A stretch of DNA of 64,000 bases. It comes from Betaproteobacteria bacterium. Its GTDB lineage: Bacteria; Pseudomonadota; Gammaproteobacteria; Burkholderiales; Burkholderiaceae_D. A program made the translations under genes and the position numbers. Location of the stretch: the NCBI GenBank assembly GCA_013287275.1, contig JABDED010000001.1:62001-126000 (forward strand), read 5' to 3'. Positions 1-64,000 of this stretch are shown one piece after another. The first letter of the stretch is position 1. The number at the start of each line of letters is the position of its first letter. Below the pieces are notes generated by a model. That model had not been told where the DNA came from and made no database searches. It was given only the letters and a program-made list of their open reading frames with translations.

Positions 1-339
1 AACGACAAGGCGCCTGGTCAGTTGCCGGTAGTCCTTCCACACCATTCTTAACAGGGCGATGCATAGCCACCAGGCAGAAATGCCAAAAATAAATAATAGC
101 AAATCGGAAATCCAGGCGCCGACCCGGCCGCCGACGTTATGGATTTGCGGCACCACGCTGGCATGAGACCAGCCCGGATCTGCCTTGGCGTAGCTGGCCA
201 GGATAAGTATCAAATAGACACTAAGTGCGGCAACCACAATCCAGCGCGCCTCGGTAAGGAGCACGACGACACGGCTTGGTAGGGGTTGCGCAGGGGTAGT
301 AGTACGCTTGCGTGTGTAGGCTTCGTTAGTAGTAGTCAT
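1..339 (-). CDS. ftsK: DNA translocase FtsK, N-terminal membrane region (partial, runs off window start)
   Basis: Reverse-strand reading from ATG at 339 gives MTTTNEAYTRKRTTTPAQPLPSRVVVLLTEARWIVVAALSVYLILILASYAKADPGWSHA..., typical of the FtsK N-terminal TM domain; divergent from trxB. Confidence 0.8.
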   Translation of the reverse strand, partial: MTTTNEAYTRKRTTTPAQPLPSRVVVLLTEARWIVVAALSVYLILILASYAKADPGWSHASVVPQIHNVGGRVGAWISDLLLFIFGISAWWLCIALLRMVWKDYRQLTRRLVV

Positions 340-515
340 AAATCTCGAAAAGGGCCACACAAAGATAGTAAAAACGGTGACAAGATAGCATGTAAGGGGC
401 AGGCTCGCCAATCGGACTAGTCCTACGGGGAACATTTAACCCGGTTGGCGGTCTTTCCTTCCCCTGATCTGGCTGGGGGAAAGGGCTGCAGTGAGTCTGA
501 ATTGGCGGTTTCGTC

Positions 516-521
516 TATAAT
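516..521 (+). promoter_or_regulatory. Putative -10 box (TATAAT) upstream of trxB
   Basis: Exact TATAAT about 125 bp before the trxB ATG; the -35 is weak (TTGGCG). Confidence 0.4.
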
Positions 522-567
522 CTCACCCTACTCCGATTCGCGCCAATAGAATTAGCCATAAGCTTGA

Positions 568-1593
<1,026 letters not shown>

Positions 1594-1613
1594 GCTTGCT
1601 TTCCTGATCCATC

Positions 1614-2258
1614 ATGTCTTCGCTGAAAAATTTTGCTGACCTGAAACAGCTGGGTCAGCAACTCAAGCAACAGGAAGAGGCCCGGCTGCGCGAGCAAGCC
1701 GAGCAGCTCCGGCGCGACAAGCAGGCCAGGCTGGAAGCCGACATTTTCAGGCAGAGTGTCGGCCAGGTAGCGCCTTTGAAGACCTCGCAAAAACACCTTG
1801 CCGACATTCCCCGCCCGCAACCCATCGCCTATCAGCATCTGGCCGATGAGCGCGCGGCGCTGCGCGAATCGCTGTCCGATGAATTCGATGCAGACTCCTT
1901 GCTGGATACCGATGGCAACCTGAGCTATACCCGTCCCGGCGTGGGAGCTGACGTGGTGCGCAAATTACGCAAGGGAAGTTGGGTCATCCAGGCCCAGCTT
2001 GACCTGCATGGCATGCGGCGCGACGAAGCGCGGGAGAGCCTGGGCGAATTCCTGCGCAAATGCAATCGCAACGGGGTGCGCTGTGTGCGCATCATCCACG
2101 GTAAGGGCCTGGGCTCGGTCAACAAGGAGCCGGTGCTGAAGCAAAAAGTGAAAAACTGGTTGATACAAAAAGACGAGGTGCTGGCTTTCAGCCAGGCCAC
2201 AGCTGCTGACGGCGGCTCCGGCGCCCTGATCGTGCTGCTCAAGAGCAGCCTGGCCTAG
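1614..2258 (+). CDS. Smr domain protein (putative DNA/RNA nuclease)
   Basis: C-terminal Smr motif LDLHGMRRDEARESLGEFL...VRIIHGKGLGS. Confidence 0.85.
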   Translation: MSSLKNFADLKQLGQQLKQQEEARLREQAEQLRRDKQARLEADIFRQSVGQVAPLKTSQKHLADIPRPQPIAYQHLADERAALRESLSDEFDADSLLDTDGNLSYTRPGVGADVVRKLRKGSWVIQAQLDLHGMRRDEARESLGEFLRKCNRNGVRCVRIIHGKGLGSVNKEPVLKQKVKNWLIQKDEVLAFSQATAADGGSGALIVLLKSSLA

Positions 2259-2304
2259 CTCCCGCAGCTTGCCCGTTGTTTGCTCGCGTCTGCTGCATCT
2301 GCTA

Positions 2305-3456
2305 TTAATTACGGAATTTCGCATCCTTGGTAATCATCGTCATGTCGACGTATTTTGATCCATTGTGGTTGCTTGGCGAAAAATTCACATCAAATCCGCC
2401 CACATCGTAGTTGGTAGGGTTGATGGACTCCAGTGCGGAAATCAACTTGTCGCGCGTCAGATTGCGGCCGGCGCGTTTCAAGCCCTCGACAAATACCTTG
2501 GCGGCCAAGAAGCCTTCCAGGCTGGAAAAATTCAGGTCCTGTATGCCGGCCTTCTGCATCACCTTGGTATATTCGCTGACTACCGGTACCGCGCCATGCC
2601 AGGGAAAAGGCACAACCTGGGAAATCACGATACCGGGTCCATCCTTGCCGAGCGCATCTGCGAGTGCCTGGCTGCCGACAAATGACACATTGTAGAATTG
2701 GCCGGTATAGCCGGACTTGCGCATTTCCTTGATAAATGCAGCGCAGGATGAATATGCGCTGATCTGGATGATTACGTCGGGCCGCTTGGGAAGCAGCTTG
2801 TCCACGGCTTTCGCCACGTCCGTGCTATTGCGTTCCACCGTTGCGGTGTCCACCATCTGCACGTTCATCTTCTTCATCGCGCGTTCCACGCCCGCCAGGC
2901 CGGCTTTGCCGTAGGCGTCGTTCTGGTAAAAGACCGAGATATTCTTCATGCCGGTACGCACCAGCCGCTCCACCAGGTGTTCGGTCTCGTCGAAATAGCT
3001 GCCGCGGATATTGAAGATCTCACGGTTGAAGGGTTCGCGCAGCGATTGCGCACCGGTAAACGGCGCAAAAAAAGGCACCTTCGCCCGCGTGAATATCGGC
3101 AAGGCGGCATTGCTGGTTGGTGTACCCACATAACCAAACAAGGCAAACACCTCATCGCTTTCCACCAGCTTTTTGGTGTTGGCAGCGGCCAGGTCAGCCT
3201 CGTATTTGTCGTCCATCTTCAGGATTTCTATCTTGCGGCCAAATACCCCGCCCTGCGCATTGACCTGGTCGAAATAGGCCTTGGCGCCCGCATGCAGCTG
3301 TATGCCAAGCTGCGCAGCCGGGCCGGAAAATGCCGCTGACTGTCCCAATATGATTTTCTGGTCGGTAACGCCGGATTCAGCCCATACTGCTGAAATTGAG
3401 GCGGCAGACAAAACCGCTGCCAATAATGAGGACAAACACAATCGACGATTCCACAT
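2305..3456 (-). CDS. Branched-chain amino acid ABC transporter substrate-binding protein (LivK-like)
   Basis: Signal peptide plus GVTDQKIILGQSAAFSGPAAQLG type-I periplasmic binding fold; no permease adjacent. Confidence 0.85.
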   Translation of the reverse strand: MWNRRLCLSSLLAAVLSAASISAVWAESGVTDQKIILGQSAAFSGPAAQLGIQLHAGAKAYFDQVNAQGGVFGRKIEILKMDDKYEADLAAANTKKLVESDEVFALFGYVGTPTSNAALPIFTRAKVPFFAPFTGAQSLREPFNREIFNIRGSYFDETEHLVERLVRTGMKNISVFYQNDAYGKAGLAGVERAMKKMNVQMVDTATVERNSTDVAKAVDKLLPKRPDVIIQISAYSSCAAFIKEMRKSGYTGQFYNVSFVGSQALADALGKDGPGIVISQVVPFPWHGAVPVVSEYTKVMQKAGIQDLNFSSLEGFLAAKVFVEGLKRAGRNLTRDKLISALESINPTNYDVGGFDVNFSPSNHNGSKYVDMTMITKDAKFRN

Positions 3457-3631
3457 GGGCTTACCTGATATTGATTGATGGTTCGATGATGAAGCTGCTG
3501 AATGCTGAAACTACGATTGAAACTGAAGTCGAAACCGAAGATTTGCCGCTGCCGGCGTCAGCGGATAGCCAGCACCGGAAGAGTCAATTTGCTATGTCAG
3601 ATAGGACAGTTGGCGTAAAGTTCAATGCTGG

Positions 3632-3991
<360 letters not shown>

Positions 3992-4073
3992 CTAACGTCC
4001 ATTTACCATTTTATCTTGATAAAAATTCACGTTGTGCATGTTTTTTAGATGTTGATAATTTAATTAAGCGAGC

Positions 4074-5687
4074 TCAATCGCGGAATTTGGAGGTGATCGG
4101 ATAACGCCAGTCGCGCCCGAATGCCCTGTGCGTGACCCGGATGCCGACCGGCGCCTGCCTGCGCTTGTACTCGTTGATCTTGATCAGGCGGGTGATGCGT
4201 TCCACGTCGGCTTCGGCATAACCGGCGGCGATGATTTCTGCCCGCCCCTGATTTTCTTCCATATACAGTTGCATGATGCCGTCCAGGATTTCATATGGAG
4301 GCAGCGAGTCCTGATCCTTCTGGTCGGGACGCAATTCTGCCGACGGCGGACGGGTCAGGATGCGTTCCGGTATGACTTCCGACAAGCTATTGCGATAGGC
4401 GCACAGGCGGTATACCAGGGTCTTGGCAATGTCCTTGATCACCGCGAAGCCGCCTGCCATGTCGCCATACAGAGTGCAATATCCGACCGCCATTTCGCTC
4501 TTGTTGCCGGTGGTAAGCACGATGGAGCCGTATTTGTTCGACAGCGCCATCAGGATCGTGCCGCGTATCCTGGCCTGGATATTTTCTTCGGTCGTATCTT
4601 CTGCCAGGCCGGCGAATTCATCCTTCAGGGTAGTGCGGAAGGCGGTGAAGCAATCGCTGATGGATATCTCGTCATAGCGCACCTTGATGCGTTCCACCAT
4701 GTCGCGCGAATCCAGCCAGGAAATATCTGCGGTATAGGGCGACGGCATCATCACCGCCCTCACCTTGTCTGCGCCGAGCGCATCGACGGCGATGGCCAGC
4801 GTCAGTGCGGAGTCCACGCCGCCGGACAAGCCGATGACCACGCTGGGGAAGCCGTTCTTGCCGACATAATCGCGCACGCCCAGCACCAGCGCCTGATAGA
4901 CTTGCGCCTCTATCGCCAGCGGTACTGCAATCGGCATTTGTTTTGGCGTTGCGCCATCAAATTCGATCAATTGCAAATCCGGCTGGCAATGCTGCATATG
5001 CAGGCAGACATGGCCGTGCTGATCCATCACGAAAGAATTGCCGTCAAAAATCAGTTCGTCCTGGCCGCCGACCAGGTTGGCGTAAACCAGCGACAGGCCC
5101 TGGCTGGCGACATTGGCGCGCATTACGTCATAGCGCTGGTGCTGCTTGCTCATGTGGAAAGGCGAGCCGTTCGGCACCAGCAACACCTGCGCGCCGGCCT
5201 GGCGGGCCATACGCGGCGCATCCGGGAGCCAGGTGTCTTCGCAGATATTGACGCCGAATTTTGTGCCCTTGACTTCAAATACCAGGGGGATATCGGACGA
5301 CGAAAAATACCGTTTTTCGTCAAACACCATATCATTGGGCAGGTCGTGCTTGTAGTAGGCTCCCGCCACTTTGCCGTTGACCAGCAGGGAGGCTGCATTC
5401 AAGCGCCGCTCGTTTTTTACGGCGGGATGCCCGACCAGCACATGCAGATCCTTGAATTGGGCCAGCTGGATCGCGAGGTCCGACAAGCTTTCCTCGGTTT
5501 TTGCGTAAAATGCGCTACGTAACAGCAAATCCTCCGGCGGATATCCCACCAGCGAGAGTTCAGGCGTCACCAGGATATCGCTACCCTGTTCTGCCGCCCG
5601 GCGGGCGTAATCGACTATCTGGGCTGCGTTGCCGGCAAGATCGCCGACCACACTGTTCATCTGGGCTATTGCTACTTTAACTGTCAT
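4074..5687 (-). CDS. nadE: NAD+ synthase (glutamine-hydrolysing)
   Basis: Nitrilase-type N-terminal domain plus GLSGGVDSALTLAIAVDALG synthetase motif; upstream of glnB as in many betaproteobacteria. Confidence 0.93.
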   Translation of the reverse strand: MTVKVAIAQMNSVVGDLAGNAAQIVDYARRAAEQGSDILVTPELSLVGYPPEDLLLRSAFYAKTEESLSDLAIQLAQFKDLHVLVGHPAVKNERRLNAASLLVNGKVAGAYYKHDLPNDMVFDEKRYFSSSDIPLVFEVKGTKFGVNICEDTWLPDAPRMARQAGAQVLLVPNGSPFHMSKQHQRYDVMRANVASQGLSLVYANLVGGQDELIFDGNSFVMDQHGHVCLHMQHCQPDLQLIEFDGATPKQMPIAVPLAIEAQVYQALVLGVRDYVGKNGFPSVVIGLSGGVDSALTLAIAVDALGADKVRAVMMPSPYTADISWLDSRDMVERIKVRYDEISISDCFTAFRTTLKDEFAGLAEDTTEENIQARIRGTILMALSNKYGSIVLTTGNKSEMAVGYCTLYGDMAGGFAVIKDIAKTLVYRLCAYRNSLSEVIPERILTRPPSAELRPDQKDQDSLPPYEILDGIMQLYMEENQGRAEIIAAGYAEADVERITRLIKINEYKRRQAPVGIRVTHRAFGRDWRYPITSKFRD

Positions 5688-5776
5688 GGTGAATGCTTTT
5701 TTCAGGTCTCAGGCGCTGCCGGATCGGGTCTGGCGAGGCGTCCAACGGTAATAACGGTAATATCACGTAAATTATA

Positions 5777-6955
5777 ATGAATCTTACTTCGAATGCTGGT
5801 GTGAATCTCAATTCTGCTCAAGCCCATTATCGCATGCGCATCCTGTCTTCCATGTCCGATATCGGGCAAAAACAATGGGATGGGTTGCTGGCGATGCAGC
5901 AGGAAGCCAATCCTTTCCTGTCTTACGCCTTCCTGCACGCGCTGCACGAATCGGGCTCAGCCTGCGCAAAGACGGGCTGGCGGCCGGTCTACCTGAGCCT
6001 GTGGGACCAGGAGCAACTGGTCGCGGCAATGCCGCTCTATGAAAAATCGCACTCATATGGTGAATATGTGTTCGACTGGGCCTGGGCCGACGCCTATCAG
6101 CGACACGGCTTGAATTACTATCCCAAATTGCTGTCGGCGATCCCGTTTACGCCGGTAAGCGGCGTACGCTTGCTGGCGGCTGACCCGGCCGCGAGGGCAA
6201 CACTGCTGCAGGCGCTGTGCAGGTTGCAAGAGTCCAGCGGCATCTCGTCCACGCATATCCTGTTCCCGACCGAGGCCGAGGCGGAACAACTCAGCGGCTC
6301 GGGTTTCATGCTGCGCAGCGGTGTGCAATTCCACTGGCTGAACCAGGATTACCGGGATTTTGAACATTTCCTGTCCACGCTGGAGCAAAAAAAGCGCAAA
6401 AATATACGTGCGGAGCGCCGCAAGGTCGCCGAAGCCGGAGTTAGTTTCCGCCACGTTGCCGGGCCTGACATGACTGAAGACGACTGGCGTTTTTTCAAGC
6501 GCTGCTATGACCATACCTATTCCGACCATTATTCCACGCCCTACCTGAACCTGGACTTTTTCCTCAGGATAGGCGCGGCCATGCCTGAGCATATCCATCT
6601 GATTTTTGCGCAGAGAAACGGCCGCGCGATCGCGTCTTCCTTGCTGATCCATTCCGGGCAGGCGGTGTATGGCAGGTATTGGGGCGCCCTGGAGCATATC
6701 CCCTGCCTGCATTTTGAAACAGCGTATTACCAGGCGATAGAGTTTTGCATTGCCCAGGGTATACAGGTATTTGAAGGCGGCGCCCAGGGTGAGCACAAGA
6801 TGGCGCGCGGCTTCCTGCCGCAAAAAACCTATTCGGCCCATTGGCTGGCCCATGCCGAATTTTCCAATGCGGTCGCGGTGTTCCTGCAGCGGGAAGCCGG
6901 AGGAATGGAGGAATATATCAGCGAGCTCAATGAGCGGGCGCCTTACCGGAAATAG
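5777..6955 (+). CDS. GNAT family / peptidogalycan-type N-acyltransferase (DUF482-like)
   Basis: QNPFLSYAFLHALHESG...KKRKNIRAERRKV...FEGGAQGEHKMARGFLP motifs; start codon uncertain. Confidence 0.75.
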   Translation: MNLTSNAGVNLNSAQAHYRMRILSSMSDIGQKQWDGLLAMQQEANPFLSYAFLHALHESGSACAKTGWRPVYLSLWDQEQLVAAMPLYEKSHSYGEYVFDWAWADAYQRHGLNYYPKLLSAIPFTPVSGVRLLAADPAARATLLQALCRLQESSGISSTHILFPTEAEAEQLSGSGFMLRSGVQFHWLNQDYRDFEHFLSTLEQKKRKNIRAERRKVAEAGVSFRHVAGPDMTEDDWRFFKRCYDHTYSDHYSTPYLNLDFFLRIGAAMPEHIHLIFAQRNGRAIASSLLIHSGQAVYGRYWGALEHIPCLHFETAYYQAIEFCIAQGIQVFEGGAQGEHKMARGFLPQKTYSAHWLAHAEFSNAVAVFLQREAGGMEEYISELNERAPYRK

Positions 6956-7074
6956 CATCTGGAATCAATGTTAAATGCCCGGTCATATCTGCTTACATTT
7001 TTATGAGGAGGCACAGTGCCAGGATGCAAGGAAAAACTTGAAATTATCAGCAAGGCAAGGCATCCTGTCACGAT

Positions 7075-8124
7075 ATGCAAAATACCACTCCGCCTAATAT
7101 TCCAACCACTCCCGGATTGTCCAAACGCCGGGTCGGCAGGTTTTACCTGACCAGTGAGCTTGGCAAGGGATCGAACGGCTCGGTGTTCCTTGGCCATGAT
7201 CCCATTATCGACCGCGATGTCGCCATCAAGACCCTGGCAACCACTCCCGGACTGGCGGATAAAAAGCAGCGCGAACAGCAATTTATCAATGAAGCGCGTG
7301 CTGCGGGCCGCCTGTCGCATCCGAATATCGTTACGATCTATGACGCCTCCAGCGAAGGCGGCACGACTTTTATCGCGATGGAGTTCCTGCAGGGCCAGGA
7401 TTTGCGCCAGGCACTCGCATCCGGCCGCCGTTTTGACAGCATAGAGACTGTCAACATCATCACCAAGGTGGCGTCGGCATTGGCTTATGCGCATGAAAAC
7501 GGCGTCATTCACCGCGACATCAAGCCGGGCAATATTTTCATCTTGCCGAATAACCAGCCCAAGGTAGTGGATTTCGGCATCGCGCGCGCGCCTAACCGCA
7601 TCCTGTCCGACCAGGCCAATCCAGAGCACACGCTGTTCAATAATAATATACTCGGCACTCCCAACTACATGTCGCCGGAGCAGGCTATGGGGCAGCAAGT
7701 CACCGCCGCGACGGATGTGTATTCTCTCGGTGCGGTGATGTATGAGATGCTGACGCAGCAAAAACCCTTCCAGGGACAAAATATCGATAAGTTGTTGCAG
7801 CAGATTGCCCATAAGACACCGAAGTCCCCGTCCGAACTGAGCCCCAATGTCCCTGCCGCCCTGACTGCTATCGTAACGAAGGCGATGCAAAAAAATCCGG
7901 CGGAACGGTATACCAGCGCCGCTGAAATGGGACAGGCGCTGGATAAATTCCTGGAGAGGGACAAGCGCCTGAAAAGAAAGCGTGGCCGACCGGCGGGCGA
8001 TGCGAATGGAACCCAGGAGCAAGCGCCTGAGCGCAGTTCGCTGTTCTGGCTGAGCTGTATTGCCGTCGTTGTCGCGCTGCTGGCTGTTGCGGCAAATTTC
8101 TGGCTGAAGGTGGTCCCGCACTGA
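7075..8124 (+). CDS. Hanks-type serine/threonine protein kinase with C-terminal TM anchor
   Basis: HRDIKPGNIF, VVDFGIA, GTPNYMSPEQ motifs; C-terminal hydrophobic helix SSLFWLSCIAVVVALLAVAANFWL. Confidence 0.92.
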   Translation: MQNTTPPNIPTTPGLSKRRVGRFYLTSELGKGSNGSVFLGHDPIIDRDVAIKTLATTPGLADKKQREQQFINEARAAGRLSHPNIVTIYDASSEGGTTFIAMEFLQGQDLRQALASGRRFDSIETVNIITKVASALAYAHENGVIHRDIKPGNIFILPNNQPKVVDFGIARAPNRILSDQANPEHTLFNNNILGTPNYMSPEQAMGQQVTAATDVYSLGAVMYEMLTQQKPFQGQNIDKLLQQIAHKTPKSPSELSPNVPAALTAIVTKAMQKNPAERYTSAAEMGQALDKFLERDKRLKRKRGRPAGDANGTQEQAPERSSLFWLSCIAVVVALLAVAANFWLKVVPH

Positions 8125-8183
8125 TAGCTGAATTAAGACTGTGCTACTGCCGATCTTCGGCTGGCCTATCGAGCGGAAAATAA

Positions 8184-8215
8184 AAAAGGCACAATTTCTT
8201 GTGCCTTTTGTTTTG
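8184..8215. terminator. Bidirectional Rho-independent terminator between kinase gene and ppa
   Basis: AAAAAAGGCACAATTTCTTGTGCCTTTTGTTTT inverted repeat with A/T tracts. Confidence 0.75.
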
Positions 8216-8241
8216 CTTGCGCCTGCTTCTTTGTCGGAAGC

Positions 8242-8778
8242 TCAGGCCAGCGATTTCTTGTAGTTTTCAACGCCGGCGATGATCTCTGCCTTGGCTTCAT
8301 CAGGGCCGCCCCAGCCTTCGACTTTAACCCATTTGCCTTTTTCCAGGTCTTTGTAATGTTCAAAGAAGTGCTGGATCTGCCTTAAGCGCAGTTCGTTCAT
8401 ATCTTCCGGTTTTTGCCAGTGGGTATAGATAGGCAGAATTTTGTCTACCGGCACTGCCAGTACTTTTGCATCGTTACCGGCTTCGTCGGTCATCTGCAGC
8501 ACGCCAATAGGACGGCAACGTACGACTACGCCAGGAATCAGCGGGAAAGGCGTGATCACCAGCACGTCGACAGGATCGCCGTCGCCGGCGATGGTTTGCG
8601 GTACATAGCCGTAGTTGCAAGGGTAATGCATCGCTGTGCCCATGAAACGGTCAACAAAGATCGCGCCCGTTTCCTTGTCAACTTCATATTTGATCGGATC
8701 AGCATTCATCGGGATTTCAATAATGACATTGAAATCATTAGGCAAGTCTCGGCCGGCAGGAACGTTATTCAAGCTCAT
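8242..8778 (-). CDS. ppa: Inorganic pyrophosphatase
   Basis: [41 protein letters not shown]; 178 aa. Confidence 0.95.
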
Positions 8779-8926
8779 GTTGCTCTTTCAAAATAGAAAT
8801 CAGGAATTCTGTGGGCTAAATTATAGCCGTTTTTGCTTGGCGATTGTGCATTGCAATAGAGGAAGAGTTGCTTATTCCATCAGGCTTTCCTGCGGATGCA
8901 GATGAAATAAGCGGTCTCAGCGGTCT

Positions 8927-10123
8927 CTATAGCGTCGTTGCGATCGCGCATTGGCGATAGTGGAAGGCGGCCTCTTCGGTTTGCCCCAGCGCCTCATGCA
9001 TTTGCGCTAGTTTCAGGTTGGCTTCGCGCACGGTCCGGGGCTCCATCGCATCGGACAAGGCCTGCTCCAGGTGCCTTTGCGCCTTGCCCCACAGTTTTTG
9101 CTTGAAGCATAGTACGCCCAGGGTCAGGGCCAACTCGGGATCGGTCGGCCTGTTTTGCGTCCATTGCTCGCAATTCTCTATCTGCGTCAGCAAGGCGGCA
9201 GAACCTTCCGCTGCCGCGGCGTCACGGTAGGCGCGTAGCAGCCGGTTGTCCCACTCTTCTGCCAGGGCCTTCTCAACCACACTACGTGCATCGTCATGCA
9301 GGCCACGGTCATTGAATGCCAGCGCAGCGCAATACGCGACGAAGGGAATTTTCCTGTCTGCCGCAGGTATTTCATACCAGACCCGGCGTATCGATTCGGC
9401 GTCATGCCCATGCTCTTTCAGCAAGTCTTCATAGGCCAGTTCGCGCAAGCGGTTGGACAGGGCGGGATGCAGGGCCCGGTGCTTATCGAGAGTACGCACC
9501 AGTTTCAGCACTTCCGGCCATTTCTTTGCCTGCTGGTTGGCTTTCAGCGCCCAGCGCAGCACCTGTATATGGCGCGTGCCGCTGGCGTTCAGTTCCTTGA
9601 CCGCCTCCAGCGCCTGGTCGGACTTGTGCTCGTCAACCAGCAATTCGGTCATGCTGACCAGGCGTGCGGTCTTGTGCAGGGGATCGTGTTCTATGCTGGC
9701 AAACCAGGCGTCGCGGCGCTCGAACTGGCTCATGTGATGTGCCGCCCTGGCGCCGATCAGTGAAGCGACGCCGGCATTTTCCGGCAGCTCGGAAGCGCGC
9801 AGGGCCCCTTTCTCCGCATGGCCGAAGCGGCCTTCGAACAGCGATTTCAAGGCTTCCCGCAGCGCCTTGTTGCCGTCACGCTCGCGCTTGTTCTGCCGGT
9901 ATGCGGCGACTTTGCTCGGCATTTTTTGTGTGGCTGCGACGGCCCTGATGAACAAATAGGCCAGCACAAACAATACCAATGCCAGCAGCAGGAAAAAATT
10001 CAGCGACAGGTCCAGCCGGTAAGGCGGATAGAACAGCACTACATTGCCGGGGTTGTAGCGCGCGCCCATGGCCAGGCCTACTGCCAGTGCAAAAATAATC
10101 AGAAGCCGGATAAATACACGCAT
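8927..10123 (-). CDS. hemY: HemY-like TPR membrane protein of the heme biosynthesis cluster
   Basis: N-terminal two-TM region and HemY/TPR repeats; downstream of hemC-hemD-hemX. Confidence 0.85.
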   Translation of the reverse strand: MRVFIRLLIIFALAVGLAMGARYNPGNVVLFYPPYRLDLSLNFFLLLALVLFVLAYLFIRAVAATQKMPSKVAAYRQNKRERDGNKALREALKSLFEGRFGHAEKGALRASELPENAGVASLIGARAAHHMSQFERRDAWFASIEHDPLHKTARLVSMTELLVDEHKSDQALEAVKELNASGTRHIQVLRWALKANQQAKKWPEVLKLVRTLDKHRALHPALSNRLRELAYEDLLKEHGHDAESIRRVWYEIPAADRKIPFVAYCAALAFNDRGLHDDARSVVEKALAEEWDNRLLRAYRDAAAAEGSAALLTQIENCEQWTQNRPTDPELALTLGVLCFKQKLWGKAQRHLEQALSDAMEPRTVREANLKLAQMHEALGQTEEAAFHYRQCAIATTL

Positions 10124-10125
10124 AT

Positions 10126-11289
10126 TTATGGCTTCACTTTGTAGTTGCGAACTGCATTCAGGCTGTCGGACAGCGTAGGCATTTCTATCGACAGGTTGCT
10201 GCTTTGCACCTGCGTTAACATGTTTTTCGCGGCTAGAGTTTTCTTGTCGCGGGTGTCGAAGTATTTGTCGATCGCAGCCTGGGCGGCGATCATGTCGGTG
10301 CGGAAGGTGCCTTCATTGCGCGACAACAGGGCCAGGCGCGCATTCAGCAGGCGTAGCTTCAGGTTTTCGCGCGCGAAATAGCCCTGGGTCGGCGTCAGCA
10401 GCAAGGCATCCGGCGTTTCTACATTGCGGACACGCACCAGTTGCCTGACTTCGCCCCACATCTCGCTGGAAAAACTCTGCCATGCATCCTGCACGCGCAC
10501 GGTCCAGGTATTTTCAGGAATCTCTTCCGGGCCGGCTTTCTTGGCGTTTTTCGCGCTGTTCGGGCTGGATTTGGGCAAAATCCGCAAAGGCGCCTTAGGC
10601 GGCGTCGCGCTTTCCACCGATTTTTCACCGGACAAGAGCGGGATCTCGTCCACGCGCGCGATCACGCTATCCAGGCGCACTGCGATGCCAGGCAGGTCCA
10701 GCGCCGGCAGCGCTTTCAATCTTTCAATATCCTTGGCAATGGCGCGGCGGATCGTGATGAATTGCGGCTTGTCCGATTTTGCCAGGCGGCTGTCGGCGTT
10801 TTGCAGCGCAATCAGCGCGCCCTGCACGTTTCCGGCCAGCTGTAATTGCTGGCTGGCGGTGGACAGCACCTGCTCTATTTCGGCCAATGCCCAGTCGTCG
10901 CGATTACGGGACAATTCCTGGTACATTTGCTCCAGCGCCAGTTGCTGGCTGCTGGCTTCCTGCTGCTTGCTTTCCAGCAGGATTACCTTGGCCTGGATTT
11001 CCTTGGTGGTTTCCTGCACTGTCTTGGCCAATATCTTGGTTTCGCTGCTGTTGGTATCGGCGCTTTGCAGGCGGCGCGCAATTTCTTCGCGCAGGCTGCT
11101 GATCTGGCTATGCGAATACCACCAGTTTGTTGCAAGCAATACGGCCAGCAGCCCGGACAGCGCATAGGCAGGCATCAGCGATGCGCTTTTGGCCGGCTCG
11201 GGATAAACGGAGGGAATAGCCTGGTTGACAGGAATTTCTGTCGAATTGACCGTCGATACGGTGCCGGGGGATGATTGCTGTTCACTCAT
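10126..11289 (-). CDS. hemX: HemX-like uroporphyrinogen-III C-methyltransferase family membrane protein
   Basis: Position between hemD and hemY, single TM and coiled coil, LARLNARLALLSRNEGTFRTDM-type region. Start set at MSEQQSSPG (11289). Confidence 0.8.
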   Translation of the reverse strand: MSEQQSSPGTVSTVNSTEIPVNQAIPSVYPEPAKSASLMPAYALSGLLAVLLATNWWYSHSQISSLREEIARRLQSADTNSSETKILAKTVQETTKEIQAKVILLESKQQEASSQQLALEQMYQELSRNRDDWALAEIEQVLSTASQQLQLAGNVQGALIALQNADSRLAKSDKPQFITIRRAIAKDIERLKALPALDLPGIAVRLDSVIARVDEIPLLSGEKSVESATPPKAPLRILPKSSPNSAKNAKKAGPEEIPENTWTVRVQDAWQSFSSEMWGEVRQLVRVRNVETPDALLLTPTQGYFARENLKLRLLNARLALLSRNEGTFRTDMIAAQAAIDKYFDTRDKKTLAAKNMLTQVQSSNLSIEMPTLSDSLNAVRNYKVKP

Positions 11290-12101
11290 AGGCGAGATTG
11301 TAACGCGACAAGCAGGTTTTCGTCGCCTGAAGCTGTCAATGTAATCGATTGAAAACCCAGGGACCTGGCCGTTTCTGCAATGCGGATATGGGGTACGATC
11401 AAATGTTGCTGTTGCATTTTTGCCACGGCATCCGCGGTATCTGACTCCGCAGCCAGTTCTTCGGCCCACGCCAGCAGCGTGCGCAGGGCTTCCGAGCTGG
11501 TCACGATCCAGTCGTTTTCCTGCTTGAGCATCGACGATAATTGCTGCCTGCGCTCGGCAGTAAACGCTGGCGCTTCCCTGCGATAGGCGGCTACCTGCGT
11601 GACCGCTATGTCTTGCGCCTTCAGCGCATCAGCCAGCAGTTCGCGGCCGGTCTCGCCGCGCACGATCAGCACCCTGCCCGTTTTTAGCGCTTGCAGGTCG
11701 AGCACCGCGAGCAGGGTTTCGGAATCGGTGCGCTCAACATCTACGGGGCTCAGTATCCTGGTATTGGCATCGGTAACGCCGTGCGCCGCCAAGGCGGCCC
11801 GGCTGCCGGCGCCCATCACACCTATGCTGACGCCGGCAGGCCAATGGCTGAAATGGCCCAGGTGGCGGATACGCGCAAAGCTCGCGTCAATCGCGTTGGG
11901 GCTGACGAAAGCCACCAGCGCGTAATTGTCCAGGCTGCCCAGTGCAGCATCCAGTTGGGCCGAGTCTGCCAGCGGCAGGATCTCCAATAAAGGGAAAAGC
12001 TCCGCCTTGCGCCCCATGGCGGAGATCCGCTGTACAAGTGCGTGCGCCTGGGCCGCAGGGCGTGTCACCACGACCGCTTTCACGCCGGCTTCATTTCTCA
12101 T
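11286..12101 (-). CDS. hemD: Uroporphyrinogen-III synthase
   Basis: VVTRPAAQAHALVQRI...; between hemC and hemX; 4-bp overlap with hemX. Confidence 0.88.
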   Translation of the reverse strand: MRNEAGVKAVVVTRPAAQAHALVQRISAMGRKAELFPLLEILPLADSAQLDAALGSLDNYALVAFVSPNAIDASFARIRHLGHFSHWPAGVSIGVMGAGSRAALAAHGVTDANTRILSPVDVERTDSETLLAVLDLQALKTGRVLIVRGETGRELLADALKAQDIAVTQVAAYRREAPAFTAERRQQLSSMLKQENDWIVTSSEALRTLLAWAEELAAESDTADAVAKMQQQHLIVPHIRIAETARSLGFQSITLTASGDENLLVALQSRL

Positions 12102-12159
12102 GCTCGTTTCTGCTTATCCGGATTAAATTGGCGTTCTGTATGTATCAGTGAACTGCAGT

Positions 12160-13197
12160 TCATTCTCCTGCGTCGGCGGCCTCAGCCTTGCAGGCCGCCA
12201 GGATGGCATCGGCGTCCTGTGCCGACAAGGCTGCGGCAACTTGCTTGCCCAGTTCTTGCGGCGCATTTGCCGGGCCGCTGACTTCTGCCTTTGCGATTCG
12301 CTTGCCGTCAGGTGTGGCGACCATTGCGCGCAAGTGCATGCGGCCGTTTTCTATCACGGCAAATGCCGCCAGCGGAATCTGGCAACTGCCGCCGAAAGCC
12401 TTGGAAACGGTGCGTTCTGCAGCCACTGCCTGCGCGGTGGCTTCATGATTCAGTGGTGCCAGCCATTCCTGCAGTTCCGGCCTGCCTGCGGGGATTTCAA
12501 TTGCCATCGCTCCCTGCCCTGCTGCCGGCAGGCTTTGCTCTGGGTCCAGGCAGGCACGGATGCGTTCAGGAATGCCCAGCCGCTTCAAGCCGGCGGCGGC
12601 CAGGATAATGGCGACGTAGTCGCCCTGATCCAGTTTCCTGAGCCGGGTGTCCAGGTTGCCACGCAAAGGGCGGATGACCAGATGCGGGTAACGCGCAGCA
12701 ATCAGCGCCTGCCGGCGCAAGCTGCTGGTGCCGATCACGGCTCCGGCCGGCAATTGGTCCAGTCCGGAATAATCATTGGACACAAAGGCATCGCGCGGGT
12801 CTTCCCGCTCCAGTACGGCGGCCAGGGCAAAACCCTCAGGCAAATCCATAGGGACGTCTTTCAGCGAATGTACGGCCAGATCGGCGCGTCCTTCCGCCAT
12901 CGCCACTTCCAGTTCTTTTACAAACAAGCCTTTGCCGCCGATTTTGGAGAGTGCCTTGTCCAGAATCTGGTCGCCGCGGGTCGTCATGCCCAGGATTTCT
13001 ATCGTGCAATCGGGATAAAGCGCTGCCAGCCTGTCCCTGACATGCTCGGCCTGCCACATGGCAAGACGGCTTTCACGGGAGGCGATAACTAATTTGCTAG
13101 GGGCTGATACTTTCAAAACACTCTCTCTGCTGATGTGGAATAAGGCTGTTTTGCGCTTTCCTTGCACATTAAGCCAATCAACCGCAGATTTTATCAT
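12160..13197 (-). CDS. hemC: Hydroxymethylbilane synthase (porphobilinogen deaminase)
   Basis: [47 protein letters not shown]; true start may be internal (TTG near LKVSAPSK). Confidence 0.94.
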
Positions 13198-13545
13198 GGA
13201 GACATGCTACTGCCATCGGCTTTGACAAGGCAGAAACGGGTTTTAACCGCTTGCGGCCGGTGACGGGCGTTTTAGAAAGCTGTCCAGGCAAGACGGGAAG
13301 GCGCCTGCCTGTTCTAGCGGGCCCCATTGGGCTGCGCCCGGCTGCCAATTAAACGGGGATGATATCTGCAGCGTAGTTAAATGAAATAGCGTTCAACTTG
13401 ACAACGCAGCAAGCAAAAAGGCATCATGGCAGCATGAATTCCGCAACCATTGGCAAATTTCTGATCTCTCTGTCTGATTATTGGCGCCTGGGATAGACCG
13501 GGACGGCAGACGAATCGCGATTTCTCCAGATTTCACCCCATATCC

Positions 13546-13574
13546 ATGCCGCCGTTCCAGAGCGGCATTTTTTA
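13546..13574 (+). terminator. Rho-independent terminator in the region upstream of trpS
   Basis: ATGCCGC-CGTTCCAGA-GCGGCAT-TTTTTAT on + strand; not positioned after any called plus-strand gene. Confidence 0.65.
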
Positions 13575-13646
13575 TGCGCGGAAATGAAGCAACATATTGA
13601 ATACGGCAATGAATGCAACGGCATTCGCAGCATCCAAGGAAAAAAC

Positions 13647-14708
13647 ATGAATGAACAGAATACGCAGTCCAATACCGCCAGCAGCGCATCCAATACCGTG
13701 CCCAGCGATAAAAACCACCTGATCCTTACCGGTGACCGCCCTACCGGCCCTTTGCACCTGGGCCATTTTGTCGGTAGTTTGCGCAACCGCGTCAAATACC
13801 AGCATCAATACCAGCAATTCATCATGCTGGCCGATGCGCAGGCGCTGACTGACAACATGGACGATCCGGCCAAGGTGCATAACAATGTGCTGGAAGTTGC
13901 ATTGGATTATCTGGCGGTGGGCATAGATCCGGCCCAGTCGACGATCTTTATCCAGTCGCAAATCCCTGAACTGACCGAGCTGACCTTTTATTACCTGAAC
14001 CTGGTGACGGTGGCGCGCCTGGAGCGCAACCCGACCATCAAGCAGGAAATTTTGCTGCGCAATTTTGAAAGGGACATCCCGGCCGGTTTCCTGACTTACC
14101 CGGTCAGCCAGGCGGCGGACATCACCGCCTTCAAGGCAAGCCTGGTGCCGGTCGGCGAAGACCAGATCCCGATGATAGAACAGACCAATGAAATCGTGCG
14201 CCGCTTCAATCGCCTGGCCAAACGCGACATCCTGGTGGAAGCGCAGGCGCTGGTGCCCGAGATCGGCCGCCTGCCCGGTATAGACGGCAAGGCCAAAATG
14301 AGCAAGTCGCTCGGCAATACCATCAATCTGGGCGCGACTGCGGCCGAGATCAAGGCCGCGGTCAAGATGATCTATACCGATCCGCTGCACCTGCGGGTGG
14401 AAGATCCAGGCCACCTGGAAGGCAACGTCGCCTTTATTTACCTGGACGCTTTTGATACCGATCAGGAAGGCCTGCAAGTGATGAAGGATCATTATGTGCG
14501 CGGCGGGCTGGGCGACGGCATGGTCAAGAAACGGCTGGAAGGCATATTGCAGGACATGCTGGCGCCGATACGTGAGCGCCGCCAGGAATTTGAAAAAGAC
14601 CGCGGCCAGGTCTTGCAGATGCTGAAGCAAGGCACGGAAAAAGCACGTGAGATCGCAGCCAGGACTACGGATGAAGTGAAGGCTGCAATCGGACTGAAAC
14701 ACTTCTAA
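13647..14708 (+). CDS. trpS: Tryptophan--tRNA ligase
   Basis: [19 protein letters not shown] (HIGH-like) and KMSKSLGN (KMSKS) signatures. Start set at MNEQNTQSN. Confidence 0.95.
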
Positions 14709-14725
14709 GTCGACAGAATTCGGAG

Positions 14726-14752
14726 CGGGCGCGCCTCAGTCGCGCCCGTTTT
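14726..14752 (+). terminator. Rho-independent terminator downstream of trpS
   Basis: CGGGCGCG-CCTCAGT-CGCGCCCG-TTTT. Confidence 0.75.
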
Positions 14753-14769
14753 CCATTGAGGCATACGCT

Positions 14770-15336
14770 ATGAGAACATTTCCGTTTGTACTACCCGTAT
14801 TGCCAACGGCACGGCTGGAACTGCGTGCCATCAGCACCGACGACATCGATGCACTGTTTTCCATCTTCAGCGACCCGCAAACCTTGCGCTACTGGTCACG
14901 CGGCCCGTATTCTTCTCCGACCGAGCTGCAATCGTATTTTGACAAGACCGAGCAGTCATTCATCGACAAGTCCCAGCTTCGGTGGGGACTGGCGCGGCGT
15001 GAGGATGGACGCGTAATAGGCGTATGCAGCCTGTATGCGATCGACGCGGGTAATTTGAGGGCCGACATCGGTTATATCCTGCATAAAGATGCCTGGGGCC
15101 GGGGTTATATGCGGGAGGCCTTGACTGCAATATTCGACTATGCCTTTGAGGTGATGAGCCTGCGCCGGATAGAGGCTGATATTGACCCACGTAATGCGGC
15201 TTCGATCGCTGTGCTGGAAAAGCTGGGATTCCAGCGTGAAGGCTTGCTGAAGGAACGCTGGCTGGTCGAAGGCGAGGTATGCGATTCGGTGATGATGGGC
15301 CTGTTGCGCTCTGCCTGGCTGCCAGTGGCCGTTTAG
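14770..15336 (+). CDS. GNAT family N-acetyltransferase (RimJ/RimL-like)
   Basis: TARLELRAISTDDIDALFSIFSDPQTLRYW...RRIEADIDPRNAASIAVLEKLGFQREGLL. Confidence 0.88.
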   Translation: MRTFPFVLPVLPTARLELRAISTDDIDALFSIFSDPQTLRYWSRGPYSSPTELQSYFDKTEQSFIDKSQLRWGLARREDGRVIGVCSLYAIDAGNLRADIGYILHKDAWGRGYMREALTAIFDYAFEVMSLRRIEADIDPRNAASIAVLEKLGFQREGLLKERWLVEGEVCDSVMMGLLRSAWLPVAV

Positions 15337-15402
15337 CTTAAAAATTTACGTCCGTGTATGATGGTGTTAATTGCAAATTGACTACACGAATAGACTACGC
15401 GA

Positions 15403-16617
15403 ATGACCCAGCTGTCCCTCACCTCTGCGCGCGCCCTACACCTTGCGGCGCAGGGCCTGTTGAACCCGCCGCGCGGCAAAGCCAGCAAAGAGCATGTGCT
15501 CGCCAGCATACGCAAAATGGCGGCTTTGCAAATCGATACCATCAATGTGGTGGCGCGCAGCCCCTATCTGGTGCTGTGGAGCCGCCTTGGATCTTATCAA
15601 CAGGAATGGCTGGATGAGTTGCTGGCCGACGGCAAACTCTTTGAATACTGGTCACATGAAGCCTGTTTCCTGCCTATCGAAGACTATGGCCTTTACCGGC
15701 ACCAGATGATTTCGCCGCAAGGGCTGGGCTGGAAATACAATCACAAGTGGCTGGCCGGCAATGCGGATGCCGTTGAGCAGATACGCAAGCACATCAAGTT
15801 AAACGGCGCGGCCCGCTCAGCGGATTTCGAGCGCAAGGACGGCAAGGCAGGCGGCTGGTGGGAATGGAAACCGGAAAAACGCTCACTGGAAGTGCTGTTC
15901 ACCAGCGGCGAATTGATGGTGGCGCGCCGGCATAATTTCCAGCGCATCTATGATCTGCGCGAGCGTGTGCACGCGGCCTGGAAAGACAAGCGCGACCTGC
16001 GTCCGCAAATCGAAGGGCAGCGTGAGCAGGTATTGAAGGCAGTCCGCGCGCTGGGTATCGCCAAGGCAGGCTGGGTGGCGGATTATTTTCGCATGGGTAA
16101 GCTGGATCCGCAGATCCAGCCTGCCACACTGGCCAAACAGGGCTTGCTGCTGACCGCGCAGGTGGACGGCTGGGAGCAGCCGGTATATGTGCATCCGGAC
16201 CATGCCGGCTTGCTGGATCAGGCCGATCAAAGAAAGCTGAAGGCTACGGCGACCCGCATCCTCTCCCCTTTCGATCCGGTGGTCTGGGACAGGAAGCGCG
16301 CCATCGAGCTATTCGATTTCGACTACAAGCTGGAGTGCTATACCCCCGAACCGAAACGGCGTTACGGCTATTTTACCTTGCCTATTTTACGGCGCGGCGT
16401 GCTGGTCGGAAGGCTGGATGCGAAAGCGCACCGCAAGGACGATATATTTGAAATCAAGAGCCTGCACCTGGAACCGGGGGTGCGCGTCAGCCAGGCCTTC
16501 GCCGATGATGTCGCCGGCGCAGTGCAAAGCTTTGCTGCATGGCACGGTACACCGCAAGTGCAGTTGCAGAAATGCTCTTCCACTGAACTGAAAAAAATGC
16601 TCTCAGGCCGGCTTTGA
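15403..16617 (+). CDS. YcaQ-like winged-helix protein (putative interstrand crosslink DNA glycosylase family)
   Basis: LTSARALHLAAQGLL...QIDTINVVARSPYLVLWSRLGSY...SPFDPVVWDRKRA; HTH_42 family pattern. Confidence 0.85.
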   Translation: MTQLSLTSARALHLAAQGLLNPPRGKASKEHVLASIRKMAALQIDTINVVARSPYLVLWSRLGSYQQEWLDELLADGKLFEYWSHEACFLPIEDYGLYRHQMISPQGLGWKYNHKWLAGNADAVEQIRKHIKLNGAARSADFERKDGKAGGWWEWKPEKRSLEVLFTSGELMVARRHNFQRIYDLRERVHAAWKDKRDLRPQIEGQREQVLKAVRALGIAKAGWVADYFRMGKLDPQIQPATLAKQGLLLTAQVDGWEQPVYVHPDHAGLLDQADQRKLKATATRILSPFDPVVWDRKRAIELFDFDYKLECYTPEPKRRYGYFTLPILRRGVLVGRLDAKAHRKDDIFEIKSLHLEPGVRVSQAFADDVAGAVQSFAAWHGTPQVQLQKCSSTELKKMLSGRL

Positions 16618-16633
16618 TGAGGATCCACTCCAA

Positions 16634-16912
16634 ATGACCATCAACTCACCCCTTGCACCGGCCTGCGCCAGTGGGGCTCCGTATGTATTGCTGGTGGAGG
16701 ACGAGGCGGCCATTGCCGACACCATAGTCTATGCTTTGACCAGCGAGGGATTCGCCAGTCGGCCCCGGATTCCAATGGCTTTGACCTGTGCCGACGGTTA
16801 CGTGATGTTACCACCACGCCGATTATTTTCCTGACCGCGCAGCCGCAAGACAGACAAGGTTGCCGGCCTGGAAATGGAAGCGAACGACTATGCCATCAAA
16901 TCCTTCTCGCGC
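16634..16912 (+). pseudogene. Decayed response-regulator (OmpR/CreB-like receiver) gene remnant
   Basis: Frame 1: PYVLLVEDEAAIADTIVYALTSEGF; then shifted PDSNGFDLCRRLRDVTTTPIIFLTA; then another frame DKVAGLEMEANDYAIKSFS. Receiver motifs spread over frames with internal loss; effector domain missing. Confidence 0.85.
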
Positions 16913-16915
16913 TTT

Positions 16916-18019
16916 TTATGCAGCACGGCTTAATTCCAGCAGCCGCTGGAAGTACGGCAGTACCTGTTCGTTGCTCAAGCCGAGCAATTGGTCTCCAACG
17001 TAAAGTTCAGTAAAGCTCCAGCCCGGCACTTCCGCCGGGCGCACCACTCCGACTACCCAGTGCTTTTCTTCCGCCGCAATCTTGTCCCTTGCCGCCATCA
17101 CTTTGTCCTGATGCGCGTCAAAGTAGATATGCATCATATTAGTTTGTGGAATCGCAGGATTTACCCGTATGCCAGTCAATGCTTGCAAGCCTTCTGCCAG
17201 CGCCTGGCTTCTTTGCAGGCAGGCATCCATCTGGGACAGGCGCTCGTCGAAACGCATTGCGGACGATGCCACCATGGGGCTTTGATGGATCAACGTGCCG
17301 CCCAACCGGCGTTGCCACAGCCTGGCCGTGGCGATAAACTCTTCTTCTCCTAGCAGCACCGCGCCGGCCAAGCCGCCTATGCCCTTGTACATGGATACGT
17401 AAACCGAGGAAAAACCTTCGACGATTTCGGCGTGGGTCTTGCCGTAAAAGGCGCGGCTTTCCCACAGCCGCGCGCCGTCCATATGCAGTGGGATACCCCG
17501 CTCGCGGGCTTTGTCTTTCAGTGCCTGCAACTCATCCCATCCCGGCAACTGCCCCCCCGCGCAGCGTATCGGCAGTTCCACCAGCAGGCAGGCCAGGCTT
17601 TGCCTGCTTGCCTCCAGGTCAGCGGCCAGCATGGGGCTCAGGCGGTCGCCGACAGGGACGCCGTGCAGCTTCAGCAAGGCCTGGTAAGCCTGCTCTTCGT
17701 GGCCTATCAGGTGCGAGGTCGGATGCAAGCCAAACCGCGGTATGCCGCTCTGCTCGGCCCAGATCTGGACCGCGATCAACTGCGCCATCACGCCGCTGGG
17801 CATGAATACGGCAGCCGGCTTGCCTAATAATGCGGCAACTTTCTGTTCGAAGCCACTCAGCAGTTCGCCTTCCCCGTAGACATCGTGTTCGATGCTATTT
17901 GCTTCGCACCATGCGGCGATGGCGCGGAACTCTTCCGCCGGGCTGGGGCTATGGAAGCCGGGGAAAATGATCTGGCACTGGCTGCGGAGTTGTTGGCGCT
18001 GCAGATGGATATTGTTCAT
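16916..18019 (-). CDS. Threonine aldolase / beta-eliminating lyase family PLP enzyme
   Basis: IPLHMDGARLWESRAFYGKT...SVYVSMYKGIGGLAGAVLLG; start set at MNNIHLQRQQ. Confidence 0.8.
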   Translation of the reverse strand: MNNIHLQRQQLRSQCQIIFPGFHSPSPAEEFRAIAAWCEANSIEHDVYGEGELLSGFEQKVAALLGKPAAVFMPSGVMAQLIAVQIWAEQSGIPRFGLHPTSHLIGHEEQAYQALLKLHGVPVGDRLSPMLAADLEASRQSLACLLVELPIRCAGGQLPGWDELQALKDKARERGIPLHMDGARLWESRAFYGKTHAEIVEGFSSVYVSMYKGIGGLAGAVLLGEEEFIATARLWQRRLGGTLIHQSPMVASSAMRFDERLSQMDACLQRSQALAEGLQALTGIRVNPAIPQTNMMHIYFDAHQDKVMAARDKIAAEEKHWVVGVVRPAEVPGWSFTELYVGDQLLGLSNEQVLPYFQRLLELSRAA

Positions 18020-18087
18020 GAAATGAGGGTAAGGTAGATTGGTTGGCGGTTGGGACTGGCCGATCCCGCAGCAAGAGTGCAGATGGC

Positions 18088-18918
18088 TCAGCGCACCAGC
18101 GATTTGATCAGCGGCCACTGGCGGCGGGAAATAGGCAGGCGTTCATCGGTGTCGCGCAGTATGACTTGCCAGGATTCGGTAACTTTCTCATGTTCGCCGT
18201 CGGTATCCGCAATGGCCGGGCCGCTTCGTTCCGCGCCCTGGTTCGCAACGCTGCTGACCCGCTCGACGCCTCTGATCGCATTCCGTGCAATCAACGCATT
18301 CCTGTGCACGCGCACCAGCACGTCGGCCATTTCTTCTTCTATCGAAACCAGTGGTTCTTCCAGCAAGTAGCTGCGCTCCCGGGTGTGCAGGGTCACATAT
18401 TTTTGCTCAGCCTTCAGGAATAAGACATCCGCTACCGGCACCAGCAATACCCTGCTCCGCTCCAATACTGAAAAATGGCGGCGCCTGGCCGGCACCGCTG
18501 CAATGGCTTCCGCTATCGAAGGTTGCTGCGCGCTGGCTCTGATCTGTCCGGCGCGTCTGATTGCCTCTTCCAGGCGGGTAGCGCGCACCGGTTTCAACAG
18601 ATAATCCAAGGCATGCACATCGAAGGCTTTCACCGCATATTCATCATAGGCAGTGACGAAAATAATGGCGGGCGTCGCCGCGCCCATGCTGCGGCTCAGA
18701 TGGTGGGCCAGCTCTATGCCGGTCATGCCGGGCATTTGTATGTCCAGCAAAACGATGTCCGGCTTGCTGGACATGATGGCGTCCAGCGCATCCTGCGCAC
18801 TTCCCGCCTCGCCGGTCAGCTCACAAGCGCAGCTGTCCTGGATGTCGGACAACAGCATGCCCAGCCTTTGCCGGGCAGGCGCCTCGTCGTCAACGATGAA
18901 AATTCTGTGCTTTCGCAT
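18088..18918 (-). CDS. LytTR-type response regulator (AlgR-like)
   Basis: IFIVDDEAPARQRLGMLL...DIVLLDIQMPGMTGIELAHHL receiver plus LytTR DNA-binding domain (VRVHRNALIARNAIRGVER). Confidence 0.9.
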   Translation of the reverse strand: MRKHRIFIVDDEAPARQRLGMLLSDIQDSCACELTGEAGSAQDALDAIMSSKPDIVLLDIQMPGMTGIELAHHLSRSMGAATPAIIFVTAYDEYAVKAFDVHALDYLLKPVRATRLEEAIRRAGQIRASAQQPSIAEAIAAVPARRRHFSVLERSRVLLVPVADVLFLKAEQKYVTLHTRERSYLLEEPLVSIEEEMADVLVRVHRNALIARNAIRGVERVSSVANQGAERSGPAIADTDGEHEKVTESWQVILRDTDERLPISRRQWPLIKSLVR

Positions 18919-18922
18919 TTGC

Positions 18923-19966
18923 TTATTTCTTATAGGGGAAATGCAATTTCACTTCGAAGTTGCCGGCCACTGCGCCAAAGCTCAAATTGGCTTCTATATC
19001 GTAAAGCAGGCGCAATCTTTCGCGAATATTATCCAGGGCCATATGATTTCCTCCTGGCATGCTTGCGGTGCCATGGTAAGGATTCACGATGCGAATATCA
19101 ACTTTATCCAGCTTGCGTTGTATCTCTACCACGATGCCGGCCGGCTGGGTTGACGGCTCCACGCCGTAGTGCACGGCGTTTTCCAGCAGCGGTTGCAATA
19201 ATAAGGTGGCGATTTGTCCGTTTTGCAGATCTTGCTCGCTGAGGTTGGTGATATGCCACTCTACTTGCAAACGGTCGCCGAGGCGGATTTTTTCTATCGA
19301 CAAATATTGTTCGCACAAGCGTATTTCATCGTGCAGGGTGCTCATGTCCCGGGTGTCCCGCATCAAGACGCGAAACAGGTCCGCCAGGTCCTCCAGCGTT
19401 GTTTCCGCGCGCTGCGGTTCTGTGCGTATCATGGACAAGACGGCATTCAGGCTATTGAACAGGAAGTGGGGGCGTATCCTGGCTTGCAGCGCCTGCAGCC
19501 TGGCCTCGCCCAAGGCCGGCGAATAGGCCCTGGTGCGCAGCTCAAAATAGTGCTGCAGCAAGAAGCCGGCAATAAAACAGGTCAGCATTGCATATCCGAG
19601 GTGCAAACGTGGATAGCTGTTGACAAACCAGTCCAGGCCCGAAAAATAGGCCAGCAGCAAACCGCAGACTGTCGCCGGAACCACGCCGCAAATAGCCCTC
19701 TGCGTCCAGTCGGGTAAAAAATGGCGCAACGATAGTTTCCTGGCAAGGCATAGCAGCAGCAGTGAAACCAGGCTGATCGTTTCCACCAGCATCGCCATCT
19801 CTATAAAGTCCTGCAACAGGTCCGATTTGCTCTGGCCACGCGACATCAGCGCCAGCAATACCAGTATATTGGCGGCGATCAAAACCCGGAAAATGATGCC
19901 AATATTGCAGCAATCAGGAATCAGGGAGTCATTGCGAGCAGAGATTTTCGGTATGGGTTCAGTCAT
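18923..19966 (-). CDS. LytS/YehU-type sensor histidine kinase (AlgZ-like)
   Basis: ALQARIRPHFLFNSLNAVLSMIRTEPQRAE (His_kinase) and multiple TM helices; start at MTEPIPKIS. Confidence 0.88.
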   Translation of the reverse strand: MTEPIPKISARNDSLIPDCCNIGIIFRVLIAANILVLLALMSRGQSKSDLLQDFIEMAMLVETISLVSLLLLCLARKLSLRHFLPDWTQRAICGVVPATVCGLLLAYFSGLDWFVNSYPRLHLGYAMLTCFIAGFLLQHYFELRTRAYSPALGEARLQALQARIRPHFLFNSLNAVLSMIRTEPQRAETTLEDLADLFRVLMRDTRDMSTLHDEIRLCEQYLSIEKIRLGDRLQVEWHITNLSEQDLQNGQIATLLLQPLLENAVHYGVEPSTQPAGIVVEIQRKLDKVDIRIVNPYHGTASMPGGNHMALDNIRERLRLLYDIEANLSFGAVAGNFEVKLHFPYKK

Positions 19967-20067
19967 GAAAGGCGGTTGTTTGCCGGATTTGCGCGCATGC
20001 GCAAAAGGCCGAAATGAAAAATCGGGCTCCGGTGTCTTATAATAAAGGGATAACACTGGAAACCACT

Positions 20068-21462
20068 ATGACATCACAATTCTCTAAAAAAAGCGAGGCA
20101 TGGTCTGCCCGCTTCTCCGAACCTGTCTCCGATCTGGTCAAACGCTATACCGCTTCGGTGTTCTTTGACAATCGCATGGCTGCCTTTGATATCCAGGGAT
20201 CTCTGGCGCATGCGGAGATGCTGGCAGCACAAAATATCATCAATGCGCAAGACTATGCCGATATCCAGCGCGGCATGGCGCAGATCAAGTCTGAAATCGA
20301 TTCCGGCAAATTCGAGTGGCTGCTGGACCTGGAAGACGTGCACCTGAATATAGAAAAACGCCTGACCGAGCTGGTCGGCGATGCCGGCAAGCGCCTGCAC
20401 ACCGGCCGCTCCCGCAATGACCAGGTGGCGACAGATATCCGCCTGTATGTGCGCTCGTCCATCGACATCATCGTCAGCTTGCTGGGCGATCTGCGCCTGG
20501 CCCTGCTGAACCTGGCCGAGCAGCACGCGGAGACCATATTACCCGGCTTTACCCATATGCAGGTTGCGCAGCCGATTACCTTCGGCCACCATATGCTGGC
20601 CTACGTGGAAATGTTCAGCCGCGATGCCGAGCGCATGCTGGATTGCCGCAAGCGCGTGAATCGCCTGCCTTTGGGCGCAGCAGCCCTGGCCGGCACGACC
20701 TTTCCTATCGATCGCGAACGGGTCGCCAAAACCTTGGGCTTTGAAGATGTCTGCCACAATTCGCTGGATGCAGTGTCCGACCGCGATTTCGCCATCGAAT
20801 TCTGCGCCGCCGCTGCGCTGATCATGACGCACGTATCCCGCATGTCGGAAGAACTGGTGATCTGGATGAGCCCGCGGGTCGGCTTTATCGATATTGCCGA
20901 CCGTTTCTGTACCGGCTCATCCATCATGCCGCAAAAGAAGAACCCGGATGTGCCTGAACTAGCGCGCGGCAAGACCGGCCGCGTCAATGGGCACCTGATC
21001 GCATTGCTGACCCTGATGAAGGGCCAGCCGCTGGCCTACAACAAGGACAACCAGGAAGACAAGGAACCGCTGTTCGATACCGTCGATACCGTGGTCGATA
21101 CGCTGCGCATCTTTGCCGACATGGCGACAGGCATTACCGTCAAGGCGGATGCGATGCGCGCCGCCGCGTTGCAGGGTTACGCGACGGCTACCGACCTGGC
21201 CGATTACCTGGTCAAGAAAGGACTACCTTTCCGCGATGCGCACGAGGCAGTGGCGCTGGCTGTGCGTACCTGCGTCGACAAGGGCTGCGACCTGAGCGAT
21301 ATGAGTCTGGCGGAGTTGCAGCAATTCTCCAAACTGGTAGGTGAAGATGTGTTCGCGGTATTGACACTGGAAGGCTCGGTAGCGGCTCGCGACCATATCG
21401 GCGGCACCGCGCCGAACCAGGTAAAAGCTGCGATTGCCCGCGCGCGCAGCAAGCTGGGCTGA
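20068..21462 (+). CDS. argH: Argininosuccinate lyase
   Basis: [32 protein letters not shown] signatures; start at [12 protein letters not shown]. Confidence 0.96.
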
Positions 21463-21491
21463 TCTTGCTGCCACCTGTCAGCTTAATTATC

Positions 21492-21518
21492 AAGGGCAAG
21501 CCGGGCTTGCCCTTTTTT
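21492..21518 (+). terminator. Rho-independent terminator downstream of argH
   Basis: AAGGGCAAGCC/GGGCTTGCCCTTTTTTAT. Confidence 0.85.
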
Positions 21519-21669
21519 ATATTGAGCCGGCTCGGTAGTTTTACTTAAGTAGTCTATGTTGCGTCGCCGCATGATGTTTTATTGCCGCATTTCCTGACCA
21601 AACATACAATTTCCGGCGATAATAAATGCAGCAACTTATTCATATAAAACCTATAAACAGGAGAGACGA

Positions 21670-22818
21670 ATGTCATATCAGATGAAAGCGCTGGCCGCGA
21701 GTGCATTGCTGGCGTGGTCCGCAGCCGGCGTTGCTGCAGATATCAAGATCGGTGTCGCCGAAGCGCTGACCGGCCCGGCCGCCAAGTATGGCGTTGCGAT
21801 CAAGAACGGCTTTACACTGGCCGCCGATGAATTGAATGCCAAGGGCGGCGTCAACGGCAGCAAGATCGTACTGGTCGTAGAAGATGAGCAAGGCAAGAAA
21901 GAAGAAGCCATCAACGTCTTCAAGAAATTGATTTTCCAGGACAAGGTGCTGATGGTGTTCGGCCCTACCCTGTCCAATTCCGCCTTTGCTGCCGATCCTA
22001 TCGCCAATGCGTCCAAAACAGTGGTGTTCGGCACCAGCAATACAGCGGACGGCATTACCAATATGGGGCCTTTCACTTTCCGCAATTCCGTGATGGAAGC
22101 GGACGTGTTGCCGGTGACTACCCGTGCAGCCGTCAAACAGTTCGGCATCAAGAAGGTTGCCGTGTTGTACGGTAACGATGACGCTTTCACGAAGAGCGGC
22201 TACGACGTGTTCAAGGCGGCGCTGGAAGCGCAAAAAATTGCCGTGACCGACACCGAAACCTATGCCAAAGGCGACGTCGACTTCAAGGCACAGCTGACCA
22301 AGATCAAGGCTTCCAATCCGGATGCCATCATCTGCTCCTGCCTGGCGGAAGAAGCTGCCAATATCATCTTGCAGACCCGCTCGCTCGGCATGAAACAGCC
22401 TTTCGTCGGCGGCAACGGCTTCAACTCTCCCAAACTGTTTGAAATCGCCAAGGACGGCGCCGACAATACGCTGATGGGCAGCCCCTGGTCTTCGGAAAAC
22501 CCGTCGTCCGCAAACAAGAAATTCATGGCTGACTACAAAGCAAAATTCGGCGGCGATCCGGACCAGTTCGCAGCGCAGGCTTTCGATGCAATGCAAATCG
22601 TTGCCGAAGCGCTGGGCAAAGTGAAATTGAGCGGCAACCTGGAAAAAGACAGGCTGGCCTTGCGCGATGCACTGCCGGCAGTCAAGTTTGACGGAGCAAC
22701 CGGCAAATTTGCATTCCGTCGCGCCGCGCCGCAAGGAGGCAAGGAAGGCGGTTACGATGCCCAGCAAGACGCTATCGTGAACATCGCCAAAGGCGGCAAG
22801 TTCATCCTGTTGAAGTAA
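21670..22818 (+). CDS. livK: Branched-chain amino acid ABC transporter substrate-binding protein
   Basis: Signal peptide and ADIKIGVAEALTGPAAKYGVAIKNGFTLAADELNAKGG; first gene of a liv operon. Confidence 0.93.
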   Translation: MSYQMKALAASALLAWSAAGVAADIKIGVAEALTGPAAKYGVAIKNGFTLAADELNAKGGVNGSKIVLVVEDEQGKKEEAINVFKKLIFQDKVLMVFGPTLSNSAFAADPIANASKTVVFGTSNTADGITNMGPFTFRNSVMEADVLPVTTRAAVKQFGIKKVAVLYGNDDAFTKSGYDVFKAALEAQKIAVTDTETYAKGDVDFKAQLTKIKASNPDAIICSCLAEEAANIILQTRSLGMKQPFVGGNGFNSPKLFEIAKDGADNTLMGSPWSSENPSSANKKFMADYKAKFGGDPDQFAAQAFDAMQIVAEALGKVKLSGNLEKDRLALRDALPAVKFDGATGKFAFRRAAPQGGKEGGYDAQQDAIVNIAKGGKFILLK

Positions 22819-22825
22819 AATCAAG

Positions 22826-22854
22826 GATCACAACCTGCGTGGCGGGTTGTGATC
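22826..22854 (+). promoter_or_regulatory. Stable intercistronic hairpin between livK and livH
   Basis: GATCACAACC-TGCGTGGCG-GGTTGTGATC perfect 10-bp stem, no long U tract. Confidence 0.6.
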
Positions 22855-22987
22855 GTCTTCACGTCCTGGGAAAGAGCTTGGGAGGTGAGCCTATCCCTCC
22901 CTTATATTGGAACTCCGGACGGAAACAGCGCACCTTCCCCGCCTATCATCCGGGCAGAGTCTTCGGATAATCTCATCAGCAGGTGCC

Positions 22988-23869
22988 ATGTTAGAACAAC
23001 AACTGATCAATGCCCTTTCGCTAGGCAGCGTATATGCCTTGTTTGCGCTCGGTTTTACGCTGGTGTTTGGCGTGCTGGGTGTCATCAACCTGTCGCACGG
23101 GGCCATCTTCATGCTGGGCAGCTATGTCGCCTTGCTGCTGGTGAACAAGTTTGCGATGTCTTTGTGGATGGCGATGCTGCTGGCGATGCTGGTCACCGGG
23201 CTGATAGGGCTGGTAGTCGATTTCCTGGTGCTGCGACCGCTGCGCAAGCGTAACGCCCCCCACCTTATTCCTATGATCGCGACCATAGGCGTCGCCATCA
23301 TGCTGACCAATATTGCGCAAGGTGTGTTCGGCGCGGAAAACAAGCGCTTCCCTTTCGGCACCATTCCGGAAGACAGTTTTACGGTAGGCAATCTGCACCT
23401 GACGGTAGTGCAACTGGCAATCGTGCTGATTTCCTTTGTCCTGATGATCATCCTGCTGGCGGTGATGCGCCGTACCCAATTGGGCCGCGCGCTGCGCGCC
23501 ATTGCCGAATCCCCGAAGGCTGCCTACCTGCTGGGTATTAATGTGGAAGGCCTGTTTTTCCTGACATCTTTTGCCGCGGCAGCACTGGGTGGCGCTGCCG
23601 GGGTGCTGGTGGGCCTGTCTTTCAACGCCATCTCGCCATTTATGGGACAACCGATGCTGCACAAGGGCATCGCGGTGATCATCCTGGGCGGCATGGGGGA
23701 TATCCGCGGCGCGATGATAGGCGGCTTGTTCCTGGGCTTTGCCGAGGTGCTGAGCGTGGCCTACCTGTCCAGCGATTTCCGCGACGCGGTGGCGTTCGGT
23801 TTGCTGTTTTTGATCTTGTTAGTCCGTCCTTCCGGCATGTTTGGCAAGGTTTTGGAAAGAAAGGCTTAA
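22988..23869 (+). CDS. livH: Branched-chain amino acid ABC transporter permease LivH
   Basis: LINALSLGSVYALFALGFTLVFGVLGVINLSHGAIFMLGSY. Confidence 0.93.
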   Translation: MLEQQLINALSLGSVYALFALGFTLVFGVLGVINLSHGAIFMLGSYVALLLVNKFAMSLWMAMLLAMLVTGLIGLVVDFLVLRPLRKRNAPHLIPMIATIGVAIMLTNIAQGVFGAENKRFPFGTIPEDSFTVGNLHLTVVQLAIVLISFVLMIILLAVMRRTQLGRALRAIAESPKAAYLLGINVEGLFFLTSFAAAALGGAAGVLVGLSFNAISPFMGQPMLHKGIAVIILGGMGDIRGAMIGGLFLGFAEVLSVAYLSSDFRDAVAFGLLFLILLVRPSGMFGKVLERKA

Positions 23870-23873
23870 GATC

Positions 23874-24767
23874 ATGCTTGAATGGTGGGATGGTTTCTGG
23901 GCTATTTATAGCACCGTTATTTTCAGTATCGGCATCAATGCGATGCTGGCCCTGTCGATTTATTTGACGCTGTCTTGCGGCTTGCTGTCGCTGGCGAATG
24001 CCGCTTTCATGGGCATAGGGGCCTATGCGGCTTCCATGATCAGCATGCAGACGGCTCTGCCCTTCCCCGTTGCGTTGCTCGCTGCTGCGGTGCTGCCGGC
24101 GCTGGTGGCGCTGGTTATCGGCATCCCCACGCTGCGCCTGTCCGGCGTCTACCTGGCGATGGCGACCCTGGGTTTTGGCGAAGTAGTCAGGGTGGTGGTC
24201 CTCAATCTCGACATCACCGGCGGCCCCATGGGCTTGAACGGCATTCCGCTGAAGACCGAATGGTGGCATATTGTGTTGCTGCTGGGTGCCACGCTATACG
24301 CATTGGCCAGGCTACGCCGCTCCAAGATAGGCCGCGCGTTTGAAGCGATCAAGCAGGACGAGACGGCGGCGCGGCTGATGGGCGTCAATGTTTCTGCCTA
24401 CAAGCTGCTGGCTTTTGTGCTGGGCGCCGTCATTGCCGGCGTTGCCGGCGGTTTGAATGCGCACTACACCTTCACCATAGGCCCGGGTAATTATGCGTTT
24501 GAAAACGCAGTCGATATCCTCACCATGGCAGTCTTCGGCGGCACCAGCAACCTGATCGGCCCCGTCATAGGCAGCACCGTGCTGACCCTGTTGCCCGAGC
24601 TGATGCGCTACCTGAAGGATTTTCGCCTGGCGGCGAACGGCCTGATTTTGATCCTGGTAGTGCTGTACCTGCCTAAAGGAATCTGGGACCCCGTCCGCAT
24701 ACGTGCTTTCTGGCAGCGGCGCGCACTCAAGAAAAATATGGCAAGTAAAATTGGAAAGGCCGGCTAA
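23874..24767 (+). CDS. livM: Branched-chain amino acid ABC transporter permease LivM
   Basis: LTLSCGLLSLANAAFMGIGAYAASMI...GVYLAMATLGFGEVVRVV; start at MLEWWDGF. Confidence 0.92.
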   Translation: MLEWWDGFWAIYSTVIFSIGINAMLALSIYLTLSCGLLSLANAAFMGIGAYAASMISMQTALPFPVALLAAAVLPALVALVIGIPTLRLSGVYLAMATLGFGEVVRVVVLNLDITGGPMGLNGIPLKTEWWHIVLLLGATLYALARLRRSKIGRAFEAIKQDETAARLMGVNVSAYKLLAFVLGAVIAGVAGGLNAHYTFTIGPGNYAFENAVDILTMAVFGGTSNLIGPVIGSTVLTLLPELMRYLKDFRLAANGLILILVVLYLPKGIWDPVRIRAFWQRRALKKNMASKIGKAG

Positions 24768-25534
24768 TGCTGCAACTCACTGCCATCAGTAAAAATTTCG
24801 GCGGCCTGCATGTATTGCAGGACGTCAGCTTCAATGTCGCACAAGGCAGCATCTTCGGACTGATCGGCCCTAACGGCGCCGGCAAGACCACCATCATCAA
24901 CCTGATCACCGGCTTGTTGCGGCCTTCCAACGGCGATATCCGTTTTAACGGCCAGGACCTGACGTCGGTACAACCGCACCAGATTACCAAGCTGGGCATC
25001 GCGCGCACCTTCCAGAATATCCGCATCTTCAAGGAAATGAGCTTGCTGGAAAACGTGGTGGTCGGCATGCATGATCATTTGAACTACGGTGTTGCCGGCA
25101 TCTTGCTCAATCTTGGGTCTTTCAAGGCGGCTGAGGCCAGGGCCAGGGAAAGGGCCATGGAATTGCTGTCCTGGGTCAGGCTGGACCACAAGGCCCAGAT
25201 GCTGGCGGATAACCTGTCCTACGGCGAGCAAAGGAAGCTGGAATTTGCCCGCGCGCTAGCTACCGAGCCCAAATTATTATTGCTGGATGAGCCGGTCGCC
25301 GGCATGAACCCGGCGGAAAAAACCGAGCTGATGGCAGAGATCGTCAATATCAAGCAAAGGGGTTTCACCATCTTCATGATTGAGCATGACATGCGTTTTG
25401 TGATGGAATTGTGCGAAAAAATCGCGGTGCTGAATTTCGGCAAGATCATCGCCGAAGGCAGCCCGGCAGAAATCCGCAGCAATCCCGACGTCATTGAAGC
25501 CTACCTTGGCAAGGAGGACGAGGCATGGGCGTAA
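24767..25534 (+). CDS. livG: Branched-chain amino acid ABC transporter ATP-binding protein LivG
   Basis: GPNGAGKTT, LSYGEQRKLEFARAL, LLLDEPVAGMNP. Confidence 0.94.
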   Translation: MLQLTAISKNFGGLHVLQDVSFNVAQGSIFGLIGPNGAGKTTIINLITGLLRPSNGDIRFNGQDLTSVQPHQITKLGIARTFQNIRIFKEMSLLENVVVGMHDHLNYGVAGILLNLGSFKAAEARARERAMELLSWVRLDHKAQMLADNLSYGEQRKLEFARALATEPKLLLLDEPVAGMNPAEKTELMAEIVNIKQRGFTIFMIEHDMRFVMELCEKIAVLNFGKIIAEGSPAEIRSNPDVIEAYLGKEDEAWA

Positions 25535-26238
25535 TCCTGCAGGTACAAGACCTCGCCGTTTCCTACGGCCATATCGAAGCGGTCAAGGGCATCAGCCTGG
25601 AATTGCATGAAGGTGAAATTACTGCCTTGGTCGGCGCCAATGGCGCTGGCAAAAGCACTTCCCTGTTGGCGATTTCCGGTTTGCTGAAACCTGGCAGCGG
25701 CAAGGTCATGTTTGACGGCCAGGACCTGACCCAGCTTGCGCCGCACCGTATAGTCCAGAGCGGTGTCGTGCAGGTGGCCGAGGGCCGCGCAATTTTGACC
25801 ACGCTGACGGTGCGTGAAAACCTGGATCTGGGCGCCTATGTCCGCAAGGACAAGCAGCAGGCGCAGAAGGACCTGGCATGGGTGTTTTCTTTGTTCCCGG
25901 TGCTGAAGTCGCGCGAAACCGGCCTGGCCGGCAATCTGTCCGGCGGCGAACAGCAAATGCTGGCGATCGCCCGCGCACTAATGGCCAAGCCGCGCGTGCT
26001 CTTGCTGGACGAACCATCGATGGGGCTAGCGCCGCTGATGGTGCAGGAAATTTTCCGCGTGCTGAAAGAAATCAACCAGACCGGCCTGACTATCCTGCTG
26101 GTAGAGCAAAACGTGCGCCAGGCTTTAAGGATAGCGCAACGCGGCTACGTGCTGGAGAACGGCAAGATCGTATTGTCCGACAGCGGGCAGAATTTACTGC
26201 ACAATCCGCGGGTCATAGAAGCCTATCTGGGCGCCTGA
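25525..26238 (+). CDS. livF: Branched-chain amino acid ABC transporter ATP-binding protein LivF
   Basis: GANGAGKST, LSGGEQQMLAIARALM, LLLDEPSMGLAP. Confidence 0.94.
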   Translation: MGVILQVQDLAVSYGHIEAVKGISLELHEGEITALVGANGAGKSTSLLAISGLLKPGSGKVMFDGQDLTQLAPHRIVQSGVVQVAEGRAILTTLTVRENLDLGAYVRKDKQQAQKDLAWVFSLFPVLKSRETGLAGNLSGGEQQMLAIARALMAKPRVLLLDEPSMGLAPLMVQEIFRVLKEINQTGLTILLVEQNVRQALRIAQRGYVLENGKIVLSDSGQNLLHNPRVIEAYLGA

Positions 26239-27135
26239 TTACTGACTGCCGGCCGCTGCAGTCGCCAACCGAACGAAAGCTTCCGTCAATACGGTATTTT
26301 CATCCGCCAGCTTTGCCAGCATCAGGCTGGTGCTGGATGCTTCGCCTGCCATTGGCCGATAAGCCACGCCGTTCAGATGTATCTTCCTGAAAGACTCCGG
26401 CAGGATGGAGATGCCGCAACCGGCTGCAACCAGGCCGATGATGGTAGATGCTTCCTGCGCCTCCTGGACGATTTGCGGTTCAAAACCGGCCTCCCTGCAC
26501 AGGCGCTGCACCTGCCGCGACAGGCCGGTGCCGGCGTGGTGCGGATACATCACAAATGACTCCCCTGCCAGCTCCTTGAATGGTATCGATGTGCGTTTGG
26601 CCAGCCTGTGCTTGGCCGGCATCACCAGCAGCAGCGGATCATTGCTGAGAATAGTCAGCGATATCGCCTTGCCCACGTCAACCTCGGTCGGGCGGATAAA
26701 CCCCAGGTCCAGCTGGCGTTCCTCGATGGCCGCCAGCTGCCGCATCGTCGGCATTTCACGCAGGCTCAGCGTCACTTGCGGAAACTGTCTCCTGAACAGG
26801 TTGATCACAACCGGAAAAATTTCGGTGAACGGCGTGGACGGCGTAAAGCCTATGCGTAACTCCCCTATCTCTCCCCGGCTTGCCCGGCGCGCCGTTTGAG
26901 GCGCCTGCTCCGACAAGGCCAGTATCTTACGCGCATCCTCCAGGAAAGATTTGCCCGCCGGCGTCAGCCTGACCCAGCGCTTGCTCCTCTCCAGCAATTG
27001 CACGCCGATTTCTTCTTCCAATGCCTGGATTTGCTGGCTCAGCGGCGGCTGGCCTATATGCAGGCGCTCCGCCGCGCGGGTGAAATGCAGCTCTTCAGCG
27101 ACGGTGACAAAATAGCGTAGATGGCGCAGTTCCAT
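26239..27135 (-). CDS. LysR family transcriptional regulator
   Basis: MELRHLRYFVTVAEELHFTRAAERLHIGQPPLSQQIQALEEEIGVQLLER. Confidence 0.94.
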   Translation of the reverse strand: MELRHLRYFVTVAEELHFTRAAERLHIGQPPLSQQIQALEEEIGVQLLERSKRWVRLTPAGKSFLEDARKILALSEQAPQTARRASRGEIGELRIGFTPSTPFTEIFPVVINLFRRQFPQVTLSLREMPTMRQLAAIEERQLDLGFIRPTEVDVGKAISLTILSNDPLLLVMPAKHRLAKRTSIPFKELAGESFVMYPHHAGTGLSRQVQRLCREAGFEPQIVQEAQEASTIIGLVAAGCGISILPESFRKIHLNGVAYRPMAGEASSTSLMLAKLADENTVLTEAFVRLATAAAGSQ

Positions 27136-27273
27136 AATTCTGTTATCTGTTTAAAGTATTAAAAGTCGCATAAATATATATTGGACCGTATTAAAGCATA
27201 AATCTAGTATGGGAACAGCCGACAAGTCTAGTCGCGATTTGTTGTCGCCATATCCATATTTGAGAGTTTTAAC

Positions 27274-28512
27274 ATGAGCAGCCAGGTTCCCCTCCCCGTC
27301 AATGATGCTGCGACGTCGCAGATACAAATAGGCACTGTCGAATTCCAGCGCGTGAAACGGGCCCTGTTTTTCGGCGGATTTTCCACCTTCGCCCTGCTGT
27401 ATTGCGTGCAACCCCTGATGCCGCTGTTTTCGCATGAGTTCCATCTCAGTCCATCGCAAAGCAGCTGGTCGTTGTCGATCTCGACCGCGGCGCTGGCGAT
27501 TTGCCTGCTGTTTGCCAGCGCTGTATCGGACGCGCTGGGGCGCAAGCCCCTGATGTGCTTTGCATTGTTTGGCTCGGCTGTGATGACGGTCTTATGTGCG
27601 TTTGCGCAAAATTATGCGCAATTGCTGGTGTGCAGGGCCGTATTGGGTATCGTACTGGCGGGATTGCCGGCGGTGGCAATGGCCTATCTGAGCGAAGAGA
27701 TAGAGCCCAAATCCCTAGGCTATGCGATGGGCCTGTATATAGGCGGCAGCGCATTTGGCGGCATGACAGGCCGGGTGGTGACTTCCGTTCTCAGCGATCA
27801 CCTGAGCTGGCGCATTGCCTTGCTGATAGTCGGCGTGGCCGGGCTGGCCGCGGCAGTGGAGTTCTTGCGCAGCCTCCCTGCATCGAAAAACTTCAGCAAG
27901 CGCACCTTGAGTTTTGCCGCAATGCCGGTGGCGATACGCAAGCACTTCATGGATGACGGCTTGCCCTGGTTTTTCCTGATCGGTTTCTTGCTGATGGGCT
28001 GTTTTGTCAGCCTGTACAACTACATCAGTTATCGCCTGCTGGCGCCCGAATATGGCCTGAGCCAGAGCGCGGTGGGCGCGATTTCGGCCCTTTACCTGCT
28101 TGGCATCTTCAGCTCGGTCTGGGCCGGCAAGCTGGCCGATCAATTTGGCCGCCGTCGCGTGCTGTGGATATTGATTGCGCTAATGCTGTCCGGCCTGTTA
28201 TTGACGCTGGCCAAAGGACTGTTGCTGATTGTGGCCGGCATCGCCCTGTTCACCTTCGGTTTCTTTGGCGGACACTCGATCACCAGCAGCTGGGTCGGCC
28301 GCCGTGCCCGGCCGCCGCAGGCACTGGCTTCTGCACTGTACTTGTTTGCCTACTATCTGGGGTCCAGCCTGATAGGCTCCTGTTCCGGCCTGGTATGGAA
28401 GTTTGATGGCTGGAATGGCGTGGTGATGGTACTTGTCACGCTGCTAATAGCTGCCTTGGCGATATCGCTGCGTTTATCCCGGCTACAGTTATTACCGGCA
28501 CAAACGGCGTGA
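27274..28512 (+). CDS. MFS transporter (YnfM-like)
   Basis: 12-TM pattern; LFASAVSDALGRKPLM...GLYIGGSAFGGMTGRV; divergent from LysR. Confidence 0.9.
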   Translation: MSSQVPLPVNDAATSQIQIGTVEFQRVKRALFFGGFSTFALLYCVQPLMPLFSHEFHLSPSQSSWSLSISTAALAICLLFASAVSDALGRKPLMCFALFGSAVMTVLCAFAQNYAQLLVCRAVLGIVLAGLPAVAMAYLSEEIEPKSLGYAMGLYIGGSAFGGMTGRVVTSVLSDHLSWRIALLIVGVAGLAAAVEFLRSLPASKNFSKRTLSFAAMPVAIRKHFMDDGLPWFFLIGFLLMGCFVSLYNYISYRLLAPEYGLSQSAVGAISALYLLGIFSSVWAGKLADQFGRRRVLWILIALMLSGLLLTLAKGLLLIVAGIALFTFGFFGGHSITSSWVGRRARPPQALASALYLFAYYLGSSLIGSCSGLVWKFDGWNGVVMVLVTLLIAALAISLRLSRLQLLPAQTA

Positions 28513-28579
28513 CGTAGGGCTCTTCGCATGCCGAAGTGGAGTCTGCCGGGCAAGCTTCAATTATCAATTGAACCGCTGC

Positions 28580-29605
28580 CTACTTGGCGACGTTTTCTTT
28601 AGCCAATTCTTTTTCAAGTTTATCGATCCTCTTTTGCATGGCATTGAGTTTGCCTTGCAAGAGGCCGACATTGAAAAATGTCACATTCTCGGCCGGGGCA
28701 TCCAGCGTATTTCCATAGCCTAGCCACGAAGAATCATAAACCTTGACGTCTTTAAATCCCAGGTCCTTCAGGATTGTCGCCGTTTCCGAAGCACGGATTC
28801 CACTCTGGCAATAGACTATGGTTTCTTTATCCGGGTCTAATCTGGAATACAGGGATTGGAGCTGCTCGCGCGATTTCAGGTTCATCCCGTCTTTATTGCT
28901 GGTTAATTTTTTCTCCAGCTTACCCGGTGTTTCCGGGTCAACCCAGTTTTCCATATAGTGTACCGGGATAGCACCGGGAATATGGCCGCCGCGGATTGCA
29001 CGGATATCTTCGCCGCGGTACTCCTTGGGCGTACGGGCATCGACAATTTGTACTTTTGGATCATGGAGTTTTTTCACAACCTCGGCGGTATCGACCAGAA
29101 GCGCGGGATTGGGCGTCAGTTTCAGTTCGGCTGGCGGGAGCAGAGTCACTACGTTGGTTATCGGTTGACCGGCAGATTTCCAGTCGTCGATGCCGCCATG
29201 GTAAATCCTGGCATTTGCGGCATTCAGGTATTGCAAGGTCACAAGGCCGAAGTACACGTACGGGCTCGCCTTGTCGCCGTACACGACGACTTCCTTGGCT
29301 GGATCTATTCCCGCCGCGCCTAATATCCTCTCAATTTTTTCTAGCGCGATATAGTCCTCCGTGTTTTCATCGCGTAACACTGCGCCGATGTCGCCGATGT
29401 TCACTGCACCCGGGATGTGTCCTAGCGTATAGTCGGCTGCACTGCGGGTATCCCAGAGAATTGCGTGGCGATGCGAAGCCGCAATGACCTGCCCCGTGTC
29501 GACGATGGTCGCGCTCTCCGATGCGTCTGACGCGGGCACAGTGAACAGAACGCATATGGTAGCGGCTAGCCTGACCAGGAATGATGCAGTATGGGTATTA
29601 GACAT
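28580..29605 (-). CDS. Exported tandem-rhodanese sulfurtransferase
   Basis: Signal peptide; two rhodanese-like modules; C-terminal active loop CQSGIRASE; coiled-coil tail. Confidence 0.85.
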   Translation of the reverse strand: MSNTHTASFLVRLAATICVLFTVPASDASESATIVDTGQVIAASHRHAILWDTRSAADYTLGHIPGAVNIGDIGAVLRDENTEDYIALEKIERILGAAGIDPAKEVVVYGDKASPYVYFGLVTLQYLNAANARIYHGGIDDWKSAGQPITNVVTLLPPAELKLTPNPALLVDTAEVVKKLHDPKVQIVDARTPKEYRGEDIRAIRGGHIPGAIPVHYMENWVDPETPGKLEKKLTSNKDGMNLKSREQLQSLYSRLDPDKETIVYCQSGIRASETATILKDLGFKDVKVYDSSWLGYGNTLDAPAENVTFFNVGLLQGKLNAMQKRIDKLEKELAKENVAK

Positions 29606-29818
29606 TATGGAACCTCATCAAGAGAGCAGGCCCGACCCTGGCAACGCAGTCGTCATAGATTACTGACGTGCGGCTGGAGCCCGGCCCACTATTCCATTAT
29701 TGCTCATAATTGAGGTTTGTCTAGCGAAGTTCGGTATAACGGCAAATGCATGCAGAGGGAAACTAGTTGCGTCAGGACACGATATTCTAACGAGGCGTCT
29801 GCCGCTTATTCCATGACA

Positions 29819-31171
29819 TCAGCTGCCGGCTACAGTCATGTTTTCTATCAGGATGGAACCGGTTTCCTTGGTGCCGCGGATCAAGGTATCCGCACCGATT
29901 GCTGCGATCTGCTGGAACATTTCCTTCATGTTGCCGGCGATCGTGATCTCTTCTACCGGGTATTGAATTTCGCCCTTCTCCACCCAGAAACCGGATGCGC
30001 CGCGCGAGTAATCGCCGGTCACATAATTCACGCCCTGTCCCATCAATTCCGTCACCAGCAAGCCGGTGTCGAGTTTTTTCAGCATTGCCTTGAAATTGTC
30101 GGTGCGCTTGGTCAATGAAGAGATCATCTTCAGGTTATGCGAGCCGCCGGCATTGCCCGTGGTTTGCATGCCCAGCTTGCGCGCCGAATAGCAGGACAGG
30201 AAATAGCCTTGCAATACGCCATTGGCAACGACGTCACGTTTGTGGGTCTTGACTCCCTCGTCATCGAAAGGCGATGAGCCGACCGCACCGACCACGTGCG
30301 GGTCCTCAAGGACCTGTATATGCGACGGGAAAATCTGGCTGCCAAGCGAATCAAGTAGAAAGGTCGACTTGCGGTATAGCGCGCCGCCGGATACCGCCTG
30401 CACCAAGGCGCCGAGCAGTCCTGCCGCCAAAGGCGCCTCAAACAGCACCGGACATTTGCGGGTATCCAGCTTGCGCGCATTCAGCCTGGCCAGCGCGCGC
30501 TGTGCGGCATAAATGCCGATTTCTTCCGGTTTCGCCAGGTTTTTTGCATTGCGCACCGACGAATACCAGTCGTCGCGTTGCATGCGCGAGCCCTTGCCGG
30601 CGATAGGTGCGACCGAAACGGTGTGGCGGGAAAACGGATAGCCGCCGATAAAGCCGCGCGAATTGGCCGATACAAAATGCGATTGCTGCACGTGGACGCC
30701 GGCGCCTTCGCTGTTTGTTATGCGTTTGTCTACAGAAAATGCCGCGGCTTCGGTACGGGTGGCGATTTGTATCGCCTCTTCCGCCGAAATCAGCCACGGA
30801 TAGCATAATTTCAGGTCCCGGGGATGCATTTCAAGCAACTCTGCCTCCGGCAAGCCGGCGCAATCGTCTTCTGCGGTAAAGCGGGCAATGTTGTAAGCGG
30901 CTTCCACCGAGGCTTGCAGCGATGCCTGCGAAAAGTCGGAGGTGCTGGCATTGCCGCGTTTCTGGCCGATATACACGGTCACGCCTATGCCCTTGTCCTT
31001 GTTTTGTTCTATCGTTTCGACCTTACCCTTGCGCACGCTGACCGACAGGCCGCCGCCTTCGCTGATTTCCACGGCGGCGTCGGAGGCTCCTTTTTCACGC
31101 GCAAACCGCAATACATCCTGTGCAATTTGCTTCAATTGATCCTGGGTATGGGTAAAAACTGGTTGGCTCAT
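29819..31171 (-). CDS. pmbA: Metalloprotease PmbA/TldE
   Basis: SVRKGKVETIEQNKDKGIGVTVYIGQKRGNASTSDFS...GMQTTGNAGGSHNLKM...GASGFWVEKGEIQYPVEEITIAGN. Confidence 0.93.
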   Translation of the reverse strand: MSQPVFTHTQDQLKQIAQDVLRFAREKGASDAAVEISEGGGLSVSVRKGKVETIEQNKDKGIGVTVYIGQKRGNASTSDFSQASLQASVEAAYNIARFTAEDDCAGLPEAELLEMHPRDLKLCYPWLISAEEAIQIATRTEAAAFSVDKRITNSEGAGVHVQQSHFVSANSRGFIGGYPFSRHTVSVAPIAGKGSRMQRDDWYSSVRNAKNLAKPEEIGIYAAQRALARLNARKLDTRKCPVLFEAPLAAGLLGALVQAVSGGALYRKSTFLLDSLGSQIFPSHIQVLEDPHVVGAVGSSPFDDEGVKTHKRDVVANGVLQGYFLSCYSARKLGMQTTGNAGGSHNLKMISSLTKRTDNFKAMLKKLDTGLLVTELMGQGVNYVTGDYSRGASGFWVEKGEIQYPVEEITIAGNMKEMFQQIAAIGADTLIRGTKETGSILIENMTVAGS

Positions 31172-31239
31172 AGGCTGTGTAATTTGGGGTGTACGGAGGA
31201 GGGTAGGAAAGATCCGTTACCGAAATCTCTCCCCCCTAA

Positions 31240-31273
31240 GAACCGTGCTTGCGACTTTCACCGCACACGGCTC
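31240..31273 (-). ncRNA. Group II intron domain V
   Basis: Minus-strand GAGCCGTGTGCGGTGAAAGTCGCAAGCACGGTTC: 34 nt, GAGCCGUG/CACGGUUC stem, GAAA tetraloop. Confidence 0.93.
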
Positions 31274-31290
31274 AAGCTTAACAAAAGCTC

Positions 31291-32994
31291 CTATACAGGA
31301 GCCGGCTTAACAACTTTTAATGCAAGGCCGTGAATCTGCGTATGACAGTTCGGGTGCAATAACACTCGATTTCCAAGAGCATCGGAACCTCCCGCCACAC
31401 GATACTCAATGTGATGATCATGCCAGCCCGTCTCAATGTCCATCTCGTACCCGCACAACGCACACAGGCCTCTTTGTTCGACATATAGTTTAACCCATCC
31501 CTTCCTGTAGCGCATGGTATTCACCATGCGTTCCTGGCGGAGGGTCTCACCATATCTCTCCATTTCTGGGTCATAAGGATTGTAAGTCCCCACGATTTTC
31601 CTGTGACGTTCAATGGGCATGCTGGGAAGAGAGTACAGTTCCAACACACCCGCTTCGCCATTTGTCTTGGTGAATGCAGTTGAAAACACCCAATTTCGAT
31701 TGTCGACTGATCGCCAATATTTCCGACTAATCCAGTCTGCGCCCTTCATTGGGTGACGACGCTTGGCCCACCTCATTAGTCGCCAAAACAACAGCGACTC
31801 CATACGTGAGTATGCTTCCTTGGCAACGACGGGGCTGTGATACTGGGCCCAACCCCGTAACATGGGGTTTAGCAGTCTGATTAAATCTTCCTGCTTCGCA
31901 GCCAGATTGTCGTTGATGACTTTCCTAAGCTTGTCATAGAACGTTTGCACGTTTTTCTTACTCGGCTTTATAAGCAGCTTTCCGGAATACTTGCGGAAAT
32001 TCCACCCTAAAAAGTCGAAGCCTTCATCAATATGTACGATCTTGGTTTTGGCCGCAGACAAACGCAGTCCTCTTGTTGCAAGGAATGTGTCAATCCACGG
32101 TCTTACTTCAGTTTCCAGTACCTCTTTCGAAGTCCCGGTTACAACGAAGTCATCCGCGTATCGGACTAAATTGATTTTCAGCTTCTTGGCCTTAGTCACT
32201 CCCCATTTGGCCTCCAAGTGCGCCGCAAGTTCTGTTTCCAAGCCATTTAACGTCCAATTTGCCAAGGCGGGCGAAATGATACCGCCCTGCGGCGATCCAC
32301 TTGTCGTCTCCAGCAGTTGCTGCCGATCGACCACCCCGGATTTCAACCACTTTCGAAGGATCGATTTATCCATGCATACATGATCGACCATCCAATCGTG
32401 TGAAATATGATCGAAGAAGCCTTCGACATCCGCATCCAGCACCCATTGAGCCGAAACTTTTTGGGATGCGGTAATGAATATCTGGGCCATAGCATCAGCC
32501 GTTGAACGATTTTTCCGAAAACCATAGGAATTCGGATCGCTCACCGTTTCCAGAACCGGGTCGAGGGCCAATAGGTGCAGCGCTTGCATCGCCCTGTCAC
32601 GCATAGTGGGTATCCCCAATGGACGTAACTTTCCATCCGCTTTTGGAATATAGACCCGCCGTAATGGCAGGGGTCGATACTTTTGCTTCTTCAATCCAGC
32701 AATTGCTGCGAATTTCTGTATAGGCGTAGCCCACAATTCGCGGTCCACACCAGCAGTACGTTTGCCTTGATTTTCTGTTACTCGTTTCACTGCTAATGCT
32801 TTACCAGAAAACGAGCGGGTTAACCATCGTTGCAAAGATTTTACTTTACGCCAATCGCCAACCTGCGTTGCCTTCGCTAGACGAATCTGCGCGACTCTCA
32901 CATTCTTCTGAATAATTCGCCAGTTAATGGCAGACCATTCGGTTGGAACATGCGAGGACGCAGAACCGATCTGATTCAAATCAGTTACTCTCAT
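31291..32994 (-). CDS. ltrA: Group II intron-encoded reverse transcriptase/maturase with HNH endonuclease domain
   Basis: RT motifs (RPLGIPTMRDRAMQAL, GSPQGGIISPALAN, NLVRYADDFVV), maturase domain, C-terminal LCALCGYEMD...HHIEYRVAGGSDALGNRVLLHPNCHTQIHG. Confidence 0.96.
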   Translation of the reverse strand: MRVTDLNQIGSASSHVPTEWSAINWRIIQKNVRVAQIRLAKATQVGDWRKVKSLQRWLTRSFSGKALAVKRVTENQGKRTAGVDRELWATPIQKFAAIAGLKKQKYRPLPLRRVYIPKADGKLRPLGIPTMRDRAMQALHLLALDPVLETVSDPNSYGFRKNRSTADAMAQIFITASQKVSAQWVLDADVEGFFDHISHDWMVDHVCMDKSILRKWLKSGVVDRQQLLETTSGSPQGGIISPALANWTLNGLETELAAHLEAKWGVTKAKKLKINLVRYADDFVVTGTSKEVLETEVRPWIDTFLATRGLRLSAAKTKIVHIDEGFDFLGWNFRKYSGKLLIKPSKKNVQTFYDKLRKVINDNLAAKQEDLIRLLNPMLRGWAQYHSPVVAKEAYSRMESLLFWRLMRWAKRRHPMKGADWISRKYWRSVDNRNWVFSTAFTKTNGEAGVLELYSLPSMPIERHRKIVGTYNPYDPEMERYGETLRQERMVNTMRYRKGWVKLYVEQRGLCALCGYEMDIETGWHDHHIEYRVAGGSDALGNRVLLHPNCHTQIHGLALKVVKPAPV

Positions 32995-34168
32995 GCTGAG
33001 CCTCGGATAGTAGTGCCCGCCGAGGACGCAACTCCCCCGAAGGGGGAAGCTGTTCCCTTCGGGGCGATTTAAAAAAAATAACTATGTAAGTCGATTCAGT
33101 CGTTTTACGACTGTTGCACCAGATGGAAGTCTGCGCCCTTTCAAGCTGAGACAAATTTTGAATCTCTATCCGGACAATTACCGCCCGGCGTTCGCTTTTT
33201 CCATCCTCCCATGCCCGCTCCTCCAATAGCTTTCCTTACGGATTGCCTGCCGTCATTTCGATGATTTGAGAAGTTGGCGGAGAATCGGGTTTTCCACGTT
33301 CCCTGAGATACCGAACACGATTGATTACTTCGTGAACTGGCTGTTTAGAGTCTTCCTTTCCCCCAGTGGTTGTTAATGACGACGTATTCCCATCTTTAAC
33401 GAGAATAGCCAACCACGTACCATTTTGGTTTAGGCCAACAGCAGCTTGGGCCTATCGATAATTACGAGGGTTCAAACGGAAATTCACTTTACGTTACTCA
33501 TGCAGCACTAACCTAGCCCCTCAACCGCCTCACTGCTAGCAGTCTCCATCTAGTCACTCGCGTGAGTTCGATGCCGAATAAAGCTTGGGGGTACATTGTC
33601 TTCAAGGCTTCACACCCCATCGTTACCGATGACGCATGCTCGAATAGGTTGCAGATGGTCGTACATCCGGTCATAGCACCTGATATTCCGGGTATGACAA
33701 GATATCTCAGAGCTTTGCGCTCAAGATGCAGCAGCATTACTGCGCAAGTTTACTATCAGATCCATTGCTGGTTCGCTGTCAATGTCTCCTGGTAAGGGAA
33801 CATTTTACAAAACAAAATATATTTTCGCTTTGTCGTGTTTCAGCAACACCGACCGGCTTTTTGAGCATAAATTCAGCGAGTTAACGTCCAATATTCAGGC
33901 AAAACCTGCCTATAGGCGTCACAAGTCGAATGTAATTTGGTGGGAGCATCTGACGTATAACTACACGTTCTCGATAGGCGTAGTTCCACAGCCCACGCTA
34001 ACATCCATTGGAATCAACTTCAGATTCAAGGACTTAGCGAATGTTTTGAGGTTTGTAATGCTTCTAATGATTGCCGCAAGAGCGGCGTTTGAGCGACGCA
34101 CGTGTCGCACTAAAGAGGGTATCATAGCAGTCGTTTCAATAAGTTTATAGAATAAAGGCGCCAGAAAT

Positions 34169-34768
34169 ATGCCAAATCCAAATCGGGGCTCAGTGGGCTT
34201 CCAATCCAATGAGTTCGAACAAGAATATGATCGTCCTTCCAAATCGCAATTAAAACGCGAAATGACCGCGCTGCAAAAGCTGGGCCAGGAACTGGTCGAG
34301 CAGCCACGCGACCGTGTCAAGCGGGTGCCCATGCCGGAAGATGTACGGGACGCCATCCTGGAGTGCCAGCAGATCAAGGATCATGAGGGCCGTCGCCGCC
34401 AGATGCAATATGTCGGCAAGAAAATGCGCACGCTGGATGAAATCGAGATCGCCGCGATCCAGAAAACCCTGGATAGCTGGAAAGGCTTGTCCAAGGCCGA
34501 TACTGCCGCCATGCATGCGCTGGAGCGACGCCGTGAAAAGCTGTTGACCGATGGCAATGCCCTGACCGAGCTGCTGGCAGAAAATCCGGAACTGGACGTG
34601 CAGCATCTGCGTACGCTGATCCGCAATGCGCGCAAGGAACAGGCAGAAAACAAGCCACCGAAAGCCTACCGCGAAATTTTCCAGATACTGAAGCAGATTG
34701 CGGCCGCTAAAAACGGCGGCAGTGCCGAAGAAGATGAAGACGAGGATGCGGAGCACGATGACGAGTGA
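34169..34768 (+). CDS. yjgA: YjgA/DarP ribosome-associated protein (DUF615)
   Basis: SKSQLKREMTALQKLGQELVEQPRDRVKRVPMPEDVRDAILECQQIKDHEGRRRQMQYVGKKMR. Confidence 0.93.
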   Translation: MPNPNRGSVGFQSNEFEQEYDRPSKSQLKREMTALQKLGQELVEQPRDRVKRVPMPEDVRDAILECQQIKDHEGRRRQMQYVGKKMRTLDEIEIAAIQKTLDSWKGLSKADTAAMHALERRREKLLTDGNALTELLAENPELDVQHLRTLIRNARKEQAENKPPKAYREIFQILKQIAAAKNGGSAEEDEDEDAEHDDE

Positions 34769-35378
34769 CGTACCAGCCGAAACCTTGAAAATCGGCCTGG
34801 TGTCGATTTCCGATCGCGCCTCCAGCGGTGTTTACCAGGACCAGGGCTTGCCCGCCTTGCAGGAATGGTTCGGCAAGGCGCTCAGCACGCCGTGGACTAT
34901 GGAAACACGGCTGATTCCCGATGAGCGTTCTGCCATAGAGCAAGCCTTGAAAGAACTGGTCGATACCTGCCTGTGTGACTTGGTGATCACCACGGGCGGC
35001 ACCGGTCCGTCCCGGCGAGACGTGACGCCGGAGGCGACTTTGGCCGTCGCCACCAAGGAAATGCCGGGCTTCGGCGAGCAAATGCGCCAGATCAGCCTGC
35101 AGTTCGTGCCTACCGCCATCCTGTCCAGGCAGGTTGCGGTGATCCGTGAAACGCCGAGACACGCTGCATTGATCCTGAACCTGCCCGGCCAGCCGAAATC
35201 CATCAAGGAAACCCTGGAAGGTCTGAAAGACGCCGACGGCAAGCAAATGGTCTCCGGCATTTTTGCCGCAGTGCCCTATTGCATAGACCTGATAGGCGGG
35301 CCTTACATAGAAACCAATGAAGCTGTTTGCAAGGTGTTCCGGCCCAAGTCGGCAATCCGTGGCGCAGCTGCAAAATAA
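34758..35378 (+). CDS. mog: Molybdopterin adenylyltransferase
   Basis: IGLVSISDRASSGVYQDQG...VITTGGTGPSRRDVTPEATL; overlaps yjgA end. Confidence 0.92.
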   Translation: MTSDVPAETLKIGLVSISDRASSGVYQDQGLPALQEWFGKALSTPWTMETRLIPDERSAIEQALKELVDTCLCDLVITTGGTGPSRRDVTPEATLAVATKEMPGFGEQMRQISLQFVPTAILSRQVAVIRETPRHAALILNLPGQPKSIKETLEGLKDADGKQMVSGIFAAVPYCIDLIGGPYIETNEAVCKVFRPKSAIRGAAAK

Positions 35379-35487
35379 CAGGCGCCGTTTGTGGATGGCC
35401 TTATTCGCCGCCGGCGTCCTTCGGAGTGCTGCAGCCCAAGCGCAAACCAAGGCATCATCGGCCCTAGCTAAACGTAACACGCGAACC

Positions 35488-36159
35488 ATGAATAAACTAC
35501 TCGACACCATAGAACTGGAAAGCAAGCCGAATCCTTCCGTATCCATTATCTGGATGCACGGCCTCGGTGCAGATGGCAATGACTTCGTACCCATCGTCAA
35601 TGAACTGGACTTGAGCGGCTGTCCCGGCATACGCTTCGTCTTCCCGAACGCTCCCACCATGCCGGTCACCATCAATGGCGGCTATGTGATGCGCGCCTGG
35701 TATGACATCCTGGGGACCGATATTGCGCGGCGTGAAGATGAAAGCGGCCTGCGTGCTTCGCAAAAATCAATAGAACAATTGATAGAGCGCGAGAAATCTC
35801 GCGGCATCCCGGCCGAGCGCATCATCCTGGCCGGCTTTTCGCAGGGTTGCGCAATGACCCTGCAGACCGGCCTGCGTTATCCTGAGAAGCTGCTGGGCCT
35901 GTTATGCCTGTCCGGCTATGTGCCTTTGCGCGATGTTGTCGCGGCAGAACGCAATGCCGCCAACCAGGATACGCCTGTCTTCCTGGCGCACGGCCGCGGC
36001 GACCCGGTGATCCAGATCCAGCGTGCAGAGCAATCGCGCGACCTGCTGGTATCCATGGGATACAAAGTGGAGTGGCATGAATACATGATGCAGCACTCGG
36101 TCTGCCAGGAAGAGATAGACGATATAGGCGCATGGCTGCGCCGGGTACTGGCTGCCTGA
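35488..36159 (+). CDS. Carboxylesterase / phospholipase family alpha/beta hydrolase
   Basis: IIWMHGLGADGNDFVPIVNEL, ILAGFSQGCAMTLQTGL; start at MNKLLDTIEL. Confidence 0.9.
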   Translation: MNKLLDTIELESKPNPSVSIIWMHGLGADGNDFVPIVNELDLSGCPGIRFVFPNAPTMPVTINGGYVMRAWYDILGTDIARREDESGLRASQKSIEQLIEREKSRGIPAERIILAGFSQGCAMTLQTGLRYPEKLLGLLCLSGYVPLRDVVAAERNAANQDTPVFLAHGRGDPVIQIQRAEQSRDLLVSMGYKVEWHEYMMQHSVCQEEIDDIGAWLRRVLAA

Positions 36160-36207
36160 CGGAGTTGGCCGGTTCTAAGTATTAATTGACCAGGGGATCT
36201 GGAGAGC

Positions 36208-36870
36208 ATGCGCATCCTGTACGTACACGGCATGGGGCGTTCACCGATATCCGGGTTTCCCATCCGTATCCGGCTGCAGCAGCACGGTCACGTATTCGAC
36301 AGTTTTCATTACTCGGTGGCGCTGGAAAGCTTTGATGCGATAAGTCAGCGGCTGGGCAAGAAGCTGCAGGACATCGCGGCCGAAGGCGAATATGCGGTGC
36401 TTGGCCATTCGCTAGGCGGAGTATTGTTAAGGGCGACGCTCGCCAGCCTGCCGGAAGGCACACGCATGCCGCAACGCCTGTTCCTGCTGGGCTCGCCTAC
36501 CAGCCCTTCCCGGCTGGCCAGGAAACTGAGGAATTTCTTTATTTACCGGCTGTTCACCGGCGATTGCGGCCAGTTGCTGGCATCTGACGCGCGCATGCAG
36601 GCCGTGCCTGCGGCCTCGGTGCCGACCACGGCAATAATAGGCAATAAAGGGATCAAGGGCAGGTTCAGCCCGTTCGGCGATGAAGGCAACGATTGCATCG
36701 TCGCATTCTCCGAAGTGCAGGTGGACTGGGCCGATGAAGTGCTGCATGTGCCGGTGGTGCACGCGTGGCAGCCATCCAGCTGGCAGGTCGCGGACCTGCT
36801 GCTGGAACGTATCCGGCTAATGGAGTTGCATCCGGCCGGTCCGGACGCGCAACTGCCGGCTAAGCCCTAG
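36208..36870 (+). CDS. Alpha/beta fold hydrolase
   Basis: RILYVHGMGRSP...YAVLGHSLGGVLLRATLA. Confidence 0.8.
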   Translation: MRILYVHGMGRSPISGFPIRIRLQQHGHVFDSFHYSVALESFDAISQRLGKKLQDIAAEGEYAVLGHSLGGVLLRATLASLPEGTRMPQRLFLLGSPTSPSRLARKLRNFFIYRLFTGDCGQLLASDARMQAVPAASVPTTAIIGNKGIKGRFSPFGDEGNDCIVAFSEVQVDWADEVLHVPVVHAWQPSSWQVADLLLERIRLMELHPAGPDAQLPAKP

Positions 36871-37409
36871 CCTTCGGCCTTGAAGGTTTCCAGGTCCACC
36901 TGTACCGACTCTTCACCCGCAGTCAGCCAGATCTGCGCATCCTGTATCGTGCATTGCAACTGCATATTGCGTTGCGCCAGTTTCGTCAGCGCCTGGCTGG
37001 TTTCGGCCGGCACATTCATCACCCTCAGGTTTTTTGCCCGATCCAGGCGGCTGTTCATCTGTTTCCACCAGATGTCACTGGTGCTGGAATAACTATAAAC
37101 AACAACTTTCTCGGACCGGCCGCAGGCTTTCAGCAGACGTCTGTCATCCGGCTGGCCGGCCTCCACCCACAGCTGTATCGCTTCCGTGTAATCCTTTTGC
37201 CACAGGTCCGGCTCTTCCACGTCCGACAGTCCTTTAGCAAAGTTCAGGGTTTCGCTCGCGTGGATGGCGAACGCCAGCACCCTGACCATCATGCGCTCAT
37301 CGGTCTCGGACGGATGGCGGGCGATGGTCAGGCTGTGTTCTGCATAGTAGCCGCGGTCCATGTCCGAAATGCTCAGGTCGGCTTTGTAGATAATTGATTT
37401 TAATGCCAT
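36867..37409 (-). CDS. yaeQ: YaeQ family protein
   Basis: MALKSIIYKADLSISDMDRGYYAEHSLTIARHPSETDERMMVRVLAFA. Confidence 0.93.
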   Translation of the reverse strand: MALKSIIYKADLSISDMDRGYYAEHSLTIARHPSETDERMMVRVLAFAIHASETLNFAKGLSDVEEPDLWQKDYTEAIQLWVEAGQPDDRRLLKACGRSEKVVVYSYSSTSDIWWKQMNSRLDRAKNLRVMNVPAETSQALTKLAQRNMQLQCTIQDAQIWLTAGEESVQVDLETFKAEG

Positions 37410-37467
37410 GTTCTATTTGTTCTGATCTATCTTTTTGATCTGTTCGTGCTTCTGATTACGCCGCTTC

Positions 37468-38334
37468 TTACTTGAATACCACGGTCTTGTGGCCGTTCAA
37501 CAATATCCTGTGCTCGACAAAGCATTTGACGGCGCGCGCCAATACCACGCACTCCACGTCGCGCCCTATTGCCGTCAGCGTGTCCGGTTCCATTGCATGG
37601 TCGACGCGCTCAACATCCTGCTCGATGATGGGGCCTTCGTCCAGGTCGCCGGTGACAAAATGGGCAGTGGCGCCGATCAGCTTCACGCCGCGCTCATGGG
37701 CCTGGTAGTACGGTTTCGCGCCCTTGAAGCTGGGCAGGAAGGAGTGATGGATGTTGATGGCCTTGCCGGTCAGCGCAGTGCACATTTCCGGCGACAGGAT
37801 TTGCATATAGCGCGCCAGCACCACCAGTTCGATCTCATTGTCGGCGACGATGTCCAGCACCTTCTGCTCCTGCACTCGCTTGGCTTCGGCTGATGCGCCA
37901 GCCGCCAGCGGCAAGTGGTGGAAGGGAATGTTATAGCTGGCCGCCAGCTGGTAGAAATCGGTATGGTTGGACACGATGGCCCGTATCTCTACCGGCAGCA
38001 AACCACTCTTGTAGCGGAACAGCAAATCGTTCAGGCAATGGCCTATCTTGGACACCATCAGCATCACGCGCGGCTTGTGGTGCGCATCATGCAATTGCCA
38101 CTGCATTTGCATGTCGGCGGCCAGTGCGGCAAATTCGGCGCGCAAGGCGGCATCCGCTATTTGGGCATCTTCAGCAGAAAAATGCACACGCATGAAAAAC
38201 AGTTTTGACTGCGCATCGCCGAACTGGGCGGAATCGATAATATTGCAGCCGTGCTGCGCTAAAAAACCGGAAACCTTATGGACGATGCCGCGTTGATCGG
38301 GGCAAGACAGGGTGAGTATGTATTCTGGATGCAT
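37468..38334 (-). CDS. purU: Formyltetrahydrofolate deformylase
   Basis: ACT N-terminal domain (ILTLSCPDQRGIVHKVSGFLAQHGCNI) and formyltransferase domain (NIHHSFLPSFKGAKPYYQAHERGVKLIGATAHFVTGDLDEGPI). Confidence 0.95.
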   Translation of the reverse strand: MHPEYILTLSCPDQRGIVHKVSGFLAQHGCNIIDSAQFGDAQSKLFFMRVHFSAEDAQIADAALRAEFAALAADMQMQWQLHDAHHKPRVMLMVSKIGHCLNDLLFRYKSGLLPVEIRAIVSNHTDFYQLAASYNIPFHHLPLAAGASAEAKRVQEQKVLDIVADNEIELVVLARYMQILSPEMCTALTGKAINIHHSFLPSFKGAKPYYQAHERGVKLIGATAHFVTGDLDEGPIIEQDVERVDHAMEPDTLTAIGRDVECVVLARAVKCFVEHRILLNGHKTVVFK

Positions 38335-38603
38335 AATGGTGTTCTTATATCAAGCCATGGCCTGATTTGATTCTAAAAGCGAATATTATTTTGCGGAATA
38401 TAAAAATACTTAACTTCCAATTGTCTCATGCCAGTGGCGCTTCTACCTAGCATGAAGTGCATTGCCTCCCTGCCAATATCAAACCTGGAAATGCATTCCT
38501 TAAAATAAAAAGCACGATCGTTCTTAATAATGTATAGTTGAGCACTTTATCGCCCGTCGGGCATTGAGCACAGGCAGTACCATCACAACCATCTGGAGAC
38601 ACC

Positions 38604-39632
38604 ATGACAAGCGCCCTCGTTAATAAACAATTCCGTCTCGCTGCACGCCCTGTGGGCATGCCGAAAAACAGCGATTGGTCTGTCACGACAGAAGCGGTAC
38701 GCGACATCGTCGACGGCGAAATCGTCGTTCAAAGCATCTACCTGTCGCTGGACCCAGCCATGCGTGGCTGGATGAACGAGGGCAAGTCCTATATCCGCCC
38801 TGTCGCGATTGACGAGGTGATGCGTGCCGGCGGCGTGGGCAAAGTGATTGCCTCCAAATCCTCCCGGTTCGCGGTGGGCGACTATGTATCGGGAGGCACC
38901 GGCGTACAAAATTATTGGGTAGGCGCGGCGGACGACAAGACTGCAGCATTTTATAAGGTGGATCCCAAGCTGGCGCCGCTGCCCAAGTACCTGAATGCCC
39001 TCGGCATGCCCGGCATGACGGCCTATTTCGGCTTGCTGGACGTGGGCATGCCCAAGGCCGGCGAGACGGTCGTGGTGTCCGGTGCGGCCGGTGCGGTAGG
39101 CCAGACGGTAGGTCAGGTAGCAAAGCAAAAGGGCTGTCGCGTGGTCGGCATTGCCGGCGGCAAGGACAAATGCGATTTCGTTGTCAATGAACTCGGTTTC
39201 GATGCCTGTATCGATTATAAAACCGGCTCCGTCAAGGATGGCCTGAAACAGCACTGCCCGAACGGCGTCGACATCTACTTTGACAATGTCGGCGGCGAAA
39301 TCCTGGACACGGTGCTGACGCGCATCAATATGAAGGCACGCATCATCATTTGCGGCGCAATCTCGCAGTACAACAATACGACGCCGGTCAAGGGGCCGGC
39401 CAATTATCTGTCCTTGCTGGTGAACCGCGCCCGCATGGAGGGCATCGTCGTGTTTGACTATGCCGCGCGTTATCCGGAAGCTGCGGCGGAGATGGGCAAG
39501 TGGATGGCGCAGGGTAAATTCCAGACGCGCGAAGATATCGTCCAGGGCCTGGAAAATTTCCCCGATACGCTGCTGATGCTGTTTGAAGGCAAGAACTTCG
39601 GCAAGCTGATCCTGCAGGTCGGCCAGGAATAA
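38604..39632 (+). CDS. NADP-dependent oxidoreductase, MDR superfamily (CurA-like)
   Basis: SLDPAMRGWM...GMTAYFGLLDVGMPKAGETVVVSGAAGAVGQTVGQ...VDIYFDNVGGEILD. Confidence 0.9.
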   Translation: MTSALVNKQFRLAARPVGMPKNSDWSVTTEAVRDIVDGEIVVQSIYLSLDPAMRGWMNEGKSYIRPVAIDEVMRAGGVGKVIASKSSRFAVGDYVSGGTGVQNYWVGAADDKTAAFYKVDPKLAPLPKYLNALGMPGMTAYFGLLDVGMPKAGETVVVSGAAGAVGQTVGQVAKQKGCRVVGIAGGKDKCDFVVNELGFDACIDYKTGSVKDGLKQHCPNGVDIYFDNVGGEILDTVLTRINMKARIIICGAISQYNNTTPVKGPANYLSLLVNRARMEGIVVFDYAARYPEAAAEMGKWMAQGKFQTREDIVQGLENFPDTLLMLFEGKNFGKLILQVGQE

Positions 39633-39643
39633 GCTTTATCTAT

Positions 39644-39683
39644 AAAAAACGCCGCACCGGGAATATCCGGCGCGGCGTTTTTT
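39644..39683. terminator. Bidirectional Rho-independent terminator
   Basis: AAAAAACGCCGCACCGGGAATATCCGGCGCGGCGTTTTTT. Confidence 0.88.
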
Positions 39684-39724
39684 CATGGCCTGAAGAATTA
39701 ATGTGAGTCGGTTATCTACCCGGC

Positions 39725-40693
39725 CTACTTCGCATTGCGCGCCGCATATTTTTGCGCCATCACCGCACAGACCATCAATTGCAATTGGTGGAACAGCATC
39801 AGGGGCAACAGCACCATGCCTACCGACTGGCTGGCAAACAACACCTTGGCCATAGGCACGCCGCTGGCGAGGCTTTTTTTGGAGCCGCAAAATACGACGG
39901 TGATCTCGTCTTCCTTGCTGAAGCCGAAACGATGGCTAGTGTACGTCGCCAGGCTCATGATCGTCGCCAGCATGACGGCGCTGATGCCTATCAGGCTGGC
40001 CAGCATGTACAAGGGCAATTGCTTCCATAGGCCCTGCCCCACCGCTTCGCTGAAGGCGACATATACCACCAGCAGGATGGAACTCTGGTCCACCATCTTC
40101 AGTACATCCCTATGCTTTTCTATCCATGGGGCGATCCACGGCCGGGCTATCTGGCCGGCTACGAAAGGCACCAGCAACTGATAGACAATCTTCAGGATGG
40201 AATCCAGTGAAGAATGATTGGCGCCATGCGATACAACGATCATGCCGACCAGTAAAGGCGTCAGGAAAATGCCCAATAGATTGGAGGCGGATGCGCTGCA
40301 AATCGCCGCCGGCACGTTGCCGCGGGCCACTGCGGTAAAGGCAATCGAAGATTGCACGGTGGACGGCAGTACGCACAGGAACAAGATGCCCAGGTAAAGA
40401 TCGGGAGTGATAATCAGCAGCAATGCCGGTTTTAACAGCAGCCCCAGCAAAGGAAATATTGCAAAGGTAAAGAACAACACCGTCAGGTGCAGGCGCCAGT
40501 GCGATGCGCCGGCGATCACCGCCTCGCGCGACAGTTTCGCGCCATGCATGAAAAACAGCAGGCCTATCATCAGCGTGGTCAGCCAGTCAAAGGCAACGGC
40601 CACCTGGCCGGTGCAGGGAAAAATACTGGCCGCCGCGATAACGGAAAGCAGCAGCAGGGTCAGGTTGTCGGGTAAAAAACGGGGGCGAGCCAT
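39725..40693 (-). CDS. Bile acid:sodium symporter family protein (YfeH-like)
   Basis: PFTGQVAVAFDWLTTLMIGLLFFMHGAKLSREAV...; multi-TM; FCGSKKSLASGVPMAKVLF motif. Confidence 0.9.
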   Translation of the reverse strand: MARPRFLPDNLTLLLLSVIAAASIFPCTGQVAVAFDWLTTLMIGLLFFMHGAKLSREAVIAGASHWRLHLTVLFFTFAIFPLLGLLLKPALLLIITPDLYLGILFLCVLPSTVQSSIAFTAVARGNVPAAICSASASNLLGIFLTPLLVGMIVVSHGANHSSLDSILKIVYQLLVPFVAGQIARPWIAPWIEKHRDVLKMVDQSSILLVVYVAFSEAVGQGLWKQLPLYMLASLIGISAVMLATIMSLATYTSHRFGFSKEDEITVVFCGSKKSLASGVPMAKVLFASQSVGMVLLPLMLFHQLQLMVCAVMAQKYAARNAK

Positions 40694-40837
40694 GGCAATA
40701 TGGGAAAATGGGCAATATCAGCGGCCGGCCATGATGGTGTCCATGCCGCCGCGACGAGGAGCCTTATTGTACTTCATCACCTGAAGCCGCCCGGCGCTAT
40801 TTCGGCGGATTTACCGCTTCGGCGATTAAAACAGAAT

Positions 40838-41728
40838 TCAATTTTTGTACATGCCCGCCAACGTGTCTATCCATCCCCGACCACTGGACTCCCGGTAAAC
40901 CAGCGTCGCTGTTTGCCGGCAAAAATAGGGGCAACCGGTGATTGCCAGTGTCTGCATACCCAGGCGCCGGATCACGTAATCGGGCAAATACGCGAGCGCC
41001 TTTCCTGTCGCCAGCAACTGGCTGATCAATAGCAAGTCGTCGCTGCGATAACGTATGCTTCTCTGGAACACGTCGTCGCGCCAACCGTCGGTCGCAGCAT
41101 GGCGTTCCAGCGAGATAAAGGGCGGGGTCAACAGCGCAGCAAAATCGTGCTTCAGCACTTCTTCCACTGAGGCCCGACAGCCATGTTCGCTAGCGGCGAG
41201 AGGATGCCGGTCGCTGATCGCGACTTTGAATTCCGTTCCCCCTAAAACGGCTGACAGCAGACGTACATCCAGCCCATCGATGGCAGCGGCAGTGACTATC
41301 GCCACATCGCACTCTCCGGACAGCACAGACGTCAGTGCGGCATGTTCGGTCTTTTGCTCAAAACTGACCTGGGCCTTGGGATAGCTGCCTATCACGCGTT
41401 CCGCAATCTCCTGCCCCCAACCTAAATGCAGCAGGGCCGGCGCCGCGATGCGGCATTTAAAAGCCTGCTTTTCTCCTGCAAATTCCGACTGCAATTGTTC
41501 CGCCGCGGACAGCAGCGCCGCGGCTCGTTCCCTGAGCCTTTCACCGTCGAGGTTCAATTTCAATGCGCGCCCGTCACGGTCAAACAGGCGCACCTGCAAC
41601 TCTTCTTCCAGCCTTTTCAGCGACTTGGATAAGGCGCCGGGAGTAAGATGCAGCTGTTCCGATGCCGCTGCCAGGTTTTGGTGGCGGGCAATCACTAAAA
41701 AATGCTTTAAAGTGGCTAAATCGATCAT
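40838..41728 (-). CDS. LysR family transcriptional regulator
   Basis: MIDLATLKHFLVIARHQNLAAASEQLHLTPGALSKSLKRLEEELQVRLFDR; divergent from a CurA-like gene. Confidence 0.92.
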   Translation of the reverse strand: MIDLATLKHFLVIARHQNLAAASEQLHLTPGALSKSLKRLEEELQVRLFDRDGRALKLNLDGERLRERAAALLSAAEQLQSEFAGEKQAFKCRIAAPALLHLGWGQEIAERVIGSYPKAQVSFEQKTEHAALTSVLSGECDVAIVTAAAIDGLDVRLLSAVLGGTEFKVAISDRHPLAASEHGCRASVEEVLKHDFAALLTPPFISLERHAATDGWRDDVFQRSIRYRSDDLLLISQLLATGKALAYLPDYVIRRLGMQTLAITGCPYFCRQTATLVYRESSGRGWIDTLAGMYKN

Positions 41729-41837
41729 AAATCTGCTTGATTGGTGAAAAATAAGACATGATTATTGAATATTTGTCGATCAAAAGTATATAGACATCAC
41801 CGATACTCTGCACATTGATGAAAGCAAGGAGGGATAG

Positions 41838-42866
41838 ATGCAAACCAGGATTTTGAATAACAAGCAGTGGTTTTACGTAAAACGGCCCGAGGCACGCGTA
41901 GGCGGCGAGCACTACGAACTGCGTGAAACCGTGATCGATGACTTACTGGCGAACAACGAAGTGCTGGTGCAGGCGCGTTACATCAGCGTCGATCCCTATA
42001 TGCGCATCCAGCAGCATGAACGCAGGACTTATGATGTGCCGCACCCGCTCGGCATTGTGCAGCGCGCCGGCGTGGTGGCCCAGGTATTGGCTTCCGCCAG
42101 CGAGCGCTTCCAGGCAGGCGACTGGGTATTGGGCTACAACGGCTGGCAATTATTCGACAAATGCCACGCGGGCGATTTGCAGAAACTCGATCCGGAAGCG
42201 GCGCCGGTATCCACTGCACTGGGAGTGCTCGGCATGCCCGGTAGGACCGCCTGGTTTGGGCTGATGGAAGCCGGCCGTCCGCGTCCCGGTGAAACCCTGG
42301 TGGTATCGGGCGCGGCAGGCGCCGTCGGCTCCCTGGTGGCGCAATTCGGCAAGCGCGCCGGCTGCCGCGTGATCGGCATTGCAGGCGGAGCGCAGAAATG
42401 CGCTTATCTGATTAATCAGCTGGGACTGGATGGCGCGGTCGATTACAAGGCGTTTTCTAATGCAGATGCGCTAGCTGCAGAAATCCAGAGGCAAACCGGC
42501 GGCGTCGATATTTATTTCGACAATGTCGGCGGCATGGTCACCGACGCGGTGATCCCGCTGATCAAGCTCAGGGCGCGCATCATTATCTGCGGCACGATCA
42601 GCCAGTACGACGGCGGCCTGGACCACCCCGACCTGGCGCCGCGCATGCTGCAGCACATGCTGTTCCAGCGCGCGACGATACAGGGCATCCTGGCCAGGGA
42701 TTTTGTGCACAGGATGGACGAAATGCGCTCTATCGTAGCGCCGTGGGTAAAGGCCAGGGAAATCGTCTTTGACGAAACCATTATCGACGGTTTCGATCAA
42801 TTGCCGGATGCGCTGAATATGCTGTTTGAAGGGAAAAATGTAGGCAAGCTGCTGGTGCGGGTATAA
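41838..42866 (+). CDS. NADP-dependent oxidoreductase, MDR superfamily (CurA-like, second paralogue)
   Basis: GRTAWFGLMEAGRPRPGETLVVSGAAGAVGSLVAQFGKRAGCRVIGIAGG; VDIYFDNVGGMVTD. Confidence 0.9.
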   Translation: MQTRILNNKQWFYVKRPEARVGGEHYELRETVIDDLLANNEVLVQARYISVDPYMRIQQHERRTYDVPHPLGIVQRAGVVAQVLASASERFQAGDWVLGYNGWQLFDKCHAGDLQKLDPEAAPVSTALGVLGMPGRTAWFGLMEAGRPRPGETLVVSGAAGAVGSLVAQFGKRAGCRVIGIAGGAQKCAYLINQLGLDGAVDYKAFSNADALAAEIQRQTGGVDIYFDNVGGMVTDAVIPLIKLRARIIICGTISQYDGGLDHPDLAPRMLQHMLFQRATIQGILARDFVHRMDEMRSIVAPWVKAREIVFDETIIDGFDQLPDALNMLFEGKNVGKLLVRV

Positions 42867-42944
42867 GGGACCGGCAAGCAGGCTGCCATTTCCACGGCCA
42901 TTTATCGTAAATCTGGCATCTCCATCTACCACGACGAAAAACAG

Positions 42945-42977
42945 ACTCAGGTGGTCTCTCCGATCACCTGAGTTTTC
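42945..42977 (+). terminator. Rho-independent terminator after the CurA-like gene
   Basis: ACTCAGGTG-GTCTCTCCGAT-CACCTGAGT-TTTCC. Confidence 0.65.
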
Positions 42978-43190
42978 CCAGACTCCTATGCCGTGCACCG
43001 GAAGTGTGCGGCAACACCGGCATAAATGTTGCCGACAGGCTACTGCCAGACTGAAAACTGGCCCGTCCCCTCTCCCTCCAGCGCTGTTAGCCAATACCAT
43101 GGCGTTCGGTAAAGAACCAAGCCTAAGCTGGATGCAAAGATGTTTCCCCCCGGGAAAGCCCTGGCTTTAATTCATGGATTCCCCTGGCAA

Positions 43191-43208
43191 TTGGCATTTT
43201 GTTTGCAT
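43191..43208 (+). promoter_or_regulatory. Candidate sigma-54 (-24/-12) promoter
   Basis: TTGGCATTTTGTTTGCAT: GG-N10-GC spacing with TTGGCA and TTGCAT boxes, about 120 bp before the 43331 ORF. Confidence 0.45.
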
Positions 43209-43330
43209 TCCAGACCGGCTTTAGCCTTGTCTATTCCTTAATTCCGGCATTTCGTCGCATTGCATTGGCAGGCAGGGAAAGACTTGTCTAAAGTGCTGAC
43301 ATCGACACAACATCAAGGCCGGAGAAGAAA

Positions 43331-43699
43331 ATGAAAGCCAGCAACAAACTGCAATCATCGTTCCAAGCCAAGCTTTTTCTGGGCGCCCTGCTCGCCGTAG
43401 TTACCCTGGGGATAGCATTAACTGCTCGTAATTCAGCCCCAACACCTGCTATCATGATGGATGACACGGTTCATACAGTGGTCATTTCCGCTAAACGCCT
43501 GTCTGCCGAAGAGAAGCAGGCAATGGCAGCTCAAGATGGCAATGATAAGGTCCAGACTGTGGTACTTACCGCAAAGCGCCTGTCGGCATCGGAAAAACAG
43601 GCCAGCTTGCGGGAAGAGCAGCAAACCAGGCATCACGCGGCCCGTTTGCTTACCCAAAATTCAGCTGACCGAGTCAAAGAAGCAACGCAATTTAGCTAA
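43331..43699 (+). CDS. Small membrane-anchored/exported hypothetical protein with internal tandem repeat
   Basis: N-terminal hydrophobic segment (LFLGALLAVVTLGIALTA); repeats TVHTVVISAKRLSAEEKQAMAA and KVQTVVLTAKRLSASEKQASLR. Confidence 0.65.
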   Translation: MKASNKLQSSFQAKLFLGALLAVVTLGIALTARNSAPTPAIMMDDTVHTVVISAKRLSAEEKQAMAAQDGNDKVQTVVLTAKRLSASEKQASLREEQQTRHHAARLLTQNSADRVKEATQFS

Positions 43700-43743
43700 G
43701 ATTCGCATATTATTAGCACTAATATTTGGAAGACAGAATAATC

Positions 43744-44079
43744 ATGTTAAAGAAATCCGCTTTAATGGGCGTTGCCTTGTCCACCATGATGGTTAGCAGC
43801 GCCTTCTGCGCCAACCTGCTGGCGTTGACCATGCCGGAAAAAACCTCGCAGATGGACAGCCGCAAGGCACTCAGCGCAGCATCCGCTTCTGCTTCCGCTG
43901 CCGGCGCGGCAGCACAGCCGGTCTACCTGGACCGGACCGGAGTCGACCGTGCTTCCATCCACTTGCAGATTTTGCAGCAAACGACGACCCATTTTGCCCA
44001 AACCTGCCCAGATAAAAAAAACTCCGCTGACGAGATCAACGGCGGCCGCGCATCAGTGAAGCCTGTCAGCCAGTCCTGA
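43744..44079 (+). CDS. Small exported hypothetical protein
   Basis: Signal peptide MLKKSALMGVALSTMMVSSAFCAN; start at 43744. Confidence 0.55.
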   Translation: MLKKSALMGVALSTMMVSSAFCANLLALTMPEKTSQMDSRKALSAASASASAAGAAAQPVYLDRTGVDRASIHLQILQQTTTHFAQTCPDKKNSADEINGGRASVKPVSQS

Positions 44080-44284
44080 TCTCGCCTGACCGCTAATAAC
44101 GGAAGTCCGCAGAGGGCAATCGTCATTTGCATGCAATTTGACATGCTTGCCCTCGAATTCGCATCAATACAGTTTCTCCGGCCTGACCTCGCTCCGTATC
44201 GTCGCGGCCGGCATATTCCTTTCCCACTGTCACAAAACGGCAAAATCTCACATCGGCTTGATATGAAATTCCGTTATGGCCGTC

Positions 44285-44440
44285 TATCGGCAGCGTGAGT
44301 AGGTCCTCGGCGGGCGCAATGGCCAGCTCCTTGTTCTACTCGACCGTCAGCGCAGGCAACCGGTGCCCGGACTGCGACACGATCACAATCCCGGCCCCAC
44401 CTTGGGCGATCACCTCGCCGAACGGCTTTCCATCTGCCTT
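44285..44440 (-). pseudogene. Fragment of an SDR-family oxidoreductase with in-frame stop
   Basis: Minus-strand reading KADGKPFGEVIAQGGAGIVIVSQSGHRLPALTVE*NKELAIAPAEDLLTLP; stop TAG where SDR relatives would be expected to have Gln (EQNKALA); no start or Rossmann N-terminus. Confidence 0.65.
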
Positions 44441-44445
44441 GTCGG

Positions 44446-45168
44446 CTATTTTTTACTTTCGGTTATGCTGTCGATCTCCGTCTGCGTGAGACCGTACTTT
44501 GCCATGCGGGTACGGTGGTCGGCCGAACCGAGATACCCGCGAAGTTGCTCATTCACGGCATGCAAAAGGCTCTGATTGCTTTTACTGAACGAGAAAGCAC
44601 CGACAGGAGCTTTCCCATACTTGCCTATTTCGTGTGCAATTGCTTCCAGCTCCTTATTTTCGCCGGCAATGACACGGTTACCAACGGCCGTGGCTGCAAA
44701 CGCGTCGATCTTTCCTGCGAGGAGCGCAGCAACCGCGTCAGGTTGGTGCTTGAACATTATGATCTGGCTATCGCTCACGCCGGCCGATTTTGCGGAGTCA
44801 AACTGAATCTGGCCCGGAATAATCCCGAGCCGCGCATCGCTCGTCGCCGCCACTGCCTCGTAGCTCGTAAGCGCTTTCGGATTACCGCGATGCACTACAA
44901 AACCATCGCCTAACGTCCAGACCGGCACGCTGAATGCGACGTGCTTTGCACGTTCAGCTGTCGCGAAAATTGGCACATTCATGTCCCAGCGCCCCTCCTG
45001 CACACCAGGCAGAAACTCTTCGAACGAGGTCAATTGATACTCGATGGTTGTGGCGCCAGCCGCGCGTAGCACCACATCGGCCAGTTCGATGTCCGCGCCC
45101 GTCGCAGAATTATCCTGGCCAGTCCAGTAGAAAGGCGGTTCCTCTATATATGCGACTCTTACTTTCAT
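44446..45168 (-). CDS. Solute-binding protein family 3-like protein without evident signal peptide
   Basis: MKVRVAYIEEPPFYWTGQDNSATGADIELADVVLRAAGATTIEYQLTSFEEFLPGVQEGRWDMNVPIF; upstream in-frame extension (to 45249) is not a signal peptide. Confidence 0.8.
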   Translation of the reverse strand: MKVRVAYIEEPPFYWTGQDNSATGADIELADVVLRAAGATTIEYQLTSFEEFLPGVQEGRWDMNVPIFATAERAKHVAFSVPVWTLGDGFVVHRGNPKALTSYEAVAATSDARLGIIPGQIQFDSAKSAGVSDSQIIMFKHQPDAVAALLAGKIDAFAATAVGNRVIAGENKELEAIAHEIGKYGKAPVGAFSFSKSNQSLLHAVNEQLRGYLGSADHRTRMAKYGLTQTEIDSITESKK

Positions 45169-45447
45169 TTTGCACTCAATATATTTAGATGTTAATGTTC
45201 TGACCACCTGCTGCGGAGATGAGCGTTTTATCCGTGCATTGGTGGACAATCACTGAAACTAGGCGTCCATTTGCGACCGGTGAAATCATCTGCAACAGTA
45301 TCGCCAACGATGCATGAAGTGGTCACCTGAGGAAGTGTTGCTATTACAGGAAACTCCACCCGTTGCTAAGGGAAATCAATTCCCCAATAAGCCGCACGGG
45401 AGTCCTTGCAATGCCAGTCGGACCACATATCTTGCCTTCCCACCCAA

Positions 45448-46647
45448 TCACTCAATAGCGGCGTCCATCGCTAACGACAGTGCGGCCAATGCGGGTCCGA
45501 GACGAGCAGGCGGCAGATAGCCAAAACCCAGCCGGAATACACGACTGCTTTCACCGAACCATGTTCCGGACGCAAGTTGCAAATCATGATCAGGTAACAG
45601 ATTCCAGAAGCGCGAGACGGCAGCGTAGTCGAACGCATCAGAGCGTAGGCGCAGACAGCACAACGCGCCCGCATCTGGCCGCACCCACTCTACACGCCTC
45701 TTTTCACTCTCGCACCAGGTCGACAGTTCTTCAAGGGCGCTCGCCAGCAAGCGCCGTCGCGAATCGAGCACACTTTCTTTGTTGCGCAGCAGAACTGCGG
45801 CAAGCGTTTCATCGAGCACTGAACCCGAGATTACTGTGTTCATCTTGGCGATGAGGAGACGTGACCGGAGGCCGGGGTCCGCCACGGTGAGCCAACCTGT
45901 CCGCAAGCCCGGTGCACCGAGCGCCTTTGATACAGAAGCGCCGGTGACTATTCGTGAGGCGAACCCCGCAAAACTTTCGAGAGCAGTATCGTCACCATAG
46001 GTGGCCTCTCGATAGGTCTCGTCAATGAAAAGTAAAGCTTCCGGAGACTTCCTATCCATTAAGGCGAGGAGCTTCTCGATTTCAGCGCGAGACGTCTGAA
46101 CACCGCTGGGATTCTGTGGCGACGCAATGCTTACCAGTTTGGTTTTCGGCGACAGTTTCGCATCAAGTTGGTCAAGATCCAACCTATAGCCGTTCTCGAA
46201 CGACAAATTCACTTCGCTGACGCTGACGCCGGCTCCAAGAAGGCAGTCGCGGCTTGGTGGAAAGCATGGCGTCACGAGAACGGCTTCGTCACCAGGCCGG
46301 CAGACTTCAAAAGCAAGAAGAAAAAGCCCGAGCGCCGTACCTTGTGTCGTGATGATCTGCTCGACTGGAATTTTACAGGCATCTGCAATTGCCTCGCGAA
46401 GCGTGACCGCGCCAGCGGATTTCCCATAGCCAAGCTTCAGATCGCGGATATTCTCAAGACCAGGCAAGTCCAAAAGTTCACCAACCGTTAAATCTTGCGA
46501 TGTGCTCTCCGCCAGATTGAATAGTCGATTCACATCAAGGAGTGAAATTATCTCGTTGTAAGGAAATCTACCGCGCCACTCTGGGGAAGTCGATACGCTG
46601 GAGTCGGAACTTTGTTTTTCGTCGAAATTTTTTTGCGAAGTCTTCAT
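45448..46647 (-). CDS. PLP-dependent aminotransferase class I/II
   Basis: SIASPQNPSGVQTSRAEIEKLL, LLFIDETYREATYG, SVSKALGAPGLRTGWL. Confidence 0.88.
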   Translation of the reverse strand: MKTSQKNFDEKQSSDSSVSTSPEWRGRFPYNEIISLLDVNRLFNLAESTSQDLTVGELLDLPGLENIRDLKLGYGKSAGAVTLREAIADACKIPVEQIITTQGTALGLFLLAFEVCRPGDEAVLVTPCFPPSRDCLLGAGVSVSEVNLSFENGYRLDLDQLDAKLSPKTKLVSIASPQNPSGVQTSRAEIEKLLALMDRKSPEALLFIDETYREATYGDDTALESFAGFASRIVTGASVSKALGAPGLRTGWLTVADPGLRSRLLIAKMNTVISGSVLDETLAAVLLRNKESVLDSRRRLLASALEELSTWCESEKRRVEWVRPDAGALCCLRLRSDAFDYAAVSRFWNLLPDHDLQLASGTWFGESSRVFRLGFGYLPPARLGPALAALSLAMDAAIE

Positions 46648-46715
46648 GTTTTCCTTGTATTTGTTGAGAATTTTTTACGTTGCATACCCGCCAGATGTCC
46701 GATTTGATTTGGCCT

Positions 46716-47591
46716 TTAGAACGCAAGTGAGCCGTCCACACACGTGATGCAAGAACCGCCGACGAATACCTTTCCGTTTGCATCCACGCTCACCTGTATA
46801 CGTCCGTCCCGACCTACGCAACGTCCTTGGGTCGCCACGTAGTCTCTTCCACCGGACGGCAACAGGCCGCGCTCCCACTGGAATGCAGCCACGCTTCCGT
46901 TACCGCTTCCGCAAACGGGATCCTCCTCCACCCCGCAGGATGGCGCGAAGGTACGGACCTCTATAGCCGCATCTCCGTGCTCGTGACTACCGAATACGGT
47001 CAGGCCAGTGACGCCGAGGCGGCGTTCGAACTCTGCCAACCTCACGAAATCCGGCCGCAGATCGAGTACGGAAGTCGCGTCGTTCATTTGCGCGACTACC
47101 CAAATGGCGCCGACGTTCACGATAGCTGGCGCAGTCTTGATGTCCACTTTGCGCCTGAGGATTAGTTCCAGCTCTGCAATATCTGCCGCATGCAGCGGCT
47201 CCAATTTAGCGGGCGGCAGGCCGAAGATGAGTCGGCGGTCTCCGTCTCGTTCCTCGACCGTCAGTTCAACAAGGCCGATGCTGCATTCTTGAATCAATCG
47301 GCCGCTTTGACGAGGTGTGACACGCCCAGCTTCCAGGAGGGCGTGAGCAGTGCCAAGTGTCGGATGCCCAGCAAAGGGAAGCTCACTATGCGGCGTAAAA
47401 ATTCGCAAACGATAGTCGGCCTCGCCTGTCGTGGGCGGAAGGACAAATGTGGTTTCAGAAAGCTTGGTCCAGCCCGCGATGGCCTGCATCGCGTCGGTGG
47501 TCAGCCCCTCGGCGTCCAGTACTACAGCAACCGGATTGCCCAGAAGTGGTCGGAGGGTGAAAACGTCAACCACTTTATAGGATCGTTTCAT
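46716..47591 (-). CDS. PhzF family isomerase/epimerase-like protein
   Basis: YKVVDVFTLRPLLGNPVAVVLDAEGL, SETTFVLPP, IFTPHSELPFAGHPTLGTAHAL, EDPVCGSGNGSVAAF. Confidence 0.92.
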   Translation of the reverse strand: MKRSYKVVDVFTLRPLLGNPVAVVLDAEGLTTDAMQAIAGWTKLSETTFVLPPTTGEADYRLRIFTPHSELPFAGHPTLGTAHALLEAGRVTPRQSGRLIQECSIGLVELTVEERDGDRRLIFGLPPAKLEPLHAADIAELELILRRKVDIKTAPAIVNVGAIWVVAQMNDATSVLDLRPDFVRLAEFERRLGVTGLTVFGSHEHGDAAIEVRTFAPSCGVEEDPVCGSGNGSVAAFQWERGLLPSGGRDYVATQGRCVGRDGRIQVSVDANGKVFVGGSCITCVDGSLAF

Positions 47592-47634
47592 ATTAGCCCT
47601 ATTGAGTTGGATAAAGAGACTCTCAGCGAATTGC

Positions 47635-48861
47635 CTAACACGCGAACGTCTCGTCAAATGCTGCCTTGATATCCGCGATCAGATCGGCCGGGTCTTCCAG
47701 GCCGACTGACAGGCGCAGATGACCATATTCGCGGAACACGTCCGGATAGCGTTCCGATCCACCTCGTCCCGCTTTTCCGACGTGCACGATCAGGGATTCA
47801 TCGTGGCCAAGTGATACCGCCGAGGTAATGAGACGAAGCTTGGCCACGAAGCGATTCTGTACATCAGGCTCACCTTTGACGGCGAAAGCGATTACGGCGC
47901 CATACCCCATGCCGCCAAATTGACGTGACGCAAGCTCATGCTGCGGATGGGACGGCAGCCCCGGGTATGCCACGAAGGCTACCCGCGGATCTTTGTCGAG
48001 AAAATCTGCAAGCTTCTGTGCCGTAGACATGTGCTTGGGCAAACGCAATGGCAGGGTCACTGATCCTCGCATGATGAGCCACGCATTGAAAGGTGAGATA
48101 GAGCCGCCCGCACCGACGAGCGCATCGCCTTTCAGCCGGCGGATCAGCTCCGCGCGACTAATGACAGCCCCGCCCATTGCATCGCCATGTCCGTTGATGT
48201 ACTTCGTCAGCGAATGAACAACGAGATCCGCGCCATGTTCGAGCCCTCGAAACATCGGCGGGGGCGTGAACGTTGCGTCAATTGACAGCATGGCGCCGAC
48301 ATCATGCGCGATTTTTGCAAGCGCTTCGATATCAGCCACCTTCGTAGTCGGATTGGCAATCGTCTCGGCATGGACCAGTTTCGTGTTCGGGCGCACAGCT
48401 TCCCGTACTGCGGCAAGGTCGCTGATGTCGACGAACGTTGCTTCGATACCATAGCGTTTCGGGATCAATTCATTGAAAAGACGCCAAACGGCCTCGTACG
48501 TCACATCGCTGACAATGACATGGTCGCCACTTTTCAGAAGTGTGAAGAATATCGAATGCAGCGCAGCAACGCCGGTGCTGAAAACGGCGGCATCTTCACC
48601 GCGCTCCAACGCTGCGAGCTTGCGCTCTAGACAAAGCTGGTTGTGACCTGAGTTACGAGTATAGAACAGCGCTTGAGAATCCGACCAGTCGAGTGTGGAG
48701 GGGTCATCAGGCAATTTGTACGAGTTTGCCATGACGATTGGCGTGCGGATTGCACCCGTCGTAGCGTCAATGATATTTCCCCCGTGTACTGCCTGACTCT
48801 CGAATGAAAGAGTCGCCAGGTGCTGCTTGTCCGGACGTTGCTGAATGTTCTTGGTTGTCAT
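47635..48861 (-). CDS. Cys/Met metabolism PLP-dependent enzyme (cystathionine gamma-synthase/lyase family)
   Basis: YTRNSGHNQLCLERKLAALERGEDAAVFSTGVAA, ADLVVHSLTKYINGHGDAMGG; start at MTTKNIQQ. Confidence 0.9.
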   Translation of the reverse strand: MTTKNIQQRPDKQHLATLSFESQAVHGGNIIDATTGAIRTPIVMANSYKLPDDPSTLDWSDSQALFYTRNSGHNQLCLERKLAALERGEDAAVFSTGVAALHSIFFTLLKSGDHVIVSDVTYEAVWRLFNELIPKRYGIEATFVDISDLAAVREAVRPNTKLVHAETIANPTTKVADIEALAKIAHDVGAMLSIDATFTPPPMFRGLEHGADLVVHSLTKYINGHGDAMGGAVISRAELIRRLKGDALVGAGGSISPFNAWLIMRGSVTLPLRLPKHMSTAQKLADFLDKDPRVAFVAYPGLPSHPQHELASRQFGGMGYGAVIAFAVKGEPDVQNRFVAKLRLITSAVSLGHDESLIVHVGKAGRGGSERYPDVFREYGHLRLSVGLEDPADLIADIKAAFDETFAC

Positions 48862-48904
48862 ATGCCACCTCTTGCGATAGAGAACGGGATCAAGCGTCCA
48901 ATTA

Positions 48905-50317
48905 TTAATTGATCTTTCTGATACATACAACCTTCGGCTGAGTCATTTCCTCATACGCAAACCGAACACCTTCACGGCCAAGGCTTCCGTACTTGAATCC
49001 TCCGAACGGCATGGCATCGAGCCTGTAGTCCGATGAGTCGTTGATCATGACCCCGCCGGCTTCCAGTTTGTCGGCCGCTTTAAGAGCTGCATGCAGGTCA
49101 TTTGTGAAGATGCCGGCATGGAGACTGTATTCGGGACTGTTGGCGAGCGAAAGAGCATCATCCAGGGTCTCGATCTGTTGAAGAACGACGACCGGGCTGA
49201 ACACCTCCTGCCGCCACAGGCTGCATTCGAAGTTGACATCCTCAAGAACGGTCGGTGTGTAGAGAGCACCTTCTTGAATATTGCCACAAAGCAGTTTGGC
49301 GCCTTGGTCGATCGCTGCATCCACTACCTCTTTCGTCCGCGCCGCCGACTGCACCGTAATCATTGGCCCGACATCGGTATCCAGCAACGCAGGATTGCCC
49401 ACCTTCAGCGCTTTGGTGCCGGCAACGAAGCGCTTCTTGAACTCTTCATAGATGGACGACTGGATCAGAATGCGTTGCGTCCCGATACAGTTCTGCCCCG
49501 CGGCCCAAAATGCTCCGGAGAGGCACGATTCAACCGCATCTTCAATGTCGCAGTCGCCTAGTACGATGACCGGTGCGTTACCCCCCAGATCCATCGCAAA
49601 CTTTTTCAGACCTGCAGACTTGGCAATTTTTTCTCCGGTGGCGAACCCACCAGTGAAAGAAATCATCCTCACGTCCCGGAATGAGACGAGTGCTTCGCCG
49701 AGAGCTGCACCGCCCGTCGCGACCGACACGACGTTCGATGGCATTCCTGCAGCCATCAGATAGTCGACGAGTTTTATAGCTGAAAGAGGTGTCAGATCGG
49801 ATGGCTTGAGGATCACGGCATTGCCCCCGGCGATCGCCGGGCCTAGCTTATGCGCAACCAGGTTTAGCGGGTCGTTGTATGGAGTGATGGCAACAATGAT
49901 GCCGAGAGGTTCCCGAGTGAACCATCCCTGCCGGTTTTCGGATCCGGCATACGCGTCGAACGGTATTACCTCACCGCCATTTCGACGAGCCTCATCGGCG
50001 GAAAGTTTGAGCGTATTCACGCAGCGCGACACTTCCTTTTTGGCTTGCTTGACCGTCTTGCCGGCTTCCGCGACGATGAGGTCTGTAAACGTGTCCTTGT
50101 CACGCTCCACCAGCAATGCACAGGTCTCGAGCACGCGAGCCCGTTCATAACGGGACAAGCTACGGCAAACGCGCGCGCCCTCCTTCGCTGTCTGGATAAT
50201 CATTTGCGCATCTTCCGGTGGAATGTTCGCGACTGCGCCTACTTCGACGCCATCAAAGGGATTGCTCACCGAGATGAAGCCGATCGACTGGCTCGCGGAC
50301 AATAGGAAATCATTCAT
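48905..50317 (-). CDS. NAD(P)-dependent aldehyde dehydrogenase
   Basis: [67 protein letters not shown] catalytic Cys. Confidence 0.92.
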
Positions 50318-50504
50318 TTAGAAAATCCTTCCGCCGTCTGCGCGGATGCTCTTAAGCCCAGTGAAATATTGAATTCGGGCAGCGGAATCAGCACTGACTT
50401 AATAGAAGCTAAAGCAGCGAGAAAGGTGTTGCTGAGGGCGGGCATCTGGGCTCCTATGGATCTGACAGGGTGCAAGCATCGTAGCAGGCCAGGATGAACC
50501 ATAA

Positions 50505-50540
50505 CAGTCACAGTTTTGTGTTGATTTTGGCAGCACAGTT
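50505..50540. promoter_or_regulatory. Candidate MocR operator: direct repeats CAGTCACAGTT ... CAGCACAGTT
   Basis: Direct repeats at 50505-50515 and 50531-50540 in the divergent intergenic region. Confidence 0.35.
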
Positions 50541-50604
50541 CGCATTGACAAAGCGCTGCCGCCAAATCAATAATTGTGCGTTCACCCATCATGAAAGTTC
50601 CTCC

Positions 50605-52038
50605 ATGGACACACAAATTTCGTTCCGTTATGAACAGTTGGCTGACCTCATCGTCGGCATGATCGACAACGGCACGCTCGCCCCAGGTGCACGCGTGCCA
50701 TCCGTGCGCACAGTCAGTGAGCAGCACCGCATCAGCGTTTCTACAGCACTACAGGCCTATCATTTGCTTGAGGATCGTGGCGTCCTCGTCGCGCGGCCGC
50801 AGTCGGGTTTTTTTGTTGCAGGGACGGGGCGCGGAGCACTTGCGCTGCCGTCGACCTCGCGCCCGCGTGCACGCGCATCGACCGTGTCGATTTGTGGAGC
50901 CGTTTCAGCGTTGCTCGAGCACGCATCGAACTCGGCTCTTGTGCCGCTTGGCTGTGCCGTACCCGAAGCGACGGTGTTGCAATCGCAGCGACTTGATTTC
51001 GCGCTTGCGCGTGCAGCACGTCAACACGGCTCGCGGTACAACGTCTATTGCTCGCCGCTTGGCGATCCGAGTCTGCGCCGCGAAATCGCGAAGCGGGCAA
51101 TGCGCGTCGACCATGCGCTGTCGCCCGATGATGTGCTTATCACGAGCGGGTGCACCGAGGCGCTGACGCTCGCGCTTACTGCCGTCGCCAAACCCGGCGA
51201 TACGATTGCAGTTGAATCGCCTACTTATTTTGGGCTCCTGCATACCCTCGAAGTACTAGGCCTGAAGGCATTGGAGTTGCCGACCGATCCGACGCGAGGC
51301 GTCAACGTTGATGCGCTCGCAAGCTTGCTCGATACGGAGCCGGTGGCGGCTTGCCTGCTGTCGTCCAATTTCAACAATCCGCTTGGCTCAGCAATGGCCG
51401 AAGCTGACAAACGGGCTCTTCTCACACTGCTCGCGCGGCATGCCGTGCCGCTGATTGAAGACGACGTTTATGGTGATATCCACTTTGGTCGCGCTCGGCC
51501 GAAGCCGTTCATCGCGCTTGATGGCGGCGCCAATACGATCTATTGCAGTTCGTTCTCGAAGACCCTGGCGCCAGGATACCGGATCGGCTGGATGGTGGCA
51601 GGCGCCTATGCGCAGCGTGTGATGGAGCGTAAGCTTGCGTTTAGTCTCTGCGGCCCTGTCTTGCCCCAAGTTGCGCTCGCGGATTTCTTGGCGAGCGGGG
51701 TCTATGACGCCCACTTGCGCCGCATTCGCCGCATCTTCCAAGAGAACCTCGCGCGCATGACGCGCACGATAGAGGAAAGCTTTCCAGCTGAAACAAAAGT
51801 GAGTCAGCCAGTAGGTGGCTTCATGCTCTGGCTCGAACTGCCAAGGCGTTTCGATTCGCGCTTACTCTTCGATGAAGCACTCGAACAAGGCATTTGCTTC
51901 GCGCCTGGCGACGTCTTCTCAGCGAGCAGGCGCTTCCGCAATTGTCTACGCTTGAGCGTGGGATCTGGGTGGAGCGATCGCATCGAAAACGGCATCCGGC
52001 GACTAGGTCAGCTCGCGCAGGAACAGCTTGCGCGTTGA
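50605..52038 (+). CDS. MocR-type GntR/aminotransferase fusion transcriptional regulator
   Basis: N-term wHTH (YEQLADLIVGMIDNGTLAPGARVPSVRTVSEQHRISVSTALQAYHLLEDRGVL) fused to class I aminotransferase domain (SSFSKTLAPGYRIGWMVAG). Confidence 0.94.
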   Translation: MDTQISFRYEQLADLIVGMIDNGTLAPGARVPSVRTVSEQHRISVSTALQAYHLLEDRGVLVARPQSGFFVAGTGRGALALPSTSRPRARASTVSICGAVSALLEHASNSALVPLGCAVPEATVLQSQRLDFALARAARQHGSRYNVYCSPLGDPSLRREIAKRAMRVDHALSPDDVLITSGCTEALTLALTAVAKPGDTIAVESPTYFGLLHTLEVLGLKALELPTDPTRGVNVDALASLLDTEPVAACLLSSNFNNPLGSAMAEADKRALLTLLARHAVPLIEDDVYGDIHFGRARPKPFIALDGGANTIYCSSFSKTLAPGYRIGWMVAGAYAQRVMERKLAFSLCGPVLPQVALADFLASGVYDAHLRRIRRIFQENLARMTRTIEESFPAETKVSQPVGGFMLWLELPRRFDSRLLFDEALEQGICFAPGDVFSASRRFRNCLRLSVGSGWSDRIENGIRRLGQLAQEQLAR

Positions 52039-52182
52039 ACGCTCGGCTCGTGTTTCAGAAGCGCGAACGGGTGCTTCATCCGGCGCTGCGGCTGCTTGCC
52101 TAGGCCAAAACAGTTAGTCCGGCGAATCCTAATTTGCGCTGTTTGATCATTCATTACTCTAAAGTCGAAGAGCGATTGAAAT

Positions 52183-52980
52183 CTATTTTGAAAAGAATTC
52201 CATTAAATCCCTCGCCACGACATCTGGAATTTCCACTTGCAGCCAATGCCCGCATTCTGGAAAATGCCGCACTTGCCTGGCGCCAAAGCGTGTGGCAAAC
52301 GCGCTTGGAATATAAGGGTCGCAATCGCCCCACATGACAAGTGACGGGACCCTTGCCGCAAGGGATCGCAAGTCCTCGTTCCAAGTCGCGAAAAGTTGCG
52401 GGTCGAGCCCGCGATACAGGCGCAGCACCATGCTTCTCACCGAGGCAGTAAAACTGCCGAAAGTGGCTGCTATGTGTTCTCGTGTGGGCTTGATCTGCCC
52501 GGAACCGGCGCGCAGTTCGCGTGCCAGGCCGGATTGCGACGTGAGTAGCTGCATGAGTTCGCCAAGCAGAGGCGTGCGGCAAATCCGTCCGTAACGGTGC
52601 CACCGATATTCAGGCTGGAATACGGTGTTCATGATGACGATGCGTTTTACGCTGGCCGGATAACGCACAGCCCAGGCGAGGCCGTACGGACCGCCTATGT
52701 CATGCACCACCAAATTAACAGGCTCGGTGATCCCTAGAGCGGTAATAAAGCCCTGGATAAAATCCGCCATGCTATTCAGCGTTATATCGAAGCCGGCCGG
52801 GATCGACGATTTGCCGAATCCGGGTAGATCCGGCACGACACATCGGCAAGTAGCGCTGACCACCTTGGTGACGTTTTCCCACACTTCGCCCGAATCGGGT
52901 ATCCCATGCAGGAACAGAGTTGGCGTTCCCTCTCCTGTGTCAGTGAAATGTATGTCTGCGCCCTGAACGTTTAAAAACAT
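52183..52980 (-). CDS. Alpha/beta hydrolase
   Basis: IHFTDTGEGTPTLFLHGIPDSGEVWENV, LVVHDIGGPYGLAWAVRYP; start at MFLNVQGAD. Confidence 0.9.
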   Translation of the reverse strand: MFLNVQGADIHFTDTGEGTPTLFLHGIPDSGEVWENVTKVVSATCRCVVPDLPGFGKSSIPAGFDITLNSMADFIQGFITALGITEPVNLVVHDIGGPYGLAWAVRYPASVKRIVIMNTVFQPEYRWHRYGRICRTPLLGELMQLLTSQSGLARELRAGSGQIKPTREHIAATFGSFTASVRSMVLRLYRGLDPQLFATWNEDLRSLAARVPSLVMWGDCDPYIPSAFATRFGARQVRHFPECGHWLQVEIPDVVARDLMEFFSK

Positions 52981-53107
52981 ATGCAATACCCTTAAAGGAG
53001 ACATGCAGTGATCTGCATGCAAGCAGTATGCGTCTGCTGCGGTTTTAGTGAAATGGCTATTTATGCCATAATAAGTGCAATTCAAGCCATTGGCACATAC
53101 TCCCGAA

Positions 53108-54097
53108 ATGAATACAATCAGGGTCGGTCTGTTGGTTTACCCCGGCTGCATGCCGGCTGGACTCTTTACTGCTGCGGACTTGTTCCAGGCGGTGAACCGT
53201 CGCACCGGAAAAAAGGTGTTTGAGCCATTGTGGATAGGTGCAGGCGACAGCAGTGTCGCTGTGCCCGGTGGTCCGGTGCTTGAGCTTGCGTACTCACTGG
53301 ATGAGCGTTGCGACGCCTATCTGCTGCCGGGATTCTGGGCCGAGTCTGCCGCTGACCTGGACAGGATGCTGGCGCGGCAAACGCATGTGCTCGATTGGCT
53401 GCGCAAGCTGCCCAAACAGGCAGCTTTGTGGACTTATTGCATGGGCGTCGCATTGCTCGCTGAGTCGGGGCGCATTGATCGACGCCGGGCTACGGCGACA
53501 TGGTGGCTAGAGAAAGCCTTGCGCCAGCGGTTTGCCATAGTGGACTGGGATTTTCAGCAGCCGGTGATGGAAGACGGAAACGTTATTACGGCAGTGGGCG
53601 CTAACGGTTACTGGGCACTGATCGGCAAATTATTGACGACTCTGCTGCCGCCGGAGATTTTGAGGGATATTGAGCAGGCAATGTTCGTTCCGCGTGCGAA
53701 TATTACCCATCCGGTATTCAGGCCGGTTGAATTGCTGGCGCAGCCGGATCCCCGCTTGCAGCGTTTGATTGCCTACGCACAAACGGTGCCCTCGGTGAAT
53801 TTGAACCTGAATTCGGCAGCGCAGTACCTCGCAGTTTCATCGCGTACATTGAGCCGGATAATCGACCAGGGAACCGGCATTGGTGCCGGCGAGTGGTTGC
53901 GGTTGATCAAGCTCCGCCAGGTGGGGAATGCCCTGCTATCGTCAGACGCGCCGGTAAAAAGCATTTGTGAGGAGCTGGGTTTTGCCGATGTGGCCAGCCT
54001 TATGCGCAGCTTCAAGAGGGTGACCGGCATGACCATATCTCAATACAGGCAGCAGTATGGGCACGCGGTTAATTCGTTCAGCCCCGGCAGCCGATAG
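53108..54097 (+). CDS. GlxA-type AraC family regulator with DJ-1/PfpI-like domain
   Basis: VGLLVYPGCMPAGLFTAADLFQAVN plus C-terminal AraC HTH (LAVSSRTLSRIIDQGTGIGAGEWLRLIKLRQVGNALLSSDAPVKSICEELGFADVASLMRSFKRVTGMT). Confidence 0.92.
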   Translation: MNTIRVGLLVYPGCMPAGLFTAADLFQAVNRRTGKKVFEPLWIGAGDSSVAVPGGPVLELAYSLDERCDAYLLPGFWAESAADLDRMLARQTHVLDWLRKLPKQAALWTYCMGVALLAESGRIDRRRATATWWLEKALRQRFAIVDWDFQQPVMEDGNVITAVGANGYWALIGKLLTTLLPPEILRDIEQAMFVPRANITHPVFRPVELLAQPDPRLQRLIAYAQTVPSVNLNLNSAAQYLAVSSRTLSRIIDQGTGIGAGEWLRLIKLRQVGNALLSSDAPVKSICEELGFADVASLMRSFKRVTGMTISQYRQQYGHAVNSFSPGSR

Positions 54098-54127
54098 CGG
54101 CGCATCGCGGTGCCTGCCCGGAAAGTC

Positions 54128-54574
54128 TTATAGAGCCCCCCTGTCTATGCGTTTGCTGAGTATGATGGAGGTTGAAGTCTGGCGCACGCCGTCCAGCGCG
54201 CCGATCTGATCCAGCAAGCGGTCCAGCACCTCTGTCGTGGCGCAGCGCAGCGTCAGCATGTAGTCGATCGCGCCGCTGACCGCACACAAGGTTTCTACCT
54301 CAGGCAGTTGTTGCAGATATTTCATTAGCCCGGCCGCATAGCGCGCCTCCACCGATAAGCCCACGTAGGCCCGCACCGCAGGCTGGAACATTTCCTGATT
54401 CAGTTTTAAGCCATAGCCTGCGATGACCCCCCTCTTTTCCAGCGCATTGATGCGGGCGATGACGGTAGTCCTGGCGATATCTACCTGTTTGGCGATCGTC
54501 GTTACCGGCAGGCGTGCATTGTCCATCAGTAGCGCCAGTATTTTATTGTCTATATCGTCGAGGCTAGGCTTCAT
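54128..54574 (-). CDS. Lrp/AsnC family transcriptional regulator
   Basis: LDDIDNKILALLMDNARLPVTTIAKQVDIARTTVIARINALEKRGVIAGYG; start at MKPSLDDID (54574). Confidence 0.93.
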   Translation of the reverse strand: MKPSLDDIDNKILALLMDNARLPVTTIAKQVDIARTTVIARINALEKRGVIAGYGLKLNQEMFQPAVRAYVGLSVEARYAAGLMKYLQQLPEVETLCAVSGAIDYMLTLRCATTEVLDRLLDQIGALDGVRQTSTSIILSKRIDRGAL

Positions 54575-54715
54575 TTCGTCATCTTGTATGAAATTTTGAT
54601 CAAATTGATGTGATGTGGTACATCTTGACGATATTTTACACTCTATTATCTGACAAAACTTGCCAATACACTTACTCCAGTTGCAGCAATTAATCACCAA
54701 ATACTGGAGACCTCC

Positions 54716-55807
54716 ATGACTACCAAACTCATCCTGCTCGGCGCCGGCAAAATCGGCGATGCCATCCTGAACCTGCTGTCCCACACCGGCGACTACCAGA
54801 TCACCGTGGCCGACCGCGACCCACAGCGCCTCAAGTATGTGGAACAAGCCGCATTCCCTAACGTCAAGGTCGTCCAGGCTGATTTGTCGGACAAGAAAGC
54901 GGTCACCGAGCTGATCCGCGGCCACCAGGTCACGCTGTCCGCCTGCCCCTATTTCCTGACTCCCATCATCGCGGGCGCCGCCAAGGAAGCCAGTTCGCAC
55001 TATTTTGATTTGACCGAAGACGTGGAAAGCACGCGTATCGTCAAGCAATTGGCGGAAAACGCCGATTGCGCGTTTGTGCCGCAATGCGGCCTGGCGCCGG
55101 GCTTCATTTCCATCGTTGCCAACGACGTCGCCAAACGTTTTGACCGCCTGCGCGATGTGAACATGCGCGTCGGCGCGCTGCCTACCTACCCTAGCAACGC
55201 CTTGAAATACAACCTGACCTGGAGCACCGACGGCCTGATCAACGAGTACTGCAATCCTTGCGAAGCGATTGTGGACGGCGACCTGCGCGAAACCTCCGCA
55301 CTCGAAGAAATTGAACACTTTTCGCTGGACGGCATCGATTACGAAGCCTTTAATACTTCCGGCGGCTTGGGCACCCTGTGCGAGAGCCTGGCCGGCAAGG
55401 TACAGAACCTGAACTACAAGACCGTGCGCTATCCAGGCCACCGCGATATCGTCAAAATGCTGATACGCGACCTGCAACTGGGTCAGCCTGACCGTCGCCA
55501 CATCCTGAAAGAAGTGATGGAAGCGTCTATCCCGATGACCAAGCAAGACGTGGTTCTGGTCTTTGTCAGCGTGGCCGGCACCCGTGAAGGCCGCCTGGAA
55601 CAAGAGACCTATGCCAAGAAAATATACAGCCAGGTAGTCAACGGCCAATTGCTGTCCGCGATCCAGTTGACGACCGCTTCCGGAATTTGCGCTATGGTGG
55701 ATATGGTAGTTCAGGGTAAACTACCGAAACACGGACTGGTGCGCCAAGAGCAAGCCAGTTTGTCTGATTTCCTGGCTAACCGCTTTGGACGTTATTACGC
55801 AGTTTAA
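54716..55807 (+). CDS. Saccharopine dehydrogenase-family oxidoreductase (possible lysine 6-dehydrogenase or saccharopine dehydrogenase)
   Basis: KLILLGAGKIGDAILNLLSHTGDYQITVADRDPQRL; CGLAPGFISIVANDVAKRF; next to AASA dehydrogenase-like gene. Confidence 0.88.
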   Translation: MTTKLILLGAGKIGDAILNLLSHTGDYQITVADRDPQRLKYVEQAAFPNVKVVQADLSDKKAVTELIRGHQVTLSACPYFLTPIIAGAAKEASSHYFDLTEDVESTRIVKQLAENADCAFVPQCGLAPGFISIVANDVAKRFDRLRDVNMRVGALPTYPSNALKYNLTWSTDGLINEYCNPCEAIVDGDLRETSALEEIEHFSLDGIDYEAFNTSGGLGTLCESLAGKVQNLNYKTVRYPGHRDIVKMLIRDLQLGQPDRRHILKEVMEASIPMTKQDVVLVFVSVAGTREGRLEQETYAKKIYSQVVNGQLLSAIQLTTASGICAMVDMVVQGKLPKHGLVRQEQASLSDFLANRFGRYYAV

Positions 55808-55880
55808 ATCAGGCAACATCCTGATTTAAAACGAGATTTGAATTTTAAAATGGCCCAGCGGCGTTCCCTGGGCCATTTTC
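55805..55880 (+). promoter_or_regulatory. Two tandem intercistronic hairpins before the ALDH gene
   Basis: AAATCAGG-CAACAT-CCTGATTT and AAAATGGCCCAG-CGGCGTTCC-CTGGGCCATTTT, the second ending next to the Shine-Dalgarno. Confidence 0.55.
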
Positions 55881-55890
55881 GGAGAACACT

Positions 55891-57408
55891 ATGGAAACGA
55901 ATCAAGTCACCCTGGCAGCCCAGCTGTCTGAAATGGGCGTCCGCCTGGCAGATTACGAGGGCAAGGATATTGTCAGCACCTCGCCTGTCAGCGGCCAGGT
56001 ACTGGCCACCCTGCGCGCCGACAGTGCCGACCAGGTGAAGGCAAAGATAGATCGCGCCCACGCAGCCTTCCTGCAGTGGCGCAATGTGCCGGCGCCCCGC
56101 CGCGGCGAACTGGTACGCCTGTTCGGCGAAGAACTGCGTACTCATAAAGAAGCGCTGGGCAAACTGGTTACCCTTGAAGCCGGCAAAATTTTGCAAGAAG
56201 GCCTGGGCGAAGTGCAGGAAATGATCGATATCTGCGATTTCGCGGTAGGCTTGTCGCGCCAGCTGTACGGTCTGACCATCGCTTCCGAGCGTCCAGGCCA
56301 CAGGATGATGGAAGTCTGGCATCCGCTGGGCGTGGTCGGCGTGATCTCGGCATTCAATTTCCCGGTCGCGGTGTGGGCCTGGAACGCCGCACTGGCTTTC
56401 GTCTGCGGCAATAGTGTGACCTGGAAACCGTCTGAAAAGACGCCTTTGACCGCAGTTGCCGTTCACGCCTTGTTCCAGAAAGCGCTTGCACGCTTTGGCA
56501 GCGATGCCCCTGCAGGCCTGGCGGAACTGATCATTGGCGATCGTGAGGCAGGCTCGCAGATGGTCAATGACAAGCGCGTGCCGCTGGTCAGTGCGACCGG
56601 CAGCACACGCATGGGTCGTCAGGTAGCGCAGGATTGCGCAATACGCCTGGCAAAAACCATCCTGGAACTGGGCGGCAACAATGCGATGATCGTCGCGCCT
56701 AGCGCCGACCTGGAAATGGCGGTGCGCGCGATCACCTTCTCCGCCGTCGGCACAGCCGGCCAGCGTTGCACTACCCTACGTCGCCTGTTTGTGCACGACA
56801 GCGTCTACGACACCGTGGTGCCGCGCCTGAAGAAAGTCTACGCCGGCCTGCCGATCGGCAATCCATTGCAAAAAACGACGCTGATCGGCCCCCTGATTGA
56901 CCGTGCCGCCTTCGACGGCATGCAAACTGCGTTGGCCGCAGCCCGCGCAGAACAAGGCCAGGTTTTTGGCGGCGAGCGCGTGATAGTCGCCGGCTGTGAA
57001 GATGGTTACTATGTGCAGCCGGCGCTGGTCGAAATGCCGGCGCAGACCAATGTGATGCAGCATGAGACTTTTGCCCCCATCCTGTACATTGTCCGCTATA
57101 CCGACTTGCAGCAGGCGATCGCATTGAACAATGGCGTGCCGCAAGGCCTGTCTTCCAGTATCTTTACGACCGATGTGCGCGAAGCCGAAACCTTCATGTC
57201 CGACAGCGGCAGCGATTGCGGTATTGCCAACGTCAATATCGGCCCTAGCGGTGCTGAAATCGGCGGCGCTTTCGGCGGCGAAAAAGAAACCGGCGGCGGA
57301 CGCGAGTCAGGCTCGGATGCGTGGAAGGCTTATATGCGCCGCTCCACCAACACGATCAACTACAGCCATTCCCTGCCGCTGGCGCAAAGCATCAGCTTCG
57401 ATATTTAA
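55891..57408 (+). CDS. amaB: Aldehyde dehydrogenase, alpha-aminoadipic semialdehyde dehydrogenase-like (AmaB/ALDH7)
   Basis: GVVGVISAFNFPVAVWAWNAALAFVCGNSVTWKPSEKTPL, LELGGNNAMIVAP, GTAGQRCTTLRRLFVH: ALDH7/antiquitin-type. Confidence 0.88.
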   Translation: METNQVTLAAQLSEMGVRLADYEGKDIVSTSPVSGQVLATLRADSADQVKAKIDRAHAAFLQWRNVPAPRRGELVRLFGEELRTHKEALGKLVTLEAGKILQEGLGEVQEMIDICDFAVGLSRQLYGLTIASERPGHRMMEVWHPLGVVGVISAFNFPVAVWAWNAALAFVCGNSVTWKPSEKTPLTAVAVHALFQKALARFGSDAPAGLAELIIGDREAGSQMVNDKRVPLVSATGSTRMGRQVAQDCAIRLAKTILELGGNNAMIVAPSADLEMAVRAITFSAVGTAGQRCTTLRRLFVHDSVYDTVVPRLKKVYAGLPIGNPLQKTTLIGPLIDRAAFDGMQTALAAARAEQGQVFGGERVIVAGCEDGYYVQPALVEMPAQTNVMQHETFAPILYIVRYTDLQQAIALNNGVPQGLSSSIFTTDVREAETFMSDSGSDCGIANVNIGPSGAEIGGAFGGEKETGGGRESGSDAWKAYMRRSTNTINYSHSLPLAQSISFDI

Positions 57409-57457
57409 GCTGGCCGGGCTGCCTGGCTTGCCTATGCAGCTGCCTGAACTTCGAATG

Positions 57458-57493
57458 AAAATCCGGTGCCGCGCGAGCGGGCCGGATTTTTTT
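57458..57493 (+). terminator. Rho-independent terminator after the ALDH gene
   Basis: AAAATCCGG...CCGGATTTTTTT. Confidence 0.75.
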
Positions 57494-57687
57494 ACATCGA
57501 TGGAACCCGGACAGACGGTCCATGGATTATGCCCGTGCTAACGAAGCGCCGGCTTGAACGTGCTGCAGCCAGGGTGTGTCAAAAATTAAAAATAAAGTAA
57601 TATTGCATTACTTTAAGGCATTTAATTTTTTTGCCCCCCAACCCAGGGATAAAATATCCCCGGCTTGCAGCACCAATTTTGGATCGA

Positions 57688-58560
57688 ATGAAAAAATATT
57701 CCCTGCTCGGGTATCTGTGCGCGCTGCTCGCATTCCCTATTCTTCCGTCCTATGCTGCTGCGACCAATGTGGTGCGCTATCCGCAGTTGTTTAACAAGGA
57801 CGATCCGCAATCGGAATATGCGCTGGCGATGCTGACGCTGGGCTTGCAGCGCAGCGGTAAAAAATATCAGCTGGCAACGACAGACTCAAAGATGCAGCAG
57901 GCACGCGTGATCCAGGAACTGCTTTCGGCGAATGGGCAGGCCGATCTGTTATGGACCATGACCAGCGCCGAGAGGGAGGCGCAATTATTGGCGGTCAAGA
58001 TACCGATAGACAAGGGATTGATAGGCTGGCGGATTGCCTTGGTCAAGAGCGAACGCAGTGACATCTTCCGTTCAGTCAGGACGGTCAACGACTTGCGGGC
58101 ATATACTGCCGGGCAGGAACATGATTGGCCGGATACGCCTATACTGGAAAGTAACGGCATACCTGTTGTAACCGCGACGGCTTACGAAGCCCTGTTCAAT
58201 ATGTTGGGCGGCCGGCGATTTGATTATTTTCCGCGATCGATTATGGAAATCTGGGATGAGCGGCGGCTACATCCGGCCCACAACCTGGAAGTGGAGAAAG
58301 AAATTGTCCTGCATTATCCTACCGCGCTTTATTTTTTTGTCGCTCCCCGGCGCCCGGAACTGGCCAGGGATTTACGCATAGGGCTGGAAAAGGCCGTGGC
58401 GGACGGGAGTTTTGAAAAATTGTTCCAGAAATACCAGCAGCCGGTGATCAAAAACGCAAACCTCGGCAAGCGCCGCGTCCTGGAACTTGGCAATCCTTTA
58501 CTGGGCCCGCACAGCCTGCCCGAAAAACGTCCAGAACTCTGGTATAGGCCCAAGAACTAG
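57688..58560 (+). CDS. Periplasmic solute-binding-like protein (orphan)
   Basis: Signal peptide MKKYSLLGYLCALLAFPILPSYAA; SBP-like fold segments; no transporter partners adjacent. Confidence 0.7.
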   Translation: MKKYSLLGYLCALLAFPILPSYAAATNVVRYPQLFNKDDPQSEYALAMLTLGLQRSGKKYQLATTDSKMQQARVIQELLSANGQADLLWTMTSAEREAQLLAVKIPIDKGLIGWRIALVKSERSDIFRSVRTVNDLRAYTAGQEHDWPDTPILESNGIPVVTATAYEALFNMLGGRRFDYFPRSIMEIWDERRLHPAHNLEVEKEIVLHYPTALYFFVAPRRPELARDLRIGLEKAVADGSFEKLFQKYQQPVIKNANLGKRRVLELGNPLLGPHSLPEKRPELWYRPKN

Positions 58561-58562
58561 CC

Positions 58563-58880
58563 ATGGCAAAAACTTCGCGAGAAAACGCCGTCAAACTGGA
58601 AGATTTGCCGAATATAGGCAAGGCATGCGCTGCCGATCTCAGGCTGATAGGCATATCGGTGCCGCAGCAACTGGCCGGCAAGGATCCTATGCACCTGTAT
58701 GAACGTTTGTGTGAAATCACCAAGGCCAGGCACGACCCCTGCGTCATCGACACCTTTATGTCGGCGGTGCGTTTCATGGAAGGTGCTCCCGCGTTGCCAT
58801 GGTGGGCGTATACTGCCGAACGCAAAGCCTTGCTGGCAAATAGCATGAAGAGTATAAAGAGTGCGAAAGTAAAAAAATGA
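58563..58880 (+). CDS. Helix-hairpin-helix protein (Cdd1/TfoX-C-like)
   Basis: [40 protein letters not shown]. Confidence 0.85.
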
Positions 58881-59098
58881 AAGCAGAAAACTCATCCACG
58901 CCGCTGCACGGCGTTACGCTGGAAGCGATAGTCACTGACCTGGTGGCCGCCTACGGCTGGGAAGAAATGGGGAAACAAATAAATATACGCTGCTTTACGC
59001 ATGATCCCAGCATCAAATCCAGCTTGAAATTTCTCAGGAAAACACCGTGGGCGCGAGCCAAGGTGGAAGAAATGTATTTGCAGCGCCGTCCCGGCTAA
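58877..59098 (+). CDS. VF530 family small DNA-binding protein (DUF2132)
   Basis: [63 protein letters not shown] overlap with upstream stop. Confidence 0.92.
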
Positions 59099-59136
59099 AG
59101 TATTTTATCCAGGCTCACTCTTATCGAGGTCGATGC

Positions 59137-59940
59137 GTGTATTTTCCTAAATCCCTTGTCAGCAGATATCTGCAGTGCGGCGTTTTATTTTGCCTACTAA
59201 CGTGCTGCGCCGCATTCAACTACGCCAATGGACTGGTCATCTACACCGAAGATTGGCCGCCGGTCAGTTTCCAAAGTAATGGCAGGCCCGACGGCCTGGC
59301 GGTAGAGGTGGCGGAGGCGATAGAGAAACATCTGGGAATAAATATCCCTGTCCAGGTCGTACCCTGGGCGCGCGGCTATAAAGCCGTGCAGGAAGAGCCG
59401 GACGTCTTGTTGTTTACCGTCGGACGCTCGGAAGAAAGGGAAAGATTGATGACGCTGGTGGGGCCGGTTGCCGTTTCCAGGACAGTCCTATATACCCGCA
59501 AAGGCAATGCGGCCCGCGTGCTCGCAATGGGCGAAGGCATCTACAAACTGTCGGTAGGCGCCTACCGCGGCAGCATCTTTGCCGATACCGCCAGGAAGAA
59601 GGGCTTCCTGGCGATAGACCAGGCCGCGACCCCGCAGATCACCGCGAAAATGCTGATGATGGGACGCTTCGACCTGTGGTCGGAAGGCAGCGTCGTGGTG
59701 CCCTCCGTTCTGAAGGAAATCGGTTATTCAGCTGACGATGTCGAAAAAGTCATGGTGCTGGATAGCCTCGAACTGTATTTCGCCTTTTCCCCGCGCACCT
59801 CCGCCGCGACAGTGAAGCAGTGGGAAGACGGGCTGCGCTGGCTGAAGAAGGAAGGCATCTTCCAGAAGATCTACCAGAAGTGGCTGCCGAATGACGCGCC
59901 GCCGCCCGAGGTTAACCGCATCGGCCTGGTGCCGCAATAG
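59137..59940 (+). CDS. Periplasmic solute-binding protein family 3-like (orphan)
   Basis: LVIYTEDWPPVSFQSNGRPDGLAVEVAEAIEKHLGINIPVQVVPWARGYKAVQ; GTG start inferred, signal-peptide-like N-terminus. Confidence 0.75.
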   Translation: MYFPKSLVSRYLQCGVLFCLLTCCAAFNYANGLVIYTEDWPPVSFQSNGRPDGLAVEVAEAIEKHLGINIPVQVVPWARGYKAVQEEPDVLLFTVGRSEERERLMTLVGPVAVSRTVLYTRKGNAARVLAMGEGIYKLSVGAYRGSIFADTARKKGFLAIDQAATPQITAKMLMMGRFDLWSEGSVVVPSVLKEIGYSADDVEKVMVLDSLELYFAFSPRTSAATVKQWEDGLRWLKKEGIFQKIYQKWLPNDAPPPEVNRIGLVPQ

Positions 59941-59967
59941 TCCCCCTTCCGTCCTACTGGGACGGTT

Positions 59968-60738
59968 CTATTTCAGCCATTTGTTGAACACTTGCTGATA
60001 CGCGCCGGTTTCTTTTTGCATATGCATCCAGGCATCTACCCAGGCTTTGAAGGGAATATCTCCGCGCGGCAGCATATAGGCCTTCTCGGCGAATTGCAGC
60101 GGTTTGTCCGGATTGATCGCGCATAGCTCCGGATGCTGCTTGCTTTGCCATAAGGTCTCGCTGCTGTCGGTCACCATGATGTCGGCCTCGCCCTGCACGA
60201 TCTGCTCGAAGATGCTCACATTATCGGGATGCACTGTCAATTTCGCCCGCTTGAAATTGGCCCTGGCGTAGCGCTCATTGGTGCCGCCGGGATTGACGAT
60301 GGCGCGCGTCGTTGGCTGGTCTATGGCATCCAGGGTCTGGAATTTTGCCGTATCCGCGCAGCGCGCAATCGCCGACTTCCCATCCAGCATGTGGAATTCG
60401 GCAAAGCCGGCCTTCTTCAGGCGTTCCAGCGTGATGGAAACCCCGCCCATGGCGATATCGCATTTTTCGATAAAGTCGCCCATCAGGTTTGGCCAACTGG
60501 TCTTGACGAACTGCGCGTTCACGCCCAGCGCTTTCGCCAGCGACATGCCCAGGTCCACATCCATGCCTTCAAACGTGCCGTCGGCACGCTGGTAGGTGAA
60601 TGGCCGGTAATCTCCGGTCATGCAGATTCGCAATTTACCGGATTTGAATACTTCATCCAGGCGCGATGTCTGTGCATGGGCAGCGGCGCCATATATTGCA
60701 AAAAATGAAATTAAAGCCTGAATAAACAGATTTTTCAT
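59968..60738 (-). CDS. Periplasmic solute-binding family 3 protein, resembling cyclohexadienyl dehydratase (PheC)
   Basis: LDEVFKSGKLRICMTGDYRPFTYQRADGTFEGMDVDLGMSLAKALG; NPGGTNERYARANF. Confidence 0.8.
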   Translation of the reverse strand: MKNLFIQALISFFAIYGAAAHAQTSRLDEVFKSGKLRICMTGDYRPFTYQRADGTFEGMDVDLGMSLAKALGVNAQFVKTSWPNLMGDFIEKCDIAMGGVSITLERLKKAGFAEFHMLDGKSAIARCADTAKFQTLDAIDQPTTRAIVNPGGTNERYARANFKRAKLTVHPDNVSIFEQIVQGEADIMVTDSSETLWQSKQHPELCAINPDKPLQFAEKAYMLPRGDIPFKAWVDAWMHMQKETGAYQQVFNKWLK

Positions 60739-60838
60739 GTTGATTATTATTATGTTGGCAGCCATATAAAGCTATGGAAAAAGTGGCTTTACCATAGTGT
60801 AACAAGGGCTATTCCTGACAGAATCACTCAAGTTTGTT

Positions 60839-60862
60839 ATACTTGATCAAATCGCTCAACAT
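60839..60862 (+). promoter_or_regulatory. Putative IscR type-1 binding site upstream of iscR
   Basis: ATACTTGATCAAATCGCTCAACAT resembles the IscR type-1 motif (ATACYTGACTAAATYRGTCAGGTA-like). Confidence 0.55.
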
Positions 60863-60944
60863 CTCAGGGCAAAAGTAACTAATTTACCAACAGCAACTAC
60901 GTGATGATTGTTGGCAAACCCGCAAAGCTTGGAGTAAACAACTC

Positions 60945-61418
60945 ATGCGCCTTACCACTAAAGGCCGTTTTGCAGTAACGGCCATGATAGACCTGGCATT
61001 GCGCCAGGACAAGGGTCCAGTGACGCTTGCCGGGATCAGCCAGCGCCAGGATATTTCCTTGTCGTATCTGGAACAGTTGTTTGGCAAGTTGCGCAGGCAC
61101 GAAATTGTTGAGTCGGTACGCGGCCCGGGCGGCGGCTATAGCCTGGCGCGCAAGGCGCAGCAAGTAACCGTGGCAGATATTATTATTGCAGTGGATGAGC
61201 CGCTGGACGCGACCCAGTGCGGCAGCAAGGAAAGTTGCCATGGAGCAGACCAGGCTACCGGTGCGCGCTGCATGACGCATGAACTATGGGCAACGCTGAA
61301 TGCAAAAATGGTGGATTACCTGGATTCCGTCTCCTTGCAGGACCTGGTGAATCAGCAGAGACAAAAGAATGCAGAAAAGAACGTGGTCGTGATCCATCAC
61401 AACCATGTGACGCCTTAA
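60945..61418 (+). CDS. iscR: Fe-S cluster regulator IscR (Rrf2 family)
   Basis: MRLTTKGRFAVTAMIDLALRQDKGPVTLAGISQRQDISLSYLEQLFGKLRRHEIVESVRGPGGGYSLA; three Cys ligands (CGSKESCHG...RCMTH). Confidence 0.96.
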   Translation: MRLTTKGRFAVTAMIDLALRQDKGPVTLAGISQRQDISLSYLEQLFGKLRRHEIVESVRGPGGGYSLARKAQQVTVADIIIAVDEPLDATQCGSKESCHGADQATGARCMTHELWATLNAKMVDYLDSVSLQDLVNQQRQKNAEKNVVVIHHNHVTP

Positions 61419-61447
61419 GAACTTAATATTATTGACTGGAGCAATAC

Positions 61448-62701
61448 ATGAACGCCCCTCTGGAAAAAAGCTTGATTGATGCCATCAAGGCTCCGCACTT
61501 TCCAATCTATATGGATTACTCGGCGACGACGCCGGTTGATCCTCGCGTTGCAGACAAGATGATACCTTTCCTGCGCGCGCAATTCGGCAATCCGGCATCG
61601 CGCAGCCATATGTATGGCTGGGATGCGGAAGCGGCTGTGGAAGAGGCGCGCGGCCATGTGGCGGCGCTGGTGAATGCCGATCCGCGCGAGATCATCTGGA
61701 CTTCCGGCGCGACCGAAGGCAATAACCTGGCAATCAAGGGCGCAGCGCAGTTTTACAAATCCAAGGGCAAGCACATCATTACGGTAAAAACCGAGCACAA
61801 GGCTGTGCTGGATACCGTGCGTGAACTGGAGCGCCAGGGTTTTGAAGCGACCTACCTGCAACCGCAAGACAACGGCCTGATCACGATAGAGCAATTGAAG
61901 GCGGCGATCCGCCCCGACACCATCCTAGTATCCGTGATGCTGGTGAATAATGAGATCGGCGTGATCCAGCCTATCGACCAGATCGGCGAGCTGTGCCGCG
62001 AAAAAGGCATCATCTTCCATTGCGATGCGGCCCAGGCAACCGGCAAGCTGGTGATCGACCTGCAAAAAACCAAGGTCGACCTGATGACCTTTACCGCGCA
62101 TAAAACCTATGGCCCGAAAGGCGTAGGCGCGCTGTATATCTGCCGCAAACCGCGCGTGCGCATAGAAGCGCAGATGCACGGTGGCGGCCATGAGCGCGGC
62201 CTGCGCTCAGGCACCCTGCCCACCCATCAGATCGTCGGCATGGGCGAAGCCTTCCGTCTTGCCAAGGAAGAGATGGACAGCGAACTGGGCCACATCAAGG
62301 CGATGCGCGACCGCCTGGCCAAGGGTCTGCAGGAAATCGAAGAAACCTATATCAATGGCGACATGGAACACCGCGTGCCGCATAACCTGAACGTCAGCTT
62401 CAATTATGTCGAAGGCGAATCGCTGATCATGGCGATCAAGGAAATTGCGGTGTCGTCCGGTTCTGCCTGTACTTCCGCCAGCCTGGAACCGTCTTATGTA
62501 TTGCGCGCGCTGGGCCGTAGCGATGAGCTGGCGCACAGCTCTATTCGCTTTACGATAGGTCGCTTTACGACCGAAGAAGACATAGATTTCGCTATAAATT
62601 TACTTAAAGCCAAAGTCGGCAAGCTGCGCGAATTGTCGCCGCTGTGGGACATGTATAAAGACGGCATCGACATCAGCTCCATACAATGGGCGGCACACTA
62701 A
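61448..62701 (+). CDS. iscS: Cysteine desulfurase IscS
   Basis: [54 protein letters not shown]. Confidence 0.96.
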
Positions 62702-62754
62702 GCCCCGGACTTGGTTTTAATCCTACTCAATTCAATTAGGCAAGGAGCATCAAA

Positions 62755-63156
62755 ATGGCATACTCGGAAAAAGTGTTGGACCACTATGAAAATCCACGTA
62801 ATGTCGGCGCTTTCGACAAGGGTGACGATACTATCGGTACCGGCATGGTCGGTGCGCCTGCCTGCGGCGACGTGATGAAGCTGCAGATCAAGGTTGGCGC
62901 AAACGGCCTGATCGAAGATGCAAAGTTCAAGACCTATGGTTGCGGCTCTGCGATTGCTTCTTCTTCGCTGGTGACCGAATGGGTCAAGGGCAAGACCCTG
63001 GATCAGGCTCTGGCTATCAAGAATACCCAGATCGCAGAAGAACTGGCTTTGCCGCCGGTGAAGATCCACTGCTCCATCCTGGCAGAAGACGCGATCAAAG
63101 CTGCTGTGCTGGATTACAAGACCAAGCACGGCGTTGCCGCCGATCAGGCCGCCTGA
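62755..63156 (+). CDS. iscU: Fe-S cluster scaffold IscU
   Basis: MAYSEKVLDHYENPRNVGAFDKGDDTIGTGMVGAPACGDVMKLQIKV. Confidence 0.97.
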   Translation: MAYSEKVLDHYENPRNVGAFDKGDDTIGTGMVGAPACGDVMKLQIKVGANGLIEDAKFKTYGCGSAIASSSLVTEWVKGKTLDQALAIKNTQIAEELALPPVKIHCSILAEDAIKAAVLDYKTKHGVAADQAA

Positions 63157-63186
63157 TTTTGATTTTACTTATTTAGGCTTCTGAAC

Positions 63187-63510
63187 ATGGCAATTACATT
63201 GACAGAAAAAGCCGCGAAGCATGTGACGCGGTATATGGAACGCCGGGGCAAAGGCATAGGCCTGCGCTTTGGCGTCCGCACTACCGGCTGTTCCGGGATG
63301 GCTTACAAGCTGGAATACGTGGACGAAATGACCACCGACGACAGCGTGTTTGAATCCCATGGGGTAAAAGTGTTCGTCGACCCCAAGAGCCTGCCGTACA
63401 TTGACGGCACTGAGCTGGACTTTGCCCGCGAAGGCTTGAATGAGGGTTTCAAGTTTTATAACCCCAACGTCAAGGACGAATGCGGCTGCGGCGAAAGTTT
63501 CAGGATTTAA
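63187..63510 (+). CDS. iscA: Fe-S assembly protein IscA
   Basis: [25 protein letters not shown]...CGCGESFRI. Confidence 0.96.
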
Positions 63511-63615
63511 GGCGCGCCACGAAAAATGCTGGGCAGACTTCGGCATATAGGCCCGGAGTTTCGCCCCAAGCCGCCTTGACCGGCTGCCACAGCCCACTAC
63601 AGTCCTTACAGCACA

Positions 63616-64000
63616 ATGCAAAACCACTTCGACCTGTTTCACCTGCCCCAGCAATATGCGCTGGATCTTGCCCGGCTGGATAATGCATACCGGGAAGTCC
63701 AGGCGACAGTGCATCCGGACAAATTCGTGCAAGCCGGCGACGCGGAAAAACGTGTGGCGATGCAGTGGGCTACACGCGCCAATGAGGCTTACCAGACCCT
63801 GAAGAAGCCGCTGAAACGCGCAAGCTACCTGTGCGAGTTGAACGGGGTGGACGTCCAGTCCGAGTCCAATACGGCCATGCCGGCGGCATTCCTGATGCAG
63901 CAGATGGAGTGGCGCGAAGCCTTCGACGATGCCAGGCAGGCGGGCGATGAAGCTGCGCTGGAGGCGCTTGAGGCAGACGTGCACGCGGCGTTGAAAGCCG
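63616..64000 (+). CDS. hscB: Co-chaperone HscB (partial, runs off window end)
   Basis: [38 protein letters not shown]-domain HPD; in-frame to window end. Confidence 0.93.

Follow-up and report, generated by a model that had tools for sequence, protein, structure and literature searches.

A MocR-linked gene cluster with a predicted canavanine-gamma-lyase in Burkholderiales

Five consecutive genes, which stand divergent to the gene of a MocR-type regulator in the stretch of DNA that was analysed (64,000 nucleotides, here called the window), probably represent the canavanine-utilisation operon in a variant form found in Burkholderiales. A probability of about 0.6 is given to this reading. Canavanine is a toxic arginine mimic from legumes, and most likely the gene set lets a soil bacterium degrade it.

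In the proposed course of events, the MocR protein probably senses an amino-acid ligand via its PLP domain and would activate the divergent operon by binding two ACARTT repeats. Canavanine would then lose hydroxyguanidine through the action of the CGS-family enzyme, which leaves homoserine, and a housekeeping homoserine dehydrogenase (HSD), proposed because no dedicated one is linked, could convert homoserine to aspartate semialdehyde. Oxidation of the latter by the ALDH would yield aspartate, which would enter central metabolism. The remaining proteins, AT, PhzF and a cytosolic SBP, may form a second, separable MocR-linked module.

Gene set and its conservation in relatives

All six genes lie where an earlier note on this DNA had placed them, and each protein family named there was recovered with Pfam. 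On the minus strand, the ALDH gene (48905..50317; Aldedh), which according to Pfam and its tree is predicted to encode a non-phosphorylating L-aspartate-semialdehyde dehydrogenase, is followed by the genes of a CGS-family PLP lyase (47635..48861 in the ORF 47635-48930; Cys_Met_Meta_PP), a PhzF-family isomerase-fold protein (46716..47591 in the ORF 46716-47657; PF02567 (PhzC-PhzF), 210 bits), the Fold-type-I PLP enzyme AT (45448..46647; Aminotran_1_2) and an SBP_bac_3 protein (SBP; 44446..45168 in the ORF 44446-45249). The gap before the SBP gene amounts to about 279 bp, in agreement with the 280 bp estimated before. The MocR gene (50605..52038 in the ORF 50494-52038) is encoded on the plus strand. 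Four starts were shifted according to homologue alignment and ribosome-binding sites, and the resulting positions (ATG 48861 for CGS, 47591 for PhzF, 45168 for SBP and 50605 for MocR) are likely the true ones.

In comparison to Undibacterium terreum, the nucleotide changes fall mostly on third codon positions (ALDH 141/201, CGS 130/159, AT 106/143, SBP 64/91), and these four genes are therefore under purifying selection. An ORF of 43 amino acids between mocR and the ALDH gene was rejected as a gene, since its changes in comparison to the U. terreum locus are evenly spread across the codon positions (12, 7 and 11). A scan of the cluster with Rfam revealed neither a guanidine riboswitch nor any other Rfam family. 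The genome of the source organism is 56% complete, so that gene absences in it, including those of CtdA and HSD, are uninformative.

The search of species genomes with the lyase as query yielded 80 loci. Seven other genomes, namely U. terreum and six of Paraburkholderia/Caballeronia, carry the full set at a single locus, sometimes in another order; hence, the grouping of the five genes with MocR is not due to chance. Computation thus confirmed that these amino-acid genes, linked to MocR and including a PLP lyase of the gamma-acting type, are a real and conserved set that is kept together in other genomes. In U. terreum (L001), the order is MocR/ALDH-CGS-PhzF-AT-SBP, and the genes share 85–94% identity with those of the window. 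Two Paraburkholderia loci (L003 and L005) are arranged as MocR/AT-SBP-PhzF-ALDH-CGS, and the cluster of L005 contains an inserted FAH-family gene. At L002, L004, L006 and the Caballeronia locus L007, a block of LysR, aspartate dehydrogenase, a second ALDH and MFS genes, or most of it, lies between the SBP and PhzF genes. In Variovorax dw_308 the set is split: L008 holds the lyase, and MocR/AT-SBP-PhzF is found at L120, a separate locus. That linkage is kept despite these changes in gene order argues for a shared function.

The lyase and its predicted substrate

In Pseudomonas canavaninivorans, the operon for canavanine utilisation is preceded by the gene of CtdA, a B3/4 protein which deacylates canavanyl-tRNA-Arg, and in Rhizobium leguminosarum CtdA adjoins the genes of canavanine degradation; canavanine-gamma-lyase forms homoserine and hydroxyguanidine (PMC10018355). 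The lyase of the window nests within a clade of CtdA-adjacent lyases from Pseudomonas, rhizobia and Actinobacteria, and is about 70–73% identical to the Pseudomonas and rhizobial members. Together with the lyases of the loci L001 to L008 it forms one Burkholderiales clade (SH-aLRT 100), beside which stand Paraburkholderia L011 and, further out, Pseudomonas and rhizobia. Those catalytic positions that were compared with the MGL of Citrobacter are equal in the CtdA-linked and the Burkholderiales sets with one exception, the PLP-contacting Ser207 (MGL numbering), which is Ala in five of the nine Burkholderiales members and Ser in the window lyase. Elsewhere, ten positions consistently separate the Burkholderiales lyases from the CtdA-linked set. 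According to tree and active-site comparison, the lyase is predicted to be a canavanine-gamma-lyase, and the chance that canavanine is its substrate is put at roughly two in three.

The growth substrates suggested in the earlier note implied a sulfur amino-acid operon with a methionine or homocysteine gamma-lyase. Methionine gamma-lyase is indeed the nearest solved structure to the window lyase. However, all members of the clade have Ala at the position of Cys115 of MGL, and nearly all have Val in place of the Lys near 239, the window lyase being included in both cases, and the scores of all MGL and CGS equivalogs were far below their cut-offs for this protein. Because these MGL-specific residues are replaced, the lyase is unlikely to act on methionine, homocysteine or ethionine, and a sulfur amino-acid operon is highly improbable and was rejected on active-site grounds. 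The position of Gly114 of MGL is Glu in most clade members.

The ALDH and the fate of homoserine

The ALDH of the window is 70% identical to the ALDH of the Pseudomonas canavanine operon and 65% to that of R. leguminosarum; overall, its identity to the Pseudomonas and rhizobial orthologues is 62–71%. Its tree agrees with that of the lyase in the main groups and in the closest relatives: the Burkholderiales adjoin Pseudomonas, followed by rhizobia. Since the lyase nests in the CtdA-linked clade, its catalytic positions are the same and the ALDH tree agrees, the core of the cluster is probably a canavanine route.

In a canavanine-gamma-lyase paper of 2022, the induced downstream enzymes were reportedly a homoserine dehydrogenase, an aspartate-semialdehyde dehydrogenase and an aspartase. 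The R. leguminosarum locus carries an aspartase gene, and four of the Paraburkholderia/Caballeronia clusters also hold an aspartate-dehydrogenase gene, whose product at L002 scores above the family cut-off; both fit aspartate as the end product. No homoserine dehydrogenase was found linked to the Burkholderiales clusters. Outside the cluster, the genome of each of the seven relatives encodes one or two HSDs, by which homoserine can still be converted to aspartate semialdehyde.

Comparison with the published canavanine operon

Lyase loci which are not of the Burkholderiales type often carry a B3/4 protein, a homoserine dehydrogenase, an ALDH, an SMR exporter and an amino-acid ABC transporter, as seen at L012 and on pRLN3 of R. 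leguminosarum. The B3/4 partner was confirmed as PF03483 at L012 and is annotated as B3/4 on pRLN3; such a protein is also linked to the lyase at L011 and in some Actinobacteria. Like the operon of P. canavaninivorans and R. leguminosarum, the Burkholderiales clusters possess an orthologous lyase with a linked ALDH and the same catalytic residues, and the same homoserine/aspartate chemistry is expected; the individual reactions in the source organism are what we infer from this likeness. Unlike the published operon, they lack a linked HSD, SMR exporter, ABC importer and XRE-cupin regulator, and in place of these extras carry MocR, AT, PhzF and the signal-less SBP. The view of the earlier note that the pathway is undescribed is thus correct only in part, since lyase and ALDH are orthologues of enzymes from the described canavanine operon (PMC10018355); they are combined here with the less understood MocR/AT-PhzF-SBP module. 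With these findings, the range of the canavanine lyase, which had been described for Pseudomonadaceae and Rhizobiales, comes to include Undibacterium, Paraburkholderia, Caballeronia and Variovorax.

CtdA gave no match in the seven Burkholderiales genomes with the lyase clade (G001–G007), and the same query matched in four genomes of the other type. The results point to genomes seemingly without this tRNA-editing safeguard. The lack of a match counts against canavanine, as mischarging with canavanine should trouble these bacteria. Canavanine is favoured by orthology and site identity; the missing CtdA and the additional module call for caution.

It is possible, though unlikely, that the Burkholderiales clade was re-purposed, so that lyase and ALDH would act on another gamma-substituted amino acid which is not charged onto tRNA-Arg, such as canaline or a different homoserine ether, to which AT, PhzF and SBP would be dedicated. 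Beside the absence of CtdA and the lack of a linked SMR exporter, ABC importer and HSD, the distribution of the AT would agree with such a change. Each of the eight related genomes in the Burkholderiales lyase clade contains an AT orthologue. When 19 lyase-holding genomes were searched with the AT, a close orthologue (76%) was detected only in Variovorax, and the other 18 reached at most 38% identity. In Rhizobium SL42, moreover, the order RidA-AT(61%)-ALDH(40%)-CGS(41%) was found; since the lyase and ALDH beside the AT are different ones there, the AT may serve some other substrate. However, the catalytic positions of the lyase are unchanged, only the ten positions mentioned above differ consistently from the CtdA-linked set, and the ALDH is conserved too.

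The AT and PhzF proteins

The best NCBIfam matches of the AT are GntC (170.6 bits; cut-off 415) and VioD (148 bits; cut-off 390.9), arginine-analogue cyclases, with scores far below both cut-offs, so that it was assigned to neither family. Like these enzymes, the AT possesses the PLP lysine, the Asn, the Asp/Tyr and the carboxylate Arg. GntC and VioD act on arginine analogues, which is consistent with canavanine. The PhzF protein scored 223.6 bits against TIGR00654 (cut-off 76.2). An AlphaFold model of the AT had a mean pLDDT of 56, too poor for a fold search, and was left out.

The AT is rare in the order, being present at E ≤ 1e-50 in 2 of 400 genomes, the source genome included. MocR/AT-PhzF occurs without lyase and ALDH in Variovorax VAI-C, and MocR/AT alone in Variovorax PDNC026, Variovorax boronicumulans and genome G549; conversely, lyase and ALDH occur without the AT in Pseudomonas and rhizobia. 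Because AT/PhzF and lyase/ALDH each travel separately, the single linear pathway of lysis, isomerisation, transamination and oxidation which had been proposed is not supported.

The same occurrences, together with the separation of the lyase from AT-SBP-PhzF in Variovorax dw_308, would also be expected if two unrelated units had been joined at one locus by chance or transfer, that is, a canavanine lyase with its ALDH and a MocR-AT-PhzF-SBP unit for another compound. This is improbable, as the set holds together through changes in gene order, the AT is present in every examined genome with the Burkholderiales lyase clade, and in split clusters PhzF-ALDH-CGS is likewise preceded by the MocR repeat. 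For the canavanine operon variant, the roles of the second module are guesses: it might provide a side route for canavanine or one of its derivatives, in which the AT may perform an alpha-transamination or other PLP chemistry, PhzF a keto-enol or imine isomerisation and the SBP cytosolic binding.

The signal-less SBP

The absence of a signal peptide from the SBP had already been proposed and was borne out, since the start falls at the first beta-strand in all eight homologues (MKVRVAYIEEPP). Relatives with 31–34% identity in other Burkholderiales bear signal or lipoprotein sequences. EhuB is the nearest family (147 bits, below its cut-off of 190.9, so that the SBP was not assigned to it) and also the nearest solved structure (2q88). 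Unlike the ectoine-binding protein EhuB, the SBP has neither a signal peptide nor a linked permease. Its AlphaFold model (mean pLDDT 40) was too poor for a fold search and was left out.

According to a further, rather doubtful idea, the cluster would be a second, CtdA-free strategy against a toxic arginine mimic. The EhuB-like SBP, a former transport protein acting as binder or enzyme, would keep the free amino acid low, and it would be cleared along two parallel routes, one being the gamma-elimination that the lyase performs and the other a new route through AT and PhzF. An enzymatic role of such a protein would have a precedent in cyclohexadienyl dehydratase, which arose from transport-type SBPs.

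Regulation of the cluster

The regulator consists of a GntR wHTH fused to an aminotransferase-like domain (Pfam GntR and Aminotran_1_2), which fits the definition of MocR. Its predicted operator was found by alignment of the intergenic regions as a direct repeat, ACARTT-N19-ACARTT, with a period of 25 bp (50510..50540, plus strand). In the window this pattern occurs once, against an expectation of 0.00 from 100 shuffles, and it is conserved in 9/9 aligned MocR intergenic regions; L120 is a tenth MocR/AT locus that carries it. Across the loci it lies upstream of the AT or the ALDH gene.

When 11 whole genomes were searched with a longer form of the pattern and one mismatch allowed, matches occurred in eight, once each in G000, G001, G004, G007 and G549 and twice each in G002, G003 and G005; G006, G008 and G009 had none in this search, and a reversed control pattern had no match in any of the 11 genomes. 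The second copy in G002 and G005 precedes PhzF-ALDH-CGS, where the gene block splits the cluster, and therefore ties these genes to the same regulator. The second copy in G003 has one mismatch and is located far from the cluster. The repeat, which is nearly specific to the cluster, is probably the MocR operator, and MocR is predicted to bind it and to control the divergent operon. PhzF, the GntC-like PLP enzyme and the cytosolic SBP thereby gain a definite context, a regulator and a DNA site.

Operators in the form of direct repeats, and PhzF proteins as members, have been described for MocR regulons (PMC5320631). The cluster resembles these regulons in the MocR architecture, the direct-repeat operator and the presence of PhzF, and differs from them in the ACARTT repeat with its 25-bp period and in gene content.

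Beside the operator, a weak −35 box (TGTTAT, 50506-50501, minus strand) was predicted for the divergent operon, with a probable −10 box (TACGAT, 50478..50483, minus strand), where GCATCGTAGC is conserved in six of the nine aligned intergenic regions. A sigma70-like mocR promoter is predicted on the plus strand (50545..50574), consisting of TTGACA (50545-50550), a spacer of 18 bp and AATAAT (50569-50574), and the same boxes are present in U. terreum. As the conserved operator and these promoter-like boxes sit inside the extra 5' part of the ORF, MocR probably starts at 50605.

In the Paraburkholderia cluster L002, a LysR gene and the genes for aspartate dehydrogenase, a second ALDH and an MFS transporter (2685-7479) are located between the SBP and PhzF genes. 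Part of this block is also present in L004 and L006, likewise from Paraburkholderia, and in the Caballeronia locus L007, and in L002, L004 and L006 another predicted MocR operator, the second of the cluster, comes after it. The ALDH of the Caballeronia cluster (L007, 8590-9993) is unusually divergent, with 55% identity to the window ALDH and a long branch in the ALDH tree.

On a plasmid of Rhizobium sp. SL42, a RidA-AT-ALDH-CGS run was detected (L108, 11238-15653). Its AT is an orthologue of the window AT (61%), and its lyase and ALDH are different paralogues from those of the window cluster. In Undibacterium terreum (L001), a RidA-family gene (14638-15036) lies downstream of the SBP gene; a search of the 64-kb window for RidA found no match.

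A minus-strand ORF of 43 aa (window 50314-50445), whose stop overlaps the start of the ALDH gene, possesses a good ribosome-binding site. Its reading frame is also open in L001, and comparison of this ORF with L001 revealed no codon-position bias.

A small plus-strand ORF (window 43331-43699) contains two copies of a VV-x-x-AKRLSA-x-EKQA-like motif and is adjoined by another small ORF (43726-44079). Additionally, the Rfam search identified minus-strand group II intron matches to RF00029 (window 31198-31275) and RF02012 (33517-33670), which possibly belong to a single group II intron (31198-33670).
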